Of a stretch of 64,000 nt of DNA, positions 1 through 64,000 are shown one piece after another. The translations under genes and the position numbers were made by a program. Origin of the DNA: Thalassovita mediterranea. GTDB taxonomy: Bacteria > Pseudomonadota > Alphaproteobacteria > Caulobacterales > Hyphomonadaceae. The notes beneath the pieces are model-generated. The model ran no database searches. It worked only from the letters and a program-made list of their open reading frames with translations, and was not told the DNA's origin. Positions within the stretch are counted from its first letter, which is position 1. Each line of letters starts with the position of its first letter. The stretch covers positions 1 through 64,000 of the forward strand of contig CP080408.1 in NCBI GenBank assembly GCA_019448215.1. The letters are read 5' to 3'.

Positions 1-32
1 CACCAGACTTGTCTAGTTTGCAATGGTTGCGA

Positions 33-52
33 CAGGCAAGCGCGCTTGCCTG
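33..52. repeat. Perfect palindrome after the thiolase gene
   Basis: An 8 bp stem CAGGCAAG/CTTGCCTG with a CGCG loop lies 12 nt beyond the thiolase stop codon. There is no T-run on the minus strand, so it may be a 3' end hairpin rather than a complete intrinsic terminator. Confidence 0.5.
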
Positions 53-63
53 CTAGCGACCCT

Positions 64-1278
64 TTAGTCTGTCACGCGCTCGAAAATCGCAGCCAGGCCC
101 TGCCCGCCGCCAATGCACATCGTCTCCAGACCATAGCGCGCTTCGCGGCGCTCCATCTCGTAGAGCATCGTCGTAAGAATACGCACGCCTGTTGCGCCAA
201 CCGGGTGACCAAGCGAGATCCCGGACCCGTTCGGGTTGAGGCGCTCATAGTCCTCTTTCTCAAAACCAAGCGCCTTGGTGCAGGCCAGCACCTGCGATGC
301 GAACGCTTCGTTGAGCTCGATCACGTCGAGGTCGGAAAGCTTGAGGCCAGCCCGGTCCAGCGCCTTCTGGGTCGAAGGCACAGGGCCGATGCCCATGACT
401 TCTGGACCAACGCCCGCGACAGACCAGGAGGTGAGACGCGCCAGTGGCTTCAGGCCATACTTCTCCGCGGCTTCACGGGTACAGACGATACAGGCCGCCG
501 CGCCATCATTCTGGCCCGACGCATTGCCTGCCGTGACGGTTGCGTCCGGATCGACCTTGCCGCGCAGTGCGCGCAGCGTGGACAGCTTCTCGAGTGAGGA
601 GTCGGCGCGAATATGTTCGTCCTTGTCGACAACGGTGTCGCCCTTGCGACCCTTCACGGTGAACGGAACGATCTCCTGGTCGAACTTGCCAGACTTCTGC
701 GCCGCAGCCGCCTTCATGTGGGAGTTATAGGCAAACTCATCCTGCGCCTCGCGGGTGATGCCATAGTCACGGCGCAGATTCTCTGCCGTCTCGATCATGC
801 CGCCTTCGACCGGGTAGAACTTGCCGCCAGCGGTGTAGCGCCCGCGCGTCAGGCCGTCATGGAGCATCAGGCCATCGCCCTTGATCTGCCAGCGCATATG
901 GGTGGAGAAGAACGGCGCGTTCGACATGCTCTCGGCGCCGCCAGCGATCATCACATCGCTTGCCCCCGTCGCAATCTGCATGATCGCATAGATGACGCCC
1001 TGCAGGCCTGAGCCACAACGGCGGTCGATCTGGATACCGCCGGTCCCCGTGGTGAGGCCAGCGTCCAGCGCAACGACGCGGCCAAGCGCCGGCGCTTCCA
1101 TGGACGGATAGCACTGCGCGAACACACAATCATCGACTGCTTCTGCCGGCACGTCATTGCGGCTCATCAACTCGCGGACGAGGAAGGAAGCCAGGTCATG
1201 CGCCTGCTCTGATTTCAGGCTGCCGCCAAAGCCGCCGACAGGCAGGCGAAGCGGTGAACAGATGACGACATCACGCAT
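64..1278 (-). CDS. Acetyl-CoA C-acyltransferase (thiolase)
   Basis: This is a 404-residue thiolase that would condense or cleave acyl-CoA and acetyl-CoA, in beta-oxidation or acetoacetyl-CoA synthesis. All catalytic positions are visible: Cys88 in DRRCGSG, the NEAF motif, His358 in GHPVGATG and Cys388 in CIGGGQG. The start at 1278 (MRDVVICSPLR) was chosen because GGAGGAAATA sits just upstream and family members begin this way; a longer frame to 1335 has no ribosome site. It is the first of several scattered fatty-acid enzymes here (crotonase at 2393, acyl-CoA dehydrogenase at 32285). Substrate chain length cannot be read from the sequence. Confidence 0.93.
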   Translation of the reverse strand: MRDVVICSPLRLPVGGFGGSLKSEQAHDLASFLVRELMSRNDVPAEAVDDCVFAQCYPSMEAPALGRVVALDAGLTTGTGGIQIDRRCGSGLQGVIYAIMQIATGASDVMIAGGAESMSNAPFFSTHMRWQIKGDGLMLHDGLTRGRYTAGGKFYPVEGGMIETAENLRRDYGITREAQDEFAYNSHMKAAAAQKSGKFDQEIVPFTVKGRKGDTVVDKDEHIRADSSLEKLSTLRALRGKVDPDATVTAGNASGQNDGAAACIVCTREAAEKYGLKPLARLTSWSVAGVGPEVMGIGPVPSTQKALDRAGLKLSDLDVIELNEAFASQVLACTKALGFEKEDYERLNPNGSGISLGHPVGATGVRILTTMLYEMERREARYGLETMCIGGGQGLAAIFERVTD

Positions 1279-1374
1279 GGTATTTCCTCCCGAAACTGAT
1301 CCACGCCATACAGCCAATCTCGGCCCCGCGTGCAACCCATACCGTGGAGAAATGCGCGGCGAAGCCGCACCGCT

Positions 1375-1920
1375 CTAGTTGGAGATGACGATCCGTCCGC
1401 CTTCGACGTCAAACCGCGTGCGCTTCAGCTGGACCAGATCTGTCGCTGACCCGGTCGTGATGCGCACCCAGATAGCATCGACCTTGCCCTCTTCGGACTG
1501 CACCATGGCAACAGAACCGATATCCTCGCCGTACATGCTTTCGACCCGCATGCCTGCTGCCGGAATGCTGGGTTGCGCAGGCGCAGCGGCGCCGCCGCCC
1601 CGATCGCTGCCAGCACTCGCGAGGCGCAGCTCAGGACGAATCTTGCCGACTTCGGCGACCGCTGCCCTGCCAAAGCGCGGCTCACCGGGCTTGGCAACAG
1701 GCCCACCGAGCAGTTCGTCAGAGGCCATATATTGCTGTTCGAGATAATCGGTCTGGCGCGCCCGGTCACTGTCAGGCCAGCTGGCGACCTCATAGTCGCT
1801 GGCATAGCGGCCATTGGCGACATAGGTCTGCGCGTTCTGGGCCAGGACCGGAGCGGTGAGAGTAAAACCGGCAACAAGCGCCAGCGTGATTTTGGAGAAG
1901 CGGGAACGCGGGACAGACAT
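1375..1920 (-). CDS. Secreted hypothetical protein with PRC-barrel-like tail
   Basis: This 181-residue protein is not recognised with certainty. It has a clear N-terminal signal peptide (basic start, hydrophobic stretch about 10-25, cleavage after VLAQ). The middle is low in hydrophobicity, with Gly/Ala/Pro around 108-122. The C-terminal 55 residues (MRVESMYGEDIGSVAMV onward) resemble the beta-rich PRC-barrel pattern of predicted envelope proteins. It lies 36 nt before a second small exported protein gene on the same strand, so the two are probably co-transcribed. It is likely periplasmic; its role is unknown. Confidence 0.65.
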   Translation of the reverse strand: MSVPRSRFSKITLALVAGFTLTAPVLAQNAQTYVANGRYASDYEVASWPDSDRARQTDYLEQQYMASDELLGGPVAKPGEPRFGRAAVAEVGKIRPELRLASAGSDRGGGAAAPAQPSIPAAGMRVESMYGEDIGSVAMVQSEEGKVDAIWVRITTGSATDLVQLKRTRFDVEGGRIVISN

Positions 1921-1956
1921 GCCGGATCAACGGCATGCCCGCAGCTTCGGTTCCCG

Positions 1957-2304
1957 CTAGTCTTCGACCCGCTCGACTTCGCTGTCAGCGAGGTCTTCTT
2001 CAGTGATCGGATCCGGCAAACCGGTATCAATCAGCGTGCCGGATTCCTCTGCGCTTTCGGTCTCACGCATGAGCTGCTGACGCTGGCGCAGGCGCTCTTC
2101 GGCCTCACGGTCGCGGTCGACATCGGCGCGAAGGTCATCCAGCGCGCTGCGTGGGCCATAGCGGCTCTCGGATGTGAAGGACGAGTCGATATCGTTCGAA
2201 TACGCGCCCGTCGCGCCCTTCTCATTGCTGGTCGCGATCTGTCCTGCCGCCGTCAGCGAAAGGGCAAGCGGAAGTGAGGCAAGAACAAGAATACGAGCGA
2301 GCAT
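1957..2304 (-). CDS. Small exported hypothetical protein
   Basis: This 115-residue protein starts at 2304 (MLARILVLASLPLALS), preceded by a GGAG ribosome site; an upstream extension to 2376 lacks one. A signal peptide covers roughly residues 1-20. The mature part is very acidic and charged (repeated D, E, R, Q around 40-80), with little hydrophobic core, so it may be disordered or partly coiled coil. It is probably translated with the following exported protein at 1375. No family is recognised. Confidence 0.6.
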   Translation of the reverse strand: MLARILVLASLPLALSLTAAGQIATSNEKGATGAYSNDIDSSFTSESRYGPRSALDDLRADVDRDREAEERLRQRQQLMRETESAEESGTLIDTGLPDPITEEDLADSEVERVED

Positions 2305-2392
2305 CTTTAACTCCGAAATAGAACCTTCACGCAGGAACTGGAGCATTTGCAGCACTTTCCAAGACAAAGCCAGCAAATTTGGCCTTAAGCGC

Positions 2393-3169
2393 TTATCCGT
2401 TCTGCCCGCGCCCGCGTTCAGTTACTGCCTTGCGCGCCTGCTCGACGCTATCAGCCGTGACGGACTGTGCATGCTCGGCAGAGCGTTTGACTTCCATCTT
2501 CATCGCATCGCCGAATGTGGTCGCGAAGCCATCATCGATCAGCGCCTTGTACTTGCGTAGCAGCACGGCGTCGCAGCTTGCCATCTCGTGCGCCATCTTG
2601 ATCGCCGCAGGCATCAGCGCATCGGCCTTGTAGACCCGGTTGACGAGGCCCCAGCGCTCGGCGGTCTCCGCATCGAGGAAGTTGCCGGTGAAGGACAGCT
2701 CCTTGGCGCGGCTCATACCAATCATGCGCGGCAGCTTCTGGCTAAGGCCCCAGCCTGGCACGATACCGACGCGCGCATGCGTGTCAGCGAACTTCGCATT
2801 CTCCGATGCCAGCAGCACGTCGCACATCAGGGCAAGCTCAAAGCCGCCGGTGATCGCGAAGCCGTTGATCGCGCCGATGATCGGCCACGGGAAAGCGGCA
2901 AGCCCCTTCGAAAGATCAATGTCGCCACCATCGGCGCCGAGCGCAAAGCCGGTCTGCCCGGCTTCCTTGAGGTCGACGCCAGCGGTGAAGGCACGGCCCT
3001 CGCCCGTCAGCACCGCGGCGCGAACCGTGTCGTCCTTCGCCAGCTCGGTGAACACTTTCACGAGTTCGGCACGCAGGGCCCGGCTCAGCGCGTTCAGCGC
3101 ATCCGGCCGGTTCAGCGTCACGATTGCAACTGGGCCGTCTCTTTCCACGCGCACGATATTCTCGGACAT
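2393..3169 (-). CDS. Crotonase-fold enoyl-CoA hydratase-like protein
   Basis: This 258-residue member of the crotonase superfamily carries the oxyanion-hole segment GRAFTAGVDLKE (59-69) and the conserved AFPWPIIGAINGFAITGG stretch (92-109). At the position of the first catalytic glutamate of classical hydratases (FADTHARVGIVPG, 127-138) it has His131, while the second glutamate aligns with Glu157. This suggests altered chemistry or an uncharacterised subfamily. The start at 3169 has GGAGAGGAAG upstream. It is divergent from the flavoprotein gene at 3251, leaving an 81 bp shared promoter region. Confidence 0.85.
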   Translation of the reverse strand: MSENIVRVERDGPVAIVTLNRPDALNALSRALRAELVKVFTELAKDDTVRAAVLTGEGRAFTAGVDLKEAGQTGFALGADGGDIDLSKGLAAFPWPIIGAINGFAITGGFELALMCDVLLASENAKFADTHARVGIVPGWGLSQKLPRMIGMSRAKELSFTGNFLDAETAERWGLVNRVYKADALMPAAIKMAHEMASCDAVLLRKYKALIDDGFATTFGDAMKMEVKRSAEHAQSVTADSVEQARKAVTERGRGQNG

Positions 3170-3250
3170 CTGGCTTCCTCTCCATGGTCTTTGTTCTGCT
3201 TCGTCGCTAGAGACTTAAACTGGACCATCCGGAAACGCCAAGGCCAGACC

Positions 3251-4933
3251 ATGGGTAAGCCCCCTGCAGATGTGAACTTCACCTTTTCGGACGAAGAGCT
3301 TGAGGCGCTGAAGCCCTTCGGCGACGTTCGCGCCCATGCGGTGGGTGATCCGCTAATTGATGAAGGCGACGCGAATGTCGATTGCCTCATCACGCTGTCG
3401 GGCCACACCAGCATCCTTGTTGAAACGCCAGAAGGCGAAAAACGTCTTGGCTGGATGGAGCGCGGCCAGTTTGCTGGCGACATCTCCATCCTGACGGGTC
3501 AGGCCTCGCTCTCGCGCGTCGAGATGGGAGAGGCCGGCGAGGTGCTTCATATCTCGCACGACAATTTCCAGCGCCTGCTGGTTGAGAACTCGCATTTCTC
3601 CGACATTTTCGTGCGCACGCTGACAGCGCGGCGGATCTTCTCGCACAATGCCTCCCACGGCGCCGTCATCGTGATAGGCGACGCGCATGACCGCGACGTG
3701 TTCGTCGCCCGTGACACCCTCTCCAAGCACATGATCGCCCATCGCTGGCTCGACCCGGACAAGGACCCGCTTGCAAAGCGCATCATGGAAGCGAGAGAGA
3801 TTGCAGCCGCTGACCTGCCCGTCGTGATCCGTGGGCGTTCTCGTATCATGTCGCGCCCCGATGTCGGCGAATTGTCCGAAGCCTTCGGCCTCGATCTCGT
3901 ACCCGACAATAGCTGCACCGATGTTGTTGTGGTGGGCGCAGGCCCCGCCGGGCTTGCCGCATCGGTCTATGCCGCTTCGGAAGGCCTCACCGTGGTCACG
4001 CTGGACAGTGACGGCCCCGGTGGTCAGGCGGGCACATCGTCAAAGATCGAGAACTATCTCGGCTTCCCCATGGGTGTTTCAGGCCGTGAGCTTGCTTCGC
4101 GCGCTTCCATTCAGGCGCAGAAATTCGGCGCCCGTATCGCATCACCTGCCAGCGCGGTCGATCTTGCACGCGACGGCGACAATTATTGCATCTCGCTGAA
4201 GGACGGCCGCCGCCTCAAGGCCCGCGCCGTGGTCATTGCCACCGGCGCTCAGTATAGCCGCCTGCCGATCGAGAATCTGGAACGGTTCGAAGGGCGCGGC
4301 ATCTATTATGGCGCAACGCCCATGGAGGCGCAGCTGTGCGGCGGCCAGGATGTCTGTCTCGTCGGCGCGGGCAATTCAGCTGGTCAGGGCGCGGTCTTCC
4401 TCAGCCAGACGGCCCGCAACGTCCACGTCCTGTTCAGGCGCCCGAACATTCGCGACACCATGTCGGAATATCTCGTGCGCCGCCTCGAAGAGACGCCGAA
4501 CATCCACCTTCATCCAGAGACTGAAATCGACACGCTGCACGGCACTGGCAGCGAAGATCAGCTCAATGATCGCCTGACCCGGCTCAGCCTTCGCCACCGC
4601 ACCACCAGAGAGGTGAGCGAGCATGATATCGGTTTCGTCTTCCTCTTCATCGGCGCCCAGCCTTTTACCGACTGGCTGCCCCAGCATATGAGCTGCGATG
4701 AGAAGGGGTTCGTGAAAACCGGCCCGGACCTCTCCAATCTGGATCTCGTGCGCGCAGGCTGGACCCTCGACCGGATGCCGACCCGCTATGAAACCTCATG
4801 GCCACGCGTCTACGCCGTCGGCGATGTGCGGATCGGGTCAGTCAAGCGCGTCGCCTCCAGCGTGGGCGAAGGCTCCGTCGTTGTCAGCGACATTCACAAG
4901 GCGCTCGCAGAGATAACGCCTAGCGGTTCCTGA
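3251..4933 (+). CDS. Cyclic-nucleotide-binding domain / FAD thioredoxin-reductase-like fusion
   Basis: This 560-residue protein has three parts. Residues about 10-125 form a cNMP-binding beta-roll (GQFAGDISILTG). Residues about 135-213 look like a thioredoxin or glutaredoxin fold without active cysteines (DLPVVIRG). Residues about 222-560 form a pyridine-nucleotide flavoprotein, with FAD-binding GAGPAG at 229-234, GGQAGTSSKIENYLGFP and a second nucleotide site GAGNSAG. The CxxC redox pair of thioredoxin reductase is absent; that region reads YYGATPMEAQLC. It is therefore unlikely to reduce thioredoxin in the classical way. The start at 3251 was chosen because the much longer open frame upstream is antisense to the crotonase gene. 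Confidence 0.88.
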   Translation: MGKPPADVNFTFSDEELEALKPFGDVRAHAVGDPLIDEGDANVDCLITLSGHTSILVETPEGEKRLGWMERGQFAGDISILTGQASLSRVEMGEAGEVLHISHDNFQRLLVENSHFSDIFVRTLTARRIFSHNASHGAVIVIGDAHDRDVFVARDTLSKHMIAHRWLDPDKDPLAKRIMEAREIAAADLPVVIRGRSRIMSRPDVGELSEAFGLDLVPDNSCTDVVVVGAGPAGLAASVYAASEGLTVVTLDSDGPGGQAGTSSKIENYLGFPMGVSGRELASRASIQAQKFGARIASPASAVDLARDGDNYCISLKDGRRLKARAVVIATGAQYSRLPIENLERFEGRGIYYGATPMEAQLCGGQDVCLVGAGNSAGQGAVFLSQTARNVHVLFRRPNIRDTMSEYLVRRLEETPNIHLHPETEIDTLHGTGSEDQLNDRLTRLSLRHRTTREVSEHDIGFVFLFIGAQPFTDWLPQHMSCDEKGFVKTGPDLSNLDLVRAGWTLDRMPTRYETSWPRVYAVGDVRIGSVKRVASSVGEGSVVVSDIHKALAEITPSGS

Positions 4934-5411
4934 GAGCGAAGCGCGCCAACGCCAAAAGGCCGAGCACGCCTGCCAGCAAGGCCGCGACACCGAACATGCC
5001 AAATTTCGCTGGCGTCAGATACGTCTTCAGCCAGAGATAATTGCCCGCCCCCTGAAGCGCGATCATCTGTACCGTGTTTTCAGCGAGATCCAGAATGACG
5101 ATCAGGAATGCTGGCAGCATGGCGAGCCTTGCAAACCGCATTGGCGCGAAGCGCGCTGCCAGCCCGGCGAGGAATGCGCCATAGGCGAGCGGATAGGCGG
5201 TATCGATGACAAGCGTCGCCCAGAAATGCGCTGTGCGGGCACCGCTATCCATCTCCGCCAGCCGTGCCTCGGCGGCTGGCCCGGTCCAGATCATGTCGAG
5301 AAGCTTCCCGTCCACGGCTGGCCCCACAAGGCTGAAGCAGAACCCGATGGCGACCATCGCCAGACCGGACAGGATGATCATGGGCGTCTTGGCAAGATAG
5401 GGCCGGGTCAA
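4920..5411 (-). CDS. Four-helix membrane protein of unknown function
   Basis: This 163-residue protein has about four hydrophobic segments (11-30, 65-85, 97-115, 137-157) and no recognised family. The start is a TTG at 5411 that overlaps the stop of the upstream cinA-like gene as TTGA, which suggests translational coupling; the alternative is ATG at 5381. Its 3' end overlaps the convergent flavoprotein gene by 14 bp, so both genes share the sequence around their stop codons. It is probably an inner-membrane protein. Confidence 0.65.
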   Translation of the reverse strand: MTRPYLAKTPMIILSGLAMVAIGFCFSLVGPAVDGKLLDMIWTGPAAEARLAEMDSGARTAHFWATLVIDTAYPLAYGAFLAGLAARFAPMRFARLAMLPAFLIVILDLAENTVQMIALQGAGNYLWLKTYLTPAKFGMFGVAALLAGVLGLLALARFALRNR

Positions 5412-6175
5412 CTTGCTTCCCCTTCGATGACTTCGCTCTCGCCGCCAACGGAGGCGGCCAGTTCGACAAGTTTTTGCGCCGCTGTCGTCAGGGCATCCTC
5501 ATCTGCCGAGCGGGCGATCAGTGACACGCCATGGTCGCTCACAGACCTGAACCATGGATAGGAGCCGAAACTCACTTCTTCGTATGACTTGTCGAGCTCA
5601 CTGAGGGCTTCGGCGATATCGCCTTCACGAAGACCCGGCACGCGGACGGTCCTCGCATGCACCACCCTGCCATGTTCCAGCCTGTGTCCGATATCCTGCA
5701 GCATGCCCTGAACGATCGAAGGCACGCCTGCCAGTGTGAAGACATTGCCGGTCTGGAAGCCGGGCGCACCCGATACCGGATTCTCGATCAGGCTGGCACC
5801 ATCAGGTATCCGGGCCATGCGCTGGCGGGCTTCTGTGAACTCGGTGCCGATCTCGTCATAGCGTGCCTGCAGCATCGCCATCACTTCTGGATGCTTGTCG
5901 ATCCCGACACCGAAGGCGGCTGCGATGGCGTCTGCGGTAATGTCGTCATGGGTCGGCCCTATCCCGCCGGTCGTGAAAACATAGGAGTATCGCTCGCGCA
6001 AAGCGTTGACCGCCTCGACGATGCGCGCCTGCACGTCCGGCACGATCCGTACTTCCTCGACCGGAATGCCGAGCGGCCGCAGATAGCCTGCAATCTGCTG
6101 GACATTGATGTCCCGCGTGCGCCCTGAGAGAAGCTCGTCCCCGATAAGGCAGATGGCGGCGGTTGGTGCTGTCAT
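5408..6175 (-). CDS. CinA-type molybdopterin-binding domain protein
   Basis: This 255-residue protein matches the N-terminal MoaB/MoeA-like domain of competence/damage-inducible protein CinA (ICLIGDELLSGRTRDIN, then FTTGGIGPTHDDIT). The C-terminal nicotinamide-nucleotide amidase domain of full CinA is absent, so it is the stand-alone form. The start at 6175 is an ATG with AGGA about nine bases upstream; a TTG at 6190 is possible but less likely. It probably forms an operon with the membrane protein that overlaps its stop. The substrate is not known for this stand-alone type. Confidence 0.85.
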   Translation of the reverse strand: MTAPTAAICLIGDELLSGRTRDINVQQIAGYLRPLGIPVEEVRIVPDVQARIVEAVNALRERYSYVFTTGGIGPTHDDITADAIAAAFGVGIDKHPEVMAMLQARYDEIGTEFTEARQRMARIPDGASLIENPVSGAPGFQTGNVFTLAGVPSIVQGMLQDIGHRLEHGRVVHARTVRVPGLREGDIAEALSELDKSYEEVSFGSYPWFRSVSDHGVSLIARSADEDALTTAAQKLVELAASVGGESEVIEGEAS

Positions 6176-6248
6176 GGATATGTCCTGCAAACGCTACGCC
6201 CTCCCCTCACCGCTTCGCAGCGAAAAGGGAAGCAGCTGAATTGTCTCA

Positions 6249-7616
6249 TTATTCCTGCAAAGCCTCATAGACCAGCGCCATTGACTGGGCGCGCGGCTCG
6301 AACGGCATGTCCGGATTATTGCCGAAACGCTGGATCATGGCGATGAAGTACAGATCGTTCACCGGATCGATCCAGAACCATGTCCCGGCTGCCCCGCCCC
6401 AGTAATAGGTGCCAGCCCCGGCCGGGCTCGCCATGGCTTCCGGGTCCGAAATAATGCCCCAGTCCAGACCGAACTTGTGCGGCTCTGCCGTCATGGTGGC
6501 CCGCGCCGTACCATTGAAGCTGATGCCCAGACCTTCGGGCAACTGGTCGCTCGTCATCAGCTCAACCGTCTCCGGCGAGATTATCTCTGCGCCATCGAGG
6601 CTCCCCTCATTCAGCATCATCTGGCTGAACCGGGCATAGTCGCTGATGGTCGCCACCAGACCGTGGCCACCGGATTCAAATGGCACTGTGTCCTGCCGGT
6701 AGAGATAGGGCACCGCCGCCGTGCTCTCGCGCGTCTCAGGCACCGGCACGAACCGGCCCGCTTCAGGGGACCAGACCATGAGGTCGGCGAAGCGGTCATA
6801 GTCTGCGTCCGGCACGTAGAAGCCAGTGTCGTCCATCCCGAGCGGGGTGAAGATATTGGCGTCGAGATACTCGCCAAGGTTCATGCCAGAGAACTGCTCG
6901 ATGAGATAACCCTGGATATCAACGCCGACGCCGTAAGACCATTGCTCGCCCGGCTGGAACAGGAGAGGCACTTCGGCAACCCGGTCGACGAGCACATCAA
7001 GCCCGGGCGAACTCAGGATCCGCTGTTCCCGGAACTGGCGGTTCGAATAATCCTCGCCGAACAGGCCATAGGCGAACCCTGCCGTGTGGCGCATTGCGTC
7101 GCGAATTGTCGGCTCACGCTCAAGCGGCTCCAGGATGGGCGTGCCATCCTCATTCTCACCGGCCAGAACCTGCAAATTCTCGAACTCGGGGATATAGTCG
7201 CTCAGCGGATCGTCGAGGTCGAACTTGCCGTCTTCATAGAGCTGCATCAGCGCGACGCCGGTCACCGGCTTTGACATCGAGTAGATACGCCAGATCGTGT
7301 CCTTGCCGAGCGGGGTCTGGTCTTCGACGTCGCGAAGCCCGTGCCTCGCCGAATAGGCAATCTCACCATCCTTGACGAGCATCGCCTCAATGCCGGCCAC
7401 CTGCCCTGCCTCGACATAGCCAGCGAGCAGCTCATCCAGCGCGGCAAGGCCTTCCTCGCTGAAAGCGGCGCGCGTTTCGGTGGCGGCATCTGCGCTTGCT
7501 GGCGACACTTCGGCTGAATTTTCAGCAGGGTCAGCTGCATTTGTGCAAGCCGCCGCCAGAAACACCGCCAGTACACCGCCAATGCACCGTGACTGCACCA
7601 TGATTTCGTTCTTCAC
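6249..7616 (-). CDS. Serine hydrolase of the beta-lactamase class C family, predicted lipoprotein
   Basis: This is a 455-residue serine hydrolase. The SxxK nucleophile motif is in YSMSKPVTG, and the family block HTAGFAYG and late HGLVATISDYARF follow. Such proteins act as esterases, DD-peptidases or beta-lactamases; which one applies here is unknown. The start was placed at a GTG at 7616 because GGGAGG lies eight bases upstream; the ATG at 7601 is too far from it. The N-terminus then has a hydrophobic stretch ending in LAAAC, a plausible lipobox, so the enzyme is likely anchored to a membrane facing the periplasm. Confidence 0.85.
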   Translation of the reverse strand: MKNEIMVQSRCIGGVLAVFLAAACTNAADPAENSAEVSPASADAATETRAAFSEEGLAALDELLAGYVEAGQVAGIEAMLVKDGEIAYSARHGLRDVEDQTPLGKDTIWRIYSMSKPVTGVALMQLYEDGKFDLDDPLSDYIPEFENLQVLAGENEDGTPILEPLEREPTIRDAMRHTAGFAYGLFGEDYSNRQFREQRILSSPGLDVLVDRVAEVPLLFQPGEQWSYGVGVDIQGYLIEQFSGMNLGEYLDANIFTPLGMDDTGFYVPDADYDRFADLMVWSPEAGRFVPVPETRESTAAVPYLYRQDTVPFESGGHGLVATISDYARFSQMMLNEGSLDGAEIISPETVELMTSDQLPEGLGISFNGTARATMTAEPHKFGLDWGIISDPEAMASPAGAGTYYWGGAAGTWFWIDPVNDLYFIAMIQRFGNNPDMPFEPRAQSMALVYEALQE

Positions 7617-7770
7617 GACGAATTCCTCCCAAGGATTTTCCGACTGTACCAAGCGCTAGTTTCCGCCTGCAGGCAACCTCTGTATGGGCCCAACGTTTCT
7701 GCCTTGACGCGCCACCTCGCCGCTCAAGGTGAGAGGTATCAACAGCTTCCCCAAAGGAAAGGACTTCAGA

Positions 7771-8205
7771 ATGAAACGTCACGCCACAGCCCACTGGTCA
7801 GGCCCCCTCAAGGACGGCAAAGGCACCATCGACACCCAGAGCGGCGCCCTCTCAAGCCACGGCTACTCCTTCAAGGCCCGTTTCGAAGACGAAAGCGGCA
7901 AGGCCGGCACGAACCCGGAAGAGCTGCTCGGTGCGGCCCATGCAGGCTGCTTTGCCATGCAGCTCTCGGCATTCCTCGCCATGAACGACACCCCTGCAGA
8001 AGACCTCGAGGCGAAGTCCGTCATCACGGTCGAGGAGGTTGATGGCGGCTTCGAGGTAAAATCATCCGCCCTCACCCTAACCGGCAAAGTGCCGGGGATC
8101 GATGGGGCGAAGTTCCAGGAGCTTGCCAACAAGGCCAAGGAAGAATGCCCAATGTCCAAGGCCCTCGGCGCCATCAAGGTGACGCTCGACGCCAAGCTCG
8201 CCTGA
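7771..8205 (+). CDS. OsmC/Ohr-family peroxiredoxin
   Basis: This 144-residue OsmC-type protein reduces organic or hydrogen peroxides using two cysteines, here Cys60 (AAHAGCFAMQLS) and Cys126 (EECPMSKAL). The length and spacing fit the OsmC branch. The start at 7771 (MKRHATAHWSG) follows a strong AAAGGAAAGGA ribosome site. It is transcribed alone and ends in a strong hairpin shared with the convergent dioxygenase gene. A cytoplasmic location is expected. Confidence 0.92.
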   Translation: MKRHATAHWSGPLKDGKGTIDTQSGALSSHGYSFKARFEDESGKAGTNPEELLGAAHAGCFAMQLSAFLAMNDTPAEDLEAKSVITVEEVDGGFEVKSSALTLTGKVPGIDGAKFQELANKAKEECPMSKALGAIKVTLDAKLA

Positions 8206-8229
8206 TCCGTTTCAGGGATAATACAGCGG

Positions 8230-8258
8230 AAAACGGGGCCCTTTGCGGCCCCGTTTTC
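8230..8258. terminator. Bidirectional intrinsic terminator
   Basis: A perfect 11 bp stem AAAACGGGGCC/GGCCCCGTTTT with a six-base loop separates the osmC-like gene and the convergent dioxygenase gene. T-runs follow the GC stem on both strands, so it can stop transcription from both sides. Confidence 0.9.
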
Positions 8259-9110
8259 TTATGCCTCGAAGTATGGCCGGTCGCCCGCAATCGTCACGCG
8301 CTCCATGACGCGCACGTCCGGGAAATAGTCGCTCGCCGCATAATGCTGGCAGGCCCGGTTATCCCAGAAAGCGATTGAGCCAACCTCCCAGCGGAAGCGG
8401 CACTGATACTCTGGCACGGCGGCCTGGCTGTAGAGATGCTGTAGAAGCCAGTCGCTCTCTTCTTTCGACAAGTCCTTGATATGGCTTGTGAAAGCTGTGT
8501 TCACATAGATCAGACGCTCACCCGTCTCCGGGTGGGTGCGGATCACTGGATGCTCCTGCGGCGGAAACTTGGCGTGCAGCTCCTTGGGGTCCTTACCCAA
8601 ACGCTTTGCGAAGACCCGGGCAATGTCATGAACCGCCGTAAGCCCGCAGCAGAATTCCTTCATCTTTTCTGAAAGGCCCTCATAGGCCATCACCATATCG
8701 GAAAAGAGCGTGTCGCCGCCCACTTGCGGCAGCTCGATCGCCCGCAGCACCGAGCCAAGCGAAGGCTCTGTCCGCCACGTCACATCCGAATGCCAGGAGT
8801 TTTCCTGGCCCTTATTGCTGGCATTGTGGACGATCCGCAGAACCTCGGGATTTTCCTGATCCTTCGGCGTCGCAGGGTGGATTTCGAGCTCACCGAACTT
8901 GCGGGCGAAGGCGATATGCTGCTCTCGCGTGATGTCCTGATCGCGGAAGAAGATCACCTTGTAGCGCAGCAGCGCCTTGCGGATCTCAGCCACCAGCGCG
9001 TCGTCCATCGGCTCTGACAGGTCCACACCGTGCAGCACGGCGCCGATTGCAGGCGACAGTCGCCGTGCCTCAAAGCGCGCAAACGCCTCAGCCCCCACAT
9101 GTATGTTCAT
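8259..9110 (-). CDS. TauD/TfdA-family Fe(II)/2-oxoglutarate dioxygenase
   Basis: This 283-residue enzyme should hydroxylate or cleave a small substrate with Fe(II), O2 and 2-oxoglutarate. The iron triad is His107 and Asp109 (WHSDVTW) and His256 (RACQHYA), with the 2-oxoglutarate arginine probably Arg271. The N-terminal block FFRDQDITREQHIAFARKFG is typical of the taurine/2,4-D/alkylsulfate branch. The substrate cannot be assigned. AGGAAGC precedes the ATG at 9110. The stop codon lies inside the tail of the bidirectional terminator. Confidence 0.9.
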   Translation of the reverse strand: MNIHVGAEAFARFEARRLSPAIGAVLHGVDLSEPMDDALVAEIRKALLRYKVIFFRDQDITREQHIAFARKFGELEIHPATPKDQENPEVLRIVHNASNKGQENSWHSDVTWRTEPSLGSVLRAIELPQVGGDTLFSDMVMAYEGLSEKMKEFCCGLTAVHDIARVFAKRLGKDPKELHAKFPPQEHPVIRTHPETGERLIYVNTAFTSHIKDLSKEESDWLLQHLYSQAAVPEYQCRFRWEVGSIAFWDNRACQHYAASDYFPDVRVMERVTIAGDRPYFEA

Positions 9111-9231
9111 TCTGCTTCCTCCCGGTTCTTTTCTTTAAGCCAGTGTACGCTGAAAGCCGCAAATCAGGAAACAATCGGAACGGAGAGCCCCCGCCAGCAT
9201 TGTTTTTCAAAGCAAATACTGGAGCCAGATC

Positions 9232-9444
9232 ATGGGTATTGAAGTCCTATATTTCGTCGGCGCCGTCATCCTGTTCGGCATTCTTGTCTGGGCTGTTCTT
9301 CGCTCACGGCTGAAGTCCCCAAAAGCCCGGGCAATCCGCGAAGAAGCCGCGCGCGAGGAATACGAAAACCCCGAACAGTTCGAGAAGGACAAGGACAAAC
9401 TTGCCGCGAAAGCCGAGCAGGCAGAGAAAGCCGCGCGCAAATAG
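9232..9444 (+). CDS. Small single-pass membrane protein
   Basis: This 70-residue protein has one transmembrane segment at about residues 5-23, followed by a highly charged, probably helical tail (EEAAREEY, EKDKDKLAAKAEQAEKAARK). GGAG lies seven bases before the ATG. The next gene is map, 93 bp downstream on the same strand. No family is recognised; the codon pattern and composition support a real gene. Confidence 0.65.
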   Translation: MGIEVLYFVGAVILFGILVWAVLRSRLKSPKARAIREEAAREEYENPEQFEKDKDKLAAKAEQAEKAARK

Positions 9445-9537
9445 CGAGGCCGGCGCTGCAGTCTGGCGCCCTGCCGAGGTGGAAACTCGGGCCGAGTGCT
9501 GCCATATTGCGGGCCTAACCAGTTCTGAGGCCACCCC

Positions 9538-10359
9538 ATGTCCGAAGCCGACCTGATCATGCCCGTGCGCAACGGCGAGATCCGCATCCATGACGAGGCG
9601 GGCTTTGAAGGCATGCGCAAGGCTGGCAGGCTGGTCGCCGAATGCCTCGACATGCTGGTGCCGGAGGTGAAACCCAGTGTTACCACGGCGCATCTGGACG
9701 ATCTAATTCGCGAGTTTGTCTACGATCACGGCGCGCAATCCGCCACCATCGGTTATCGCGGCTATCGCCATGCCTCATGCATCTCGCTCAACCACGTCAT
9801 TTGTCACGGCATTCCAGGCGACCGCCCGCTCAAGGATGGCGACATCGCCAATATCGATGTTACAGTGATCGTCGATGGTTGGCACGGCGACCATTCGCGC
9901 ATGTACGCGGCCGGCACGCCGAAGCGCAAAGCCGAGCGCCTGATGGATGTGACCTATGAATCGCTGATGGCAGGCATCGCGGCGGTGAAGCCCGGCAACC
10001 GCTTTGGTGACATCGGCGCGGCCATCTCAAAGATCGCCGCCAAGAACCGCCTTTCGGTCGTTGAGGATTTCTGCGGCCACGGCCTCGGCCAGCTCTTCCA
10101 CGATGAGCCAAATGTCGTCCATTCAGCCCGCGCCGGAACGGGTCCGGAGCTGAAACCCGGCATGTTCTTCACGATTGAGCCCATGCTCAATATCGGCCGC
10201 AAGGACGCAGCAATCCTGCCCGATGGCTGGACCGCCGTGACCCGCGACCGTCAACTTTCTGCCCAGTTCGAACACTCGGTCGGCGTCACCGAAGACGGCG
10301 TCGAGATCTTCACAAGCTCACCAAAGGGCTGGCACACCCCTCACACGGTAGAGCTCTAG
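9538..10359 (+). CDS. map: Type I methionine aminopeptidase
   Basis: This 273-residue enzyme removes the initiator methionine from nascent proteins. The five metal ligands are all visible: Asp107, Asp118, His181 (CGHGLG), Glu214 (TIEPML) and Glu245 (FEHSVG); the substrate-contacting His is His90. It lacks an N-terminal zinc finger, as in the bacterial type I form. map is often beside radC in alphaproteobacteria; here a cupin and a GIY-YIG gene separate them. Confidence 0.95.
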   Translation: MSEADLIMPVRNGEIRIHDEAGFEGMRKAGRLVAECLDMLVPEVKPSVTTAHLDDLIREFVYDHGAQSATIGYRGYRHASCISLNHVICHGIPGDRPLKDGDIANIDVTVIVDGWHGDHSRMYAAGTPKRKAERLMDVTYESLMAGIAAVKPGNRFGDIGAAISKIAAKNRLSVVEDFCGHGLGQLFHDEPNVVHSARAGTGPELKPGMFFTIEPMLNIGRKDAAILPDGWTAVTRDRQLSAQFEHSVGVTEDGVEIFTSSPKGWHTPHTVEL

Positions 10360-10363
10360 CCTC

Positions 10364-11017
10364 CTACTCAGCTGGAGGCGGCGCATAATAAGGCGCTGCC
10401 GCCGCCGGCATCATCTCCATCGAAATTTCGATGCCGTGTTCAGCGGCGAGCTGGCCTATGACAGCGCCTGCCGCCTCAGGTGAGGCTGGCCTGGCTTCCG
10501 CAAGGCGCGGGCTCACGCTTTCAAGAAACTGCTCGAAAGACGCGCCGGTCGTCATCATCAGAAGCTGGGTTTCGGTGTCAGAGCCGTTCCAGAACATGTG
10601 CGCATTGCCGCGCTTCAGAGCCGCAAAATCGCCTTCCGATATGCGCTTCACCGAGCCATCCGAGAGAATATCAAGCGTGCCCTGAAGCACGTAGAAATAC
10701 TCGTCTTCCCGCGAATGCGTGTGCGGCGGCGAGCCCGGGCTCTGCGGCGGCAAGATGAACTCGTAAATCGCGACTTCACCCATGCTTTCTTCAGACGACA
10801 GCAGCAGGCGCACCGGGTGGAACGGGTTCTCGACCGCCTCGCCTGTCTCCGCCAGCACAAGCTTGTCCGTGTGATGATGCTGGTGATGGGCGGCGTGCCC
10901 TTCATGCTCACTATGCGCGCCATGCGCCTGATGCTGAGCATGCGCGCTATGGTCCTGCGCTGCCGCGGACATGGCGGCCCCAAGCGTAAGGACACCCCCT
11001 AGAATGATCCTGAACAT
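10364..11017 (-). CDS. Exported cupin-domain protein with a histidine-rich region
   Basis: This 217-residue protein has a signal peptide (residues 1-20). A stretch from 22 to 50 contains twelve histidines, and a cupin domain follows at about 70-165 (PPHTHSREDEYFYVLQG, then GNAHMFWNGSD). The cupin metal residues (H-x-H, E, H) are present. The His-rich part may bind zinc, copper or nickel in the periplasm. It is convergent with map, with 4 bp between the stops. The enzymatic role, if any, is unknown. Confidence 0.8.
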   Translation of the reverse strand: MFRIILGGVLTLGAAMSAAAQDHSAHAQHQAHGAHSEHEGHAAHHQHHHTDKLVLAETGEAVENPFHPVRLLLSSEESMGEVAIYEFILPPQSPGSPPHTHSREDEYFYVLQGTLDILSDGSVKRISEGDFAALKRGNAHMFWNGSDTETQLLMMTTGASFEQFLESVSPRLAEARPASPEAAGAVIGQLAAEHGIEISMEMMPAAAAPYYAPPPAE

Positions 11018-11131
11018 AACTCTCCCCTGTTTTTTATATTGCGCTCGGTTTTATCCGGCTTTCGAAACCAGACAAGCTTGACGGGATGGCACGACCGGAA
11101 CATTATAAGAACAAACCGGAAGAACGGGCAG

Positions 11132-11581
11132 ATGGCTTTTTTCGTGTACATCGTCACCAACCAGCGGAACGGCACGCTCTATATCGGCCATACCGACGAT
11201 ATCGAACGCCGTGCGCACGAACATCGGAATGGCGTCATACGGGGCTTTGCGAGCAAATATGGCTGCAGGCGCCTTGTCTGGTACGACACGTTCGGGACGA
11301 GTGACGCCGCGCTGACACGTGAGCGGCAGATGAAGGGGTGGCGCCGCGAATGGAAGATTTCCCTGATTGAGAAAGACAATCCGGGCTGGCGGGATCTGGC
11401 TGACGACTGGCACCCTTTGGGCGCGCGTCACTATCGGATGCATTATCACCCAGCCGCCATGGGTCCTGACTTTCGTCAGGAAGGCGGCCAATCCAACGCT
11501 CACCCCAAACCCATAACCGCCACCCCAGCGAAAGCTGGGGCCCATGGCGGCTGGGGTGACATGTCAAAGGTGGCGAGATGA
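11132..11581 (+). CDS. GIY-YIG nuclease-domain protein
   Basis: This is a 149-residue protein. Residues 2-92 form a single GIY-YIG domain of the small UvrC-N/URI-like class: VYI (5-7), LYIG (16-19), the Arg26/Arg27 region and the catalytic Glu64 in TRERQMKGW. The final 40 or so residues are encoded by two inverted palindromic repeats and are probably a run-through tail rather than a domain. AGAACGGGCAG precedes the ATG at 11132; the frame upstream is unsupported. Its stop overlaps the radC start as ATGA. The biological role of this class is not established. Confidence 0.85.
   Translation: MAFFVYIVTNQRNGTLYIGHTDDIERRAHEHRNGVIRGFASKYGCRRLVWYDTFGTSDAALTRERQMKGWRREWKISLIEKDNPGWRDLADDWHPLGARHYRMHYHPAAMGPDFRQEGGQSNAHPKPITATPAKAGAHGGWGDMSKVAR
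11446..11481 (+). repeat. Palindromic repeat unit, copy 1
   Basis: An 18-nt block TCACCCAGCCGCCATGGG is followed by a 7 bp hairpin TCCTGAC-TTTC-GTCAGGA. It lies inside the 3' end of the GIY-YIG gene and is inverted relative to copy 2, with matching block, hairpin position and loop. Confidence 0.85.
11523..11559 (-). repeat. Palindromic repeat unit, copy 2 (inverted)
   Basis: Read on the minus strand, this is the same 18-nt block with one extra C, then a hairpin CCCCAGC-TTTC-GCTGGGG. Four of seven stem pairs differ from copy 1, and each change keeps base pairing while the TTTC loop is unchanged. A 41 bp spacer separates the copies. Confidence 0.85.
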
Positions 11582-12315
11582 AACCCGTTGAGGAAGCCCC
11601 GCTACTTGGACTGACGGCACCGGCCCGACCTTTCGTCTCAGCGAAGCCGCACTGGCAGGGCCATCGTGACCGCTTGCGCACGAAGCTAATTGAGCGCGGC
11701 GCCATCGCGCTGGAGGATTATGAACTTCTCGAGACGCTGCTCTTCGCTTTCATTCCCCGCCGGGACGTCAAGCCCATATCGAAAGCGCTGCTGGCGCGTT
11801 TCGGGTCGCTGAGCGCGGTTCTCTCTGCGCGCCCGGCTGACCTCATCAAGGTCGCTGGCGTTGGCGAGACTGTTGCTGCCTATCTCAAGGCCACTGCAGA
11901 GATTGGCGCGCGCGCAACCCGAGAGACGCTGGCTTCGCGCACCGTGATTTCGAGCTGGTCGGCCCTCACAGACTATGTAAAGCGCGAGCTTCAACATGAG
12001 GGCCGCGAGCAGTTTCGCGTCCTCTTTCTCGACCGCAAGAACCAGCTCATCGCTGATGAGATCATGGGGCATGGAACAGTGGATCACGCCCCGGTCTATC
12101 CACGCGAGATAGCGCGGCGGGCGCTGGAACTTCAGGCGTCCAGCCTGATCCTCGTGCACAACCATCCATCTGGCGACCCGACACCCTCAAGGGCCGATAT
12201 CGACATGACCCGTGCAATCATCGATGCGCTAGATGCACTGGAAATCACCGTGCATGACCACCTCATCGCGGCGCGCGGCGGGGTGACCAGCTTCAAGGCC
12301 CAAGGCCTTATCTAG
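11578..12315 (+). CDS. radC: RadC-family JAB/MPN-domain protein
   Basis: This 245-residue protein has the RadC architecture: a helix-hairpin-helix-like region (about 70-115) followed by a JAB1/MPN domain with the metal motif H-x-H...S..D at His194, His196, Ser204 and Asp207 (VHNHPSGDPTPSRADID). It was long called a DNA repair protein, but its biochemical function is not settled. The ATG overlaps the stop of the GIY-YIG gene as ATGA, so translation is probably coupled. Confidence 0.92.
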   Translation: MKPVEEAPLLGLTAPARPFVSAKPHWQGHRDRLRTKLIERGAIALEDYELLETLLFAFIPRRDVKPISKALLARFGSLSAVLSARPADLIKVAGVGETVAAYLKATAEIGARATRETLASRTVISSWSALTDYVKRELQHEGREQFRVLFLDRKNQLIADEIMGHGTVDHAPVYPREIARRALELQASSLILVHNHPSGDPTPSRADIDMTRAIIDALDALEITVHDHLIAARGGVTSFKAQGLI

Positions 12316-12422
12316 CGCGCTTGCATCTTTGCTGCTGGAAGGGATGGCTGTCAGCCTCAAAAACCGCTATGAGCCGCGCTTCGGCCCATGATGTGCACAT
12401 AAGGTACACTCGACTGCGGCCG

Positions 12423-12443
12423 GGCCGCGATTTGGTTGCGGCC
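12423..12443 (+). promoter_or_regulatory. Leader hairpin before the RNA helicase gene
   Basis: A 6 bp GC-only stem GGCCGC/GCGGCC with a nine-base loop lies about 28 nt before the helicase start. DEAD-box helicase genes often have structured leaders that control expression in the cold, but nothing more specific is visible here. Confidence 0.3.
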
Positions 12444-12470
12444 GACGACATTGACCGAAAGCCTCCCTAA

Positions 12471-14489
12471 ATGACCGACCAATCCGCAATTGTCCCTGCA
12501 CTGGGCCAAGCTCTTGCTGCGCGTGGATATGACCAGCTGACCCCTGTGCAATCTGCTATGCTCGACCCTGAGATTGCCGCGTCAGACCTGCTGGTTTCTG
12601 CGCAGACGGGTTCGGGCAAGACGGTCGCGTTCGGCATTGCAATGGCCCCTTCCCTGCTGATGGGGGCTGACCGGCTTCCACGTCCAGGCACACCGCTGGC
12701 GCTTGTTGTTGCGCCGACGCGCGAGCTTGCTGTGCAGGTGCACCGCGAACTCGACTGGCTGTATGCCGAAGCAGGCGCACGCGTTGTCTCCTGCGTGGGC
12801 GGTATGGATCCGCGCGAAGAGCGCTCTGACCTGATGAAGGGCGCCCACATTGTCGTGGGCACGCCAGGCCGCCTGGTCGATCACCTCAATCGCGGCAGCC
12901 TTGTGCTCGACGACATTCGCGTCGTCGCCATGGATGAAGCGGACGAAATGCTGGATCTTGGCTTCCGCGAGGAGCTTGAGACCCTTCTAAGCGCCGCGCC
13001 GGAAGACCGCCGCACGCTTCTCTTCTCAGCGACCGTGTCGAAGCCGATCGCGCGCCTTGCTGAGACGTTCCAGCGCGATGCCGTTCGTATCAACACAATT
13101 TCCGACACGGACCAGCACGCCGATATCGACTACCGCGCGCATTCCATTGCGCCGTCGGACGTTGAGAATGCGATCATCAACGTCCTGCGCTTCCATGAAG
13201 CCAAGAATGCGCTTGTCTTCTGCAAGACCCGCGCGAATGTGAACCACCTCCTCGCGCGCTTTCACAATCGCGGCCTGAGCGTTGTTGCCCTGTCAGGTGA
13301 GCTCAGCCAGAGCGAGCGTACGCATGCGCTGCAGGCCCTGCGCGATGGGCGGGCCAATGTCTGCGTCGCGACCGATGTCGCCGCACGCGGCCTCGACCTG
13401 CCAGACCTCGACCTCGTCATCCATGCTGACCTGCCGACCAACCGCGAAGCGCTGCTGCACCGGTCCGGGCGCACGGGCCGCGCCGGCCGCAAGGGCGTCA
13501 GCGTCCTGATCGTGCCGTTCAAGGCCCGCCGCCGCATCGAGCGCCTGCTGCAGGATGCCCGCGTCGAGGCGAGCTGGACCGATGCCCCCGGCGCCGACGA
13601 CATCCGCAAACGCGATGATGAGCGCCTGCTCAACCACCCATCCCTGACCGAAACAGCAAGTGCCAGCGACCATGAGATGGCGCGTATGCTGATCGACATT
13701 CACGGCGCCGAACAGGTCGCCGCTGCCTTCGTCGCGCATCATCGCGCGCGGCGCTCTGCCCCTGAAGAGCTGATGGACGTGCCGGAGTACCGCCCCGCCG
13801 ACAAGCGTGAGCGCCCGCCGCGCGGCGACGGCCCTCGCGGTGATGGACCTCGACGTGAGCGTACAGACCGCCGCGAACCGCGCGCCGAACGCAACGATTT
13901 TGAAGACAGCGTCTGGATCAATCTTTCCGTTGGCCGCAAATCCGGCGCAGACCCGCGCTGGCTGTTGCCAATGCTCTGCAAGGCTGGCGGCCTTCACCGG
14001 ACTGATGTCGGCGCAATCCGCATTGAGGACGCACATACGCGCGTCGAGCTGAAAGCTGAGAGCGCGCCGGGCTTCCTGGAACGTGTCGGGCCTGATGGCC
14101 GGCTTGAGAAATCAATCTCTGCCTGGCGCGAGGGCGAGAAACCGGCCGGCTGGGCGGAAGGCTCTGCCCCTGCCCGCCGGGAACGCGGCGATGATCGCGA
14201 TTCAGACCGCCCGGCGAAGAAGCGCTCTGGCCCGCCATCCGGCCCGCGCTCTGATAAGCGCTCCGGCAAATTCGCTGGAAAGCCTCGTGCCGAAGGAAAG
14301 CCTCGCTTTGAAGGCAAGCCGCGTAGCGAAGGCAAACCAGCCCGCAAGCCGCGGCCTGTCCCACCGTCGCAACTGGAAGATCGCGCGCCTGAACGACCAA
14401 AGTCGAAAAAGCCTGGCAAACCAAAGCCGCGCCGCTTTGACCCGACGGCCGAGAAGCCGCCAAAGCGCCGCAAGCCAAAGCAGGACTAG
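12471..14489 (+). CDS. DEAD-box ATP-dependent RNA helicase with DbpA-type RNA-binding domain
   Basis: This 672-residue helicase has a Q motif (DQLTPVQ), motif I AQTGSGKT (44-51), DEAD at 155-158, SAT in LFSATVSK, and HRSGRTGRAG near the end of the second RecA domain. Residues about 474-545 fit a DbpA/CsdA RNA-binding domain (VWINLSVGRKSGADPRWLLP), which suggests work on ribosomal RNA or structured mRNA. The last 120 residues are basic and low in complexity, with near-repeats of EGKPR, probably a non-specific RNA-binding tail. No strong ribosome site is seen before the ATG. Confidence 0.93.
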   Translation: MTDQSAIVPALGQALAARGYDQLTPVQSAMLDPEIAASDLLVSAQTGSGKTVAFGIAMAPSLLMGADRLPRPGTPLALVVAPTRELAVQVHRELDWLYAEAGARVVSCVGGMDPREERSDLMKGAHIVVGTPGRLVDHLNRGSLVLDDIRVVAMDEADEMLDLGFREELETLLSAAPEDRRTLLFSATVSKPIARLAETFQRDAVRINTISDTDQHADIDYRAHSIAPSDVENAIINVLRFHEAKNALVFCKTRANVNHLLARFHNRGLSVVALSGELSQSERTHALQALRDGRANVCVATDVAARGLDLPDLDLVIHADLPTNREALLHRSGRTGRAGRKGVSVLIVPFKARRRIERLLQDARVEASWTDAPGADDIRKRDDERLLNHPSLTETASASDHEMARMLIDIHGAEQVAAAFVAHHRARRSAPEELMDVPEYRPADKRERPPRGDGPRGDGPRRERTDRREPRAERNDFEDSVWINLSVGRKSGADPRWLLPMLCKAGGLHRTDVGAIRIEDAHTRVELKAESAPGFLERVGPDGRLEKSISAWREGEKPAGWAEGSAPARRERGDDRDSDRPAKKRSGPPSGPRSDKRSGKFAGKPRAEGKPRFEGKPRSEGKPARKPRPVPPSQLEDRAPERPKSKKPGKPKPRRFDPTAEKPPKRRKPKQD

Positions 14490-14506
14490 CCAGATTGGCC
14501 GACAGC

Positions 14507-14532
14507 CGCCTGTGACCTTCCGGACACAGGCG
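14507..14532 (+). terminator. Hairpin after the helicase gene
   Basis: An 8 bp stem CGCCTGTG/CACAGGCG with a ten-base loop begins 18 nt past the helicase stop. It has no T-run, so termination here may need Rho, or the hairpin may only protect the 3' end. Confidence 0.45.
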
Positions 14533-14626
14533 CGCGTCCTCAGATAAAATTCTTAGGTGCCCGACATTGACGCCGGGAACGAGAGCTGACATCTGCCGCG
14601 CCTCATTCAACGCCATGGAGTGCCCG

Positions 14627-14713
14627 ATGACCTATCGGCCATTCAATTTCAAAGCATTGCCCGTCGCCTGGCCACAGGTCGGCGAAGGTATGCCTATGGA
14701 GGATGTTGAGTGA
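14627..14713 (+). CDS. Candidate short leader ORF before rtcB
   Basis: This is a 28-codon frame beginning MTYRPFNFKALP and ending MEDVE, with GGAG six bases before its ATG; a second in-frame ATG lies at 14615. The codon choice looks like that of the neighbours, but such short frames arise by chance. Its stop overlaps the 5' arm of a pairing that could prevent the downstream terminator from forming, so its translation could regulate rtcB. The 14490-14861 gap otherwise contains only hairpins and this frame. Confidence 0.35.
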   Translation: MTYRPFNFKALPVAWPQVGEGMPMEDVE

Positions 14714-14790
14714 GGGGCTGACCGTCAGCCCACCGGGAAACCGGATAACACGCACCCTCCACGCGCTTAAGCCTGGAGGGTTTTTCTTTC
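14712..14790 (+). promoter_or_regulatory. Structured rtcB leader with possible attenuator
   Basis: From 5' to 3' there is GAGGG (14712-14716), a hairpin GGGCTGAC/GTCAGCCC (14715-14731), a hairpin CCGG-GAAA-CCGG (14733-14744), an unpaired ATAACACGCA, and the terminator stem CCCTCCA/TGGAGGG. GAGGG can pair with CCCTC (14755-14759), the 5' arm of the terminator, which makes the two folds mutually exclusive. This is the layout of an attenuator or riboswitch. No known riboswitch class is recognised. Confidence 0.5.
14755..14790 (+). terminator. Intrinsic terminator inside the rtcB leader
   Basis: The stem CCCTCCA (14755-14761) pairs with TGGAGGG (14774-14780) around an inner GCTTAAGC and is followed by TTTTTCTTTCTCTC. 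It lies 72 nt before the rtcB start on the coding strand, so transcripts reaching rtcB must either pass it or start after it. Confidence 0.8.
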
Positions 14791-14833
14791 TCTCGATCCG
14801 ACAGGCTGCCGTGTGGAGGGCTCTCTAAGAAAA

Positions 14834-14861
14834 GGAGGGCTCGTCTGACGAGCACAGTACA
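14834..14861 (+). promoter_or_regulatory. rtcB ribosome site separated from the start by a hairpin
   Basis: GGAGGG (14834-14839) is the only good Shine-Dalgarno sequence, but it lies 22 nt from the ATG. A perfect hairpin GCTCGTC/GACGAGC (14839-14853) fills the gap and leaves only ACAGTACA before the ATG. Folding would restore normal spacing. CCCTCC at 14755-14760 could also pair with GGAGGG and hide it. Confidence 0.6.
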
Positions 14862-16073
14862 ATGAGTGATTTTGAAGTGATCGAAACCGCACGCGGCGGA
14901 GCGATCAAGGCCTGGGTCAAGGGCGTGCCAGTCGAAGACAAGGCGCGCGAGCAGCTGGAGAATGTGGCAGGGCTTCCCTTTGTCCATTTCCACCTCGCCG
15001 TCATGCCAGACGTGCATTTCGGGCGCGGCGCCACTGTGGGATCTGTGATCCCGACCAAGGGCGCCATCATCCCGGCTGCGGTCGGGGTGGATATCGGATG
15101 CGGCATGATGGCGATCCGCACCAGCCTGCGCGCAGAGCATCTGCCTGACAGCCTCAAGGGCATCCGCCGGGCGATCGAACGCGCTGTGCCAGTAGGGAAC
15201 GGGCGCGGTGGCAGCCACAAATACGTGCCCGCCACCGTGGAATCGCGCCTCAAGGCGTCCAACCTCATGGACCGGTTCGACCGGATCCGTGAGCGCCACG
15301 CCAAGATCGCGTCGAAGACCTACACCACCCAGCTTGGTACGCTGGGCGGGGGTAATCACTTTATCGAGCTCTGCCTCGATGAAGCAGATACCGTGTGGGT
15401 AATGCTGCATTCCGGCTCACGCGGGACGGGTAACCGCATCGGGACCTACTTCATTGAAGAGGCCCGCCGCGCGCTCGAAACCCGTGTGCTCGGCTATCAT
15501 GTGCCGGACCGCGACCTTGCCTTCTTTGTGGAAGGTGAGCCGCTGTTCGACGACTATGTCGAGGCTGTGGGCTGGGCGCAGGATTATGCGCGCCTGAACC
15601 GTGAAGTGATGATGGCCCGCGTGCTTATGGCGCTGCGGGAAACCTTCGAGAGCTTCACGACCGACAAGCATGCGGTGAACTGCCACCACAATTATGTGGA
15701 GAAGGAACGCCACTTCGGCGCCGATGTCTGGGTGACCCGCAAGGGCGCCGTGCGGGCAGGCGCTGGAGAGCTTGGCATCATCCCGGGATCGATGGGGGCA
15801 AAGTCCTTCATCGTGCGCGGGAAAGGGAATGTGGACAGCTTCTGCTCCTGCTCTCACGGGGCTGGGCGGGCGATGTCGCGTACCGAAGCCAAGCGGCGTT
15901 TCACCGTGGATGACCACGTGGCCGCCACCGAAGGCGTCGAGTGCCGCAAGGATGCTGGCGTCGTGGACGAAACGCCGATGGCCTATAAGGACATCGACGC
16001 CGTAATGGCTGCGCAGTCCTCTCTGGTGGAGGTGGAACACACCCTGCGCCAGGTGGTCTGTGTGAAGGGGTAA
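14862..16073 (+). CDS. rtcB: RtcB 3'-phosphate RNA ligase
   Basis: This 403-residue RNA ligase joins 2',3'-cyclic phosphate or 3'-phosphate ends to 5'-OH ends using GTP and Mn2+, for example repairing cleaved tRNA or rRNA. Key residues are present: Asp77 and Cys80 (VGVDIGCG), His166 (GGGNHF), His183 (LHSGSRG), His275/His276 (NCHHNYV) and the guanylylated His332 (SCSHGAG). The start at 14862 fits the family N-terminus (E. coli RtcB aligns from its first residues). There is no archease, rtcA or rtcR gene next to it. Its leader and trailer are unusually structured. Confidence 0.95.
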   Translation: MSDFEVIETARGGAIKAWVKGVPVEDKAREQLENVAGLPFVHFHLAVMPDVHFGRGATVGSVIPTKGAIIPAAVGVDIGCGMMAIRTSLRAEHLPDSLKGIRRAIERAVPVGNGRGGSHKYVPATVESRLKASNLMDRFDRIRERHAKIASKTYTTQLGTLGGGNHFIELCLDEADTVWVMLHSGSRGTGNRIGTYFIEEARRALETRVLGYHVPDRDLAFFVEGEPLFDDYVEAVGWAQDYARLNREVMMARVLMALRETFESFTTDKHAVNCHHNYVEKERHFGADVWVTRKGAVRAGAGELGIIPGSMGAKSFIVRGKGNVDSFCSCSHGAGRAMSRTEAKRRFTVDDHVAATEGVECRKDAGVVDETPMAYKDIDAVMAAQSSLVEVEHTLRQVVCVKG

Positions 16074-16123
16074 GTGGTGAGCGCTGAACGTCTGCAGCCA
16101 TCCGGTAACACGCCGGACACCAC
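16074..16123 (+). ncRNA. Compact three-way-junction element after rtcB
   Basis: Immediately after the rtcB stop, GTGGTG (16074-16079) pairs with CACCAC (16118-16123). They enclose the hairpins GCTG/CAGC (16083-16086 with 16095-16098) and TCCGG/CCGGA (16101-16105 with 16113-16117). The loop TAACACG of the last hairpin recurs in the rtcB leader next to a CCGG stem. It could be a 3' UTR structure or part of a small RNA; expression is not shown. Confidence 0.4.
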
Positions 16124-16155
16124 CCCAACGCCGGGCCATGCCCCGCATCCATGAA

Positions 16156-16190
16156 GGCGGCGCTATCCATCTGGATGGCGCCGCCTTTTT
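16156..16190 (+). terminator. Intrinsic terminator of the rtcB transcript
   Basis: The stem GGCGGCGC/GCGCCGCC, with inner ATCCA/TGGAT, is followed by TTTTT. It lies 82 nt past the rtcB stop and closes the rtcB unit. Confidence 0.92.
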
Positions 16191-16250
16191 CGTGGCAACT
16201 TATGGCAAACTGGTTCAGACTGGCGGAACGATATAAACGGGGATCGGCTC

Positions 16251-16721
16251 ATGAACTGGACGCTGTTCGACTTTGTTTTAGCAGGCTTTCTTCTGGCCGC
16301 ACTGGCCCTCGCGGTCTTTCTTTTGCTTCGTCTAAAACGCAGCCGCGCCTACAGGGGCGGGCTTTTCCTGCTCATCGCCACGAGTGTGCTGCTCGTCCTC
16401 GTGAATGGCGCGGTCGGCATCATTGGCGGGTCGGAGAATGACGCGAACATGCTCTACGTCGCCGCTCTCGGTGCAGCCTGGCTGGGCGGCGCGGTCATGC
16501 GATTTCGCTCCAACTGGCTGTCACGCTTCCTGAGCGTCCTTGCGCTGTCCTATGTTTTCATCGCCGCTGCTGCCGTCATCCTTGGTTGGGGACAGGCCGG
16601 CGCCGCATGGCCATGGGACGTGCTGGTCGGAAGCGCCGTTTTCGCCATCCTCTGGCAGGTTAGCGCCTGGCTATTTGGCCTCGACGCCGACATTCGCACG
16701 CTGAAAAGCGCCAGCACCTGA
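16251..16721 (+). CDS. Integral membrane protein, unknown function
   Basis: This 156-residue protein has about four or five hydrophobic helices (6-27, 37-58, 67-84, 92-113, 120-142) and no recognised motif. GGATCGG precedes the ATG at 16251. It starts a new transcription unit after the rtcB terminator and is followed 88 bp later by the GST gene. Nothing in the context gives a role. Confidence 0.65.
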   Translation: MNWTLFDFVLAGFLLAALALAVFLLLRLKRSRAYRGGLFLLIATSVLLVLVNGAVGIIGGSENDANMLYVAALGAAWLGGAVMRFRSNWLSRFLSVLALSYVFIAAAAVILGWGQAGAAWPWDVLVGSAVFAILWQVSAWLFGLDADIRTLKSAST

Positions 16722-16809
16722 CGCGGCGCTGGAAATCCAGCCCCTGCCCCATAATTCCATGTCCGAAACCGCGCAAAAAAGTGCGCCATATCGATGACAG
16801 GAGCGACTT

Positions 16810-17784
16810 ATGGGCCTGCTGAATAACGGCATCTGGCAAGACAAATGGTACGACACTGATAGCACAGGCGGACGCTTTGAGCGCCATGAAAGCCAGTTTC
16901 GCAACTGGATCACGCCTGATGGCTCCGCAGGTCCAGATGGCAAGGCGGGCTTCAAGGCGGAAGCTGGCCGGTATCACCTCTATGTCGCCTATGCCTGTCC
17001 GTGGGCGCACCGCGCGCTGGTCTTCCGCAAGCTCAAGGGCCTGGAGGACATGATCGATGTCTCCTACACGCACTGGTTCATGGGCGAGAATGGCTGGACC
17101 TTCAAAGACGACCCGGACGGGATTGTCGGCGACAAGCTCTTCGGCTCGGACTTCATGTATGAGATCTACCTGAAGGCAGACCCGCACTATACCGGGCGCG
17201 TGACAGTCCCGACGCTCTGGGACAAGCAACAGAACACGATCGTCAGCAATGAGTCGGCCGACATCATCCGCATGTTCAATTCAGCCTTTGACGGCGTCGG
17301 CGCGGCGGATGGCGACTATTATCCGGACGACAAGAAGGCCGAAATCGACAACATCAATGAACGCGTCTACCACACTGTAAACAATGGTGTTTACAAGGCG
17401 GGGTTTGCGACCGCGCAAGACGCCTATGAAGAGGCGGTCTTTCCGCTGTTTGAGTCGCTGGACTGGCTGGACGAGAAGCTCGGCAAGTCACGCTTTCTGA
17501 CCGGCGACACCCCAACCGAAGCAGACTGGCGGCTCTGGACGACGCTCTACCGATTCGACCTCGTCTATCACGGGCACTTCAAGTGCAATATCAGGCGCCT
17601 CGTCGACTACCCCAATCTCTGGCCCTATGCGCGTGATCTCTATCAGTGGCCGGGTATCGCAGAGACGGTGAACCCGATGCACGCCCAGCGCCACTATTAT
17701 GAGAGCCACGACATGGTGAACCCGACCCGCGTCGTTCCGGCCGGCCCAGACATCGACTGGGAGAAACCGCACGGGCGCGGCTGA
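16810..17784 (+). CDS. Xi-class glutathione S-transferase (glutathionyl-hydroquinone reductase)
   Basis: This 324-residue protein fits the YqjG/ECM4/PcpF family, which removes glutathione from glutathionyl-hydroquinones. Diagnostic features are the length of about 320, the N-terminal extension, and the catalytic Cys63 in YACPWAHRAL. The C-terminal helical domain contains DWRLWTTLYRFDLVYHGHFKCN. A GGAG sequence lies before the ATG. It probably acts in the cytoplasm in quinone or aromatic detoxification. Confidence 0.92.
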   Translation: MGLLNNGIWQDKWYDTDSTGGRFERHESQFRNWITPDGSAGPDGKAGFKAEAGRYHLYVAYACPWAHRALVFRKLKGLEDMIDVSYTHWFMGENGWTFKDDPDGIVGDKLFGSDFMYEIYLKADPHYTGRVTVPTLWDKQQNTIVSNESADIIRMFNSAFDGVGAADGDYYPDDKKAEIDNINERVYHTVNNGVYKAGFATAQDAYEEAVFPLFESLDWLDEKLGKSRFLTGDTPTEADWRLWTTLYRFDLVYHGHFKCNIRRLVDYPNLWPYARDLYQWPGIAETVNPMHAQRHYYESHDMVNPTRVVPAGPDIDWEKPHGRG

Positions 17785-17857
17785 CCCCGCGTCGCGCTGG
17801 ACAGGTCGAAGGGCAGTCGCCACACTTCCGGACATACAAAAACTCCGGGAGGTTCTC

Positions 17858-18805
17858 ATGAAATCGATCTGTCTGGCACTCGGTGCCTTTGCCCTGTCCG
17901 CTGCGCCATCATTCGCGCAGGAAACTGAGTCCGATGCGGACTGGTATCCATCCGAGTACGGTGCAGACGACCGGCTTGGCGCTGTCGCCAATCTCAGCAA
18001 AGAGAAGACGGCGGCCGCCGCCAGGCTGATCCAGACCGGCAAGACGTATGCGCTGGGCCAGATCACCAGCCGCGAGACGCCCGCCTATGCGCCGCGCCGC
18101 TATGATGTCTATGTCATGCAGCCGTCTGATGGGTCCGGTACGCCGCTTGGTGAGAACAAGGCCGTCGGCAATGATGACCTCGTCCAGACCTTTGTCGGTA
18201 TCGGCAGCCAGATCGACGGCCTCGGCCATATGGGTATCGATCACCGCTACTATAATGGCGTGCACGTTTCAGAGTTCGTCACGCCAGCTGGCCTGACGCA
18301 GATGGGCACGCAGGACATCCCGCCCATCGCCACGCGCGGCATTCTTCTCGATATGACTGCCGTCTTCGGAGAAAGCCCTGTCCCCGATGGCACCGCGTTC
18401 AACCGCGCCGAAATCGAGCAGGCCGCTGAACGCGCAGGCGTGACCATCGAAAAAGGCGACGTCGTCCTGTTCCATACAGGTGCCCTCGAAGCCCATGGCG
18501 ATTCGACGGAGCTGATGGCAACCCATCCGGGTCTTGGCGTCGAAGGCGCGAATTATCTAGCCGATCTTGGCGTGGTCGCCATCGGCGCTGATTCCACGGC
18601 GCTTGAAGCGATTCCATTTGAGAATCCGGCCCGTCCGTTCGAAGTTCACCAGACGCTTCTGGCAAAGCGCGGCGTCTATATCCTGGAGAACATGGTCACA
18701 AGTGAACTGGCCGCAGATGGGGCGACCGAGTTCTTCTTCTCGCTTGGTATTCCGCGCCTCAACGGGACCGTCCAGGCCATGATCAACCCCGTCGCAATTC
18801 GCTAG
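17858..18805 (+). CDS. Exported cyclase-family (kynurenine formamidase-like) hydrolase
   Basis: This 315-residue protein has a signal peptide (residues 1-20, ending SFAQ). Its cyclase fold contains GSQIDGLGHMGIDHRYYNG where kynurenine formamidase has H-x-GTH-x-D-x-P-x-H; the usual metal-ligand histidine in GTH is Gln here. The export signal and this change suggest a substrate other than N-formylkynurenine. GGGAGG precedes the ATG. The next gene is an MFS transporter, 132 bp downstream on the same strand, but whether they work together is unknown. Confidence 0.8.
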   Translation: MKSICLALGAFALSAAPSFAQETESDADWYPSEYGADDRLGAVANLSKEKTAAAARLIQTGKTYALGQITSRETPAYAPRRYDVYVMQPSDGSGTPLGENKAVGNDDLVQTFVGIGSQIDGLGHMGIDHRYYNGVHVSEFVTPAGLTQMGTQDIPPIATRGILLDMTAVFGESPVPDGTAFNRAEIEQAAERAGVTIEKGDVVLFHTGALEAHGDSTELMATHPGLGVEGANYLADLGVVAIGADSTALEAIPFENPARPFEVHQTLLAKRGVYILENMVTSELAADGATEFFFSLGIPRLNGTVQAMINPVAIR

Positions 18806-18834
18806 GCTATGAGCCGTTGCAATGCCGTCTCATT

Positions 18835-18859
18835 CCGCCATGAGTTTAATTCATGGCGG
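18835..18859. repeat. Inverted repeat between the cyclase and MFS genes
   Basis: A perfect 9 bp inverted repeat CCGCCATGA/TCATGGCGG with a seven-base centre begins 30 bp past the cyclase stop. No T-run follows, so it could be either an operator for the downstream transporter or a 3' end hairpin. Confidence 0.5.
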
Positions 18860-18937
18860 GACCGGACTTGCATGCGCGGCTGAACTGCACGACAAGAACG
18901 GGCAATCGTCCGGGCAGAGACGGTAAGGGAGGCAGTC

Positions 18938-20452
18938 ATGAGTGATACAGCGGCAACAGCTGGTCAGGGGCACATCACCGGATTTGGCACCAAGGGATAC
19001 AGGTCATTCGTCCTGATTTCCCTCATGCTGGTCTACACGTTGAACTTTATCGACCGGACGCTGATCACAGTCGTCGCGCAGCCGATCATCAACGAATTCA
19101 ATCTCTCTGACACGCAGTGGGGGCTGCTGTCTGGTCCTCCATTCGCGCTCTTCTACGCGCTTATGGGTATCCCGATTGCCATGTGGGCTGACCGGGCAAA
19201 CCGAGTGATGATCATCTCGCTTTGTATTATCGTCTGGTCCGTCATGACGGCCCTTTGCGGGATTGCATCAGGCTTCATCTGGCTGCTTGTTTTCCGCGTC
19301 GGCGTTGCTGTTGGTGAGGCTGGATGTACCCCGCCCGCCAACTCGATCATCACAGATTATTACCCACCCAAAAGCCGCGCCGGTGCCCTGGGCATCTATT
19401 CCATGGGCGTCACCATCGGCGGCGTGCTGGCCCAGCTTTTCGGCGGCACGATTGCAGGCATCCAGGGTGAAGACTTTGGCGCCTGGCTCGGCTCTCTCGG
19501 TCTTGGTGGCCTTTTCTCCGGTATTGACTGGTCGACCGTCGGGGGATGGCGCATCGCCTTCGTCGTTGTCGGCCTTCCAGGCGTGCTGATCGCGATCCTG
19601 CTCTTCTTCACGATCAAGGAACCACCGCGCGGCTACTCCGACCCGCCAACCGAGGTCGATACGACGAAAAAGGTCGGCTTCTTCGACGCGTTCCGCGAGT
19701 TTTCGCCAAAGCCAACCTTCTGGTGGCTATCCATGGGCGCTGCGGTCGTTGCCTTTGTCGGCTATGGCCTGATCAGCTTCCAGGCGCCATTCTTCCAGCG
19801 TGTGCACGGCATCGGCGTTCGTGATGCTGCCGTGCTCTACGGTGCCCCTCTGGCCGCCGTTGCGGCAGGCGGGACGTTCCTCGGCGGCTTTATTTCCGAA
19901 AAGCTTGAAGGGCGTTTCCCGAGCGCGGCCGCCTGGGTCCCAGGGGTTGGCCTTCTGATCTCCGTGCCAGCCTATGTCGGCGCATTCTTCTCGCCGAGCA
20001 TTTCAACCGCTTTCATCCTCTGGATCATCGCGGCGATTGCACACTACGCCTATCTTGGCGCGCAATACACGGTCGGTACCGGCATTGTAAGCCCGAAGTC
20101 GCGCGCAACAACGATCTCCGTCCTGCTGCTCATTGTCAGCCTGATCGGCAACGGTATTGGCCCTCTTTTCGTGGGTGCCATGTCTGACTTCTTCATGTCG
20201 GGCCAGATCGCCGCGGCAGGCCTTGCTGACGCAGCCGCCGATTTCAATCCGCGTCTTTGCGGCACGGACCCTGCCTCGCTCGGAGAGAACGGTCCTGCCC
20301 TCTGTCAGGCCTATGCCGACGGTCTACGCTATTCGATGGCCGCGACCGCCTGCTTCATGGCGCTTGCTGCAGTCTGCTACTTCATGGCTGCACGCTACTT
20401 TGGCCGCGACCGCTATAATCCGGTCGCACCTGCTGCAGGCATGCATACCTGA
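18938..20452 (+). CDS. MFS transporter, first of a tandem pair
   Basis: This 504-residue major facilitator protein resembles the spinster-like branch: an N-terminal GTKGYRSFVLISLMLVYTLNFIDRTLI, the loop MWADRANRVM between helices 2 and 3, and EAGCTPPANSIITDYYPPKSRA. About 12 helices are expected. AAGGGAGG precedes the ATG. It is clearly a paralogue of the next gene, sharing GTKGYRSFVL, EAGCTPPA and PKSRA. The substrate is unknown; the family includes aromatic and sugar transporters. Confidence 0.88.
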   Translation: MSDTAATAGQGHITGFGTKGYRSFVLISLMLVYTLNFIDRTLITVVAQPIINEFNLSDTQWGLLSGPPFALFYALMGIPIAMWADRANRVMIISLCIIVWSVMTALCGIASGFIWLLVFRVGVAVGEAGCTPPANSIITDYYPPKSRAGALGIYSMGVTIGGVLAQLFGGTIAGIQGEDFGAWLGSLGLGGLFSGIDWSTVGGWRIAFVVVGLPGVLIAILLFFTIKEPPRGYSDPPTEVDTTKKVGFFDAFREFSPKPTFWWLSMGAAVVAFVGYGLISFQAPFFQRVHGIGVRDAAVLYGAPLAAVAAGGTFLGGFISEKLEGRFPSAAAWVPGVGLLISVPAYVGAFFSPSISTAFILWIIAAIAHYAYLGAQYTVGTGIVSPKSRATTISVLLLIVSLIGNGIGPLFVGAMSDFFMSGQIAAAGLADAAADFNPRLCGTDPASLGENGPALCQAYADGLRYSMAATACFMALAAVCYFMAARYFGRDRYNPVAPAAGMHT

Positions 20453-20467
20453 TCATCAGATGCCTTT

Positions 20468-20500
20468 GCGGGCCGCCGGACTTAAGCGCCGGCGGCCCGC
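20468..20500. repeat. Strong GC-rich hairpin between the two MFS genes
   Basis: A perfect 12 bp stem GCGGGCCGCCGG/CCGGCGGCCCGC with a nine-base loop begins 16 bp past the first MFS stop. It is not followed by T residues, so it may stabilise the 3' end or pause polymerase. Confidence 0.7.
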
Positions 20501-20644
20501 AAAATGCTTCACATGTGAAATTTATTCAGAAACTCGTCGGAATCTTCTGGAATCCGGACGCACGTTTTGCAATCCTGCTCGCGATTGATGCCGACCTGCC
20601 CGCCAGAAGATGCGGCGCAGAGATCAGCGATGAGGGAGAAGAGA

Positions 20645-22129
20645 ATGTCGACAGTCGACCAGACGGCCACCGCAGTAGGTGTGCCTAATTCCGGTTTTGG
20701 CACAAAGGGATACCGATCCTTTGTTCTGGGATCCCTGCTGCTTGTCTACGTTTTCAACTTTATCGACCGCTCGATCATCAACATCCTGACAGAGCCTATC
20801 AAGGCCTCCTTCGGCGTTGAGGACTGGCAGATGGGTCTGCTCGGCGGCCCTGCTTTCGCGATCCTCTACACCATGCTTGGTATTCCGATCGCCCGCTTTG
20901 CCGAGCGCTATCACCGGGTCTGGATCATCGCGATTGCTGTCTTCGTCTGGAGCCTGATGACCGCGCTCTGCGGCGTGGCAACATCCTTCCTGGTCCTCTT
21001 CCTGTTCCGCGTTGGCGTCAGTGTTGGTGAGGCAGGCTGTACCCCGCCCGCACAATCGCTCATCGCAGACTATTTCGTGCCCAAAAGCCGCGCGACCGCC
21101 GTGTCCATCTACGCGCTCGGCGTGCCGCTAGGCGGCATGTTCGCAGCTGTCTTTGCTGGCTTCATCGTCGGCAATCTCGATGGCCCATCGCTCGCCGCGC
21201 TGTTCCAAGCCTGGGGCTGGAACTGGATGCTTGGCCTCCTCGACTGGCAGTCTGTCGAAGGCTGGCGCGTCGCTTTCATACTTGTCGGTATTCCAGGCAT
21301 CATTCTCGCCTTCGTGGTCAAACTGACCATTCAGGAACCGCCGCGCGGCTATACAGACCCTGCTTCTGTCCAGAAGCTGGAAAAAGCCAGCATGAAGGAC
21401 GTCTTCAAGATCCTGTCAGGCAAGCCGACTTTCTGGCACATCGTGGCCGGTGCCACCGTGGCTTCCTTCGTTGGCTATGGCGTTGCGCAGTTCACAACGT
21501 CCTTCCTTGTCCGGACGCACGGCCTCAGCCTTGAAACGGCTGCAATCCTGTTCGGCGTGATCATTGGCCTGATGGCAGCGCTCGGCGTCTTCCTGTCGGG
21601 TTACCTTGCGGACCAGATGGCGACCCGTCACCCACGGGCGCTCTGCTGGATGCCTGCGCTTGGCATGGGCGCTTCGGTACCGCTCTATGCGCTCGGTTAT
21701 CTCGCGCCGACGGTCTGGCTCGCCCTGCCCCCGCTCATGGCCGCTGCCACACTCCACTATTTCTATCTCGGCCCGATGTACGCCATCGTTGGCGGCGTCG
21801 TGGATAGCCGTATGCGTGCAACCTCGGTTGCCGTTACGCTCTTCATCGTGAACCTGCTCGGCTATGGTCTTGGCCCACCAGTTGTTGGTGGCCTGTCCAC
21901 CTTCCTCAACTCGCTCTTCCTGTCGGGCAACGATCTCGGCATGACGCTCGAGACCTGTAAGGCCGTTGGCGAGCTTGCGGCAGACGCCGCAGCGACTTGC
22001 GCCAGCGCCAATAGCGAAGGTCTTCGCTGGGCCATTATCGCAGCTTGCTCGCTCTATGCGTGGGCAGCGGTTCACTATCTTCTGGCTGGCCGCACGCTGA
22101 TGCGTGACATGATGCCGAAGGAACTCTAA
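20645..22129 (+). CDS. MFS transporter, second of a tandem pair
   Basis: This 494-residue paralogue of the preceding transporter retains the same N-terminal signature and EAGCTPPAQSLIADYFVPKSRA. The start at 20645 (MSTVDQTATAVG) follows GAGGGAGAAGAG; a longer frame to 20567 is unsupported. The homoserine kinase gene begins nine bases after its stop, so the two are likely co-transcribed. The pair probably arose by local duplication; whether substrates differ is not visible. Confidence 0.88.
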   Translation: MSTVDQTATAVGVPNSGFGTKGYRSFVLGSLLLVYVFNFIDRSIINILTEPIKASFGVEDWQMGLLGGPAFAILYTMLGIPIARFAERYHRVWIIAIAVFVWSLMTALCGVATSFLVLFLFRVGVSVGEAGCTPPAQSLIADYFVPKSRATAVSIYALGVPLGGMFAAVFAGFIVGNLDGPSLAALFQAWGWNWMLGLLDWQSVEGWRVAFILVGIPGIILAFVVKLTIQEPPRGYTDPASVQKLEKASMKDVFKILSGKPTFWHIVAGATVASFVGYGVAQFTTSFLVRTHGLSLETAAILFGVIIGLMAALGVFLSGYLADQMATRHPRALCWMPALGMGASVPLYALGYLAPTVWLALPPLMAAATLHYFYLGPMYAIVGGVVDSRMRATSVAVTLFIVNLLGYGLGPPVVGGLSTFLNSLFLSGNDLGMTLETCKAVGELAADAAATCASANSEGLRWAIIAACSLYAWAAVHYLLAGRTLMRDMMPKEL

Positions 22130-22138
22130 CCGACCGAT

Positions 22139-23104
22139 ATGGCGGTATACACCCAGGTCTCCGACGATGCGCTTGAGGCTTTCCTGGACGGCTATGACAT
22201 TGGCCGCCCAAGAAGCTTCAAGGGTATCGCGGAAGGGGTGGAAAACTCGAACTACTATCTCGAGACAGATCAGGGCCGGTTCATTCTGACCCTGTTTGAG
22301 CGAAGGGCAGACCCCAAGGACCTTCCCTATTTCGTCGCCCTGAAGCAGCACCTCGCCGCGCGCGGCTTCCCATGCCCGGCGCCCGTGCCTGCCAGCGATG
22401 GCGAGCCGCTCCAAACGCTTGAAGGGCGCCCTGCCCTTATCGTTACCTTCCTTGATGGCCTGTCACCGAAACGTCCCAATGCCGCGCAATGCCGGTCCAT
22501 GGGCGAGGCGCTTGCGCGCATGCATGCTGCCCTCGCTGACTTCGATCAGGTGCGCGAGAACGCGCTCGGCCCTGCAAGCTGGCCGATTCTATGGGAAGGC
22601 CGCAGCGAGACCGCTGAAGAGCTACAGCCCGGTCTCGCAGCGCTCATTGAGGATGACCTGGCAGAAACCGCGAAGGCTCGGCCGCAAAGTCCGCACCTGC
22701 CGCGCGGGACGATCCATGCCGACCTTTTCCCGGACAATGCCTTCTTCCTGGAGGACAAATTCTCCGGCGCGATCGACTTCTATTTCGCGTGTACGGATGC
22801 CCTCGCCTACGATCTGGCCGTCTGCCTCAACTCTTGGGCGTTCGAGGATGGACGCGAGTATAACTACTCCAAGGGCGCAGCGATGATCGCAGGCTATGAG
22901 AGCGTCCGCCCGCTGGAAGAAGCCGAGCGCGCCGTCCTGCCGCTTCTGTGCCGGGGCGCAGCGCTGCGTTTCTTCATGACGCGCCTCGTCGACTGGACCG
23001 ATACGCCAGCCGACGCGCTGGTCCGCCCCAAAAACCCGCTGGAATATGCTGACCGGCTCGCCTTTCACCGTCAGGCAAAATCAGTCGCCGATTATGGCGG
23101 CTGA
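22139..23104 (+). CDS. thrB: Homoserine kinase, aminoglycoside-phosphotransferase type
   Basis: This 321-residue protein matches the alphaproteobacterial ThrB of the APH/choline kinase fold: GVENSNYYLETDQGRFILTLFE, the catalytic loop TIHADLFPDNAFF and the metal motif AIDFYFACTDALAYDLAVCLN. It phosphorylates homoserine in threonine synthesis. In many alphaproteobacteria the order is ispH-thrB-rnhA; here MFS genes take the upstream place and two membrane proteins lie between thrB and rnhA. Confidence 0.93.
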   Translation: MAVYTQVSDDALEAFLDGYDIGRPRSFKGIAEGVENSNYYLETDQGRFILTLFERRADPKDLPYFVALKQHLAARGFPCPAPVPASDGEPLQTLEGRPALIVTFLDGLSPKRPNAAQCRSMGEALARMHAALADFDQVRENALGPASWPILWEGRSETAEELQPGLAALIEDDLAETAKARPQSPHLPRGTIHADLFPDNAFFLEDKFSGAIDFYFACTDALAYDLAVCLNSWAFEDGREYNYSKGAAMIAGYESVRPLEEAERAVLPLLCRGAALRFFMTRLVDWTDTPADALVRPKNPLEYADRLAFHRQAKSVADYGG

Positions 23105-23136
23105 TTCTGAATTCGATGAACTTCGGGTCGTGAGGC

Positions 23137-23673
23137 ATGGCTGAAAAGTCTGGAAATTCACCGTTCGACAGAGTTCGCAGAGCGATCAGCGGGCGTCTCG
23201 TGGCCGCCGTCCTGATTTCACCCGTGCTTGGCGGCTTGGTCGCAGCGGAACTCGTCGGGATGATCTTCTTCCCTAAAGAGATTTTTTTCGTGCTACTGAG
23301 CGACTCAGTCACTTACCGGCCCGCTACGCCTTTCGAAATCTTCGAAACGCTTGGCTCTATAGCGGTTGTGGGTGTTACCCTCGGGGCGTTGGTGGGCATA
23401 CCAGCAATGTTACTTGTCGGCGTTCCTGTACATGTATGGCTGGTTTCGACGCGCCGAACAGCCTTGGCTTATTATGCGAGCTCCGGCGCCGCGGCTGGAA
23501 TTATCGCCGGCTTCGCCTTCGGCCATATCCAAGACCCAGAAATGTGGACCTGGGTTTTTTCGGAAATCTACTCTTTGCTCGTGGTGGTCGTTGTGCCCGG
23601 GGCGGTGGCAGGTGGTATAGCGGCCATTCTGTTCTGGCTGGTCTCTCGACCTGACAAAGCGCACGCAGAATGA
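23137..23673 (+). CDS. Four-helix membrane protein, first of a pair
   Basis: This 178-residue protein has hydrophobic segments at about 20-45, 72-100, 108-128 and 142-168; no family is recognised. Its stop overlaps the next start as ATGA. By eye the gene is a little richer in A/T than its neighbours. Like the next protein it has a Gly/Ala-rich fold with a central VPVHVW stretch, so the two may be paralogues. Both sit between thrB and rnhA, perhaps as a later insertion. Confidence 0.62.
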   Translation: MAEKSGNSPFDRVRRAISGRLVAAVLISPVLGGLVAAELVGMIFFPKEIFFVLLSDSVTYRPATPFEIFETLGSIAVVGVTLGALVGIPAMLLVGVPVHVWLVSTRRTALAYYASSGAAAGIIAGFAFGHIQDPEMWTWVFSEIYSLLVVVVVPGAVAGGIAAILFWLVSRPDKAHAE

Positions 23674-24254
23674 AAAGCGCGGGCTCTGACCTTCCTTCAG
23701 AAGCACACACTCACGGGTCCGCGGCCCGCGACTATGGAACACCCGCGCCGACCAAGATCAAGCGCGTCCTCCTCGGTGTCTTTCTCTGCGGGTTCGCCGC
23801 GAGCCTCCTCGTTGCGCTGATCGCAGGACTCATTCTTTTCGCCATCAGCATCGCCACAGACGTGACCGGGTCCACAACCTACGGCCTGACTACGGGAGAC
23901 GGTTTCTTCGCAGGCGCCATGCTCGCTCTCATGTTCTGCGCCTTCAACTGGTTTGTCTTCTACGCCGTCGTGCCCGTCACATGGCTCGTGCTCGCCTTCT
24001 CCATAGGCCGGTTTCCGAGACGAGGGATTGGTGCGACGGCGGCTTATCTGAGATGGGGCGCCATCTGGGGCGCGTTGCTCGCTGGCGGCATATCCAGTCT
24101 CTTCACACTCAACATATCAGCCATCGCCTGGTTTGGCGGGTTGATCACTGGCGGAGCAGTCGGCGCACTGGCTGGAATTATTTGCGGACAGATTTTTATC
24201 ATGATCGTCCGCCCTGCGCGCCAGCTTGCCGACAAGACGGCGGATGTATTCTAG
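23670..24254 (+). CDS. Four-helix membrane protein, second of a pair
   Basis: This 194-residue protein has a polar N-terminus (1-30) and hydrophobic segments at about 33-62, 78-118, 128-150 and 155-180. It is translationally coupled to the previous gene through ATGA and is probably its paralogue or partner ([24 protein letters not shown]). rnhA follows after 49 bp. Function is unknown. Confidence 0.62.
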
Positions 24255-24303
24255 CGCGGCTGGCGGATTGACCGCGCCAGCGAAACACGCAACCCAGAGC
24301 GCC

Positions 24304-24756
24304 ATGTCAAAGCTCGTTGAAATCTGGACAGACGGTGCCTGTAGCGGCAATCCCGGCCCCGGCGGCTGGGGCGCTCTGCTCAAATCTGGCAACCATGAGA
24401 AAGAGCTGATGGGCGGCGAATATGAGACCACCAATAACCGGATGGAGCTCATGGCCGCGATTGAAGGCCTCAACGCGCTGAAGCGTCCGTCAAAGGTCCG
24501 CCTGCACACTGATTCGACCTATGTGAAAGATGGCCTGACCAAGTGGATCCATGGCTGGAAGCGCAATGGCTGGAAGACGGCTTCAAAAAAACCGGTCAAG
24601 AACAAGGACCTCTGGCAGGCTCTTGAGACCGCCTGCAAGCCTCATGAGATTGAATGGGTCTGGGTGAAAGGCCACGCGGGCGACGAAGGTAATGAGCGCG
24701 CCGACGAACTGGCCCGCCTTGCAGCACGCCAGAAGAAAGACGCCTCAGCGCTCTAG
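24304..24756 (+). CDS. rnhA: Ribonuclease HI
   Basis: This 150-residue enzyme cleaves the RNA strand of RNA-DNA hybrids. The catalytic set is Asp10 ([13 protein letters not shown]), Glu48 (NRMELMA), Asp70 (LHTDSTYV), His124 ([13 protein letters not shown]) and Asp134. The start at 24304 ([11 protein letters not shown]) fits the family; the longer frame to 24226 does not. The last 12 bases overlap the convergent MmcQ-type gene. Confidence 0.96.
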
Positions 24757-25089
24757 ACGGTCATGAAATTTGGCGGGCGCCGCATGGCGCCAGGACATGG
24801 TCAGCGCGGAACACAGCGTCGCCTCATCGACTTCGCCAAGCCGGATGGAGGTTGCGCCCTTATCGCCCCACTTGTTCGGGACCTTGAAGAAAACGACAGG
24901 CTCAGCCTCGCACAGCATGGCCTGCTCCTCGACACTGAGGAAGACGTTTGCGAATTCATGGTGTGGGGGCAGCGTGCAGAATATCTTGCCGCGGGGGACG
25001 TCGACACGGAAGCTCGTCCAGTCGAAATGAGGCTTTTCCAGCGCCTCAGGAAAAGACAGGGCGATGCGCGTCAGGTCTTCTGCGGTCAT
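24745..25089 (-). CDS. MmcQ/YjbR-family protein
   Basis: This 114-residue protein fits the MmcQ/YjbR fold ([24 protein letters not shown], then [17 protein letters not shown] and ending with a conserved [14 protein letters not shown] region). Members have a double-wing DNA-binding-like fold, but their function is largely unknown. It overlaps the 3' end of rnhA by 12 bp in a convergent orientation. Confidence 0.85.
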
Positions 25090-25113
25090 CGCCCTGTCCC
25101 TTTCAGTCAGTCA

Positions 25114-26109
25114 TCAGGCGTTTGCCGACGCCTTCGTGCCGAGGAAGCCGCGCAGGCGATCCTCGATAATGTCGTGAGCCTCTTTCATGATCCGGTCGAT
25201 CAGCTCCTTACAGGTCGGGATGTCGTAGATCAGGCCCGCAACCATGCCGCATGACCATGCGCCGGCATCCATCTCGCCTTCCTTCATGATCTTTGGATAG
25301 ACGCCAGCGACTTCCTCGATGATGTCCTCGAACTTGATGTCGGAGCCGAGGCGCTTTTCCTTTTCGAGGAGGCGCTCAACGCCAGCATTGTTCAGCACGC
25401 GCTCTGTGTTGCGCAGCGGGCGCATCACAAGGCGGGTATCGAGTTCAGTCGCAGCGACGATGGCCTGCTTCACATTCTCATGCACAGGCGCTTCTTTCGT
25501 CGCGATAAAGCGGGTGCCCATATTCATGCCCTGTGCGCCCATAGCGAGCGAAGCAACCAGAGAGCGGCCGTCAGCCTGACCGCCGGAAGAGACGAACGGG
25601 ATTTCCAGCTCATCGGCAGCCCGCGGCAGGAGGATCATGTTCGGCACATCGTCTTCGCCGGGGTGGCCGCCGCACTCGAAACCGTCGACAGAGACAGCGT
25701 CACAGCCGATCGACTGCGCCTTCAGCGCGTGGCGAACAGCGGTGCATTTGTGGATGACCTTGATGCCATTATCCTTGAGGATCGGCAGGACCTGCGCCGG
25801 GTTGTTGCCCGCCGTCTCGACCGCTTTCACGCCGCCTTCGATGATGGCCTTGATGTAGCCCGGATAGTCCGGCGGGTTCACCGATGGCAGGAAGGTGAGG
25901 TTCACGCCGAACGGCTTGTCGGTCATGTCCTTGCAGCGCGCGATCTCATTGGCGAGATCGGCAGGCGTTTTCTGCGTCAGCGCCGTAATGATGCCGAGGC
26001 CGCCGGCATTGGAAACGGCCGCAGCCATCTCGGCGAAACCGACATAGTGCATCCCGCCCTGGATGATGGGATGTTCGATGCCGAACATTTCGGTGATCGC
26101 TGTCTTCAT
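25114..26109 (-). CDS. Nitronate monooxygenase (2-nitropropane dioxygenase-like)
   Basis: This 331-residue FMN-dependent TIM-barrel enzyme begins FGIEHPIIQGGMHYVG, has GGHPGEDD for phosphate binding, SSGGQADGRSLVASLAMGAQGMNMGTRF, and the family pattern overall. It would oxidise nitronates such as propionate-3-nitronate, although many members have unknown substrates or act as enoyl reductases. CCGGAGGATAAA precedes the ATG. It is transcribed with, or just after, the sulfotransferase gene on the same strand. Confidence 0.9.
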   Translation of the reverse strand: MKTAITEMFGIEHPIIQGGMHYVGFAEMAAAVSNAGGLGIITALTQKTPADLANEIARCKDMTDKPFGVNLTFLPSVNPPDYPGYIKAIIEGGVKAVETAGNNPAQVLPILKDNGIKVIHKCTAVRHALKAQSIGCDAVSVDGFECGGHPGEDDVPNMILLPRAADELEIPFVSSGGQADGRSLVASLAMGAQGMNMGTRFIATKEAPVHENVKQAIVAATELDTRLVMRPLRNTERVLNNAGVERLLEKEKRLGSDIKFEDIIEEVAGVYPKIMKEGEMDAGAWSCGMVAGLIYDIPTCKELIDRIMKEAHDIIEDRLRGFLGTKASANA

Positions 26110-26212
26110 GGAATTTATCCTCCGGCAAAATCAGTTGAGCGCAACTTGCCAAAGAAGCACCGACCGCGGCAAGCCTGCCGACGGGGAAAGAAGCTGGTGA
26201 GCGCGATTATCT

Positions 26213-28045
26213 TCAGAGGAGCCCGCCAAAGCGGGCCAATGTTTCCGAACTTAGACTTTCCTTCAGCGGTGTTAGCTGGTGCTCCACCGCCCGCCATTGG
26301 CCAATGCCGGCACTGTTGAGCGGCTGTCTCACCTGTTCACTGCTGGCGGTGCGCACGGCCCGCTCATTCTCATGGAAAGAGAGACAGGCTGGCTCAAAGC
26401 CGAGACCGATATCCTCCAGCAGGCGGGTGATGACCCGCTCCGGCTCGGCGACCAGGTCTTCATAGATGACGCGATGCACCCGCCCAGGCAGCACCTCGTC
26501 CCAATGGTCCATCAAGGCGAGATACCCATTATAGTAGGCGCCAATGTCGCGAAGGTCGTAGCTATAGCCGACGCCGGCCGCGAAATATTGCTTGTAGAGA
26601 CTGAGCCCGCAGTCGAGCGGATTACGCCGGATGTCGATGATGACCGCATGCGGCAGGATTTTATGGATCAGGCCGACATGCTCGAAATTGTGGGGCAGTT
26701 TGTCGGTGAAGCAGGCGGCGCCCTCTCTACGGAATACTGCGCTGTCGTCGATGTATTGCTGGCCAAACGCGGCGAGGTCCGCCGCTGACACGCCACCTAC
26801 CTTGTCCAGGTAATCGCCGCCTAGCGTCTTGGCGCAGAGCCTGTGCGCCCTTCGCTTGATTGATGGCAAGACGGGTAGCTCCATCGTCCCCTCGACCTTG
26901 GAATGGCTCGCGAGGATCTGCTCAAGCAGGGTCGAGCCGGAGCGCGGCAGGCCGAGAATGAAAATCGGGGTGGGCCCAATCGCTGGGTGGCTCGCTTGGG
27001 TCTCCAGCGCGGCCGTATCAAAGCCCTGCTTCAAGCGGTCGATGGCGTCCGAGAATTGCGTGCGGTCAAAGCCGAGCCCGAAAGCGCGGCCTTCATTCTG
27101 TGCGAATGCGAGCTGCAGGGCATTTGCCTTGGCGTAGGCCTCTATGGCTTGCTTCTGATCTCCGGGCGTATCGCTCGCCCGCGCGTAAGCAAAAGCCGCT
27201 TGCGCCTTTTGCTGGCGGTTCACGCTGGACGAGGCGAGAAGATCTCGCATGGCGGCTCGCTCATCATCAGTGAATTTGTAGGTCTTCAGGTCGGCCAGTC
27301 CCCACCATGCCGCCGCCTGACCGGGGTGAAGGCGGAGGCTGTCATGAAACGCCTCAACAGACGCTGCCTTATCGCCAAGTATCCTGTGAAGCTGCCCGCG
27401 CAGCAGCTTGATTTCACTCAGCTTTCGGGAATCTTCTCCAGCGAGCGTTTCGGCGCGCGTGCAGAGTTCGAGCGCCTCCTCATTCTGACCGTAGCGCAGG
27501 AGGACGGTCAGGAGCCGGTGGACTGCCGGGAATCCGTTGTCGAGTCGGGCGAGTTCGCGCGCGGCCTCAATAGCCCCTGCATAATCGCCCGCATCCTCCA
27601 GCGCGCTAATGTGCAGCTCTCGAAGGACGGGGTTTGCAGGCGCATGCTGGAAACTGGTCGCCAGATGTCTTGCCGCTGCCTCATGGTCACCACGTGCACG
27701 TGCAAGGTGGGCCAGCGTGAATACGGCACGCGGATGCCCCGGCACCTCGGCCAGCATAGCTTCTGCCATGGCGCGCGCGTCTTCATAGCGGCGCGACTGG
27801 ATCGCCTGCTGGATGCGCACAAAGCCTTCCGGCATCGGATCTACACGCTCTGCCTCGCGCATGGCAGCGACGGCCGATACATACTCACCAGCATCATAGC
27901 GGAGTCTGGAAAGGCGTAGCCAGAGCGCAAATGCCCGCGGCTCACGCTTCAGTGCGGCTTCCAGCTGGGCAATGGCTTCATCGCCCTGCCCGGCACCGGC
28001 AAGCCGGTCGACAGTTTCCAGAAGTGCATTAGTCGTTTCAGGCAT
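26213..28045 (-). CDS. TPR-repeat sulfotransferase
   Basis: This 610-residue protein has about eight TPR-like helical pairs in its first 300 residues, followed by a sulfotransferase domain. The 5'-phosphosulfate-binding loop GLPRSGSTLLEQIL is near residue 365, and the 3'-phosphate site appears later in the DIRRNPLDCGLSLY region. It would transfer sulfate from PAPS to an unknown acceptor. This two-domain form is frequent in marine alphaproteobacteria. It follows the TonB receptor gene, from which a strong terminator separates it. Confidence 0.88.
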   Translation of the reverse strand: MPETTNALLETVDRLAGAGQGDEAIAQLEAALKREPRAFALWLRLSRLRYDAGEYVSAVAAMREAERVDPMPEGFVRIQQAIQSRRYEDARAMAEAMLAEVPGHPRAVFTLAHLARARGDHEAAARHLATSFQHAPANPVLRELHISALEDAGDYAGAIEAARELARLDNGFPAVHRLLTVLLRYGQNEEALELCTRAETLAGEDSRKLSEIKLLRGQLHRILGDKAASVEAFHDSLRLHPGQAAAWWGLADLKTYKFTDDERAAMRDLLASSSVNRQQKAQAAFAYARASDTPGDQKQAIEAYAKANALQLAFAQNEGRAFGLGFDRTQFSDAIDRLKQGFDTAALETQASHPAIGPTPIFILGLPRSGSTLLEQILASHSKVEGTMELPVLPSIKRRAHRLCAKTLGGDYLDKVGGVSAADLAAFGQQYIDDSAVFRREGAACFTDKLPHNFEHVGLIHKILPHAVIIDIRRNPLDCGLSLYKQYFAAGVGYSYDLRDIGAYYNGYLALMDHWDEVLPGRVHRVIYEDLVAEPERVITRLLEDIGLGFEPACLSFHENERAVRTASSEQVRQPLNSAGIGQWRAVEHQLTPLKESLSSETLARFGGLL

Positions 28046-28064
28046 GGCAGTTCGAATAACAAGA

Positions 28065-28090
28065 AATGCGGAGGCTTTCGCCTCCGCATT
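28065..28090 (-). terminator. Terminator of the TonB receptor gene
   Basis: A perfect 11 bp stem AATGCGGAGGC/GCCTCCGCATT with a GAAA loop on the minus strand is followed by TTTCTTGTTATT. It lies 31 bases past the receptor stop codon. Confidence 0.85.
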
Positions 28091-28120
28091 CCACTTTTAT
28101 CTTCAGGTCCGACTTGAGCC

Positions 28121-31100
28121 CTAGTGGGTGTAGGTCAGGCCGAGGAAGAAGAAGCGGCCACGTGGCCCGACCGGCCATGCCGTCTGCGTCGAGAACGGAT
28201 CCTTGTCAGCGATATTGTTCACGCCGCCATAGAAGGTGAACTGTTCGCTGAACTCATAGGACGCGTTCACGTCGAAGATGTAGCTCTCATCGAAGAAGCC
28301 AGCATTGCCGTAGAGCGCCTGATTGCCATTGAGGCCAAGCACGTCTTCGACCTCATCGACTGCCTGACGGCTGAGATACTGGGTCTGGAAGCCGACGGCC
28401 AGCGGACCGCGTGCCCAGGTCAGGTTCAGATTGCCCGAAAGCTCAGGCAGGAACAGTTCCTCGATCTCTGGATCGACATCTTCTGGGTCGAGTGGGTTGA
28501 AGAAGCGGTCCAGCTTCTCTTGATAGGAGCCAACCAGCGTTGCGCCGAAGGTGTTCTCGCCAACATCGAAAGAGTAGTTGGCGGAGAAATCGACACCGCT
28601 TGCTTCGACCTGGGCGAAATTGATCTGACCGGTTTCAAGACCGTTCAGGCCACCGTCCGCACGGCGGGTGTAGAGGTTACAGAAGTCGAGGCCGGGATAG
28701 TTCGTGGAGTCCAGACAGCCATCGAGGATGTCGCCAGAGGCCACAGCCGAAATCGCGTCCTCAATCGATACGTCCCAATAGTCGACAGTCAGCGAGAAGC
28801 CCGGCAGGAAGCGAGGCTGGAACACCGCACCGACCGTGAAGGTTTCGGCCGTCTCCACATCGAGATCAGGGTTACCGCCCGACACGCCAGAGAAGCGGCC
28901 CGTCAGCGGATTCACCCAGATATAGTTGCCTGCCCCATCGAGGATCTGGCCTTGTGGGACGCCTGCTGCGAGGAGGTCAGCCACACAGTTGGCCTGACGC
29001 ACGCTGGAGCCGGCACCGACATTGCCCGGGTCACACGGGTCAGCAGTTGCCGAAACGGTGATCGGAAGACGCGGATCGAACAGTTCGGAGATGTTCGGCG
29101 CACGCACAGCTTCAGAGACGGTACCGCGGAAGCTGATGTCCTCGATCGGCGCCCATGTACCGCCCACTTTCCAGGTGGTCGCTTCGCCAAGTGTCGAATA
29201 GCTCGCCACCCGAACAGCACCGTCCAGAGTCAGCTCTTTTGCGAATGGCCGGTCTTCAAAGATCGGCAGACGAATTTCAGCGAAGGCGTCGTAGACGTCA
29301 TAGCCACCACCCGTATTGAACTGCTGGGTGTTGTCGATGCTGGTGAACGAGAACAGCCATGGGCTGATCTGGCTGACCTGAGCGCCCGGCGTATAGGACG
29401 TCGTTGGCGGCAGGATACCGAGCGTCAGCGGATCGAGCGTGCTGCTGCTGCGCTCATTGCGGAACTCAAGGCCGGCTGCATAGCCGAGCGGACCGTCGAG
29501 GACATAGTCCATGACATCGAAGTTACCGGTCGCGATGAGCGAGACCACCGTCTGCTCAAGCTTCAGCTCATCCCGCAGGTTTGACGTGACGAAGTCACGT
29601 GCAGCCTGGCTGGTTGAATAGGTGCCGAACGGGTTGAGCGGCGCACATGAGCCGTCGCCCGGCGTGAACGAATAGTAGGCGTTCGACGAATAGAAGCCAT
29701 CCGCATAGCCATTGCCGCCCGCGAAATAGTCGATTTCGTAAAAGGCGTTCGGGTCGAGATCTGAACGACAGACAATGTTGCCATTGCCGTCCTCGACAGC
29801 GTCGATCGCCGCGAACACGCGGTCGAGATAGAGGCCGGTGTATTCATCGGTGCGCTTGAACTCACCGCGATTGATCGAGCCTTCGATCAGGTGGCCTGCT
29901 GCAGGCTCCCACTCGAAGCCCGCTACAAAGCGAAGCGTCTCACGCTCATAGGTCGATGGATTGTCATCGCTCCAGTCCAGCGGGTCCTGCGTAAGCAGGA
30001 GGCCACCTGTAACGGCAACGACTGGGTCCAGCTGAGATGGAATAAACGGGTTGTCCGGCTGGATGAACAGCGTGTCGTAGAAGCTGTCCTGCTCGGCAAA
30101 GGTCGTCGATTCTGCGTTCACATACTTGCCTTCAAAGAAGACAGAGAATGTCGGCGCCAGCTCATAATTGGCGTTAAGATTCAGAACGACCTTGTCTGTG
30201 GCCGGGTAGAGCGTATCGCGGTTGAAGCTGATTGCGCCGCCATCGCCGCCAATGCCCCAAAGACCGTTGAGAACGATACCGTCCTGGTTCACGCGAATAG
30301 TGCCATCCGGATTTGTCAACCAGCAACCTGCAAGGAAGCCAACGCGGCCGCCCTCGGACTCCTGACAGTCTGGCGTGCCGTTGCCGTTGATGTCGACATA
30401 AAGCGTGTTACGGCCGCCAAAAGTCGGCGCGATCGAGCCTTCCTGCGAGGTGAGCCAGAAGGTTGGATTATTGATCACGGCACGCGGCGGGGCGTTCGGG
30501 TCCGTCAGCCTCGCCGGGTTCGCACGTGGCTCGACACTGGCGATGCCATTGTCGCGCGACCAGTCGCGGTCGCCATAGGTGATGGACGAATCGTCTTCAT
30601 AGGTCAGGGCGAGAACGATATTGCCCTTGCCATTGTCGAAGTTCTGGCCGGCAAGAAGGTCGAACGTGAAATTCTCGGCATCGCCTTCGCCTGCCACACC
30701 GCCGCGAAGGTCGAGCTGGAGGCCTTCGAAGTCATCCTTGAGGACGAAGTTCACGACACCCGTCACAGCGTCTGCACCATAGACAGCCGATGCACCACCG
30801 GTCGTGACTTCCACGCGCTCAACCAGCGAACGCGGGATTGTGCCTACATCGACAGCCTGCGTACCACGGAAGCCAGCCACGTGGCGGCGTCCATTGACGA
30901 GGGTCAGTGTCCGCTCCTGGCCAAGACCGCGCAGGTTCAGCGCGTTTGCGCCCGTATCGGACTGTTCAGCCGTCAACGACGAAACCAGGGCCGGGATATC
31001 ATTCACGATGTCGGCGAGGTTCAGCTCACCAGAGAGCTTGATGGCCTCATCATCGAGCGACTGGACAGGAACCGACGAAATCAGATTGGGGTCGGACGGG

Positions 31101-31297
31101 ATGCGCGATCCGGTGACGGTCACCGTCTGCTGGATGGCGGCTGCTTCTTCCACCTCTGGAATGGTTTCGACATCATCCTGGATGGCATCCTGCGCCAAAG
31201 CTACCGGACCGGCAAACGCGAAAACGGTTGTTGCGGCAACTCCAGACAGTAGAAGGCGCTGGAAACCGGCTTCTGTTCTCTTACGAACAAGGCTCAT
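28121..31297 (-). CDS. TonB-dependent outer-membrane receptor
   Basis: This 1058-residue receptor has a signal peptide (ending VALAQ), a likely TonB-box region before VTVTGSRIPSD, a plug domain at about 60-190 (LNLRGLGQERTLTLVNGRRH, VEVTTGGASAVYGADAVTGVVNF), and a long beta-barrel with many loops. It would import a siderophore, vitamin, oligosaccharide or other large nutrient by TonB energy; the ligand is unknown. The start at 31297 has GGAG seven bases upstream; the codon at 31318 is a less likely GTG. Confidence 0.93.
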   Translation of the reverse strand: MSLVRKRTEAGFQRLLLSGVAATTVFAFAGPVALAQDAIQDDVETIPEVEEAAAIQQTVTVTGSRIPSDPNLISSVPVQSLDDEAIKLSGELNLADIVNDIPALVSSLTAEQSDTGANALNLRGLGQERTLTLVNGRRHVAGFRGTQAVDVGTIPRSLVERVEVTTGGASAVYGADAVTGVVNFVLKDDFEGLQLDLRGGVAGEGDAENFTFDLLAGQNFDNGKGNIVLALTYEDDSSITYGDRDWSRDNGIASVEPRANPARLTDPNAPPRAVINNPTFWLTSQEGSIAPTFGGRNTLYVDINGNGTPDCQESEGGRVGFLAGCWLTNPDGTIRVNQDGIVLNGLWGIGGDGGAISFNRDTLYPATDKVVLNLNANYELAPTFSVFFEGKYVNAESTTFAEQDSFYDTLFIQPDNPFIPSQLDPVVAVTGGLLLTQDPLDWSDDNPSTYERETLRFVAGFEWEPAAGHLIEGSINRGEFKRTDEYTGLYLDRVFAAIDAVEDGNGNIVCRSDLDPNAFYEIDYFAGGNGYADGFYSSNAYYSFTPGDGSCAPLNPFGTYSTSQAARDFVTSNLRDELKLEQTVVSLIATGNFDVMDYVLDGPLGYAAGLEFRNERSSSTLDPLTLGILPPTTSYTPGAQVSQISPWLFSFTSIDNTQQFNTGGGYDVYDAFAEIRLPIFEDRPFAKELTLDGAVRVASYSTLGEATTWKVGGTWAPIEDISFRGTVSEAVRAPNISELFDPRLPITVSATADPCDPGNVGAGSSVRQANCVADLLAAGVPQGQILDGAGNYIWVNPLTGRFSGVSGGNPDLDVETAETFTVGAVFQPRFLPGFSLTVDYWDVSIEDAISAVASGDILDGCLDSTNYPGLDFCNLYTRRADGGLNGLETGQINFAQVEASGVDFSANYSFDVGENTFGATLVGSYQEKLDRFFNPLDPEDVDPEIEELFLPELSGNLNLTWARGPLAVGFQTQYLSRQAVDEVEDVLGLNGNQALYGNAGFFDESYIFDVNASYEFSEQFTFYGGVNNIADKDPFSTQTAWPVGPRGRFFFLGLTYTH

Positions 31298-31486
31298 ACT
31301 CTCACTCCTCACACTCACGAGATGGCCGCCAGTTGTTTGGCAATATTAATTTCCGTCAATGAAACTGAGAGCTTTGCGGGCCGAAACGGCATTTTGCCTA
31401 CAAAACGGTCATTCCAGCCCTTATTGTGGGCGGCGGTATACGGCGCTAATGGTTGAAGGCGCAGCGCCATATGGGGGAGAGCGGCC

Positions 31487-32215
31487 ATGAAGACGATTCT
31501 CGTTCACGGTGTGCCTGACACGCCGCAGATGTGGCAGCCCTTGATCGACGCGCTCGCCGACCGCGGCCATGAAAACCTGTCTGCCCCTGCCCTGCCGGGC
31601 TTCACGTCACCCGCCCCGGCTGGCTTTGACTGTACCAAGGAAGCCTATGTTGGCTGGCTCATCTCTCAGATGGAGGCCGCTGGTGAGCCGGTAAACCTTG
31701 TCGGCCATGACTGGGGCGCCCTGCTCGTCGTACGCGCGGCATCGCTTCGCCCGGATCTCGTTCGAAGCTGGGCCGTCGCCAACGCCCTGCCCGAGCGCGG
31801 CTATAGCTGGCATCGCACGGCACGCATCTGGCAAACCCCACTGCTGGGAGAGCTTTTCATGGCGCTGACAGGCAAGGACAGGCTTGCAGGCGCGCTTGCC
31901 TCGGCAGGCTTGCCACAAGGCCTCGCAGAGCATGAGGCCCGCCACTGGTCGCCTCACATGCGAAAGGCCATCCTGCGCCTATACCGCTCCGCCAGGAATA
32001 TCGCCGTGGCGTGGACCGGCGATCTGGACAAGCTGCCGACTAGAGGCCTCGTCTTCTGGGGTGATGACGACCCGTTCGTCCCGGTCGAGACCGCAGAGCG
32101 CTTCTGCGCTGAAACAAACACGCCGCTGCACCGGAACGCGGATACAGGCCATTGGTCGGTCGTCGAGAAGGCACCAGAGTTTGCTGCGCTCCTCAGCGCG
32201 CACTGGAAAAGCTGA
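31487..32215 (+). CDS. Alpha/beta hydrolase with an Asp nucleophile motif
   Basis: This 242-residue hydrolase has the oxyanion motif LVHGVPDTPQMW, the nucleophile elbow VGHDWGA with Asp75 (as in epoxide hydrolases and haloalkane dehalogenases rather than serine esterases), an acid in WGDDDPFVP and a His in DTGHWSVVE. It is divergent from the TonB receptor, with 189 bp between the starts. The acyl-CoA dehydrogenase follows after 69 bp. The substrate is unknown. Confidence 0.85.
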   Translation: MKTILVHGVPDTPQMWQPLIDALADRGHENLSAPALPGFTSPAPAGFDCTKEAYVGWLISQMEAAGEPVNLVGHDWGALLVVRAASLRPDLVRSWAVANALPERGYSWHRTARIWQTPLLGELFMALTGKDRLAGALASAGLPQGLAEHEARHWSPHMRKAILRLYRSARNIAVAWTGDLDKLPTRGLVFWGDDDPFVPVETAERFCAETNTPLHRNADTGHWSVVEKAPEFAALLSAHWKS

Positions 32216-32284
32216 CGCGCGGTCACGGCTTGCACGCCGGGTCGGGCTTGCGAAGATGGGTTTCGTCCATGATCGGAGGCCCAG

Positions 32285-33493
32285 ATGCAGCTTACATTCA
32301 GCCGAGAAGAAGAAGCGTTTCGACAGGAGGTCCGCGACTTCCTTGCTGACAAGCTGACACCAGAGCTGCGACGTTACGCATCGCGCATGACGAGCGTCTA
32401 TGCAGACAAGGAAACCGCGCTCAAATGGCAGGCGATCCTTGTCGAACAGGGCTGGGCTGCCCCGTCCTGGCCGGTCGAATATGGCGGCTGCGACTGGAGC
32501 GTCGCCCAGCACTATATCTTTGACGTCGAAATGGCGCGCGCAGGTGCGCCGCCGCTTTCGCCCATGGGCGTTGGCATGTGCGGCCCCGCGCTCATCGGTC
32601 ATGGCTCAAAAGAGCAAAAGGACTACTACCTGCCCCGCATCCTCTCCGGCGAGGATTTCTGGTGTCAGGGCTATTCCGAACCCCATGCCGGCTCTGACCT
32701 TGCCGCCCTTACAATGAGCGCTGAGGATGATGGCGACGCCTTCATCTGCTCAGGTTCGAAAATCTGGACCACGCATGCGCATGAAGCGAACATGATGTTC
32801 TGCCTCGTACGCACGGACGCTTCCGGCAAACCTCAGACCGGTATTACCTTCGTTCTGATCGACATGAACGCACCCGGGGTCACTGTCGACCCGATCATCA
32901 TGCTGTCGGGCGAGCACATCCAGAACGCCGTCTTCTTCGACAATGTCCGCGTGCCGAAGGCCAATGTGGTGGGCGAGATCAATAAGGGCTGGACTGTCGC
33001 CAAATACCTGCTGGAGTTCGAACGCGGCGGCTCTTCCTATGGCCCTCGGCTGTTGCAGCGAATCGCGGGGCTACGCCGCACCGCCCACACGCTGGACCGT
33101 ATGACACCGGACCTCGATGCGCACCTCACGCAGGCCGAAATCGATGCATCGACGCTAGAGGCTGCCGAGCTGATGATGATGGCAGAACTGGCAGGCGGCG
33201 GAACGCCGGGCCTGAAGGCGTCCATGATGAAGGTTCGCGGCACTGAACTCAGCCAGCGCCTCACCGAAATCGGCCTCGACCTCGCAGGCATCCATGTTCA
33301 GCCATTCCAGCCAGAGCACACCGAGACCGGCGGGCCTGTCGTGACCCATGCCCCCTCCAATCAGGGGCTGGTGGGGCCAGAGAGCCTCGTCACCGTGTCG
33401 TCAAAATATCTCAATGACCGCGCCGGGTCGATCTATGCTGGCTCTAACGAGATCCAGCGTAACATCCTCTCCAAGGGCCAGCTCGGCCTCTAG
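32285..33493 (+). CDS. Acyl-CoA dehydrogenase
   Basis: This 402-residue flavoprotein oxidises an acyl-CoA to the enoyl-CoA. Family blocks are YSEPHAGSDLAAL, GSKIWTTHAHEANMMF, FDNVRVPKANVVGEINKGW and YAGSNEIQRNILSK. The lengthened middle resembles the branch used for steroid side chains or branched acyl-CoAs, but this is only by eye. GGAGGCCCAG precedes the ATG at 32285. The stop overlaps the stop of the next gene on the other strand as CTAG. Confidence 0.92.
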   Translation: MQLTFSREEEAFRQEVRDFLADKLTPELRRYASRMTSVYADKETALKWQAILVEQGWAAPSWPVEYGGCDWSVAQHYIFDVEMARAGAPPLSPMGVGMCGPALIGHGSKEQKDYYLPRILSGEDFWCQGYSEPHAGSDLAALTMSAEDDGDAFICSGSKIWTTHAHEANMMFCLVRTDASGKPQTGITFVLIDMNAPGVTVDPIIMLSGEHIQNAVFFDNVRVPKANVVGEINKGWTVAKYLLEFERGGSSYGPRLLQRIAGLRRTAHTLDRMTPDLDAHLTQAEIDASTLEAAELMMMAELAGGGTPGLKASMMKVRGTELSQRLTEIGLDLAGIHVQPFQPEHTETGGPVVTHAPSNQGLVGPESLVTVSSKYLNDRAGSIYAGSNEIQRNILSKGQLGL

Positions 33494-34911
33494 GTCTCTT
33501 CTGAGGCGCCAGGAGAGGTCTCGGAGGCTTCGCTCTGCGCGGCGGCTGCGGCACATGCCTCCGCATGCTCCGTCGTGCGATTGCTCTCGGTCAGCGCTCG
33601 AAGTTCTTCGACACGGCGGACCGAAGCCGGATCCGAAGCGGGCAGCGTAAACTGAACCCAGATCTCAGAATCCGGGCCAGTTGCCCGGTAAACGAGCTCA
33701 TCGCTTTCCTCATCCTCCTCGACGAGCACGATCTCGCATATCTCGCCATGCTCGAACCAGGCTGTCTGAAGCTCACCGCGCGGTGCTTCCCACCCACCGA
33801 AATAGGCATCGGTCATCAATGTACCGCCTTCGGAAATATCATAGAGCGCGGTCGACCTCAGCCAGATTGCCTCTTCTTGCGGAAACAAAAAGTCCTGCCC
33901 CAGAAGCCACTGGCGTAGAGCTACGTCGATCTCGTCTCCTTCGATCACACCGACCGGTATGCCATTTGCCCGAGACACGGCTTTCCAATCTACCGGCTCG
34001 CCCGTTTCGCAAGCGTCCTCAAAGGCGTCATTCGTATGGTGGGCCCGAAGATAGTCGAGGCGTTGTATGAAGGTCGTGGAAAGCGCCTGCCCGCTCGGTA
34101 GCCATAAGACCAACGCATCTGCGCCATCGGCCCGGCTTACATCGTAGATATCGACGCCGTACTCCTCGCCGGTCTTGTTGACGTCGCAAACGGCGCCTAG
34201 ACGGATCCAGTCAGAGGCCAGCTCACCGTCTTCATCCTGCCACCAGGATCCCAGATACTTGTCCGTGAGGATGTTTCCGTCGGCGGCGATATCATCACTG
34301 CTGGAATAGAAGACCAGCACGGTCTCATCCTTGTGCAGGAGTTGCTGGCTGCGCATCCATGCAAGATGCTCAGCCGGTAAGTCGGCACCAGCGACAATAC
34401 CAAGCGAGCCCGTCACGTCTTCTTCAGAACCGTACCCGGTGGCTCCCAGAATGCCGAGCGCGAGCACGGGACAGATAATCAGAAGGCCCACCCAGCGCGT
34501 CCATGCCCAGCCCCGGACCCTGCCGCGTTCAGACCGGCGCGCAGCAGGCCAGTGCCTGAAAGCATGGATAGTCAGCATCAACGCCAAGACGGCAAAGGCC
34601 ACACCGCGTACCATTCCGGCCATATTATCCTGCCATCCCGCCTGATAGAGCATGACCAGCTCAAGGATCAGCCAGCCGCCCATAGCCAGCACCGCAAAGC
34701 GGGAGCCATTCCAGGCCATGACCGACGCGGTCGTGAAAAAAGCGCCAGACATGATGAGGCCCAGCATCAGATCGAAACTGGCAATACCGGGAACGATCGA
34801 CGCCGCAATTCCCCAACCGAGCTGGAAGGCGCCGAGAACGAAGAAAAAGCCCGCATAGCGCCTGACACGCTTTCGTAGCGTATCGGCATCGGTCGCCTGT
34901 CTGTCCGTCAT
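33490..34911 (-). CDS. Five-helix membrane protein with two tandem soluble repeats
   Basis: This 473-residue protein has five hydrophobic helices (about 18-40, 46-66, 72-92, 99-117, 138-158). Its long soluble part contains two related units at roughly 186-301 and 337-453. They share the pattern G-x-L-x-TD-x-Y-x-G-x-W, then GEL, W, G, C, and later LP with a second Cys. The two cysteines in each unit may form disulfides outside the cytoplasm. No family is recognised. The stop overlaps the acyl-CoA dehydrogenase stop. Confidence 0.7.
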   Translation of the reverse strand: MTDRQATDADTLRKRVRRYAGFFFVLGAFQLGWGIAASIVPGIASFDLMLGLIMSGAFFTTASVMAWNGSRFAVLAMGGWLILELVMLYQAGWQDNMAGMVRGVAFAVLALMLTIHAFRHWPAARRSERGRVRGWAWTRWVGLLIICPVLALGILGATGYGSEEDVTGSLGIVAGADLPAEHLAWMRSQQLLHKDETVLVFYSSSDDIAADGNILTDKYLGSWWQDEDGELASDWIRLGAVCDVNKTGEEYGVDIYDVSRADGADALVLWLPSGQALSTTFIQRLDYLRAHHTNDAFEDACETGEPVDWKAVSRANGIPVGVIEGDEIDVALRQWLLGQDFLFPQEEAIWLRSTALYDISEGGTLMTDAYFGGWEAPRGELQTAWFEHGEICEIVLVEEDEESDELVYRATGPDSEIWVQFTLPASDPASVRRVEELRALTESNRTTEHAEACAAAAAQSEASETSPGASEET

Positions 34912-34972
34912 CGCTTTCCCTGCCCTTGACCCTCAGGTTGCAGGATAGCGAGATGCAATAAGGCGGCGCAAA

Positions 34973-35005
34973 CAAAAAAGCCCCGCCGGTCAGACCAGCG
35001 GGGCT
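34973..35005 (-). terminator. Terminator of the ribosomal protein/rpoA operon
   Basis: The 8 bp stem AGCCCCGC/GCGGGGCT with an eleven-base loop is followed on the minus strand by six T residues. It lies 27 bases past the rplQ stop. Confidence 0.93.
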
Positions 35006-35031
35006 TTGAATTCTGCAGGATCAACAAAGAC

Positions 35032-35460
35032 CTATTCGTAGTCTTCCATCGCCTCGAGTTCAGCCTCATGACGGGCGCGGTCTTCCTTGCCCTTGGCTTC
35101 CTCGTCACGGTCGACCAGCTCGATCACAGCAACCGGTGCGTTGTCGCCATGGCGGAAGCCGGCTTTCAGCACGCGGGTGTAACCGCCATTACGGTCCTTG
35201 TAGCGCTCACCGAAAACTTCGAAGAGCTTTGCCACGGCATCCTTGCTGCGAACCTGGGCGATTGCCCGGCGGCGCGAAGCAAGATCGCCTTTCTTGGCAA
35301 GCGTCACGAGCTTGTCCATGATCGGCTTCAGCTCCTTTGCCTTCGGGAGCGTCGTCACAATCTGCTCATGCTGGATCAGCGAAGCCGCCATGTTCGCGAA
35401 CATCGCCTTACGATGCGCGCTGGTGCGGTTCAGCTTGCGGTGTGCAATTGCGTGGGCCAT
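35032..35460 (-). CDS. rplQ: 50S ribosomal protein L17 (bL17)
   Basis: This 142-residue L17 has the conserved [37 protein letters not shown] start and [28 protein letters not shown] core. It sits near the peptide exit tunnel of the large subunit. An acidic tail ([22 protein letters not shown]) extends beyond the E. coli length of 127 residues. It is last in the alpha operon, 36 bp after rpoA. Confidence 0.97.
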
Positions 35461-35496
35461 TTGCTTGGTCTCCTGCGCGCCCTCCCGGGCGGACGT

Positions 35497-36537
35497 TTAG
35501 AGGTGATCGTCGTATTTCTTGGCAAGTGCCTCGATATCTTCTGGTGGCCAATCTGGCACTTCCATGCCGAGATGCAGCCCCATACCAGCGAGGACTTCCT
35601 TGATTTCGTTCAGCGACTTGCGGCCGAAGTTCGGGGTGCGAAGCATTTCGGCTTCCGACTTCTGGATGAGGTCGCCAATGTAAACAATGTTGTCGTTCTT
35701 CAGACAGTTTGCCGAACGCACAGACAGCTCGAGCTCGTCGACCTTTTTGAGAAGGACCGGGTTGAAACCGAGGTCGGTTTCTTCGCTCGAAGACGCGCTC
35801 TCGGTCTCTGGCTCATCGAAGGTAATGAAGAGCTGGAGCTGGTCCTGCAGAATGCGCGCTGCATAGGCAACGGCGTCTTCTGGCGTGATCGAACCATCGG
35901 TTTCGACGGACAGGCTGAGTTTGTCATAGTCGAGAACCGTACCCTCACGGGTGTCTTCAACCTGGTAGCCAACGCGGCGCACTGGCGAATAGATCGCGTC
36001 GACCGGAATGAAGCCGATCGGGGCATCCTCTGGACGGCTCTGATCGGCAGGCACATAGCCCTTGCCGGTCGCGACCGTAAATTCCATGCGGACCGAAGCG
36101 CCATCATCAAGCGTACAAATGACGAGATCCGGGTTGAGGATCTTCACGTCACCCGACGTTTCGATCTGACCGGCTTTCACTTCACCCTTGCCATCAGCCT
36201 TCAGGATCATGCGCTTCGGCGTATCCGAAACCATGTCGATGGCGATTTGCTTGAGGTTCAAAACGATCGTCGTGACGTCTTCGCGCACGCCCGGAATGGA
36301 CGAGAACTCATGAACGACACCGTCGATCTGGACGCCCGTAATCGCGGCGCCCTGAAGCGAAGAAAGAAGAACGCGGCGAAGCGCGTTACCAAGCGTCGTG
36401 CCAAAGCCGCGCTCGAGTGGCTCGATCACCAGTTTGGCGTGGCGGCGCGGGTCGCGGCCTGCCTCGACCTTCGGGCGGTTCGGGCGGATCAGTTCTTTCC
36501 AGTTACGGTCATTCACACTGGTCGCAGTATCGGCCAT
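35497..36537 (-). CDS. rpoA: RNA polymerase alpha subunit
   Basis: This 346-residue alpha subunit has an N-terminal dimerisation domain ([24 protein letters not shown]) and a C-terminal DNA-binding domain from about 265 ([20 protein letters not shown], then [16 protein letters not shown]). The arginine that contacts UP elements in E. coli (VRSAN) is kept. AAGGAGG lies six bases before the ATG at 36537; an overlapping out-of-frame ATG lies four bases upstream. It is 41 bp downstream of rpsK. Confidence 0.98.
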
Positions 36538-36578
36538 TCATGGCCTCCTTGGTCTTGCTACAGGACAGTCGCTAGGGC

Positions 36579-36968
36579 CTAGACGCGGCGGCGTTTCGGC
36601 GGGCGGCAGCCATTGTGCGGAATTGGGGTCGTATCGCGGATAGACGTGATGGTCAGACCGGCAGCCTGAAGGGCGCGCAGTGCGCTCTCACGACCGGAAC
36701 CCGGGCCACGCACGTTGACTTCAACAGTCTGGAGGCCGTGCTCCTGCGCCTTCTTGGCAGCATCTTCAGCGGCAACCTGAGCAGCATAAGGGGTCGATTT
36801 ACGCGAACCCTTGAAGCCCATCGCACCAGCGGAAGACCAGGAAATCGTGTTTCCCTGAGCGTCGCTGATGGTGACCATCGTGTTGTTGAAGCTGGAGTTC
36901 ACATGCACGACGCCCGAAGAAATGTTCTTACGGGCGCGGCGGCGAACGCGGGTCGTATCACGAGCCAT
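36579..36968 (-). CDS. rpsK: 30S ribosomal protein S11 (uS11)
   Basis: This 129-residue S11 binds 16S rRNA in the platform near the mRNA exit. The conserved [27 protein letters not shown] and end [14 protein letters not shown] are present. The length matches the family. It follows rpsM by 12 bp. Confidence 0.98.
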
Positions 36969-36980
36969 ATCGGTCCTGTC

Positions 36981-37349
36981 CTATTTCTTCTTGCCGGCAA
37001 TCGGCTTTGCCGGGCCCTTACGGGTGCGGGCGTTGGTATGGGTGCGCTGGCCGCGGACCGGAAGGCGTTTGCGGTGGCGCAGGCCACGGTAGCAGCCAAG
37101 ATCCATCAGGCGCTTGATGTTCATCGAAACTTCACGGCGCAGGTCACCTTCGACGAGGTAATCAGCATCGATCGTCTCGCGAATCTGGATGACTTCTGCG
37201 TCGGTCAGGTCAGCGACACGGCGATGCGATTCGATACCGATCTTGTCGGTGATCTCACGTGCCTTTGCCGGACCGATGCCGTGAATGTAACGAAGCGCGA
37301 TTTCGACACGCTTATTCGTCGGAATGTTTACGCCTGCAATACGGGCCAT
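36981..37349 (-). CDS. rpsM: 30S ribosomal protein S13 (uS13)
   Basis: This 122-residue S13 contacts the head of the 30S subunit and tRNA in the P site. Diagnostic are [26 protein letters not shown] and [34 protein letters not shown] precedes the ATG. It is the first gene after a promoter-like site at 37444-37471, so rpsM-rpsK-rpoA-rplQ can probably be transcribed separately from secY-adk. Confidence 0.98.
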
Positions 37350-37443
37350 TGGGCCTCTCTCCTGAACTGCCGAAAGCGGGTCCGGCGCGAAACGAAAAAC
37401 AACGCTCCGCGCGCGCGAACCCGACCTCTTAACGAAGTGCGTC

Positions 37444-37471
37444 GTTATAGACGTGCAATTCCCCGCGTCAA
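37444..37471 (-). promoter_or_regulatory. Promoter upstream of rpsM
   Basis: On the minus strand, TTGACG (37466-37471), a 16-nt spacer and TATAAC (37444-37449) match a housekeeping promoter; CTATAAC also fits the Caulobacter -10 pattern. Transcription would start near 37437, giving a leader of about 88 nt before rpsM. Confidence 0.75.
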
Positions 37472-37483
37472 CTGGGGAATTGC
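37455..37483. repeat. Hairpin between adk and rpsM
   Basis: A perfect 10 bp inverted repeat GCAATTCCCC/GGGGAATTGC with a nine-base centre begins about 5 bp after the adk stop. The centre contains the -35 box of the rpsM promoter. No T-run follows, so it may be a weak terminator or only an inverted repeat. Confidence 0.75.
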
Positions 37484-37487
37484 GGCT

Positions 37488-38057
37488 TTATGCGGTCTCT
37501 TTCAGCGCCTTTTCAACGCCTTCCGTAACCGTCTCTATACTGGCCATTCCATCGACTTCGCGAAGGATTCCGCGCTCTGCATAGAATGGCAGAAGCGGGG
37601 CCGTATCCTGATTGTATTTCTCCAGCCTGGCGGCAAATGTCGCCGGGTTGTCATCCTTGCGGCCCTGCTCTTCGAACCGCTTGGTCACGCGGGCCATGAG
37701 CTGGTCCTCGTCGACCACGAGACGGATCACGCGGTCGAGCTTGGTGCCACGCGACTCAAGCAGCTGGTCCAGAGCCTTGGCCTGGCCAAGCGTGCGGGGA
37801 AAGCCGTCAAAGATAAAGCCTGCAGCGCCCTTGTTCTGATTCAGCTGATCATCGATCAGGTCGATGACGATCTCATCGGAAACCAGCCCGCCCTCGTCCA
37901 TGATTTTTGCAACCCGGTTGCCGAGCTCTGAGCCCGACGCGCGTGCGGCGCGAAGCATGTCGCCCGTGGAAAGTTGTACATAGCCATGTTCCTCAACGAG
38001 GCGCTTGGCCTGGGTACCCTTGCCCGCAGCGGGTGGTCCGAAAAGAATGAGATTCAT
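37488..38057 (-). CDS. adk: Adenylate kinase, short-LID type
   Basis: This 189-residue kinase interconverts ATP+AMP and 2 ADP. The P-loop is GPPAAGKGT (7-15); LSTGDMLR and DGFPRTLGQA follow. The LID is reduced to about ten residues (EEQGRKDDNPATF) and lacks the cysteines of the zinc form, as is usual for the short type of proteobacteria. It overlaps secY by four bases (ATGA), a standard arrangement. Confidence 0.97.
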   Translation of the reverse strand: MNLILFGPPAAGKGTQAKRLVEEHGYVQLSTGDMLRAARASGSELGNRVAKIMDEGGLVSDEIVIDLIDDQLNQNKGAAGFIFDGFPRTLGQAKALDQLLESRGTKLDRVIRLVVDEDQLMARVTKRFEEQGRKDDNPATFAARLEKYNQDTAPLLPFYAERGILREVDGMASIETVTEGVEKALKETA

Positions 38058-39427
38058 CGTCTGCGTTTGCCTCCCAGCCGCGATTTCTTGATCAGCCCCT
38101 CATATTGGTGCGCGATCAGGTGCGACTGTATCTGTGTCACTGTATCCATCGTCACCGATACAACGATCAGTAGCGACGTGCCACCGATGTAGAAAGGAAT
38201 TTCCGGCATATATCGGCGAAGAACTTCCGGAAGCAGACAGACGAAGACGAGATAGATCGCACCAATCGTGGTCAGGCGGGTCAGCACATAATCGAAGTAG
38301 GCTGCCGTGTTCTTGCCTGGGCGAATCCCCGGAACGAAGCCGCCATACTTGCGCAGATTGTCCGCCGTCTCCTGCGGATTGAACATGATAGACGTGTAGA
38401 AGAAGCAGAAGAATGCGACGAGCACGCCATAGGTGATGATGTAGGTCCAGCTGCCTGGCGAGAAGTTGATCGCCAGCCACTGAAGGATCCCCGGATCGCT
38501 TGCCGCAACCATCTGGCCGTCAGGCCCGACACCGGTATTGCCGCCTACGAGACCAACAGCCGTCATCGGGAGCATCAGGATCGCGATCGCGAAGATCGGC
38601 GGAATCACGCCCGACGTGTTGAGCTTCAGAGGCATGAACGAGGACTGGCCCTGGCTCATCTTGTTGCCCTGCTGGCGCTTTGGATACTGGATCAGGATCC
38701 GGCGCTGCGAGCGTTCGATGAACACGATGAACAGGACGAGCGCAATCACGAGCACAAGAATGCCGAGAACGAAGACGACATTGATCCCCTGCTCGCGGCC
38801 GCCCGAGAACAGGTTGAAGATCGCCTTTGGCATCTCGGCGATGATGCCTGCGAAGATGATGAGCGAGATACCGTTACCGATACCGCGCGCCGTGATTTGC
38901 TCACCCATCCACATCAGGAACATGGTGCCACCGACAAAGGTCGATACGGCGGTCAGGATGAAGAACCATTGGGCGATGCCTTCATAGGCGACGCTGGAAA
39001 GGCCCATCGCAATGCCGAAGCCCTGGAAGAACGCAAAGCCGACCGTCAGATAGCGGGTATACTGGTTGATCTGCTTGCGGCCCGCCTCGCCTTCCTTCTT
39101 CAGCTTTTCAAGCGAAGGAATGGCCGATGTCATCATCTGCACGATGATGGAAGCGGTAATGTAAGGCATCACGTTGAGCGCAAACACACTCATCCGTTCA
39201 ACCGCACCACCCGCAAACATGTTGAGAGAGCCGAGCATGCCGCCCGACTGCCTCTGGAAGAGTTGCTCAAACTGGGAAGGGTCGACGCCCGGCACCGGAA
39301 TGTACGTGCCGAGGCGATAGAGGACCAGGATGAAAAGCGTGAACAGGATACGCGCCTGAAGGTCCTTTGCCTTTGCAAAGGTACCGAAGTTCATATTGCG
39401 CGCCATTTGCTCTGCGGCTGTGGCCAA
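38054..39427 (-). CDS. secY: Protein translocase subunit SecY
   Basis: This 457-residue channel protein of the SecYEG complex has ten expected transmembrane helices; IPVPGVDPSQF in the first loop and the plug region are typical. The start is a TTG at 39427 (reading ATAAEQMARNMNFGTFAKA), chosen because GGAGGGTCC lies just before it and homologues start there; the first ATG at 39406 is too far from the ribosome site. It is 86 bp after rplO, and adk overlaps its end. Confidence 0.97.
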   Translation of the reverse strand: MATAAEQMARNMNFGTFAKAKDLQARILFTLFILVLYRLGTYIPVPGVDPSQFEQLFQRQSGGMLGSLNMFAGGAVERMSVFALNVMPYITASIIVQMMTSAIPSLEKLKKEGEAGRKQINQYTRYLTVGFAFFQGFGIAMGLSSVAYEGIAQWFFILTAVSTFVGGTMFLMWMGEQITARGIGNGISLIIFAGIIAEMPKAIFNLFSGGREQGINVVFVLGILVLVIALVLFIVFIERSQRRILIQYPKRQQGNKMSQGQSSFMPLKLNTSGVIPPIFAIAILMLPMTAVGLVGGNTGVGPDGQMVAASDPGILQWLAINFSPGSWTYIITYGVLVAFFCFFYTSIMFNPQETADNLRKYGGFVPGIRPGKNTAAYFDYVLTRLTTIGAIYLVFVCLLPEVLRRYMPEIPFYIGGTSLLIVVSVTMDTVTQIQSHLIAHQYEGLIKKSRLGGKRRR

Positions 39428-39513
39428 AGGACCCTCCTACCCGAAATGAAATCGCCGCCAACATTGGCGGCGAGATCGTGTTTGTGAAGGTGTATAGACG
39501 AAAAAGACCCGTC

Positions 39514-39993
39514 TTACTCAGCTTTTTCAGCAGCTGCAGCCCCGGTTACCGTTACGGAGCCACCTGCTTTTTCCACCGCTTCAATCGCGGCCTTGCTGGC
39601 GCCGGTCACCGTGATCTTTGCATTCTTGGGTGCATCACCCTTTGCAAGAAGACGGACACCGTCCTTCGTGCGGCGGACAACACCGGACGCAACCAGCGTC
39701 TCTTCGGTAATGTTATTGGCTTTCAGCTTGCCGGCTTCGATCGCCTTGGTCAGACGACCGAGGTTGATCCAGGCATGCGTCTTGGAGCTGCGGGCCGTGA
39801 AGCCGCGCTTTGGCAGACGCATATAGATCGGCATCTGGCCGCCTTCAAAGCCATTGAGGGCAACACCGGAGCGTGCCTTCTGACCTTTGACACCACGTCC
39901 GCCAGTCTTGCCCTTGCCGGAGCCGACGCCGCGGCCAACACGATGGCGGCTGTGGGTGGAGCCCGCATTTGGAGAGAGTTCGTTGAGTTTCAT
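39514..39993 (-). CDS. rplO: 50S ribosomal protein L15 (uL15)
   Basis: This 159-residue L15 binds 23S rRNA late in assembly. The Gly-rich N-terminus [28 protein letters not shown] and [23 protein letters not shown] are diagnostic. It ends with an Ala/Glu tail. It is 44 bp from rpmD and 86 bp before secY. Confidence 0.98.
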
Positions 39994-40037
39994 CGCTCTA
40001 TTCCTGACTGGCGTTTGAAAGGGTCGCCCCTATACGC

Positions 40038-40235
40038 CTACTCTTCTACGACTTCAATAAGATGTGACACCTTGGTGATCATGCCCTGAACGGCCGGGGT
40101 ATTTGCGAGCTCGCGCTCGCGGCCGATCTTGTTCAGGCCGAGGCCGATCAGCGTTGCGCGCTGCTCTGGCTTGCGGCGGATCGGGCTACCGGTCTGGCGG
40201 ACCTTGATCGTGTCAGCTTGTTTCTTGGCCATCAT
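40038..40235 (-). CDS. rpmD: 50S ribosomal protein L30 (uL30)
   Basis: This 65-residue L30 contains [30 protein letters not shown]. Two adjacent ATG codons (40235 and 40232) are possible starts; AAGGA is five bases from the first and eight from the second, so either may be used. It follows rpsE by 17 bp. Confidence 0.97.
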
Positions 40236-40252
40236 CAGATTCCTTCTCTAAA

Positions 40253-40840
40253 TCAGGCGGTTTCGGAAACGCCGGCTTCAGACGCACCATCGGTGCGGCG
40301 GCCAACGATGTCCTGAACCTTCAGGCCACGCTTCGATGCGACCGAACGCGGGCTTGCCTGCTCTTTGAGCGCCTGGAAGGTCGCGCGAACCATGTTGTAT
40401 GGGTTCGACGAACCGTTCGACTTGGCAACCACGTCCTGGATGCCGAGAACTTCCATGACAGCGCGCATCGGGCCACCAGCGATCACGCCGGTACCTGGAG
40501 GGGCTGCACGAAGGATCACCTTGCCTGCGCCCCAGCGGCCTTTGCCGTCATGGTGCAGGGTGCGGCCTTCACGAAGCGGAATGCGAACGAGGTTGCGCTT
40601 TGCATCCTCGGTTGCCTTACGGATAGCTTCAGGCACTTCGCGGGCCTTGCCCTTGCCGAAGCCTGCGCGGCCTTTCTGGTCGCCTACGACAACCAGGGCT
40701 GCGAAGCCGAAATTCTTACCGCCCTTAACCGTCTTTGCGACACGGTTGATGCCAACGAGCTTGTCGGTGAGCTCGCTCTGCTCTTCCTGGCGGTCGTCTC
40801 TGCGCCCGCGTCCGCGGCCGCGTCCTCGTTCTTCTGCCAT
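40253..40840 (-). CDS. rpsE: 30S ribosomal protein S5 (uS5)
   Basis: This 195-residue S5 carries the RNA-binding core [29 protein letters not shown] and [13 protein letters not shown]. It helps set decoding accuracy near the A site. The N-terminus is unusually Arg/Gly-rich ([16 protein letters not shown]), a tail longer than in E. coli. It sits between rplR and rpmD. Confidence 0.98.
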
Positions 40841-40849
40841 AATGGCCTC

Positions 40850-41212
40850 CTAGAACTTCAGGCCGCCCTCACGGGCGGCATCTGCCAGGGCTTTCACCCG
40901 GCCGTGGAACATATAGCCGCCGCGATCGAAGACGACGTCTTCAACACCGGCCTGCTTGGCGCGCTCAGCGATGAGCTCACCGATTTTCTGTGCCGCTGCG
41001 ACGTCGCTCGTAGCCTTGAGCTGCTCACGCAGGTCTTTCTCGAGCGTCGAAGCCGCTGCCACCGTCAGACCCTTCTCATCATCGATGATCTGGGCAGAGA
41101 TGTTCTTGTGCGAGCGGGCAACCGACAGACGCGGCTTGCCTTCTGCAACCTTGCGGAGCTTGGCACGGACGCGCTGGGCGCGGCGGAGTGTCTTTTCGCG
41201 TGTCGTCTTCAT
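40850..41212 (-). CDS. rplR: 50S ribosomal protein L18 (uL18)
   Basis: This 120-residue L18 binds 5S r[32 protein letters not shown] and [24 protein letters not shown] are diagnostic. The start at 41212 ([14 protein letters not shown]) fits the family; the frame extending to 41347 overlaps rplF and is not needed. It lies four bases after rplF. Confidence 0.97.
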
Positions 41213-41216
41213 GGCG

Positions 41217-41828
41217 TTACTTCTTCTTGCCTTCTTTGCGGCGGACGTATTCGCCTGCGTAGCGCACGCCCTTGCCCTTGAATGGCTCTGGCTTACGGAA
41301 CTGGCGGATCTCGGCGGCAGCCTGACCAACGGCCTGCTTGTCAGCACCCGACACGATGATCTCGGTCGGTTTCGGTGCTTCCAGCTTGATGCCGTCAGGT
41401 GCCTTGAAGATCACGTCGTGCGAGTAACCAAGCGACAGCTTCAGGTCATTGCCCTGCATCTGTGCGCGGTAACCAACGCCGACGAGTTCAAGCGACTTGG
41501 AGAAGCCCTCGGCAGCGCCGTGGACGACGTTCGCAGCGTTTGCGCGCGCCGTGCCCCACTGGGTGCGGACCTTCGGGTCCAGCGCCTCAGCAAAGGTCAT
41601 CTTCTTCTTGCCCTTGGCATCGTTCGCCTTGATGCGCTCATTGGCTTCCGTGACATAGTCTTCGCGCGGCATGATCGACAGCTCGCCGTCTTTCAGCTCA
41701 GCGGAGACCAGTTCGGACACCGTGAACGCCAGGTTACCCTTGGGGCCCTTGGCTTCGATCTTGTTGCCATTCACCGTAACGGTCGTGCCGTTAGGAACAG
41801 GAATGGGGAGTTTTCCAATACGGGACAT
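41217..41828 (-). CDS. rplF: 50S ribosomal protein L6 (uL6) with an internal insertion
   Basis: This 203-residue L6 is about 26 residues longer than the usual 177. Both halves are clear ([46 protein letters not shown]-type end). The extra residues fall at about 59-86 (basic, [11 protein letters not shown]), after the first beta-domain and before WGTARAN. L6 lies near the sarcin-ricin loop. It is otherwise in its standard place between rpsH and rplR. Confidence 0.97.
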
Positions 41829-41845
41829 ATCAGTTCATCCTCGTC

Positions 41846-42241
41846 CTAGAAGACCCGGCAAAGGATCTCGCCACCAACATTCTCGTTACGTGCGACGGCG
41901 TCAGAGATGACACCCTTCGACGTCGAGAGAATGGAGATGCCCAGTCCGTTGCGGACCAGCGGCAGATCATTCACCGAAGAATAGACGCGGCGACCAGGCT
42001 TCGAGACCCGACGGATCTCGGAGATGACAGGCGCGCCATCGAAATACTTAAGCTCGATCTCGACATTGCGATGACCGTCTTTCTCCACTTCCGTATAGCC
42101 ACGGATGTAACCTTCGCTCTGCAGCACGTCGAGGACGCGAAGACGGAGCTTGGAAGACGGAGAGACAACCTTCGTCATGCCACGCATCTGCGCATTGCGG
42201 ATGCGGGTCAGGAGATCGCCAAGGGGATCGGAAATATTCAT
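41846..42241 (-). CDS. rpsH: 30S ribosomal protein S8 (uS8)
   Basis: This 131-residue S8 binds helix 21 of 16S rRNA and is a translational repressor of the spc operon in enterobacteria. The start at 42241 ([18 protein letters not shown]) fits the family; AGGAGGAACC precedes it. [33 protein letters not shown] is the usual end. Confidence 0.98.
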
Positions 42242-42257
42242 CTTGGTTCCTCCTTTC

Positions 42258-42563
42258 CTACCAGCTTGACTTGACCAGGCCCGGGACCATGCCGAGTGAG
42301 CCAAGCTCACGCAGCGCGATACGGGACATTTTCATCTTGCGATAATAACCGCGCGGACGGCCGGTGACCTGGCAACGGTTGCGAACGCGGCTCGGTGCGG
42401 AGTTGCGCGGAAGTTCAGCCAGCTTCAGGCGAGCCTTGAAGCGGTCTTCCAGCGGCAGATCCTCATCCATCGCCATTGCTTTCAGCTTCGCACGACGTGC
42501 CGCGTACTGGGCGACCATCTTGCGACGCTTCTCGTTCTTCTCGATTGCGCTTTTCTTAGCCAT
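42258..42563 (-). CDS. rpsN: 30S ribosomal protein S14 (uS14), zinc-independent form
   Basis: This 101-residue S14 has only one cysteine, so it is the C-minus form that does not need zinc. [28 protein letters not shown] and the terminal VKSSW are typical. It is located 19 bp after rplE. Confidence 0.98.
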
Positions 42564-42582
42564 ATCGTTTCGTCCTCAAGCG

Positions 42583-43137
42583 CTAGTTACGGAACGGGAA
42601 GCCGCAATGCGCGAGCAGCGCCTTGGCTTCTTCGTTCGTCTTGGCGGTGGTGCAGACAATGATGTCCATACCGCGAATGTCCTCGATGTCGTCATAGTTG
42701 ATCTCCGGGAACACGATCTGTTCCTTGAGACCCATGGCGTAGTTGCCACGGCCATCGAAGCTCTTGCCGTTGAGACCACGGAAGTCCTTCACACGTGGAA
42801 GGGCCATGTTGGTCAGACGGTCCAGGAACTCGTACATACGGTCGCGGCGGAGCGTGACCTTTGCACCGATGATCATGCCTTCACGAAGCTTGAAGCCGGC
42901 AATCGACTTACGAGCCTTGGTTGGCACTGGCTTCTGGCCAGAGATCTTCTCGAGCTCGGCAAGTGCGGTCTTGATCTTCTTGGAGTCAGCGACAGCTTCG
43001 CCAACACCCATGTTGATCACGACCTTGTCGAGCTTCGGCACCATCATCTCGTTGGAGTATTTGAACTCCTCCTGAAGCTTGGCGCGAATCTGGTCACGGT
43101 ACTTGGTCTTGAGACGGGGTTCGTAATTCTCAGACAT
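42583..43137 (-). CDS. rplE: 50S ribosomal protein L5 (uL5)
   Basis: This 184-residue L5 binds 5S rRNA at the central protuberance. [37 protein letters not shown] and [13 protein letters not shown] are conserved. The start at 43137 ([10 protein letters not shown]) overlaps the rplX 3' end by eight bases. A longer frame to 43284 lies inside rplX and is not used. Confidence 0.97.
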
Positions 43138-43447
43138 CGATCGATTCCCCTGAACGCTTGGCATAGCGCGTCTTGCGGCCATGCTCGTCAGTCTTGAAGC
43201 CAACACGGGTAGCCTTGCCGTCACGCGGGTCCACAATCGCCACGTTGGAGATGTGGATCGGCGCTTCGAAGGTCTTGATGCCACCCGGATCCATTTGCGA
43301 CGGGCGCTGGTGACGCTTCACCACGTTCACGCCCTGGACAACGACACGGTCTTCGGCCGGGATTACCTTGAGCACTTCGCCCTTGGCACCCTTGTTACGG
43401 CCTGCCGTGACGATGACGCGATCACCTTTTTTCACTTTGGCAGCCAT
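43130..43447 (-). CDS. rplX: 50S ribosomal protein L24 (uL24)
   Basis: This 105-residue L24 initiates 50S assembly. A KOW motif is present at the N-terminus ([23 protein letters not shown]), followed by [19 protein letters not shown]. Its end overlaps rplE by eight bases, suggesting translational coupling. Confidence 0.98.
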
Positions 43448-43449
43448 GA

Positions 43450-43818
43450 CTACAGCACCTCCGGAGCCAGCGAGACGATCTTCATGTGGTTCTTGGCGCG
43501 AAGCTCGCGCGGAACCGGGCCGAAGATACGGGTCCCGATTGGTTCGCCATTATTGTTCACAAGCACAGCGGCGTTCGTGTCAAAACGGATGACAGAGCCG
43601 TCACGGCGCTTGATGTCCTTGGCAACGCGAACCACGACAGCGCGGCGAACGTCACCCTTCTTCACGCGGCCGGTCGGAATTGCTTCCTTGATCGACACCA
43701 CGATGATGTCGCCGACAGACGCATAGCGGCGGCCTGCACCACCCAGCACCTTGATGCACTGGACGCGGCGTGCGCCGGAATTGTCAGCCACGCGAAGGTT
43801 GGACTGCATCTGAATCAT
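43450..43818 (-). CDS. rplN: 50S ribosomal protein L14 (uL14)
   Basis: This 122-residue L14 lies at the subunit interface. [27 protein letters not shown] and [20 protein letters not shown] are diagnostic. The length is standard. Its start overlaps the rpsQ stop by four bases (ATGA). Confidence 0.98.
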
Positions 43819-44060
43819 GAGTCAGCTCCTTCGCTTGCAACAACTTCCCACGTCTTCAGCTTCGAGCGCGGCGGGCATTCACGGATCGTGATGCGCTCGC
43901 CCTCGACAGCGACGTTGCCCTCATCATGGGCGTGATACTTCTTCGAGCGGCGCACGATCTTTTTCAGAACAGGGTGAAGAAAGGTGCGGTCGATGCGGAC
44001 CACAGCCGTCTTGTCCTGTTTCGTGGACACCACAACGCCTTCCATTACGCGCTTTGGCAT
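43815..44060 (-). CDS. rpsQ: 30S ribosomal protein S17 (uS17)
   Basis: This 81-residue S17 binds 16S rRNA early in assembly. [37 protein letters not shown] and [13 protein letters not shown] are typical. It is ten bases after rpmC. Confidence 0.98.
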
Positions 44061-44070
44061 GTCTCTTCTC

Positions 44071-44274
44071 CTACGCCTCTGCTTCCGCTTTGGCCTGTTG
44101 GGCGAGAAGGGTCTTCACGCGCGCGATGTCGCGGCGGACTTCCTTCACCCGGGCCGTCTTCTCCAGCTGGCCGGTTGCCTGCTGGAAGCGGAGGTTGAAC
44201 TGTTCCTTCTTCAGCTGAACAAGCTGGGCTTGTAGCTGGTCGGCACTCTTCGAACGCAAATCAGCGGTTTTCAT
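44071..44274 (-). CDS. rpmC: 50S ribosomal protein L29 (uL29)
   Basis: This 67-residue L29 lies at the tunnel exit and helps bind SRP and trigger factor. The helical hairpin [42 protein letters not shown] is conserved. It is two bases after rplP. Confidence 0.97.
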
Positions 44275-44276
44275 GA

Positions 44277-44693
44277 CTAGATCCCTTCAATGCGTTTGAT
44301 GATCTTGGTCTTGATCGGCAGCTTTGCGGCGCCGAGCTTCAGAGCCTGGATCGCCACTTCGTCTGGAACACCGTCGATCTCGAACAGGATACGGCCAGGA
44401 GCAACGCGGGCGACCCAACGGTCAATCGAGCCCTTACCCTTACCCATACGGACCTCGATCGGCTTTGCCGAAACAGGCGTGTCCGGGAAAACGCGGATCC
44501 ACACTTTACCCTGACGCTTCATTTCACGCGTCACGGCACGGCGGGTCGCTTCGATCTGACGGGCGGTAACCCGCTCAGGCTCAAGCGCTTTCAGGCCGAA
44601 CGAGCCGAAGTTGAGGCTATAGCCACCCTTCGCGGTCCCGCTGATACGGCCTTTGAACGCCTTGCGGTATTTCGTACGTTTTGGCTGCAGCAT
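44277..44693 (-). CDS. rplP: 50S ribosomal protein L16 (uL16)
   Basis: This 138-residue L16 helps position A-site t[27 protein letters not shown] and [29 protein letters not shown] are diagnostic, and the length is standard. It follows rpsC by three bases. Confidence 0.98.
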
Positions 44694-44696
44694 GTT

Positions 44697-45431
44697 TTAC
44701 GCTCCTGCGCCTTGCGGACCCGAAGCCGGACCGCGCTGATTGGTCGAACGCGCACGCGCCTGGCCAGAATCTTCGGCCTTGCGGTCTTGCGCCATCGGAT
44801 CGTGCTCCATGATCTCGCCTTTGTAGATCCAGACCTTGATACCGATGATACCGTAGGTCGTCTCTGCTTCGGCGGTGCCATAGTCGATGTCGGCGCGAAG
44901 CGTGTGCAGCGGCACGGAGCCTTCTGCATACTGCTCGGTACGCGCGATTTCTGCGCCGCCGAGACGACCGGAAACCATGATACGCACACCAAGTGCGCCA
45001 AGACGCATCGAGTTCTGGATCGCGCGCTTCATTGCGCGGCGGAAAGAACCGCGGCGCTCGAGCTGGCGAGCGATGTCTTCTGCGACGAGCGTGGAGTCGA
45101 TTTCCGGCTTGCGGATCTCAACCAGGTTCACGCGAACCTCGTCTTCAGTCATCTTCGACAGCTTCTTGCGAAGCACTTCGATGTCAGCACCCTTCTTACC
45201 GATCACCAGACCCGGACGGGCCGTATGGATCGTGACGATGCATTTCTTGTGCGGGCGCTCGATGATGATGCGGGAAATACCCGCCTGCTTGAGCTCCTGC
45301 TTGATGGTGCTGCGGATTTTCAGGTCTTCATGAACCAGACGGCCATAGTCTGCCGTGTCGGCATACCAGCGGCTGTCCCAGGTCCGGTTGACACCCAGAC
45401 GAAACCCGACGGGATTGATCTTCTGACCCAT
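44697..45431 (-). CDS. rpsC: 30S ribosomal protein S3 (uS3)
   Basis: This 244-residue S3 forms part of the mRNA entry helicase. A KH domain is visible ([24 protein letters not shown]), and the C-terminal domain has [36 protein letters not shown] Gln/Ala/Gly-rich tail follows. It overlaps rplV by one base (TAATG). Confidence 0.98.
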
Positions 45432-45820
45432 TACGCGGCCTCCGCTTCAACTGATGTGTCGCGCAGCACGATGGTGAGCTGCGAGAAAGGTTTCACGATG
45501 CGCGCGGCGCGGCCACGGGCACGAGCGCGGATGCGCTTCATGACCAGGTTCTTGCCGACATGCGCTTCAGCGACGACGAGGCTATCGATGTCGAGACCGT
45601 GATTGTTCTCGGCGTTCGACATGGCCGAATACAGGACCTTGTAGACATCCTTGGCAGCGCGCTTACGCGAGAACTGCATCTGGTCCATCGCCTTCTGCAC
45701 CGGAAGACCGCGGATCTGCTGAGCCAGGAGGTTCAGCTTCTGCGGGCTCGAACGGTACATGCGCAGAACTGCGCGCGACTCGTTAGACGCCTGTTTCGGA
45801 GGATTCTTTGCCTTACCCAT
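45431..45820 (-). CDS. rplV: 50S ribosomal protein L22 (uL22)
   Basis: This 129-residue L22 lines the exit tunnel. [53 protein letters not shown] and the beta-hairpin [24 protein letters not shown] are conserved, with no deletion in the hairpin that is linked to macrolide resistance. Confidence 0.98.
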
Positions 45821-45823
45821 GGC

Positions 45824-46102
45824 TTACTTCCTCTTGGCTTTCTTGTCGGCGCCGTGGCCATGATAGGTTCGGGACGGCGCGAACTCGCCGAACTTGTGAC
45901 CCACCATTTCCTCGGTGACGAGAACGGGAACGAACTTGTTGCCGTTGTGAACCTGGAAGTTCAGGCCCACGAATTGCGGCATGATGGTCGAGCGGCGCGA
46001 CCAGGTCTTGATGACTTCGCGGCGCTCTGAAGCTTGTGCAGACTCTGCCTTCTTGAGCAGATAGCCGTCGACAAACGGACCTTTCCATACGGAACGTGGC
46101 AT
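45824..46102 (-). CDS. rpsS: 30S ribosomal protein S19 (uS19)
   Basis: This 92-residue S19 lies in the 30S head. [48 protein letters not shown] and [16 protein letters not shown] are conserved. It is 14 bp after rplB. Confidence 0.98.
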
Positions 46103-46116
46103 ATCTCTCTCGCTCC

Positions 46117-46947
46117 CTAGCGTTTCGCGTTACGGCGACGGATGATCAGACGATCCGAAGCCTTGGTCTTGCGGGTTTTCGGGCCGCGGGTTTTCTTGCC
46201 CCACGGGGTCACCGGGTGACGGCCACCGGAGGTCTTGCCCTCACCACCACCGTGCGGGTGGTCGACCGGGTTCATGGCAACACCGCGAACCTTAGGACGC
46301 TTGCCGAAGTGACGGGCGCGGCCGGCTTTCGACAGGACGGTGTTCATGTTGTCCGGGTTGGACACGGCGCCGATCGCTGCGAGGCAGCTGTCTGGAACCA
46401 TGCGAAGCTCGCCAGAGGAAAGCTTGATCTGGGCATAGCCTGCGTCACGGCCAACGATCTGGACATAGGTACCGGCCGAACGTGCGATCTGAGCGCCCTT
46501 GAGCGGCTTCATCTCGACATTGTGGACAATGGTACCAACCGGGATGTTCTTCAGCGGAAGAACGTTGCCTGGTTTGATGTCAGCCGTCTTGGACGTCATC
46601 ACCTTGTCACCAACAGCCAGACGCTGCGGCGCGATGATGTAGGACTGTTCGCCATCGGTGTAACGGATCAGCGCGATGAATGCGGTCCGGTTCGGATCGT
46701 ATTCCAGACGCTCGACCGTCGCCTCGATGTCCCAGCGCTGACGCTTGAAGTCGATCTTGCGGTAGAGACGCTTTGCGCCGCCGCCGATACCGCGAACGGT
46801 AACGCGGCCACGGTTGTTACGACCACCGGACTTCGACAGACCTTCGGTCAGCGACTTGACTGGACGGCCCTTGTACAGCTCCGACTTGTCAACGATGACA
46901 AGCTGGCGCTGACCGGGCGACGTTGGATTGAATGTCTTGAGTGCCAT
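46117..46947 (-). CDS. rplB: 50S ribosomal protein L2 (uL2)
   Basis: This 276-residue L2 is needed for subunit joining and peptidyl transfer. The RNA-binding regions [26 protein letters not shown] and the conserved loop [33 protein letters not shown] are present, including the essential His in DHPHGG. The length is standard. Confidence 0.99.
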
Positions 46948-46956
46948 ATCGCTCTC

Positions 46957-47256
46957 CTACAGTCCCGTCGTGATGTCGACGGACTGGCCGTCTTTCAGCG
47001 TGACGATCGCCTTCTTCGTGTCAGAACGCTGACCGAGCTTTCCGCGGAAACGCTTGGTCTTGCCCTTCTGGACGATCACGTTGACCTTGGTCACGTCGAC
47101 CTTGAACAGGTTTTCCACGGCGTCCTTGATCTCGGCCTTGTTGGCCGTGACAGGAACCTGGAAGACAATCTTGTTTTCTTCAGCGAGCAGCGTTGCTTTT
47201 TCCGTGATGTGCGGAGCGAGCAGCGCGTCGTAGTGGTGTGCTTTCACGTCAGCCAT
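46957..47256 (-). CDS. rplW: 50S ribosomal protein L23 (uL23)
   Basis: This 99-residue L23 docks trigger factor and SRP at the tunnel exit. [49 protein letters not shown] is conserved. It is three bases after rplD. Confidence 0.98.
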
Positions 47257-47259
47257 GGC

Positions 47260-47904
47260 TTATTTCCCTTCCTTGGCCTTCGTTTCGAAACGCGCACCGA
47301 TACCTTCGAGCGCATCCTTGGTCACAACCAGCTGGCGGCGGCGCATCACGTCATAAACGTTGAGGCCGGCGACCGGCAGAACGTCAATGTTCGGGATGTT
47401 GCGGGCCGCTTTCGCGAAGTTCTGGTCGACTTCGGAGCCACCGATGATCAGCGCGTTCTCGACGCCGAGCGCCTTGAACTTTGCCGAAAGCTCTTTCGTC
47501 TTCGCTTCGGACAGCTTGGCTTCGTCCAGAACGATGAGAGAGCCGTCTTTCACTTTCGAAGAAAGCGCATGTGCAAGCGCCAGCTTACGGACCTTCTTTG
47601 GAAGATCGTGAGCGTGGCTACGAACGCGTGGGCCGTGCGCAACAGCGCCGCCAACGAAGATGTTCGCATTGCGCGAGCCGTGACGTGCGCCGCCCGAACC
47701 CTTCTGACGGATGAACTTCTTGGTCGTAACCGAGACTTCACCACGCTCCTGGGTCTTGTGCGTGCCTGCCTGGCGCTTGGCCAGCTGCCAGCGGACGGTG
47801 CGGTGCAGCAGGTCGGCGCGGATATCGGTCAGGCCGAAGATGGCCTCATCAACACTTGCCTTGCCAGCTGACTTGCCGTCGAGATTTTTGACGTCGAGTT
47901 CCAT
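47260..47904 (-). CDS. rplD: 50S ribosomal protein L4 (uL4)
   Basis: This 214-residue L4 has the tunnel loop [49 protein letters not shown]. In enterobacteria L4 also represses the S10 operon through its leader; it is not known whether this happens here. It overlaps rplC by one base. Confidence 0.98.
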
Positions 47905-48701
47905 TATTCACCAGCCTCCGCATTGTCAGCTTCAGCAGACTGAGCTGCAGCGCCCTTGCCACGGAAAGAACCTTGAGCAGGCGCATCTTCGTGGATCGCC
48001 TTCTTCACCGCGTCGCGAACTTCGACGTAAGAACCGTCGTGACCCGGGATCGAGCCCTTCACGAGGATCAGGCCGCGATCAGCGTCCGTGCGAATGATTT
48101 CGAGGTTCTGGATGGTCACGCGCTCGGTGCCGTAGTGACCTGCCATCTTCTTGCCCTTGAACACCTTGCCCGGATCCTGGCACTGGCCAGTCGAACCGTG
48201 GGCACGGTGAGAGATGGACACACCGTGAGAGGCACGAAGACCACCGAAGTTCCAGCGCTTCATGGCACCGGAGAAACCCTTACCGAGCGTGATGCCTGCG
48301 ATATCGACGCGCTGACCAGCAACGAAGTGATCAGCAACCACTTCTGCGCCGAGCTCAGGAAGCTCGTTAGAGGTCACGCGGAATTCGACAAGCTTGCGCT
48401 TTGGTGCAACGCCAGCCTTCGCGAAAGCTTCGCGCTGGGCTTTCGTCGTGCGCTTGGCTTTCGCCTCGCCTGCACCCATCACGACAGCGTTGTAGCCATC
48501 ATTACGGGTGACGGTGACTTTTTCTTTCTTCTTGCCGCGATTGACACTGACTTCACGGTCAGCATCGGTGCGGTGACCGACGACCTGACAGCCGTCGAGC
48601 GACAGAACGGTCACGGGAACGTGACGGCCCTGATCGTTGAAGATACGGGTCATACCCAGCTTACGGGCAACAACCCCGGTACGTGACGCCGGAAGTGCCA
48701 T
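47904..48701 (-). CDS. rplC: 50S ribosomal protein L3 (uL3)
   Basis: This 265-residue L3 nucleates 50S assembly. [83 protein letters not shown] are diagnostic. It has an Ala/Glu-rich C-terminal extension compared with the 209-residue E. coli protein. The start at 48701 was chosen over an upstream frame because GGGAGCGCG lies before it. Confidence 0.98.
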
Positions 48702-48702
48702 C

Positions 48703-49023
48703 TTAGCGCGCTCCCTCAAGTTTGATCTCGATGCCAACGCCAGCCGAGAGGTCGAGCTTCATAAGAGCATCGACGGTCTGCGGGGTTGGGTCGACAATGT
48801 CGAGAATACGTTTGTGCGTGCGGATCTCGAACTGGTCGCGGGACTTCTTGTCGATGTGCGGCGAGCGGTTCACCGTGAAGCGCTCGATACGTGTCGGCAG
48901 CGGGATCGGGCCACGCACATCAGCGCCGGTGCGCTTGGCGGTGGACACGATCTCTTTCGCCGACATGTCGAGGGCGCGGTGATCGAAGGCTTTCAGCCGG
49001 ATCCGGATATTCTGTTTTTCCAT
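48703..49023 (-). CDS. rpsJ: 30S ribosomal protein S10 (uS10)
   Basis: This 106-residue S10 (NusE) also works in transcription antitermination with Nus[48 protein letters not shown] and the [24 protein letters not shown] segment are diagnostic. The start at 49023 fits the family; only a weak GGGA ribosome site is seen. It is the first gene of the S10-spc cluster. Confidence 0.98.
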
Positions 49024-49038
49024 CGTACGGTATCCCGT

Positions 49039-49064
49039 CAACATGAATGTTGCGCCAAGGCGCA
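49039..49064 (-). promoter_or_regulatory. Two short leader hairpins before rpsJ
   Basis: CAACA/TGTTG with loop TGAA (49039-49052) and TGCGC/GCGCA with loop CAAG (49051-49064) overlap slightly, so they may be alternative folds. They lie 16-41 nt before the rpsJ start and could form part of an operon leader; no L4-binding structure is recognised. Confidence 0.35.
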
Positions 49065-49159
49065 CGCTTGGAAGCGCCCGGACGCAATCGGCTCGAATTG
49101 TTTCGTTTCGGTGGGAAGCGTTTGCCTGAAACTGGCACTGCCGACCCTTCGAAGGGCGC

Positions 49160-49188
49160 GGTGTATGGGATTTGCAGTGAACCGTCAA
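49160..49188 (-). promoter_or_regulatory. Promoter upstream of rpsJ
   Basis: On the minus strand, TTGACG (49183-49188), a 17-nt spacer and TACACC (49160-49165) form a plausible housekeeping promoter. It would give a leader of about 130 nt. The -35 box lies at the edge of the inverted repeat CCGTCA/TGACGG (49182-49201). Confidence 0.6.
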
Positions 49189-49316
49189 CAGTTCATGACG
49201 GAATCTTTGCAGCCGCGCTGAGGCCACTTCAGTCAGCTGCGATATTGCAATAGTGACAGGCCTCGCCGACGTTCTACTTCTGGCTTGTCCACAGGTTTGC
49301 AAAGGACCACTGCCCC

Positions 49317-49703
49317 GTGACTGATGACCTTTACCACAAAGCCCGTGCGGTACGCGAGAATGCGCATGCGCCCTATTCGAATTTCAAGGTTGGCGCCGCA
49401 ATCCGGTCAGCCTCCGGCATCCATGTCGGCTGCAACGTCGAGAACGCAGCCTTTCCCGAAGGTATTTGCGCAGAAGGCGGCGCGATCACGTCAATGGTCG
49501 CGGCCGGCGACAAGACGATTCTCGAAGTCCTCGTCTACGCCGAATCCGATTCGCTCGTCGCCCCATGTGGCGGCTGCCGCCAGAAACTGTCGGAGTTTGC
49601 AGGACCAGACGTGAAAGTCACGCTGGCCGGCCCGAATGGCGTCGAGAAAGTCATGACCATGGCAGAACTCCTGCCAGCGGCATTCCTGCTCAAACCAGCC
49701 TGA
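49317..49703 (+). CDS. cdd: Cytidine deaminase
   Basis: This 128-residue enzyme deaminates cytidine and deoxycytidine in pyrimidine salvage. The zinc site is Cys51-Ala-Glu53 ([12 protein letters not shown]) and Cys84-Gly-Gly-Cys87 ([10 protein letters not shown]), the standard tetrameric form. The start is a GTG at 49317, with AAGGA upstream. It is transcribed against the surrounding ribosomal genes and overlaps the convergent LuxR-hydrolase gene by 14 bp. Confidence 0.94.
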
Positions 49704-51378
49704 CGAGCTCGGCCAAGATATCATCGACTGCCGTGTGAAGGATGTTGGCGCCGTGCCCATCCAGGGTCCGGCATGTCACACGTGCCCGCCCTTGGACATG
49801 TTGCGTGACCTGCTCGGCGGAAATCACCGGATCATCGCCTGCGTTCAGCCAGACCTGAGGCACCGAGACCGCATCAAGATCATGGCTCCAGTCCGCCATG
49901 GCGGAGGCACCGTCGCGAACCCAAGCTTCCCCGCCTTGCTCGACCGCGTGATAGAGGCCCTGCGCCTGCACTTCCAGCAACCGCGGATTGGCAAGAGTCG
50001 CAAGATCCCTGGGTGCGCTCGCAAACTGGGTCTCCAGAAAGGCCTTCGGTCCCCTCTTCCGGTAGACTGGCAGGCCAACCGACATCACCATTTTCATCAC
50101 CGAGGGCGCATGGCGTGACGCCATCGCCGCAAATCGCGTCTGCCGGTCCATATGCGAGAGGTCTCTCAGCTCATCGATCGGAATGCCCCCGCCGATCAGC
50201 AGCATACCCCTCACACGGTCACCCAGTGACTTGGCGATTCGAAAGCCATGGGACGATCCCCCCTGGTGAATACACAGGGGCACGGTCTCGACACCGAGCG
50301 ATTCGATCAGAGCCAGCGTGTCCTCCACCACCGTCTGGTCGAAATCCTTTCGGCTGACACTGGGGCTCGAATAGCCAAAGCCCGGCCTTGAGGGCGCTAT
50401 GAGACAGATGTCCGCGCCCGCTAACTGCCTTTCAAATTCAGCCGTAATGAACGGTCCCTGCAGGTAGCCATGAATGAATAGGACCGGCCGGCTGCCTGTG
50501 CCCACACGGTACCAGGCGACCTGCCGCCCCTTCCCGACATCGAGCATTGAAAGCCCCCGGCGCGGCGTGACCCAGGCCTCACCCGCCACGTCTGCCGCAT
50601 CATACGGCAACTGCCGCAGCAGAAAGGCAATACTCGCACAGAGCTGAACGACATCGCTCATCCGTGCGCAGCCGGTCTTTCGCAAGATGCTCTTGGATTG
50701 GACTTTTACCGTCTCCAATGCGCGTTCTCGCTCGGCGGCGATATCCTTTGGCTTAAGATTCGCCAGATAGCCTTCGAGAACCTCGGTCTCACTGGCGGTC
50801 AGGCCGAACGCCTCCCCCAGCCGCCCGATCAGCGTTTCCGACCAGTCGATATAAGAGAGGGACACAACCACCCTGCCTTCATGATCGGCAGGACGCTGGA
50901 TGAGGGCAAGACACGCGCGAAGCTCGACACCTGTTTCGACACTCGCGAGAATAATCCGATCCTGCGCGCCCGGCACTTTCGGCTGCATGAAGCGGCGAAT
51001 ATCCAAAAGCGCGGCGCGGTCTAGCGGAAGCTCTTCAAGGTGACACGGAAACTCACGCCCCATCAGGTGTGCGGCCGCACGGTTACCGACGACTTCTTGC
51101 GTCTTCATCGAGATTTCGAGGATGGCGTGAAACATATCGCCGGGCGCGTCTTCGCGGGCGGCCGCGGCTCCGACGAGCGTCGCTATGCGACTGGCATGCG
51201 CATCCAAAGCGTCGTCGACGCCGCCAAATCGTGGCACGTCCGGCGCAAGCTGGCCCGACTCGTTGTCATCGAAAAAGTACGCCATCGCCGCACTCAGGAA
51301 CTCATCGAACTGGCTAGTCGACGATGGCACTTCGTAGGCCGCACCAAGCATATCGAAATAGCGTTGTTTCAACGACAT
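49690..51378 (-). CDS. LuxR-type HTH regulator fused to an alpha/beta hydrolase
   Basis: This 562-residue protein has an N-terminal, possibly PAS-like sensing region (about 85-180), a LuxR/GerE helix-turn-helix (about 190-246, LTASETEVLEGYLANLKPKDIAAERERALETVKVQSKSILRK) and an alpha/beta-hydrolase domain (about 285-562). The hydrolase has VLFIHGYLQGPF, the elbow GSSHG (374-378, nucleophile Ser376) and a His in LDGHGANILH. It may sense and hydrolyse a ligand that controls DNA binding. It sits between tuf and cdd. The start was set at MSLKQRYFDML; an ATG at 51414 is possible. Confidence 0.85.
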   Translation of the reverse strand: MSLKQRYFDMLGAAYEVPSSTSQFDEFLSAAMAYFFDDNESGQLAPDVPRFGGVDDALDAHASRIATLVGAAAAREDAPGDMFHAILEISMKTQEVVGNRAAAHLMGREFPCHLEELPLDRAALLDIRRFMQPKVPGAQDRIILASVETGVELRACLALIQRPADHEGRVVVSLSYIDWSETLIGRLGEAFGLTASETEVLEGYLANLKPKDIAAERERALETVKVQSKSILRKTGCARMSDVVQLCASIAFLLRQLPYDAADVAGEAWVTPRRGLSMLDVGKGRQVAWYRVGTGSRPVLFIHGYLQGPFITAEFERQLAGADICLIAPSRPGFGYSSPSVSRKDFDQTVVEDTLALIESLGVETVPLCIHQGGSSHGFRIAKSLGDRVRGMLLIGGGIPIDELRDLSHMDRQTRFAAMASRHAPSVMKMVMSVGLPVYRKRGPKAFLETQFASAPRDLATLANPRLLEVQAQGLYHAVEQGGEAWVRDGASAMADWSHDLDAVSVPQVWLNAGDDPVISAEQVTQHVQGRARVTCRTLDGHGANILHTAVDDILAELVRLV

Positions 51379-51517
51379 TGCGTTCAGGTCCCACCTGCAA
51401 TGGATGGTGCACATATGGACCGGTCAGCACGTTTTCCGCAAGGAGGCGCAGGCTCCCGCGCCGAAAATCCAAGTCGGCTGCGACCAGAGCGGGATTGGCG
51501 TGACATCATCGGGCATT

Positions 51518-51551
51518 AAAAAAAGGCCGCTCCACGAGGGGAGCGGCCTTT
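51518..51551 (-). terminator. Terminator of the tuf transcript
   Basis: The stem AAAGGCCGCTCC/GGAGCGGCCTTT is followed on the minus strand by seven T residues. It lies 34 bp past the tuf stop and separates str-operon transcription from the LuxR-hydrolase gene. Confidence 0.93.
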
Positions 51552-51584
51552 CCAATTCTTCAAGCCATATGGCTCGATAAGGTC

Positions 51585-52775
<1,191 letters not shown>

Positions 52776-52820
52776 CGGGCCTCTCCTTCATTTCCAACGT
52801 CAGTCAGTTATGTGAAAGCC

Positions 52821-52853
52821 CCGCGCAGCGCCCCTGAAGGGAGGGCTGCGCGG
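52821..52853 (-). promoter_or_regulatory. Hairpin between fusA and tuf
   Basis: A 9 bp stem CCGCGCAGC/GCTGCGCGG with a 15-base loop is followed on the minus strand by GGCTTTCACATAAC, a weak T tract. It may reduce read-through or stabilise tuf mRNA. Confidence 0.5.
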
Positions 52854-52865
52854 AACGGTAGCTTT

Positions 52866-55010
<2,145 letters not shown>

Positions 55011-55055
55011 GGGATTACCTTTTTGTCTAGTTCCGGGAGGAACGTGTCGAACGTG

Positions 55056-55526
55056 TTACCAGCGGTAGTGGGAGAAGGCGCGGTTAGCTTCGGCCATGCG
55101 GTGGGTATCTTCCCGCTTCTTCACAGCCGTGCCGCGTCCTTGCGATGCGTCGAGCAGTTCACCTGCAAGGCGCTCACGCATGGTGTTTTCGTTGCGCGAG
55201 CTGGCAGCAGATGCGAGCCAGCGAATCGCGAGAGCCTGACGGCGCTCCGGACGAACTTCGACCGGAACCTGATAGGTCGCACCACCAACGCGGCGCGAAC
55301 GCACCTCGACGGCTGGCGAGATAGCTTCAAGCGCAGAGTGGAACACCTCGACAGGGTCCTTCTTCGCTTTCGACTCGACCAGATCGAAGGCACCGTAAAC
55401 GATGCGCTCGGCGGTGGATTTCTTACCGTCCTGCATGATCTGGTTCATGAACTTCGAGATAACGATGTCCTTGAACTTCGGATCAGGAAGAACCTGGCGT
55501 TTTTCGGCGCGGTGACGACGTGACAT
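55056..55526 (-). CDS. rpsG: 30S ribosomal protein S7 (uS7)
   Basis: This 156-residue S7 organises the 30S head near the E site. [28 protein letters not shown] and [24 protein letters not shown] are conserved. In enterobacteria S7 represses its own operon through the rpsL-rpsG gap; here the gap is only 12 bp. Confidence 0.98.
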
Positions 55527-55538
55527 GCTCTATGACCC

Positions 55539-55910
55539 TTATTTCGGTTTCTTGACGCCGTAATGCGAGCGGCGTTGCTTACGGTTCTTGACGCCCTGCG
55601 TATCGAGGACACCGCGGAGGATGTGGTAACGCACACCCGGAAGGTCTTTCACGCGGCCGCCGCGGATCAGGACAACAGAGTGCTCCTGAAGGTTGTGGCC
55701 TTCGCCTGGAATGTAGCAAAGCGATTCAAAACCCGTGGTCAGACGGACCTTGGCGACCTTACGAAGCGCCGAGTTCGGCTTCTTCGGCGTGGTCGTGTAC
55801 ACGCGCGTGCAAACGCCGCGACGCTGTGGGTTGCCCTTGAGGGCCGGTGTCTTCGAACGCGCAGGCTTTGGCTTGCGCGGATTGCGGATCAGTTGCTGAA
55901 TCGTGGGCAT
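55539..55910 (-). CDS. rpsL: 30S ribosomal protein S12 (uS12)
   Basis: This 123-residue S12 monitors codon-anticodon pairing. [33 protein letters not shown] and [17 protein letters not shown] are conserved. Lys43 and Lys88, where streptomycin-resistance changes occur, are both wild type. AAAGG precedes the ATG. It starts the rpsL-rpsG-fusA-tuf unit. Confidence 0.98.
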
Positions 55911-56087
55911 GAGGGCCTTTTTGATTACTTTCTAACTTGGCCCCATCGGACCAGTCCAAACCAAGATAGCCCGGCTGGGCCACTACTTGGCCCACCGGAC
56001 AATCAATTCCGTACTATGCCGACCTGACAGCGCCCTTACGGGCCGCTGGAGGCAATAAAACCTACCGCCTCAGCCAGCGTTCGGCGC

Positions 56088-56116
56088 GTGTTAAGACCCT
56101 GCAGGCGTCCCGTCAA
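56088..56116 (-). promoter_or_regulatory. Candidate promoter of the rpsL-tuf unit
   Basis: On the minus strand, TTGACG (56111-56116), a 17-nt spacer and TAACAC (56088-56093) form a candidate promoter about 180 nt before rpsL. The rest of the 252 bp gap after rpoC has no gene. Confidence 0.5.
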
Positions 56117-56134
56117 GTGTTTGGGACGGGACGC
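56105..56134. repeat. Hairpin after rpoC
   Basis: A perfect 10 bp inverted repeat GCGTCCCGTC/GACGGGACGC with a ten-base loop lies 29 bp past the rpoC stop. No T-run follows on the minus strand. Its left arm holds part of the candidate rpsL -35 box. Confidence 0.75.
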
Positions 56135-56162
56135 GCTGCGATAGGGTCGGTTTCAGCTGCAA

Positions 56163-60392
<4,230 letters not shown>

Positions 60393-60484
60393 TTAATTCC
60401 GCTCCTCGGGAGGGGGCGGCCAGACCTGATGTCTGGCCTTTAGAAAAACCTAGTCTCTATTCGACACGATTACCACGTGGCGGC

Positions 60485-64000
<3,516 letters not shown>

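Follow-up and report, generated by a model that had tools for sequence, protein, structure and literature searches.

The rtcB gene of Thalassovita mediterranea is probably preceded by a conserved ribosome-mediated transcription attenuator, which would switch rtcB on when translation falters (rough probability 0.8). The locus lies in the window, i.e. the whole stretch of DNA of 64,000 nt that was analysed (contig CP080408.1). Sequence comparison shows the parts of this leader, their conservation, the covariation of the helices P0, T5:T3, and T5:D, and, within the order, its split from RtcR; we infer promoter activity, ribosome stalling, read-through, and the signal.

In the proposed course of events, a promoter at 14567-14595 would yield an RNA beginning with a 28-codon open reading frame (ORF). 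Under full translation, ribosomes would mask the stop region as well as the antiterminator arm E1 (14697-14702) and let the terminator (14755-14780) form, and rtcB would be off. Early stalling, due to too little intact or charged tRNA or to a ribosome inhibitor, would leave E1 free to pair with the terminator 5' arm T5 during polymerase passage, leading to read-through and production of RtcB. The helix P0 would enclose E1 and be disrupted by ribosomes at either end. After read-through, the distal element D could capture T5, perhaps as a second layer acting at the message.

Layout of the leader and its occurrence upstream of rtcB

All features described here lie on the + strand. The gene rtcB (14862-16073) encodes an RNA ligase RtcB of 403 aa (PF01139, E 1.7e-127), which is 98% identical to the RtcB of a Henriciella metagenome assembly (L052), taken from the best 80 named contigs among the matches listed. 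The predicted leader promoter consists of a -35 element, TTGACG (14567-14572), of which TTGAC is conserved in relatives, and, 17 nt after it, a -10 element, CATCTG (14590-14595), with CATACG-, CATATG-, or CATCTG-like sequences at equal spacing in relatives; transcription would be expected to start at about 14602-14605. The sole match of an E. coli-type promoter scan, at 14521, was judged spurious. The 5' strand of P0 (CCTCATTCAACG, 14601-14612), the first bases of which may precede the transcript start, can form 12 bp with its 3' strand in the stop region (TGTTGAGTGAGG, 14704-14715). A putative ribosome site GGAG (14617-14620; anti-Shine-Dalgarno duplex -5.9 kcal/mol) is followed by the leader ORF (MTYRPFNFKALPVAWPQVGEGMPMEDVE, 14627-14713) with 28 codons and a TGA stop (14711-14713). 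An earlier note on this DNA had placed the end of a short ORF at 14713, which stands. An ATG at 14615, where the stretch described in that note begins, is in frame, but the start common to the leaders L004-L009 is ATG 14627, behind GGAG. E1 (TGGAGG, 14697-14702) is situated inside the end of the ORF, and the 3' strand of P0 overlaps the stop codon and part of a GAGGG (14712-14716).

Immediately 3' of the stop codon, a hairpin H1 (14715-14731), the pairing of which is maintained with altered bases in L008, is followed by a small hairpin H2 (CCGG GAAA CCGG, 14733-14744). The intrinsic terminator is built from T5 (CCCTCCA, 14755-14761), the shared partner of E1, T3, and D, from the 3' arm T3 (TGGAGGG, 14774-14780), and from a U-rich tract (TTTTTCTTTCTCTC, 14781-14794). 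D (CGTGTGGAGGG, 14810-14820), which includes the stretch GTGGAGGG (14813-14820), is an 11-nt distal partner of T5 plus its loop side (14755-14765). The rtcB ribosome site GGAGGG (14834-14839) and a hairpin GCTCGT CTG ACGAGC (14839-14853) between this site and the start codon complete the leader. The latter hairpin shows other sequence with similar pairing in relatives, with GCTCG/CGAGC in the window and GTCTG/CAGAC in some Hyphomonas leaders. All sequences quoted in the earlier note were found at the positions given there.

The RNA 14705-14861 has a predicted fold of -71.5 kcal/mol, compared with -53.7 ± 4.4 in 200 shuffles (z -4.04, none as good), and its best fold contains T5:D. The 3.22 Mb genome, a single contig, contains one match to the pattern CCCTCC-N6-18-GGAGGGTTTT, and a backward-read control contains 0. 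A simple terminator scan did not list the window terminator, since the scan was limited to loops of 3-8 nt and the actual loop measures 12 nt.

The search for RtcB matched 18 of 61 genomes of relatives, 56 of 105 in the family, 142 of 398 in the order (probably Caulobacterales), and 51 of 387 in the class; these sets overlap and include the window's own genome, and the 80 named contigs were added. This gave 218 upstream regions (200 unique), and a regular expression recognised the terminator in 127 of them. Within the order, 134 near-full-length loci from 133 of the 142 matching genomes were scored; fragments, frameshifted genes, and distant homologues (G054, G080, G132, G224, G240, G267, G269, G272, and G296) and further rtcB copies or pieces in G121, G234, G364, and G394 were left out. 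An intrinsic terminator between leader and gene, as expected of an attenuator, is predicted for nearly the entire class of the window's rtcB: a CCTCC/GGAGG terminator lies at most 340 nt upstream of 114 of the 116 rtcB genes whose products are at least 66% identical to the window's RtcB, and upstream of 0/18 with a distant RtcB (58-65% identity). The 114 comprise 112 loci found by script and two found by eye (L143 and L144, both without strict E1); the two misses are L010 and L166. This count scores the terminator alone, and 6/112 loci (L020, L040, L011, L160, L012, and L168) have no strict E1 in the search stretch. The locus L010 (G034) carries a similar-looking promoter type (TTGACG, then GATAAG and GCGCC) in front of an rtcB for which no leader terminator was found, possibly reflecting loss of the attenuator.

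The distance from terminator to rtcB ranges from 35 to 325 nt, with a median of 76. It amounts to 294-325 nt in 6/112 loci (L147, L150, L156, L161, L162, and L168), with an additional short ORF in between in those inspected. In the g23-like loci L147, L150, L162, and L168, where such an ORF was seen, the switch might control two genes. In the Maricaulis-type loci L051, L141, L142, L143, L144, and L145, a second long hairpin occurs between terminator and rtcB, e.g. GGGAGGGTGCGTG...CACGCACCCTCCC in L051; in most of these loci its arms resemble GGGAGG and CCTCCC. Beyond the order, the leader was detected in L062, L063, L068, L202, L203, L204, and L207, as well as in L101, which was placed in no order here; the regular expression found it in 4 of the 20 loci L202-L221, which belong to the class but not to the order and whose RtcB shares about 59% identity or more.

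The 127 terminators yielded 124 annotated leaders after removal of L066 and L168, for which no ORF was found, and of L200, for which the wrong ORF had been selected. Ten of the 112 script loci are outside this set, among them L147, L150, L162, and L168, with the terminator 296-325 nt from rtcB and near the edge of the sequence taken. L160 has the terminator and a longer upstream gene, with no recognisable leader ORF; in L200, L229, L230, L231, and L232, also outside the set, a leader is visible by eye.

A ribosome-mediated attenuator has its promoter upstream of the leader ORF, and a candidate is present in relatives. TTGAC occurs at -82 to -52 of the leader start in 33/34 core Hyphomonadaceae leaders (base-shuffled mean 0.8, max 4), the 34 being the author's selection and some of them near-identical; it is mostly found at -57 to -60, with a CATACG-like sequence 17 nt further on. 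At the same distance (52-82 nt), TTGAC precedes 53 of 121 leaders with enough upstream sequence (shuffled 2.3) and 25/65 divergent leaders (shuffled 1.5). In L175, just 29 nt separate T3 from the rtcB ATG, thus leaving no room for a promoter beyond the terminator.

Competing helices and ribosome positions

The earlier note had described leader ORF, terminator, and competing pairings of CCCTCC as an attenuator-like device, and this description is supported, the feature being broader than claimed there, with the terminator at 114/116 loci; stems and ORF are conserved in relatives. It had also assigned the antiterminator arm to the GAGGG over the stop codon, which is kept in the nearest leaders (L002 and L003) and not in L004-L009. 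The conserved arm is TGGAGG at 14697-14702, and the stop region serves as the 3' strand of P0 instead. GGAGG or GAGGG occurs in the last 33 nt of 110/124 leader ORFs, compared with 11.1 ± 2.9 (max 21) after codon shuffling, and in 58 of the 68 divergent leaders (codon-shuffled 5.9); strict E1 is missing in 14/124. GGAGG in the ORF was also considered as a ribosome site for restart and rejected, as in the leaders inspected no start codon follows it at a constant distance.

In the window, E1:T5 comprises 6 bp (14697-14702 with 14756-14761). Its core is invariant, leaving no varying pair for covariation, and own-versus-swapped comparisons of the whole helix gave no signal (z 0.5 with RNAduplex and 0.7 with contiguous helices). 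Of 75 leaders, 58 have GGAGG and CCTCC in exact form, and in 38/58 the nucleotide preceding GGAGG pairs with the one following CCTCC (26.5 ± 3.3 expected; 0/5000 shuffles); with one leader per lineage, this holds in 15/22 (9.1 expected; p 0.007). On the opposite flank of E1, pairing with the T5 flank is seen in just 31/58 leaders, and the window has an unpaired A opposite C there. In L167 and L169, E1 reads GGAAGG where T5 reads CCTTCC. The frozen core may be explained by one strand needing several partners.

The remaining helices vary in sequence. Over 67 leaders, own strands surpassed swapped ones for P0 (z 5.4 and 6.9), T5:T3 (z 6.5), and T5:D (z 7.6), with 0/3000 in each case. In alignment A2 (20 Hyphomonadaceae), 90% of the cells of P0 are paired, and its covariation amounts to 0.373 (shuffled 0.202, 0/500; slid registers at most 0.122), that of T5:D to 0.128 (shuffled 0.096, 3/500). 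The alignment tests of these two helices used five measures, two of which do not exceed shuffles: double-change pairs (P0 4 vs 2.9, 128/500; T5:D 2 vs 1.6, 300/500) and pair types (P0 14 vs 12.9, 145/500; T5:D 5 vs 4.6, 299/500). The P0 signal over 67 leaders appears when the segment compared spans stop to T5 and the scoring is by contiguous helices, and the best P0 helix measures just 5-6 bp in many lineages beyond Hyphomonadaceae and Caulobacteraceae. With RNAduplex, 49 non-Hyphomonadaceae leaders gave z -0.4 for the 5' end against the ORF end and z -1.7 for T5:D (86/2000); over 67 leaders, swapped strands were the more complementary ones for the ORF end with D (z 2.1) and for the 5' end with the ORF body (z 4.0). 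RNAalifold runs on six groups differed in their global folds and served solely as a lead to P0 and T5:D. Covariation, which the earlier note had proposed to test, is seen in the stop-region helix P0, T5:T3, and T5:D, but not in the core of E1:T5, which is flanked by a covarying base.

Two readings of P0 remain. It may keep E1 from T5 in the untranslated leader, which would then be off, or form a pseudoknot with E1:T5 and stabilise it; the latter is conceivable because E1 nearly abuts the 3' strand of P0 (14702 and 14704).

The repeat at 14810-14820, whose part 14813-14820 the earlier note had proposed as a partner of the CCCTCC arm, is a real and covarying one. Transcription reaches D only beyond the terminator, and the simplest attenuator model gives it no part. 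In modelled read-through RNA, D or a T3 partner is dominant in only 20/67 leaders, and in that of the window T5:T3 (0.94) beats T5:D (0.06). The g23 leaders L056, L057, L148, L154, L158, L163, and L193 have no D; they carry a CTCCAGGCCGC-like element just after the U-tract, which is complementary to T3 and appears to replace D.

The effect of ribosome position was modelled in RNA up to but without T3. Averaged over 67 leaders, the probability of E1:T5 is 0.29 for ribosome-free RNA, 0.62 when the 5' end and start are covered, 0.47 for a ribosome in mid-ORF, and 0.01 for one at the stop. With a 30-nt footprint moved from codon to codon, it is about 0.5 for stalls 17-30 codons ahead of the stop, drops to 0-0.03 for stalls 1-7 codons ahead, and is 0.08 for a stall on the stop codon itself. 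On this average, the model agrees with the polarity of the earlier note, with termination when a ribosome reaches the stop and read-through upon stalling. The earlier note had expected read-through from absent translation as well; the window's own leader gives 0.00 without a ribosome and 0.71 once its 5' end and start are covered. A single 30-nt footprint never raises the value above 0.28 and leaves it near 0 at most codons, because P0 competes, so that queued ribosomes or the pseudoknot would be needed. Once T3 is present, the terminator wins at equilibrium in every ribosome state (0.75-0.82), and antitermination must therefore be kinetic. Kinetic switching is a trait of known attenuators. 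An antiterminator masked by the ribosome at the stop, as attenuators require, is consistent with the conserved E1, its covarying flank, and the average model, to be read together with the invariant core and the equilibrium preference for the terminator.

Leader peptides and rival explanations

Leader ORFs were sought within 15-70 codons and a gap of 15-75 nt from stop to T5; over-long ORFs were trimmed by rule to an internal ATG, the start in L062 was set by hand, and the frame in L058 is doubtful. The 124 ORFs, from the order and beyond, have 21-52 codons, mostly 25-32, and end 26-49 nt before T5. The short leader ORF with ribosome site that an attenuator needs is correctly placed at 45/65 divergent loci, compared with 2.5 ± 1.5 in dinucleotide shuffles, and its translation is predicted; with GGAGG or GAGGG at its end as well, it is found at 36/65 (0.1 in dinucleotide shuffles). 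The peptides diverge strongly between lineages, 68/124 having less than 60% identity (later tests used 67 or 65 of these); the ORF and not the peptide sequence is therefore conserved.

The composition of these peptides is unusually diverse. Before E1, leaders contain 14.5 different amino acids, compared with 12.8 when residues are redealt among the 68 leaders (z 11.6). All 25 lineages, from a list drawn up by the author from genus numbers and peptides and applied to the E1 flank as well, exceed natural segments of proteins encoded in the window (mean z 1.48, p 4e-9) and base-shuffled ORFs (mean z 1.74, p 3e-8), p values that are optimistic because the lineages are partly related (between-lineage peptide scores -13.7, shuffled -18.9). 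Weighted by lineage, the share of leaders containing the residue is 87% for K, 83% for N, 92% for Q, 81% for Y, and 56% for C, whereas natural segments reach 53, 46, 51, 37, and 22%, respectively; I (41 vs 69%) and H (32 vs 43%) are scarcer. Against base-shuffled ORFs, C hardly stands out (56 vs 48%) and S is scarcer (77 vs 91%). This diversity throughout the 25 lineages suggests a sensor of the whole tRNA pool. The low histidine is a poor fit to a design against one known set of tRNA-cutting toxins, judged by the tRNA targets of these toxins.

A classical attenuator sensing one or two amino acids would find some agreement in the lineage-weighted enrichment of C, Q, Y, P, and N (1.5-2.5 fold). 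It is nevertheless extremely improbable, as no single-codon runs, which trp/his-type attenuators carry for the amino acid of their pathway, occur in the 68 divergent peptides, and as the leaders hold more different amino acids than protein segments, pooled leader residues, and base-shuffled ORFs alike. A ligand-binding riboswitch or a protein-bound leader, the former being the alternative named in the earlier note, would give H1 and H2 between stop and terminator a role and would accommodate P0 as a covarying long-range helix; we consider it very unlikely, as no Rfam family, T-box and known riboswitches included, gave a match either at the gathering threshold or with E relaxed up to 10, the segment from stop to terminator varies by lineage, and the leader ORF would be purposeless. 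The least probable account takes the ORF for an independent small gene with its own terminator that stands before rtcB by chance and has no regulatory function. Such a gene would look alike, and the six loci with a terminator 294-325 nt from rtcB and, in those inspected, a further short ORF in between would suit it; the terminator upstream of 114/116 rtcB genes of the class, a peptide sequence that varies by lineage while E1 is conserved, and the lack of room for a second promoter past the terminator in L175 argue against it.

The strongest rival is mainly a translation attenuator, in which the anti-Shine-Dalgarno-like T5 pairs with D beside the rtcB ribosome site, stalling in the leader shifts T5 to E1 and frees D, and the terminator either leaks or acts as a second layer. 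The strong covariation of T5:D (z 7.6) speaks for it; this pairing also outweighs T5:T3 in the modelled read-through RNA of 8/10 Hyphomonas and 4/4 g4 leaders tested, and in L013 the sole GGAGG between terminator and rtcB sits just before the start codon. However, D lies outside the apparent ribosome site in the window and in the Hyphomonadaceae leaders inspected, with long inserts in L005 and L007, several g23 leaders have the T3-complementary element in place of such a D, and the U-tract terminator is kept in 114/116 loci. This account thus appears rather unlikely, and transcription attenuation by the leader ribosome is preferred.

Relation to known attenuators and to RtcR control

The trp attenuator likewise combines a leader ORF, an antiterminator masked by the ribosome at the stop, and an intrinsic terminator. 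The same three traits are shared by the ilvB1 attenuator, as far as the accessible text describes it (PMC13236596). Compared with such biosynthetic attenuators, the rtcB leader has no codon run for a product amino acid, its first pairing segment is placed at the 5' end before the ORF, and T5 has a further partner beyond the terminator.

The nearest published parallel in the available portions of the literature is PA5471.1-armZ of Pseudomonas aeruginosa, where armZ is called RtcB-like and attenuation is proposed, awaiting confirmation (PMC12057347). Complete translation of its leader is said to lead to the terminator, and stalling by ribosome inhibitors to armZ transcription (PMC12057347, PMC13041342); armZ is also induced via the leader by loss of the tRNA CCA-adding enzyme, according to an excerpt of PMC13041342. 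The likeness is one of layout, a leader peptide and a terminator before an RtcB-family gene, which by its sequence the window appears to share. From what these excerpts contain, the product of armZ is an anti-repressor for an efflux pump, whereas rtcB itself would be controlled in the window, and codons 3 and 4 (Gln, Phe) matter in the PA5471.1 leader, whereas the rtcB leaders possess 21-52 varied codons, P0, and D. Upstream ORFs that sense translation stress are likewise described, in the parts of the sources at hand, for toiL-topAI (PMC12121999) and whiB7 (PMC13236596). The toiL ORF senses at least five inhibitor classes and acts on the ribosome site and Rho (PMC12121999), and whiB7 encodes a transcription factor (PMC13236596); the rtcB leader would act through a terminator, with an RNA-repair ligase as its output. 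The link of the rtcB leader to translation stress made in the earlier note also fits. No report of this rtcB leader was found in the open-access literature among the matches listed.

Control of rtcBA by RtcR and sigma-54 shares with the window the output gene and, as proposed here, induction by damage to the translation apparatus. VapC and translation-impairing agents act through RtcR to induce rtcBA in E. coli, and RtcR binds tRNA 5' fragments with a terminal cyclic phosphate, as stated in the available passages of PMC5175333 and PMC7790460, respectively. That system depends on an activator protein reading tRNA fragments, whereas profile searches found neither RtcR (PF06956) nor RtcA (PF01137) in the window's genome (G000). 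The window locus is not an RtcR-controlled rtcBA operon.

Within the order, RtcR is present in 15/398 genomes, every one with an rtcB of the 58-65% class, and RtcA in 16/398, namely the same 15 and, as a fragment, G380. One genome (G178) combines both classes, with a single rtcB from each, and its RtcR shares a contig with the distant rtcB; three distant-class loci, G277 (cut by a contig end), G403, and G407, have neither RtcR nor leader. Outside the order, RtcR occurs in 8/20 class genomes with a related rtcB, and G694 has both leader and RtcR, the latter on the contig of a second, 60% identical rtcB; the split is incomplete there, since 9/20 genomes show neither.

It is tentatively proposed, at somewhat less than even odds, that the rtcB leader is a general tRNA-integrity sensor, with a peptide kept by selection for the widest possible range of amino acids, which replaces RtcR and in which the anti-Shine-Dalgarno-like CCCUCC swaps GGAGG partners. 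If so, cleavage or shortage of almost any tRNA would stall the ribosome before E1 and turn on the tRNA-mending ligase, and the partners of CCCUCC would be the GGAGG sequences in the leader ORF, the terminator, and the rtcB leader. Such a leader, apparently tuned to many tRNAs and not to one amino acid, would explain rtcB control in many bacteria without RtcR, with the ligase mRNA itself reading the health of translation. Activator and attenuator would then be two parallel solutions, split almost cleanly across one order, the exceptions within it being the genome with both kinds of rtcB and the few rtcB loci with neither control.

Two rtcB loci without attenuator, L017 (from an RtcR genome) and L085, are flanked by YrlA Y-RNA-like genes. 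In L017, these genes and a tRNA-Pro gene occupy 2750-2882, 3282-3419, and 3191-3265 (-), and the YrlA Y-RNA-like gene of L085 lies at 1360-1480 (+); in L001 and L009, two attenuator-class loci of about 4.2 kb each, ARAGORN detected no tRNA genes. In the window's genus, rtcB is patchy and occurs in 8/28 other genomes, six of them with the attenuator class and two (G012 and G022) with the RtcR class.
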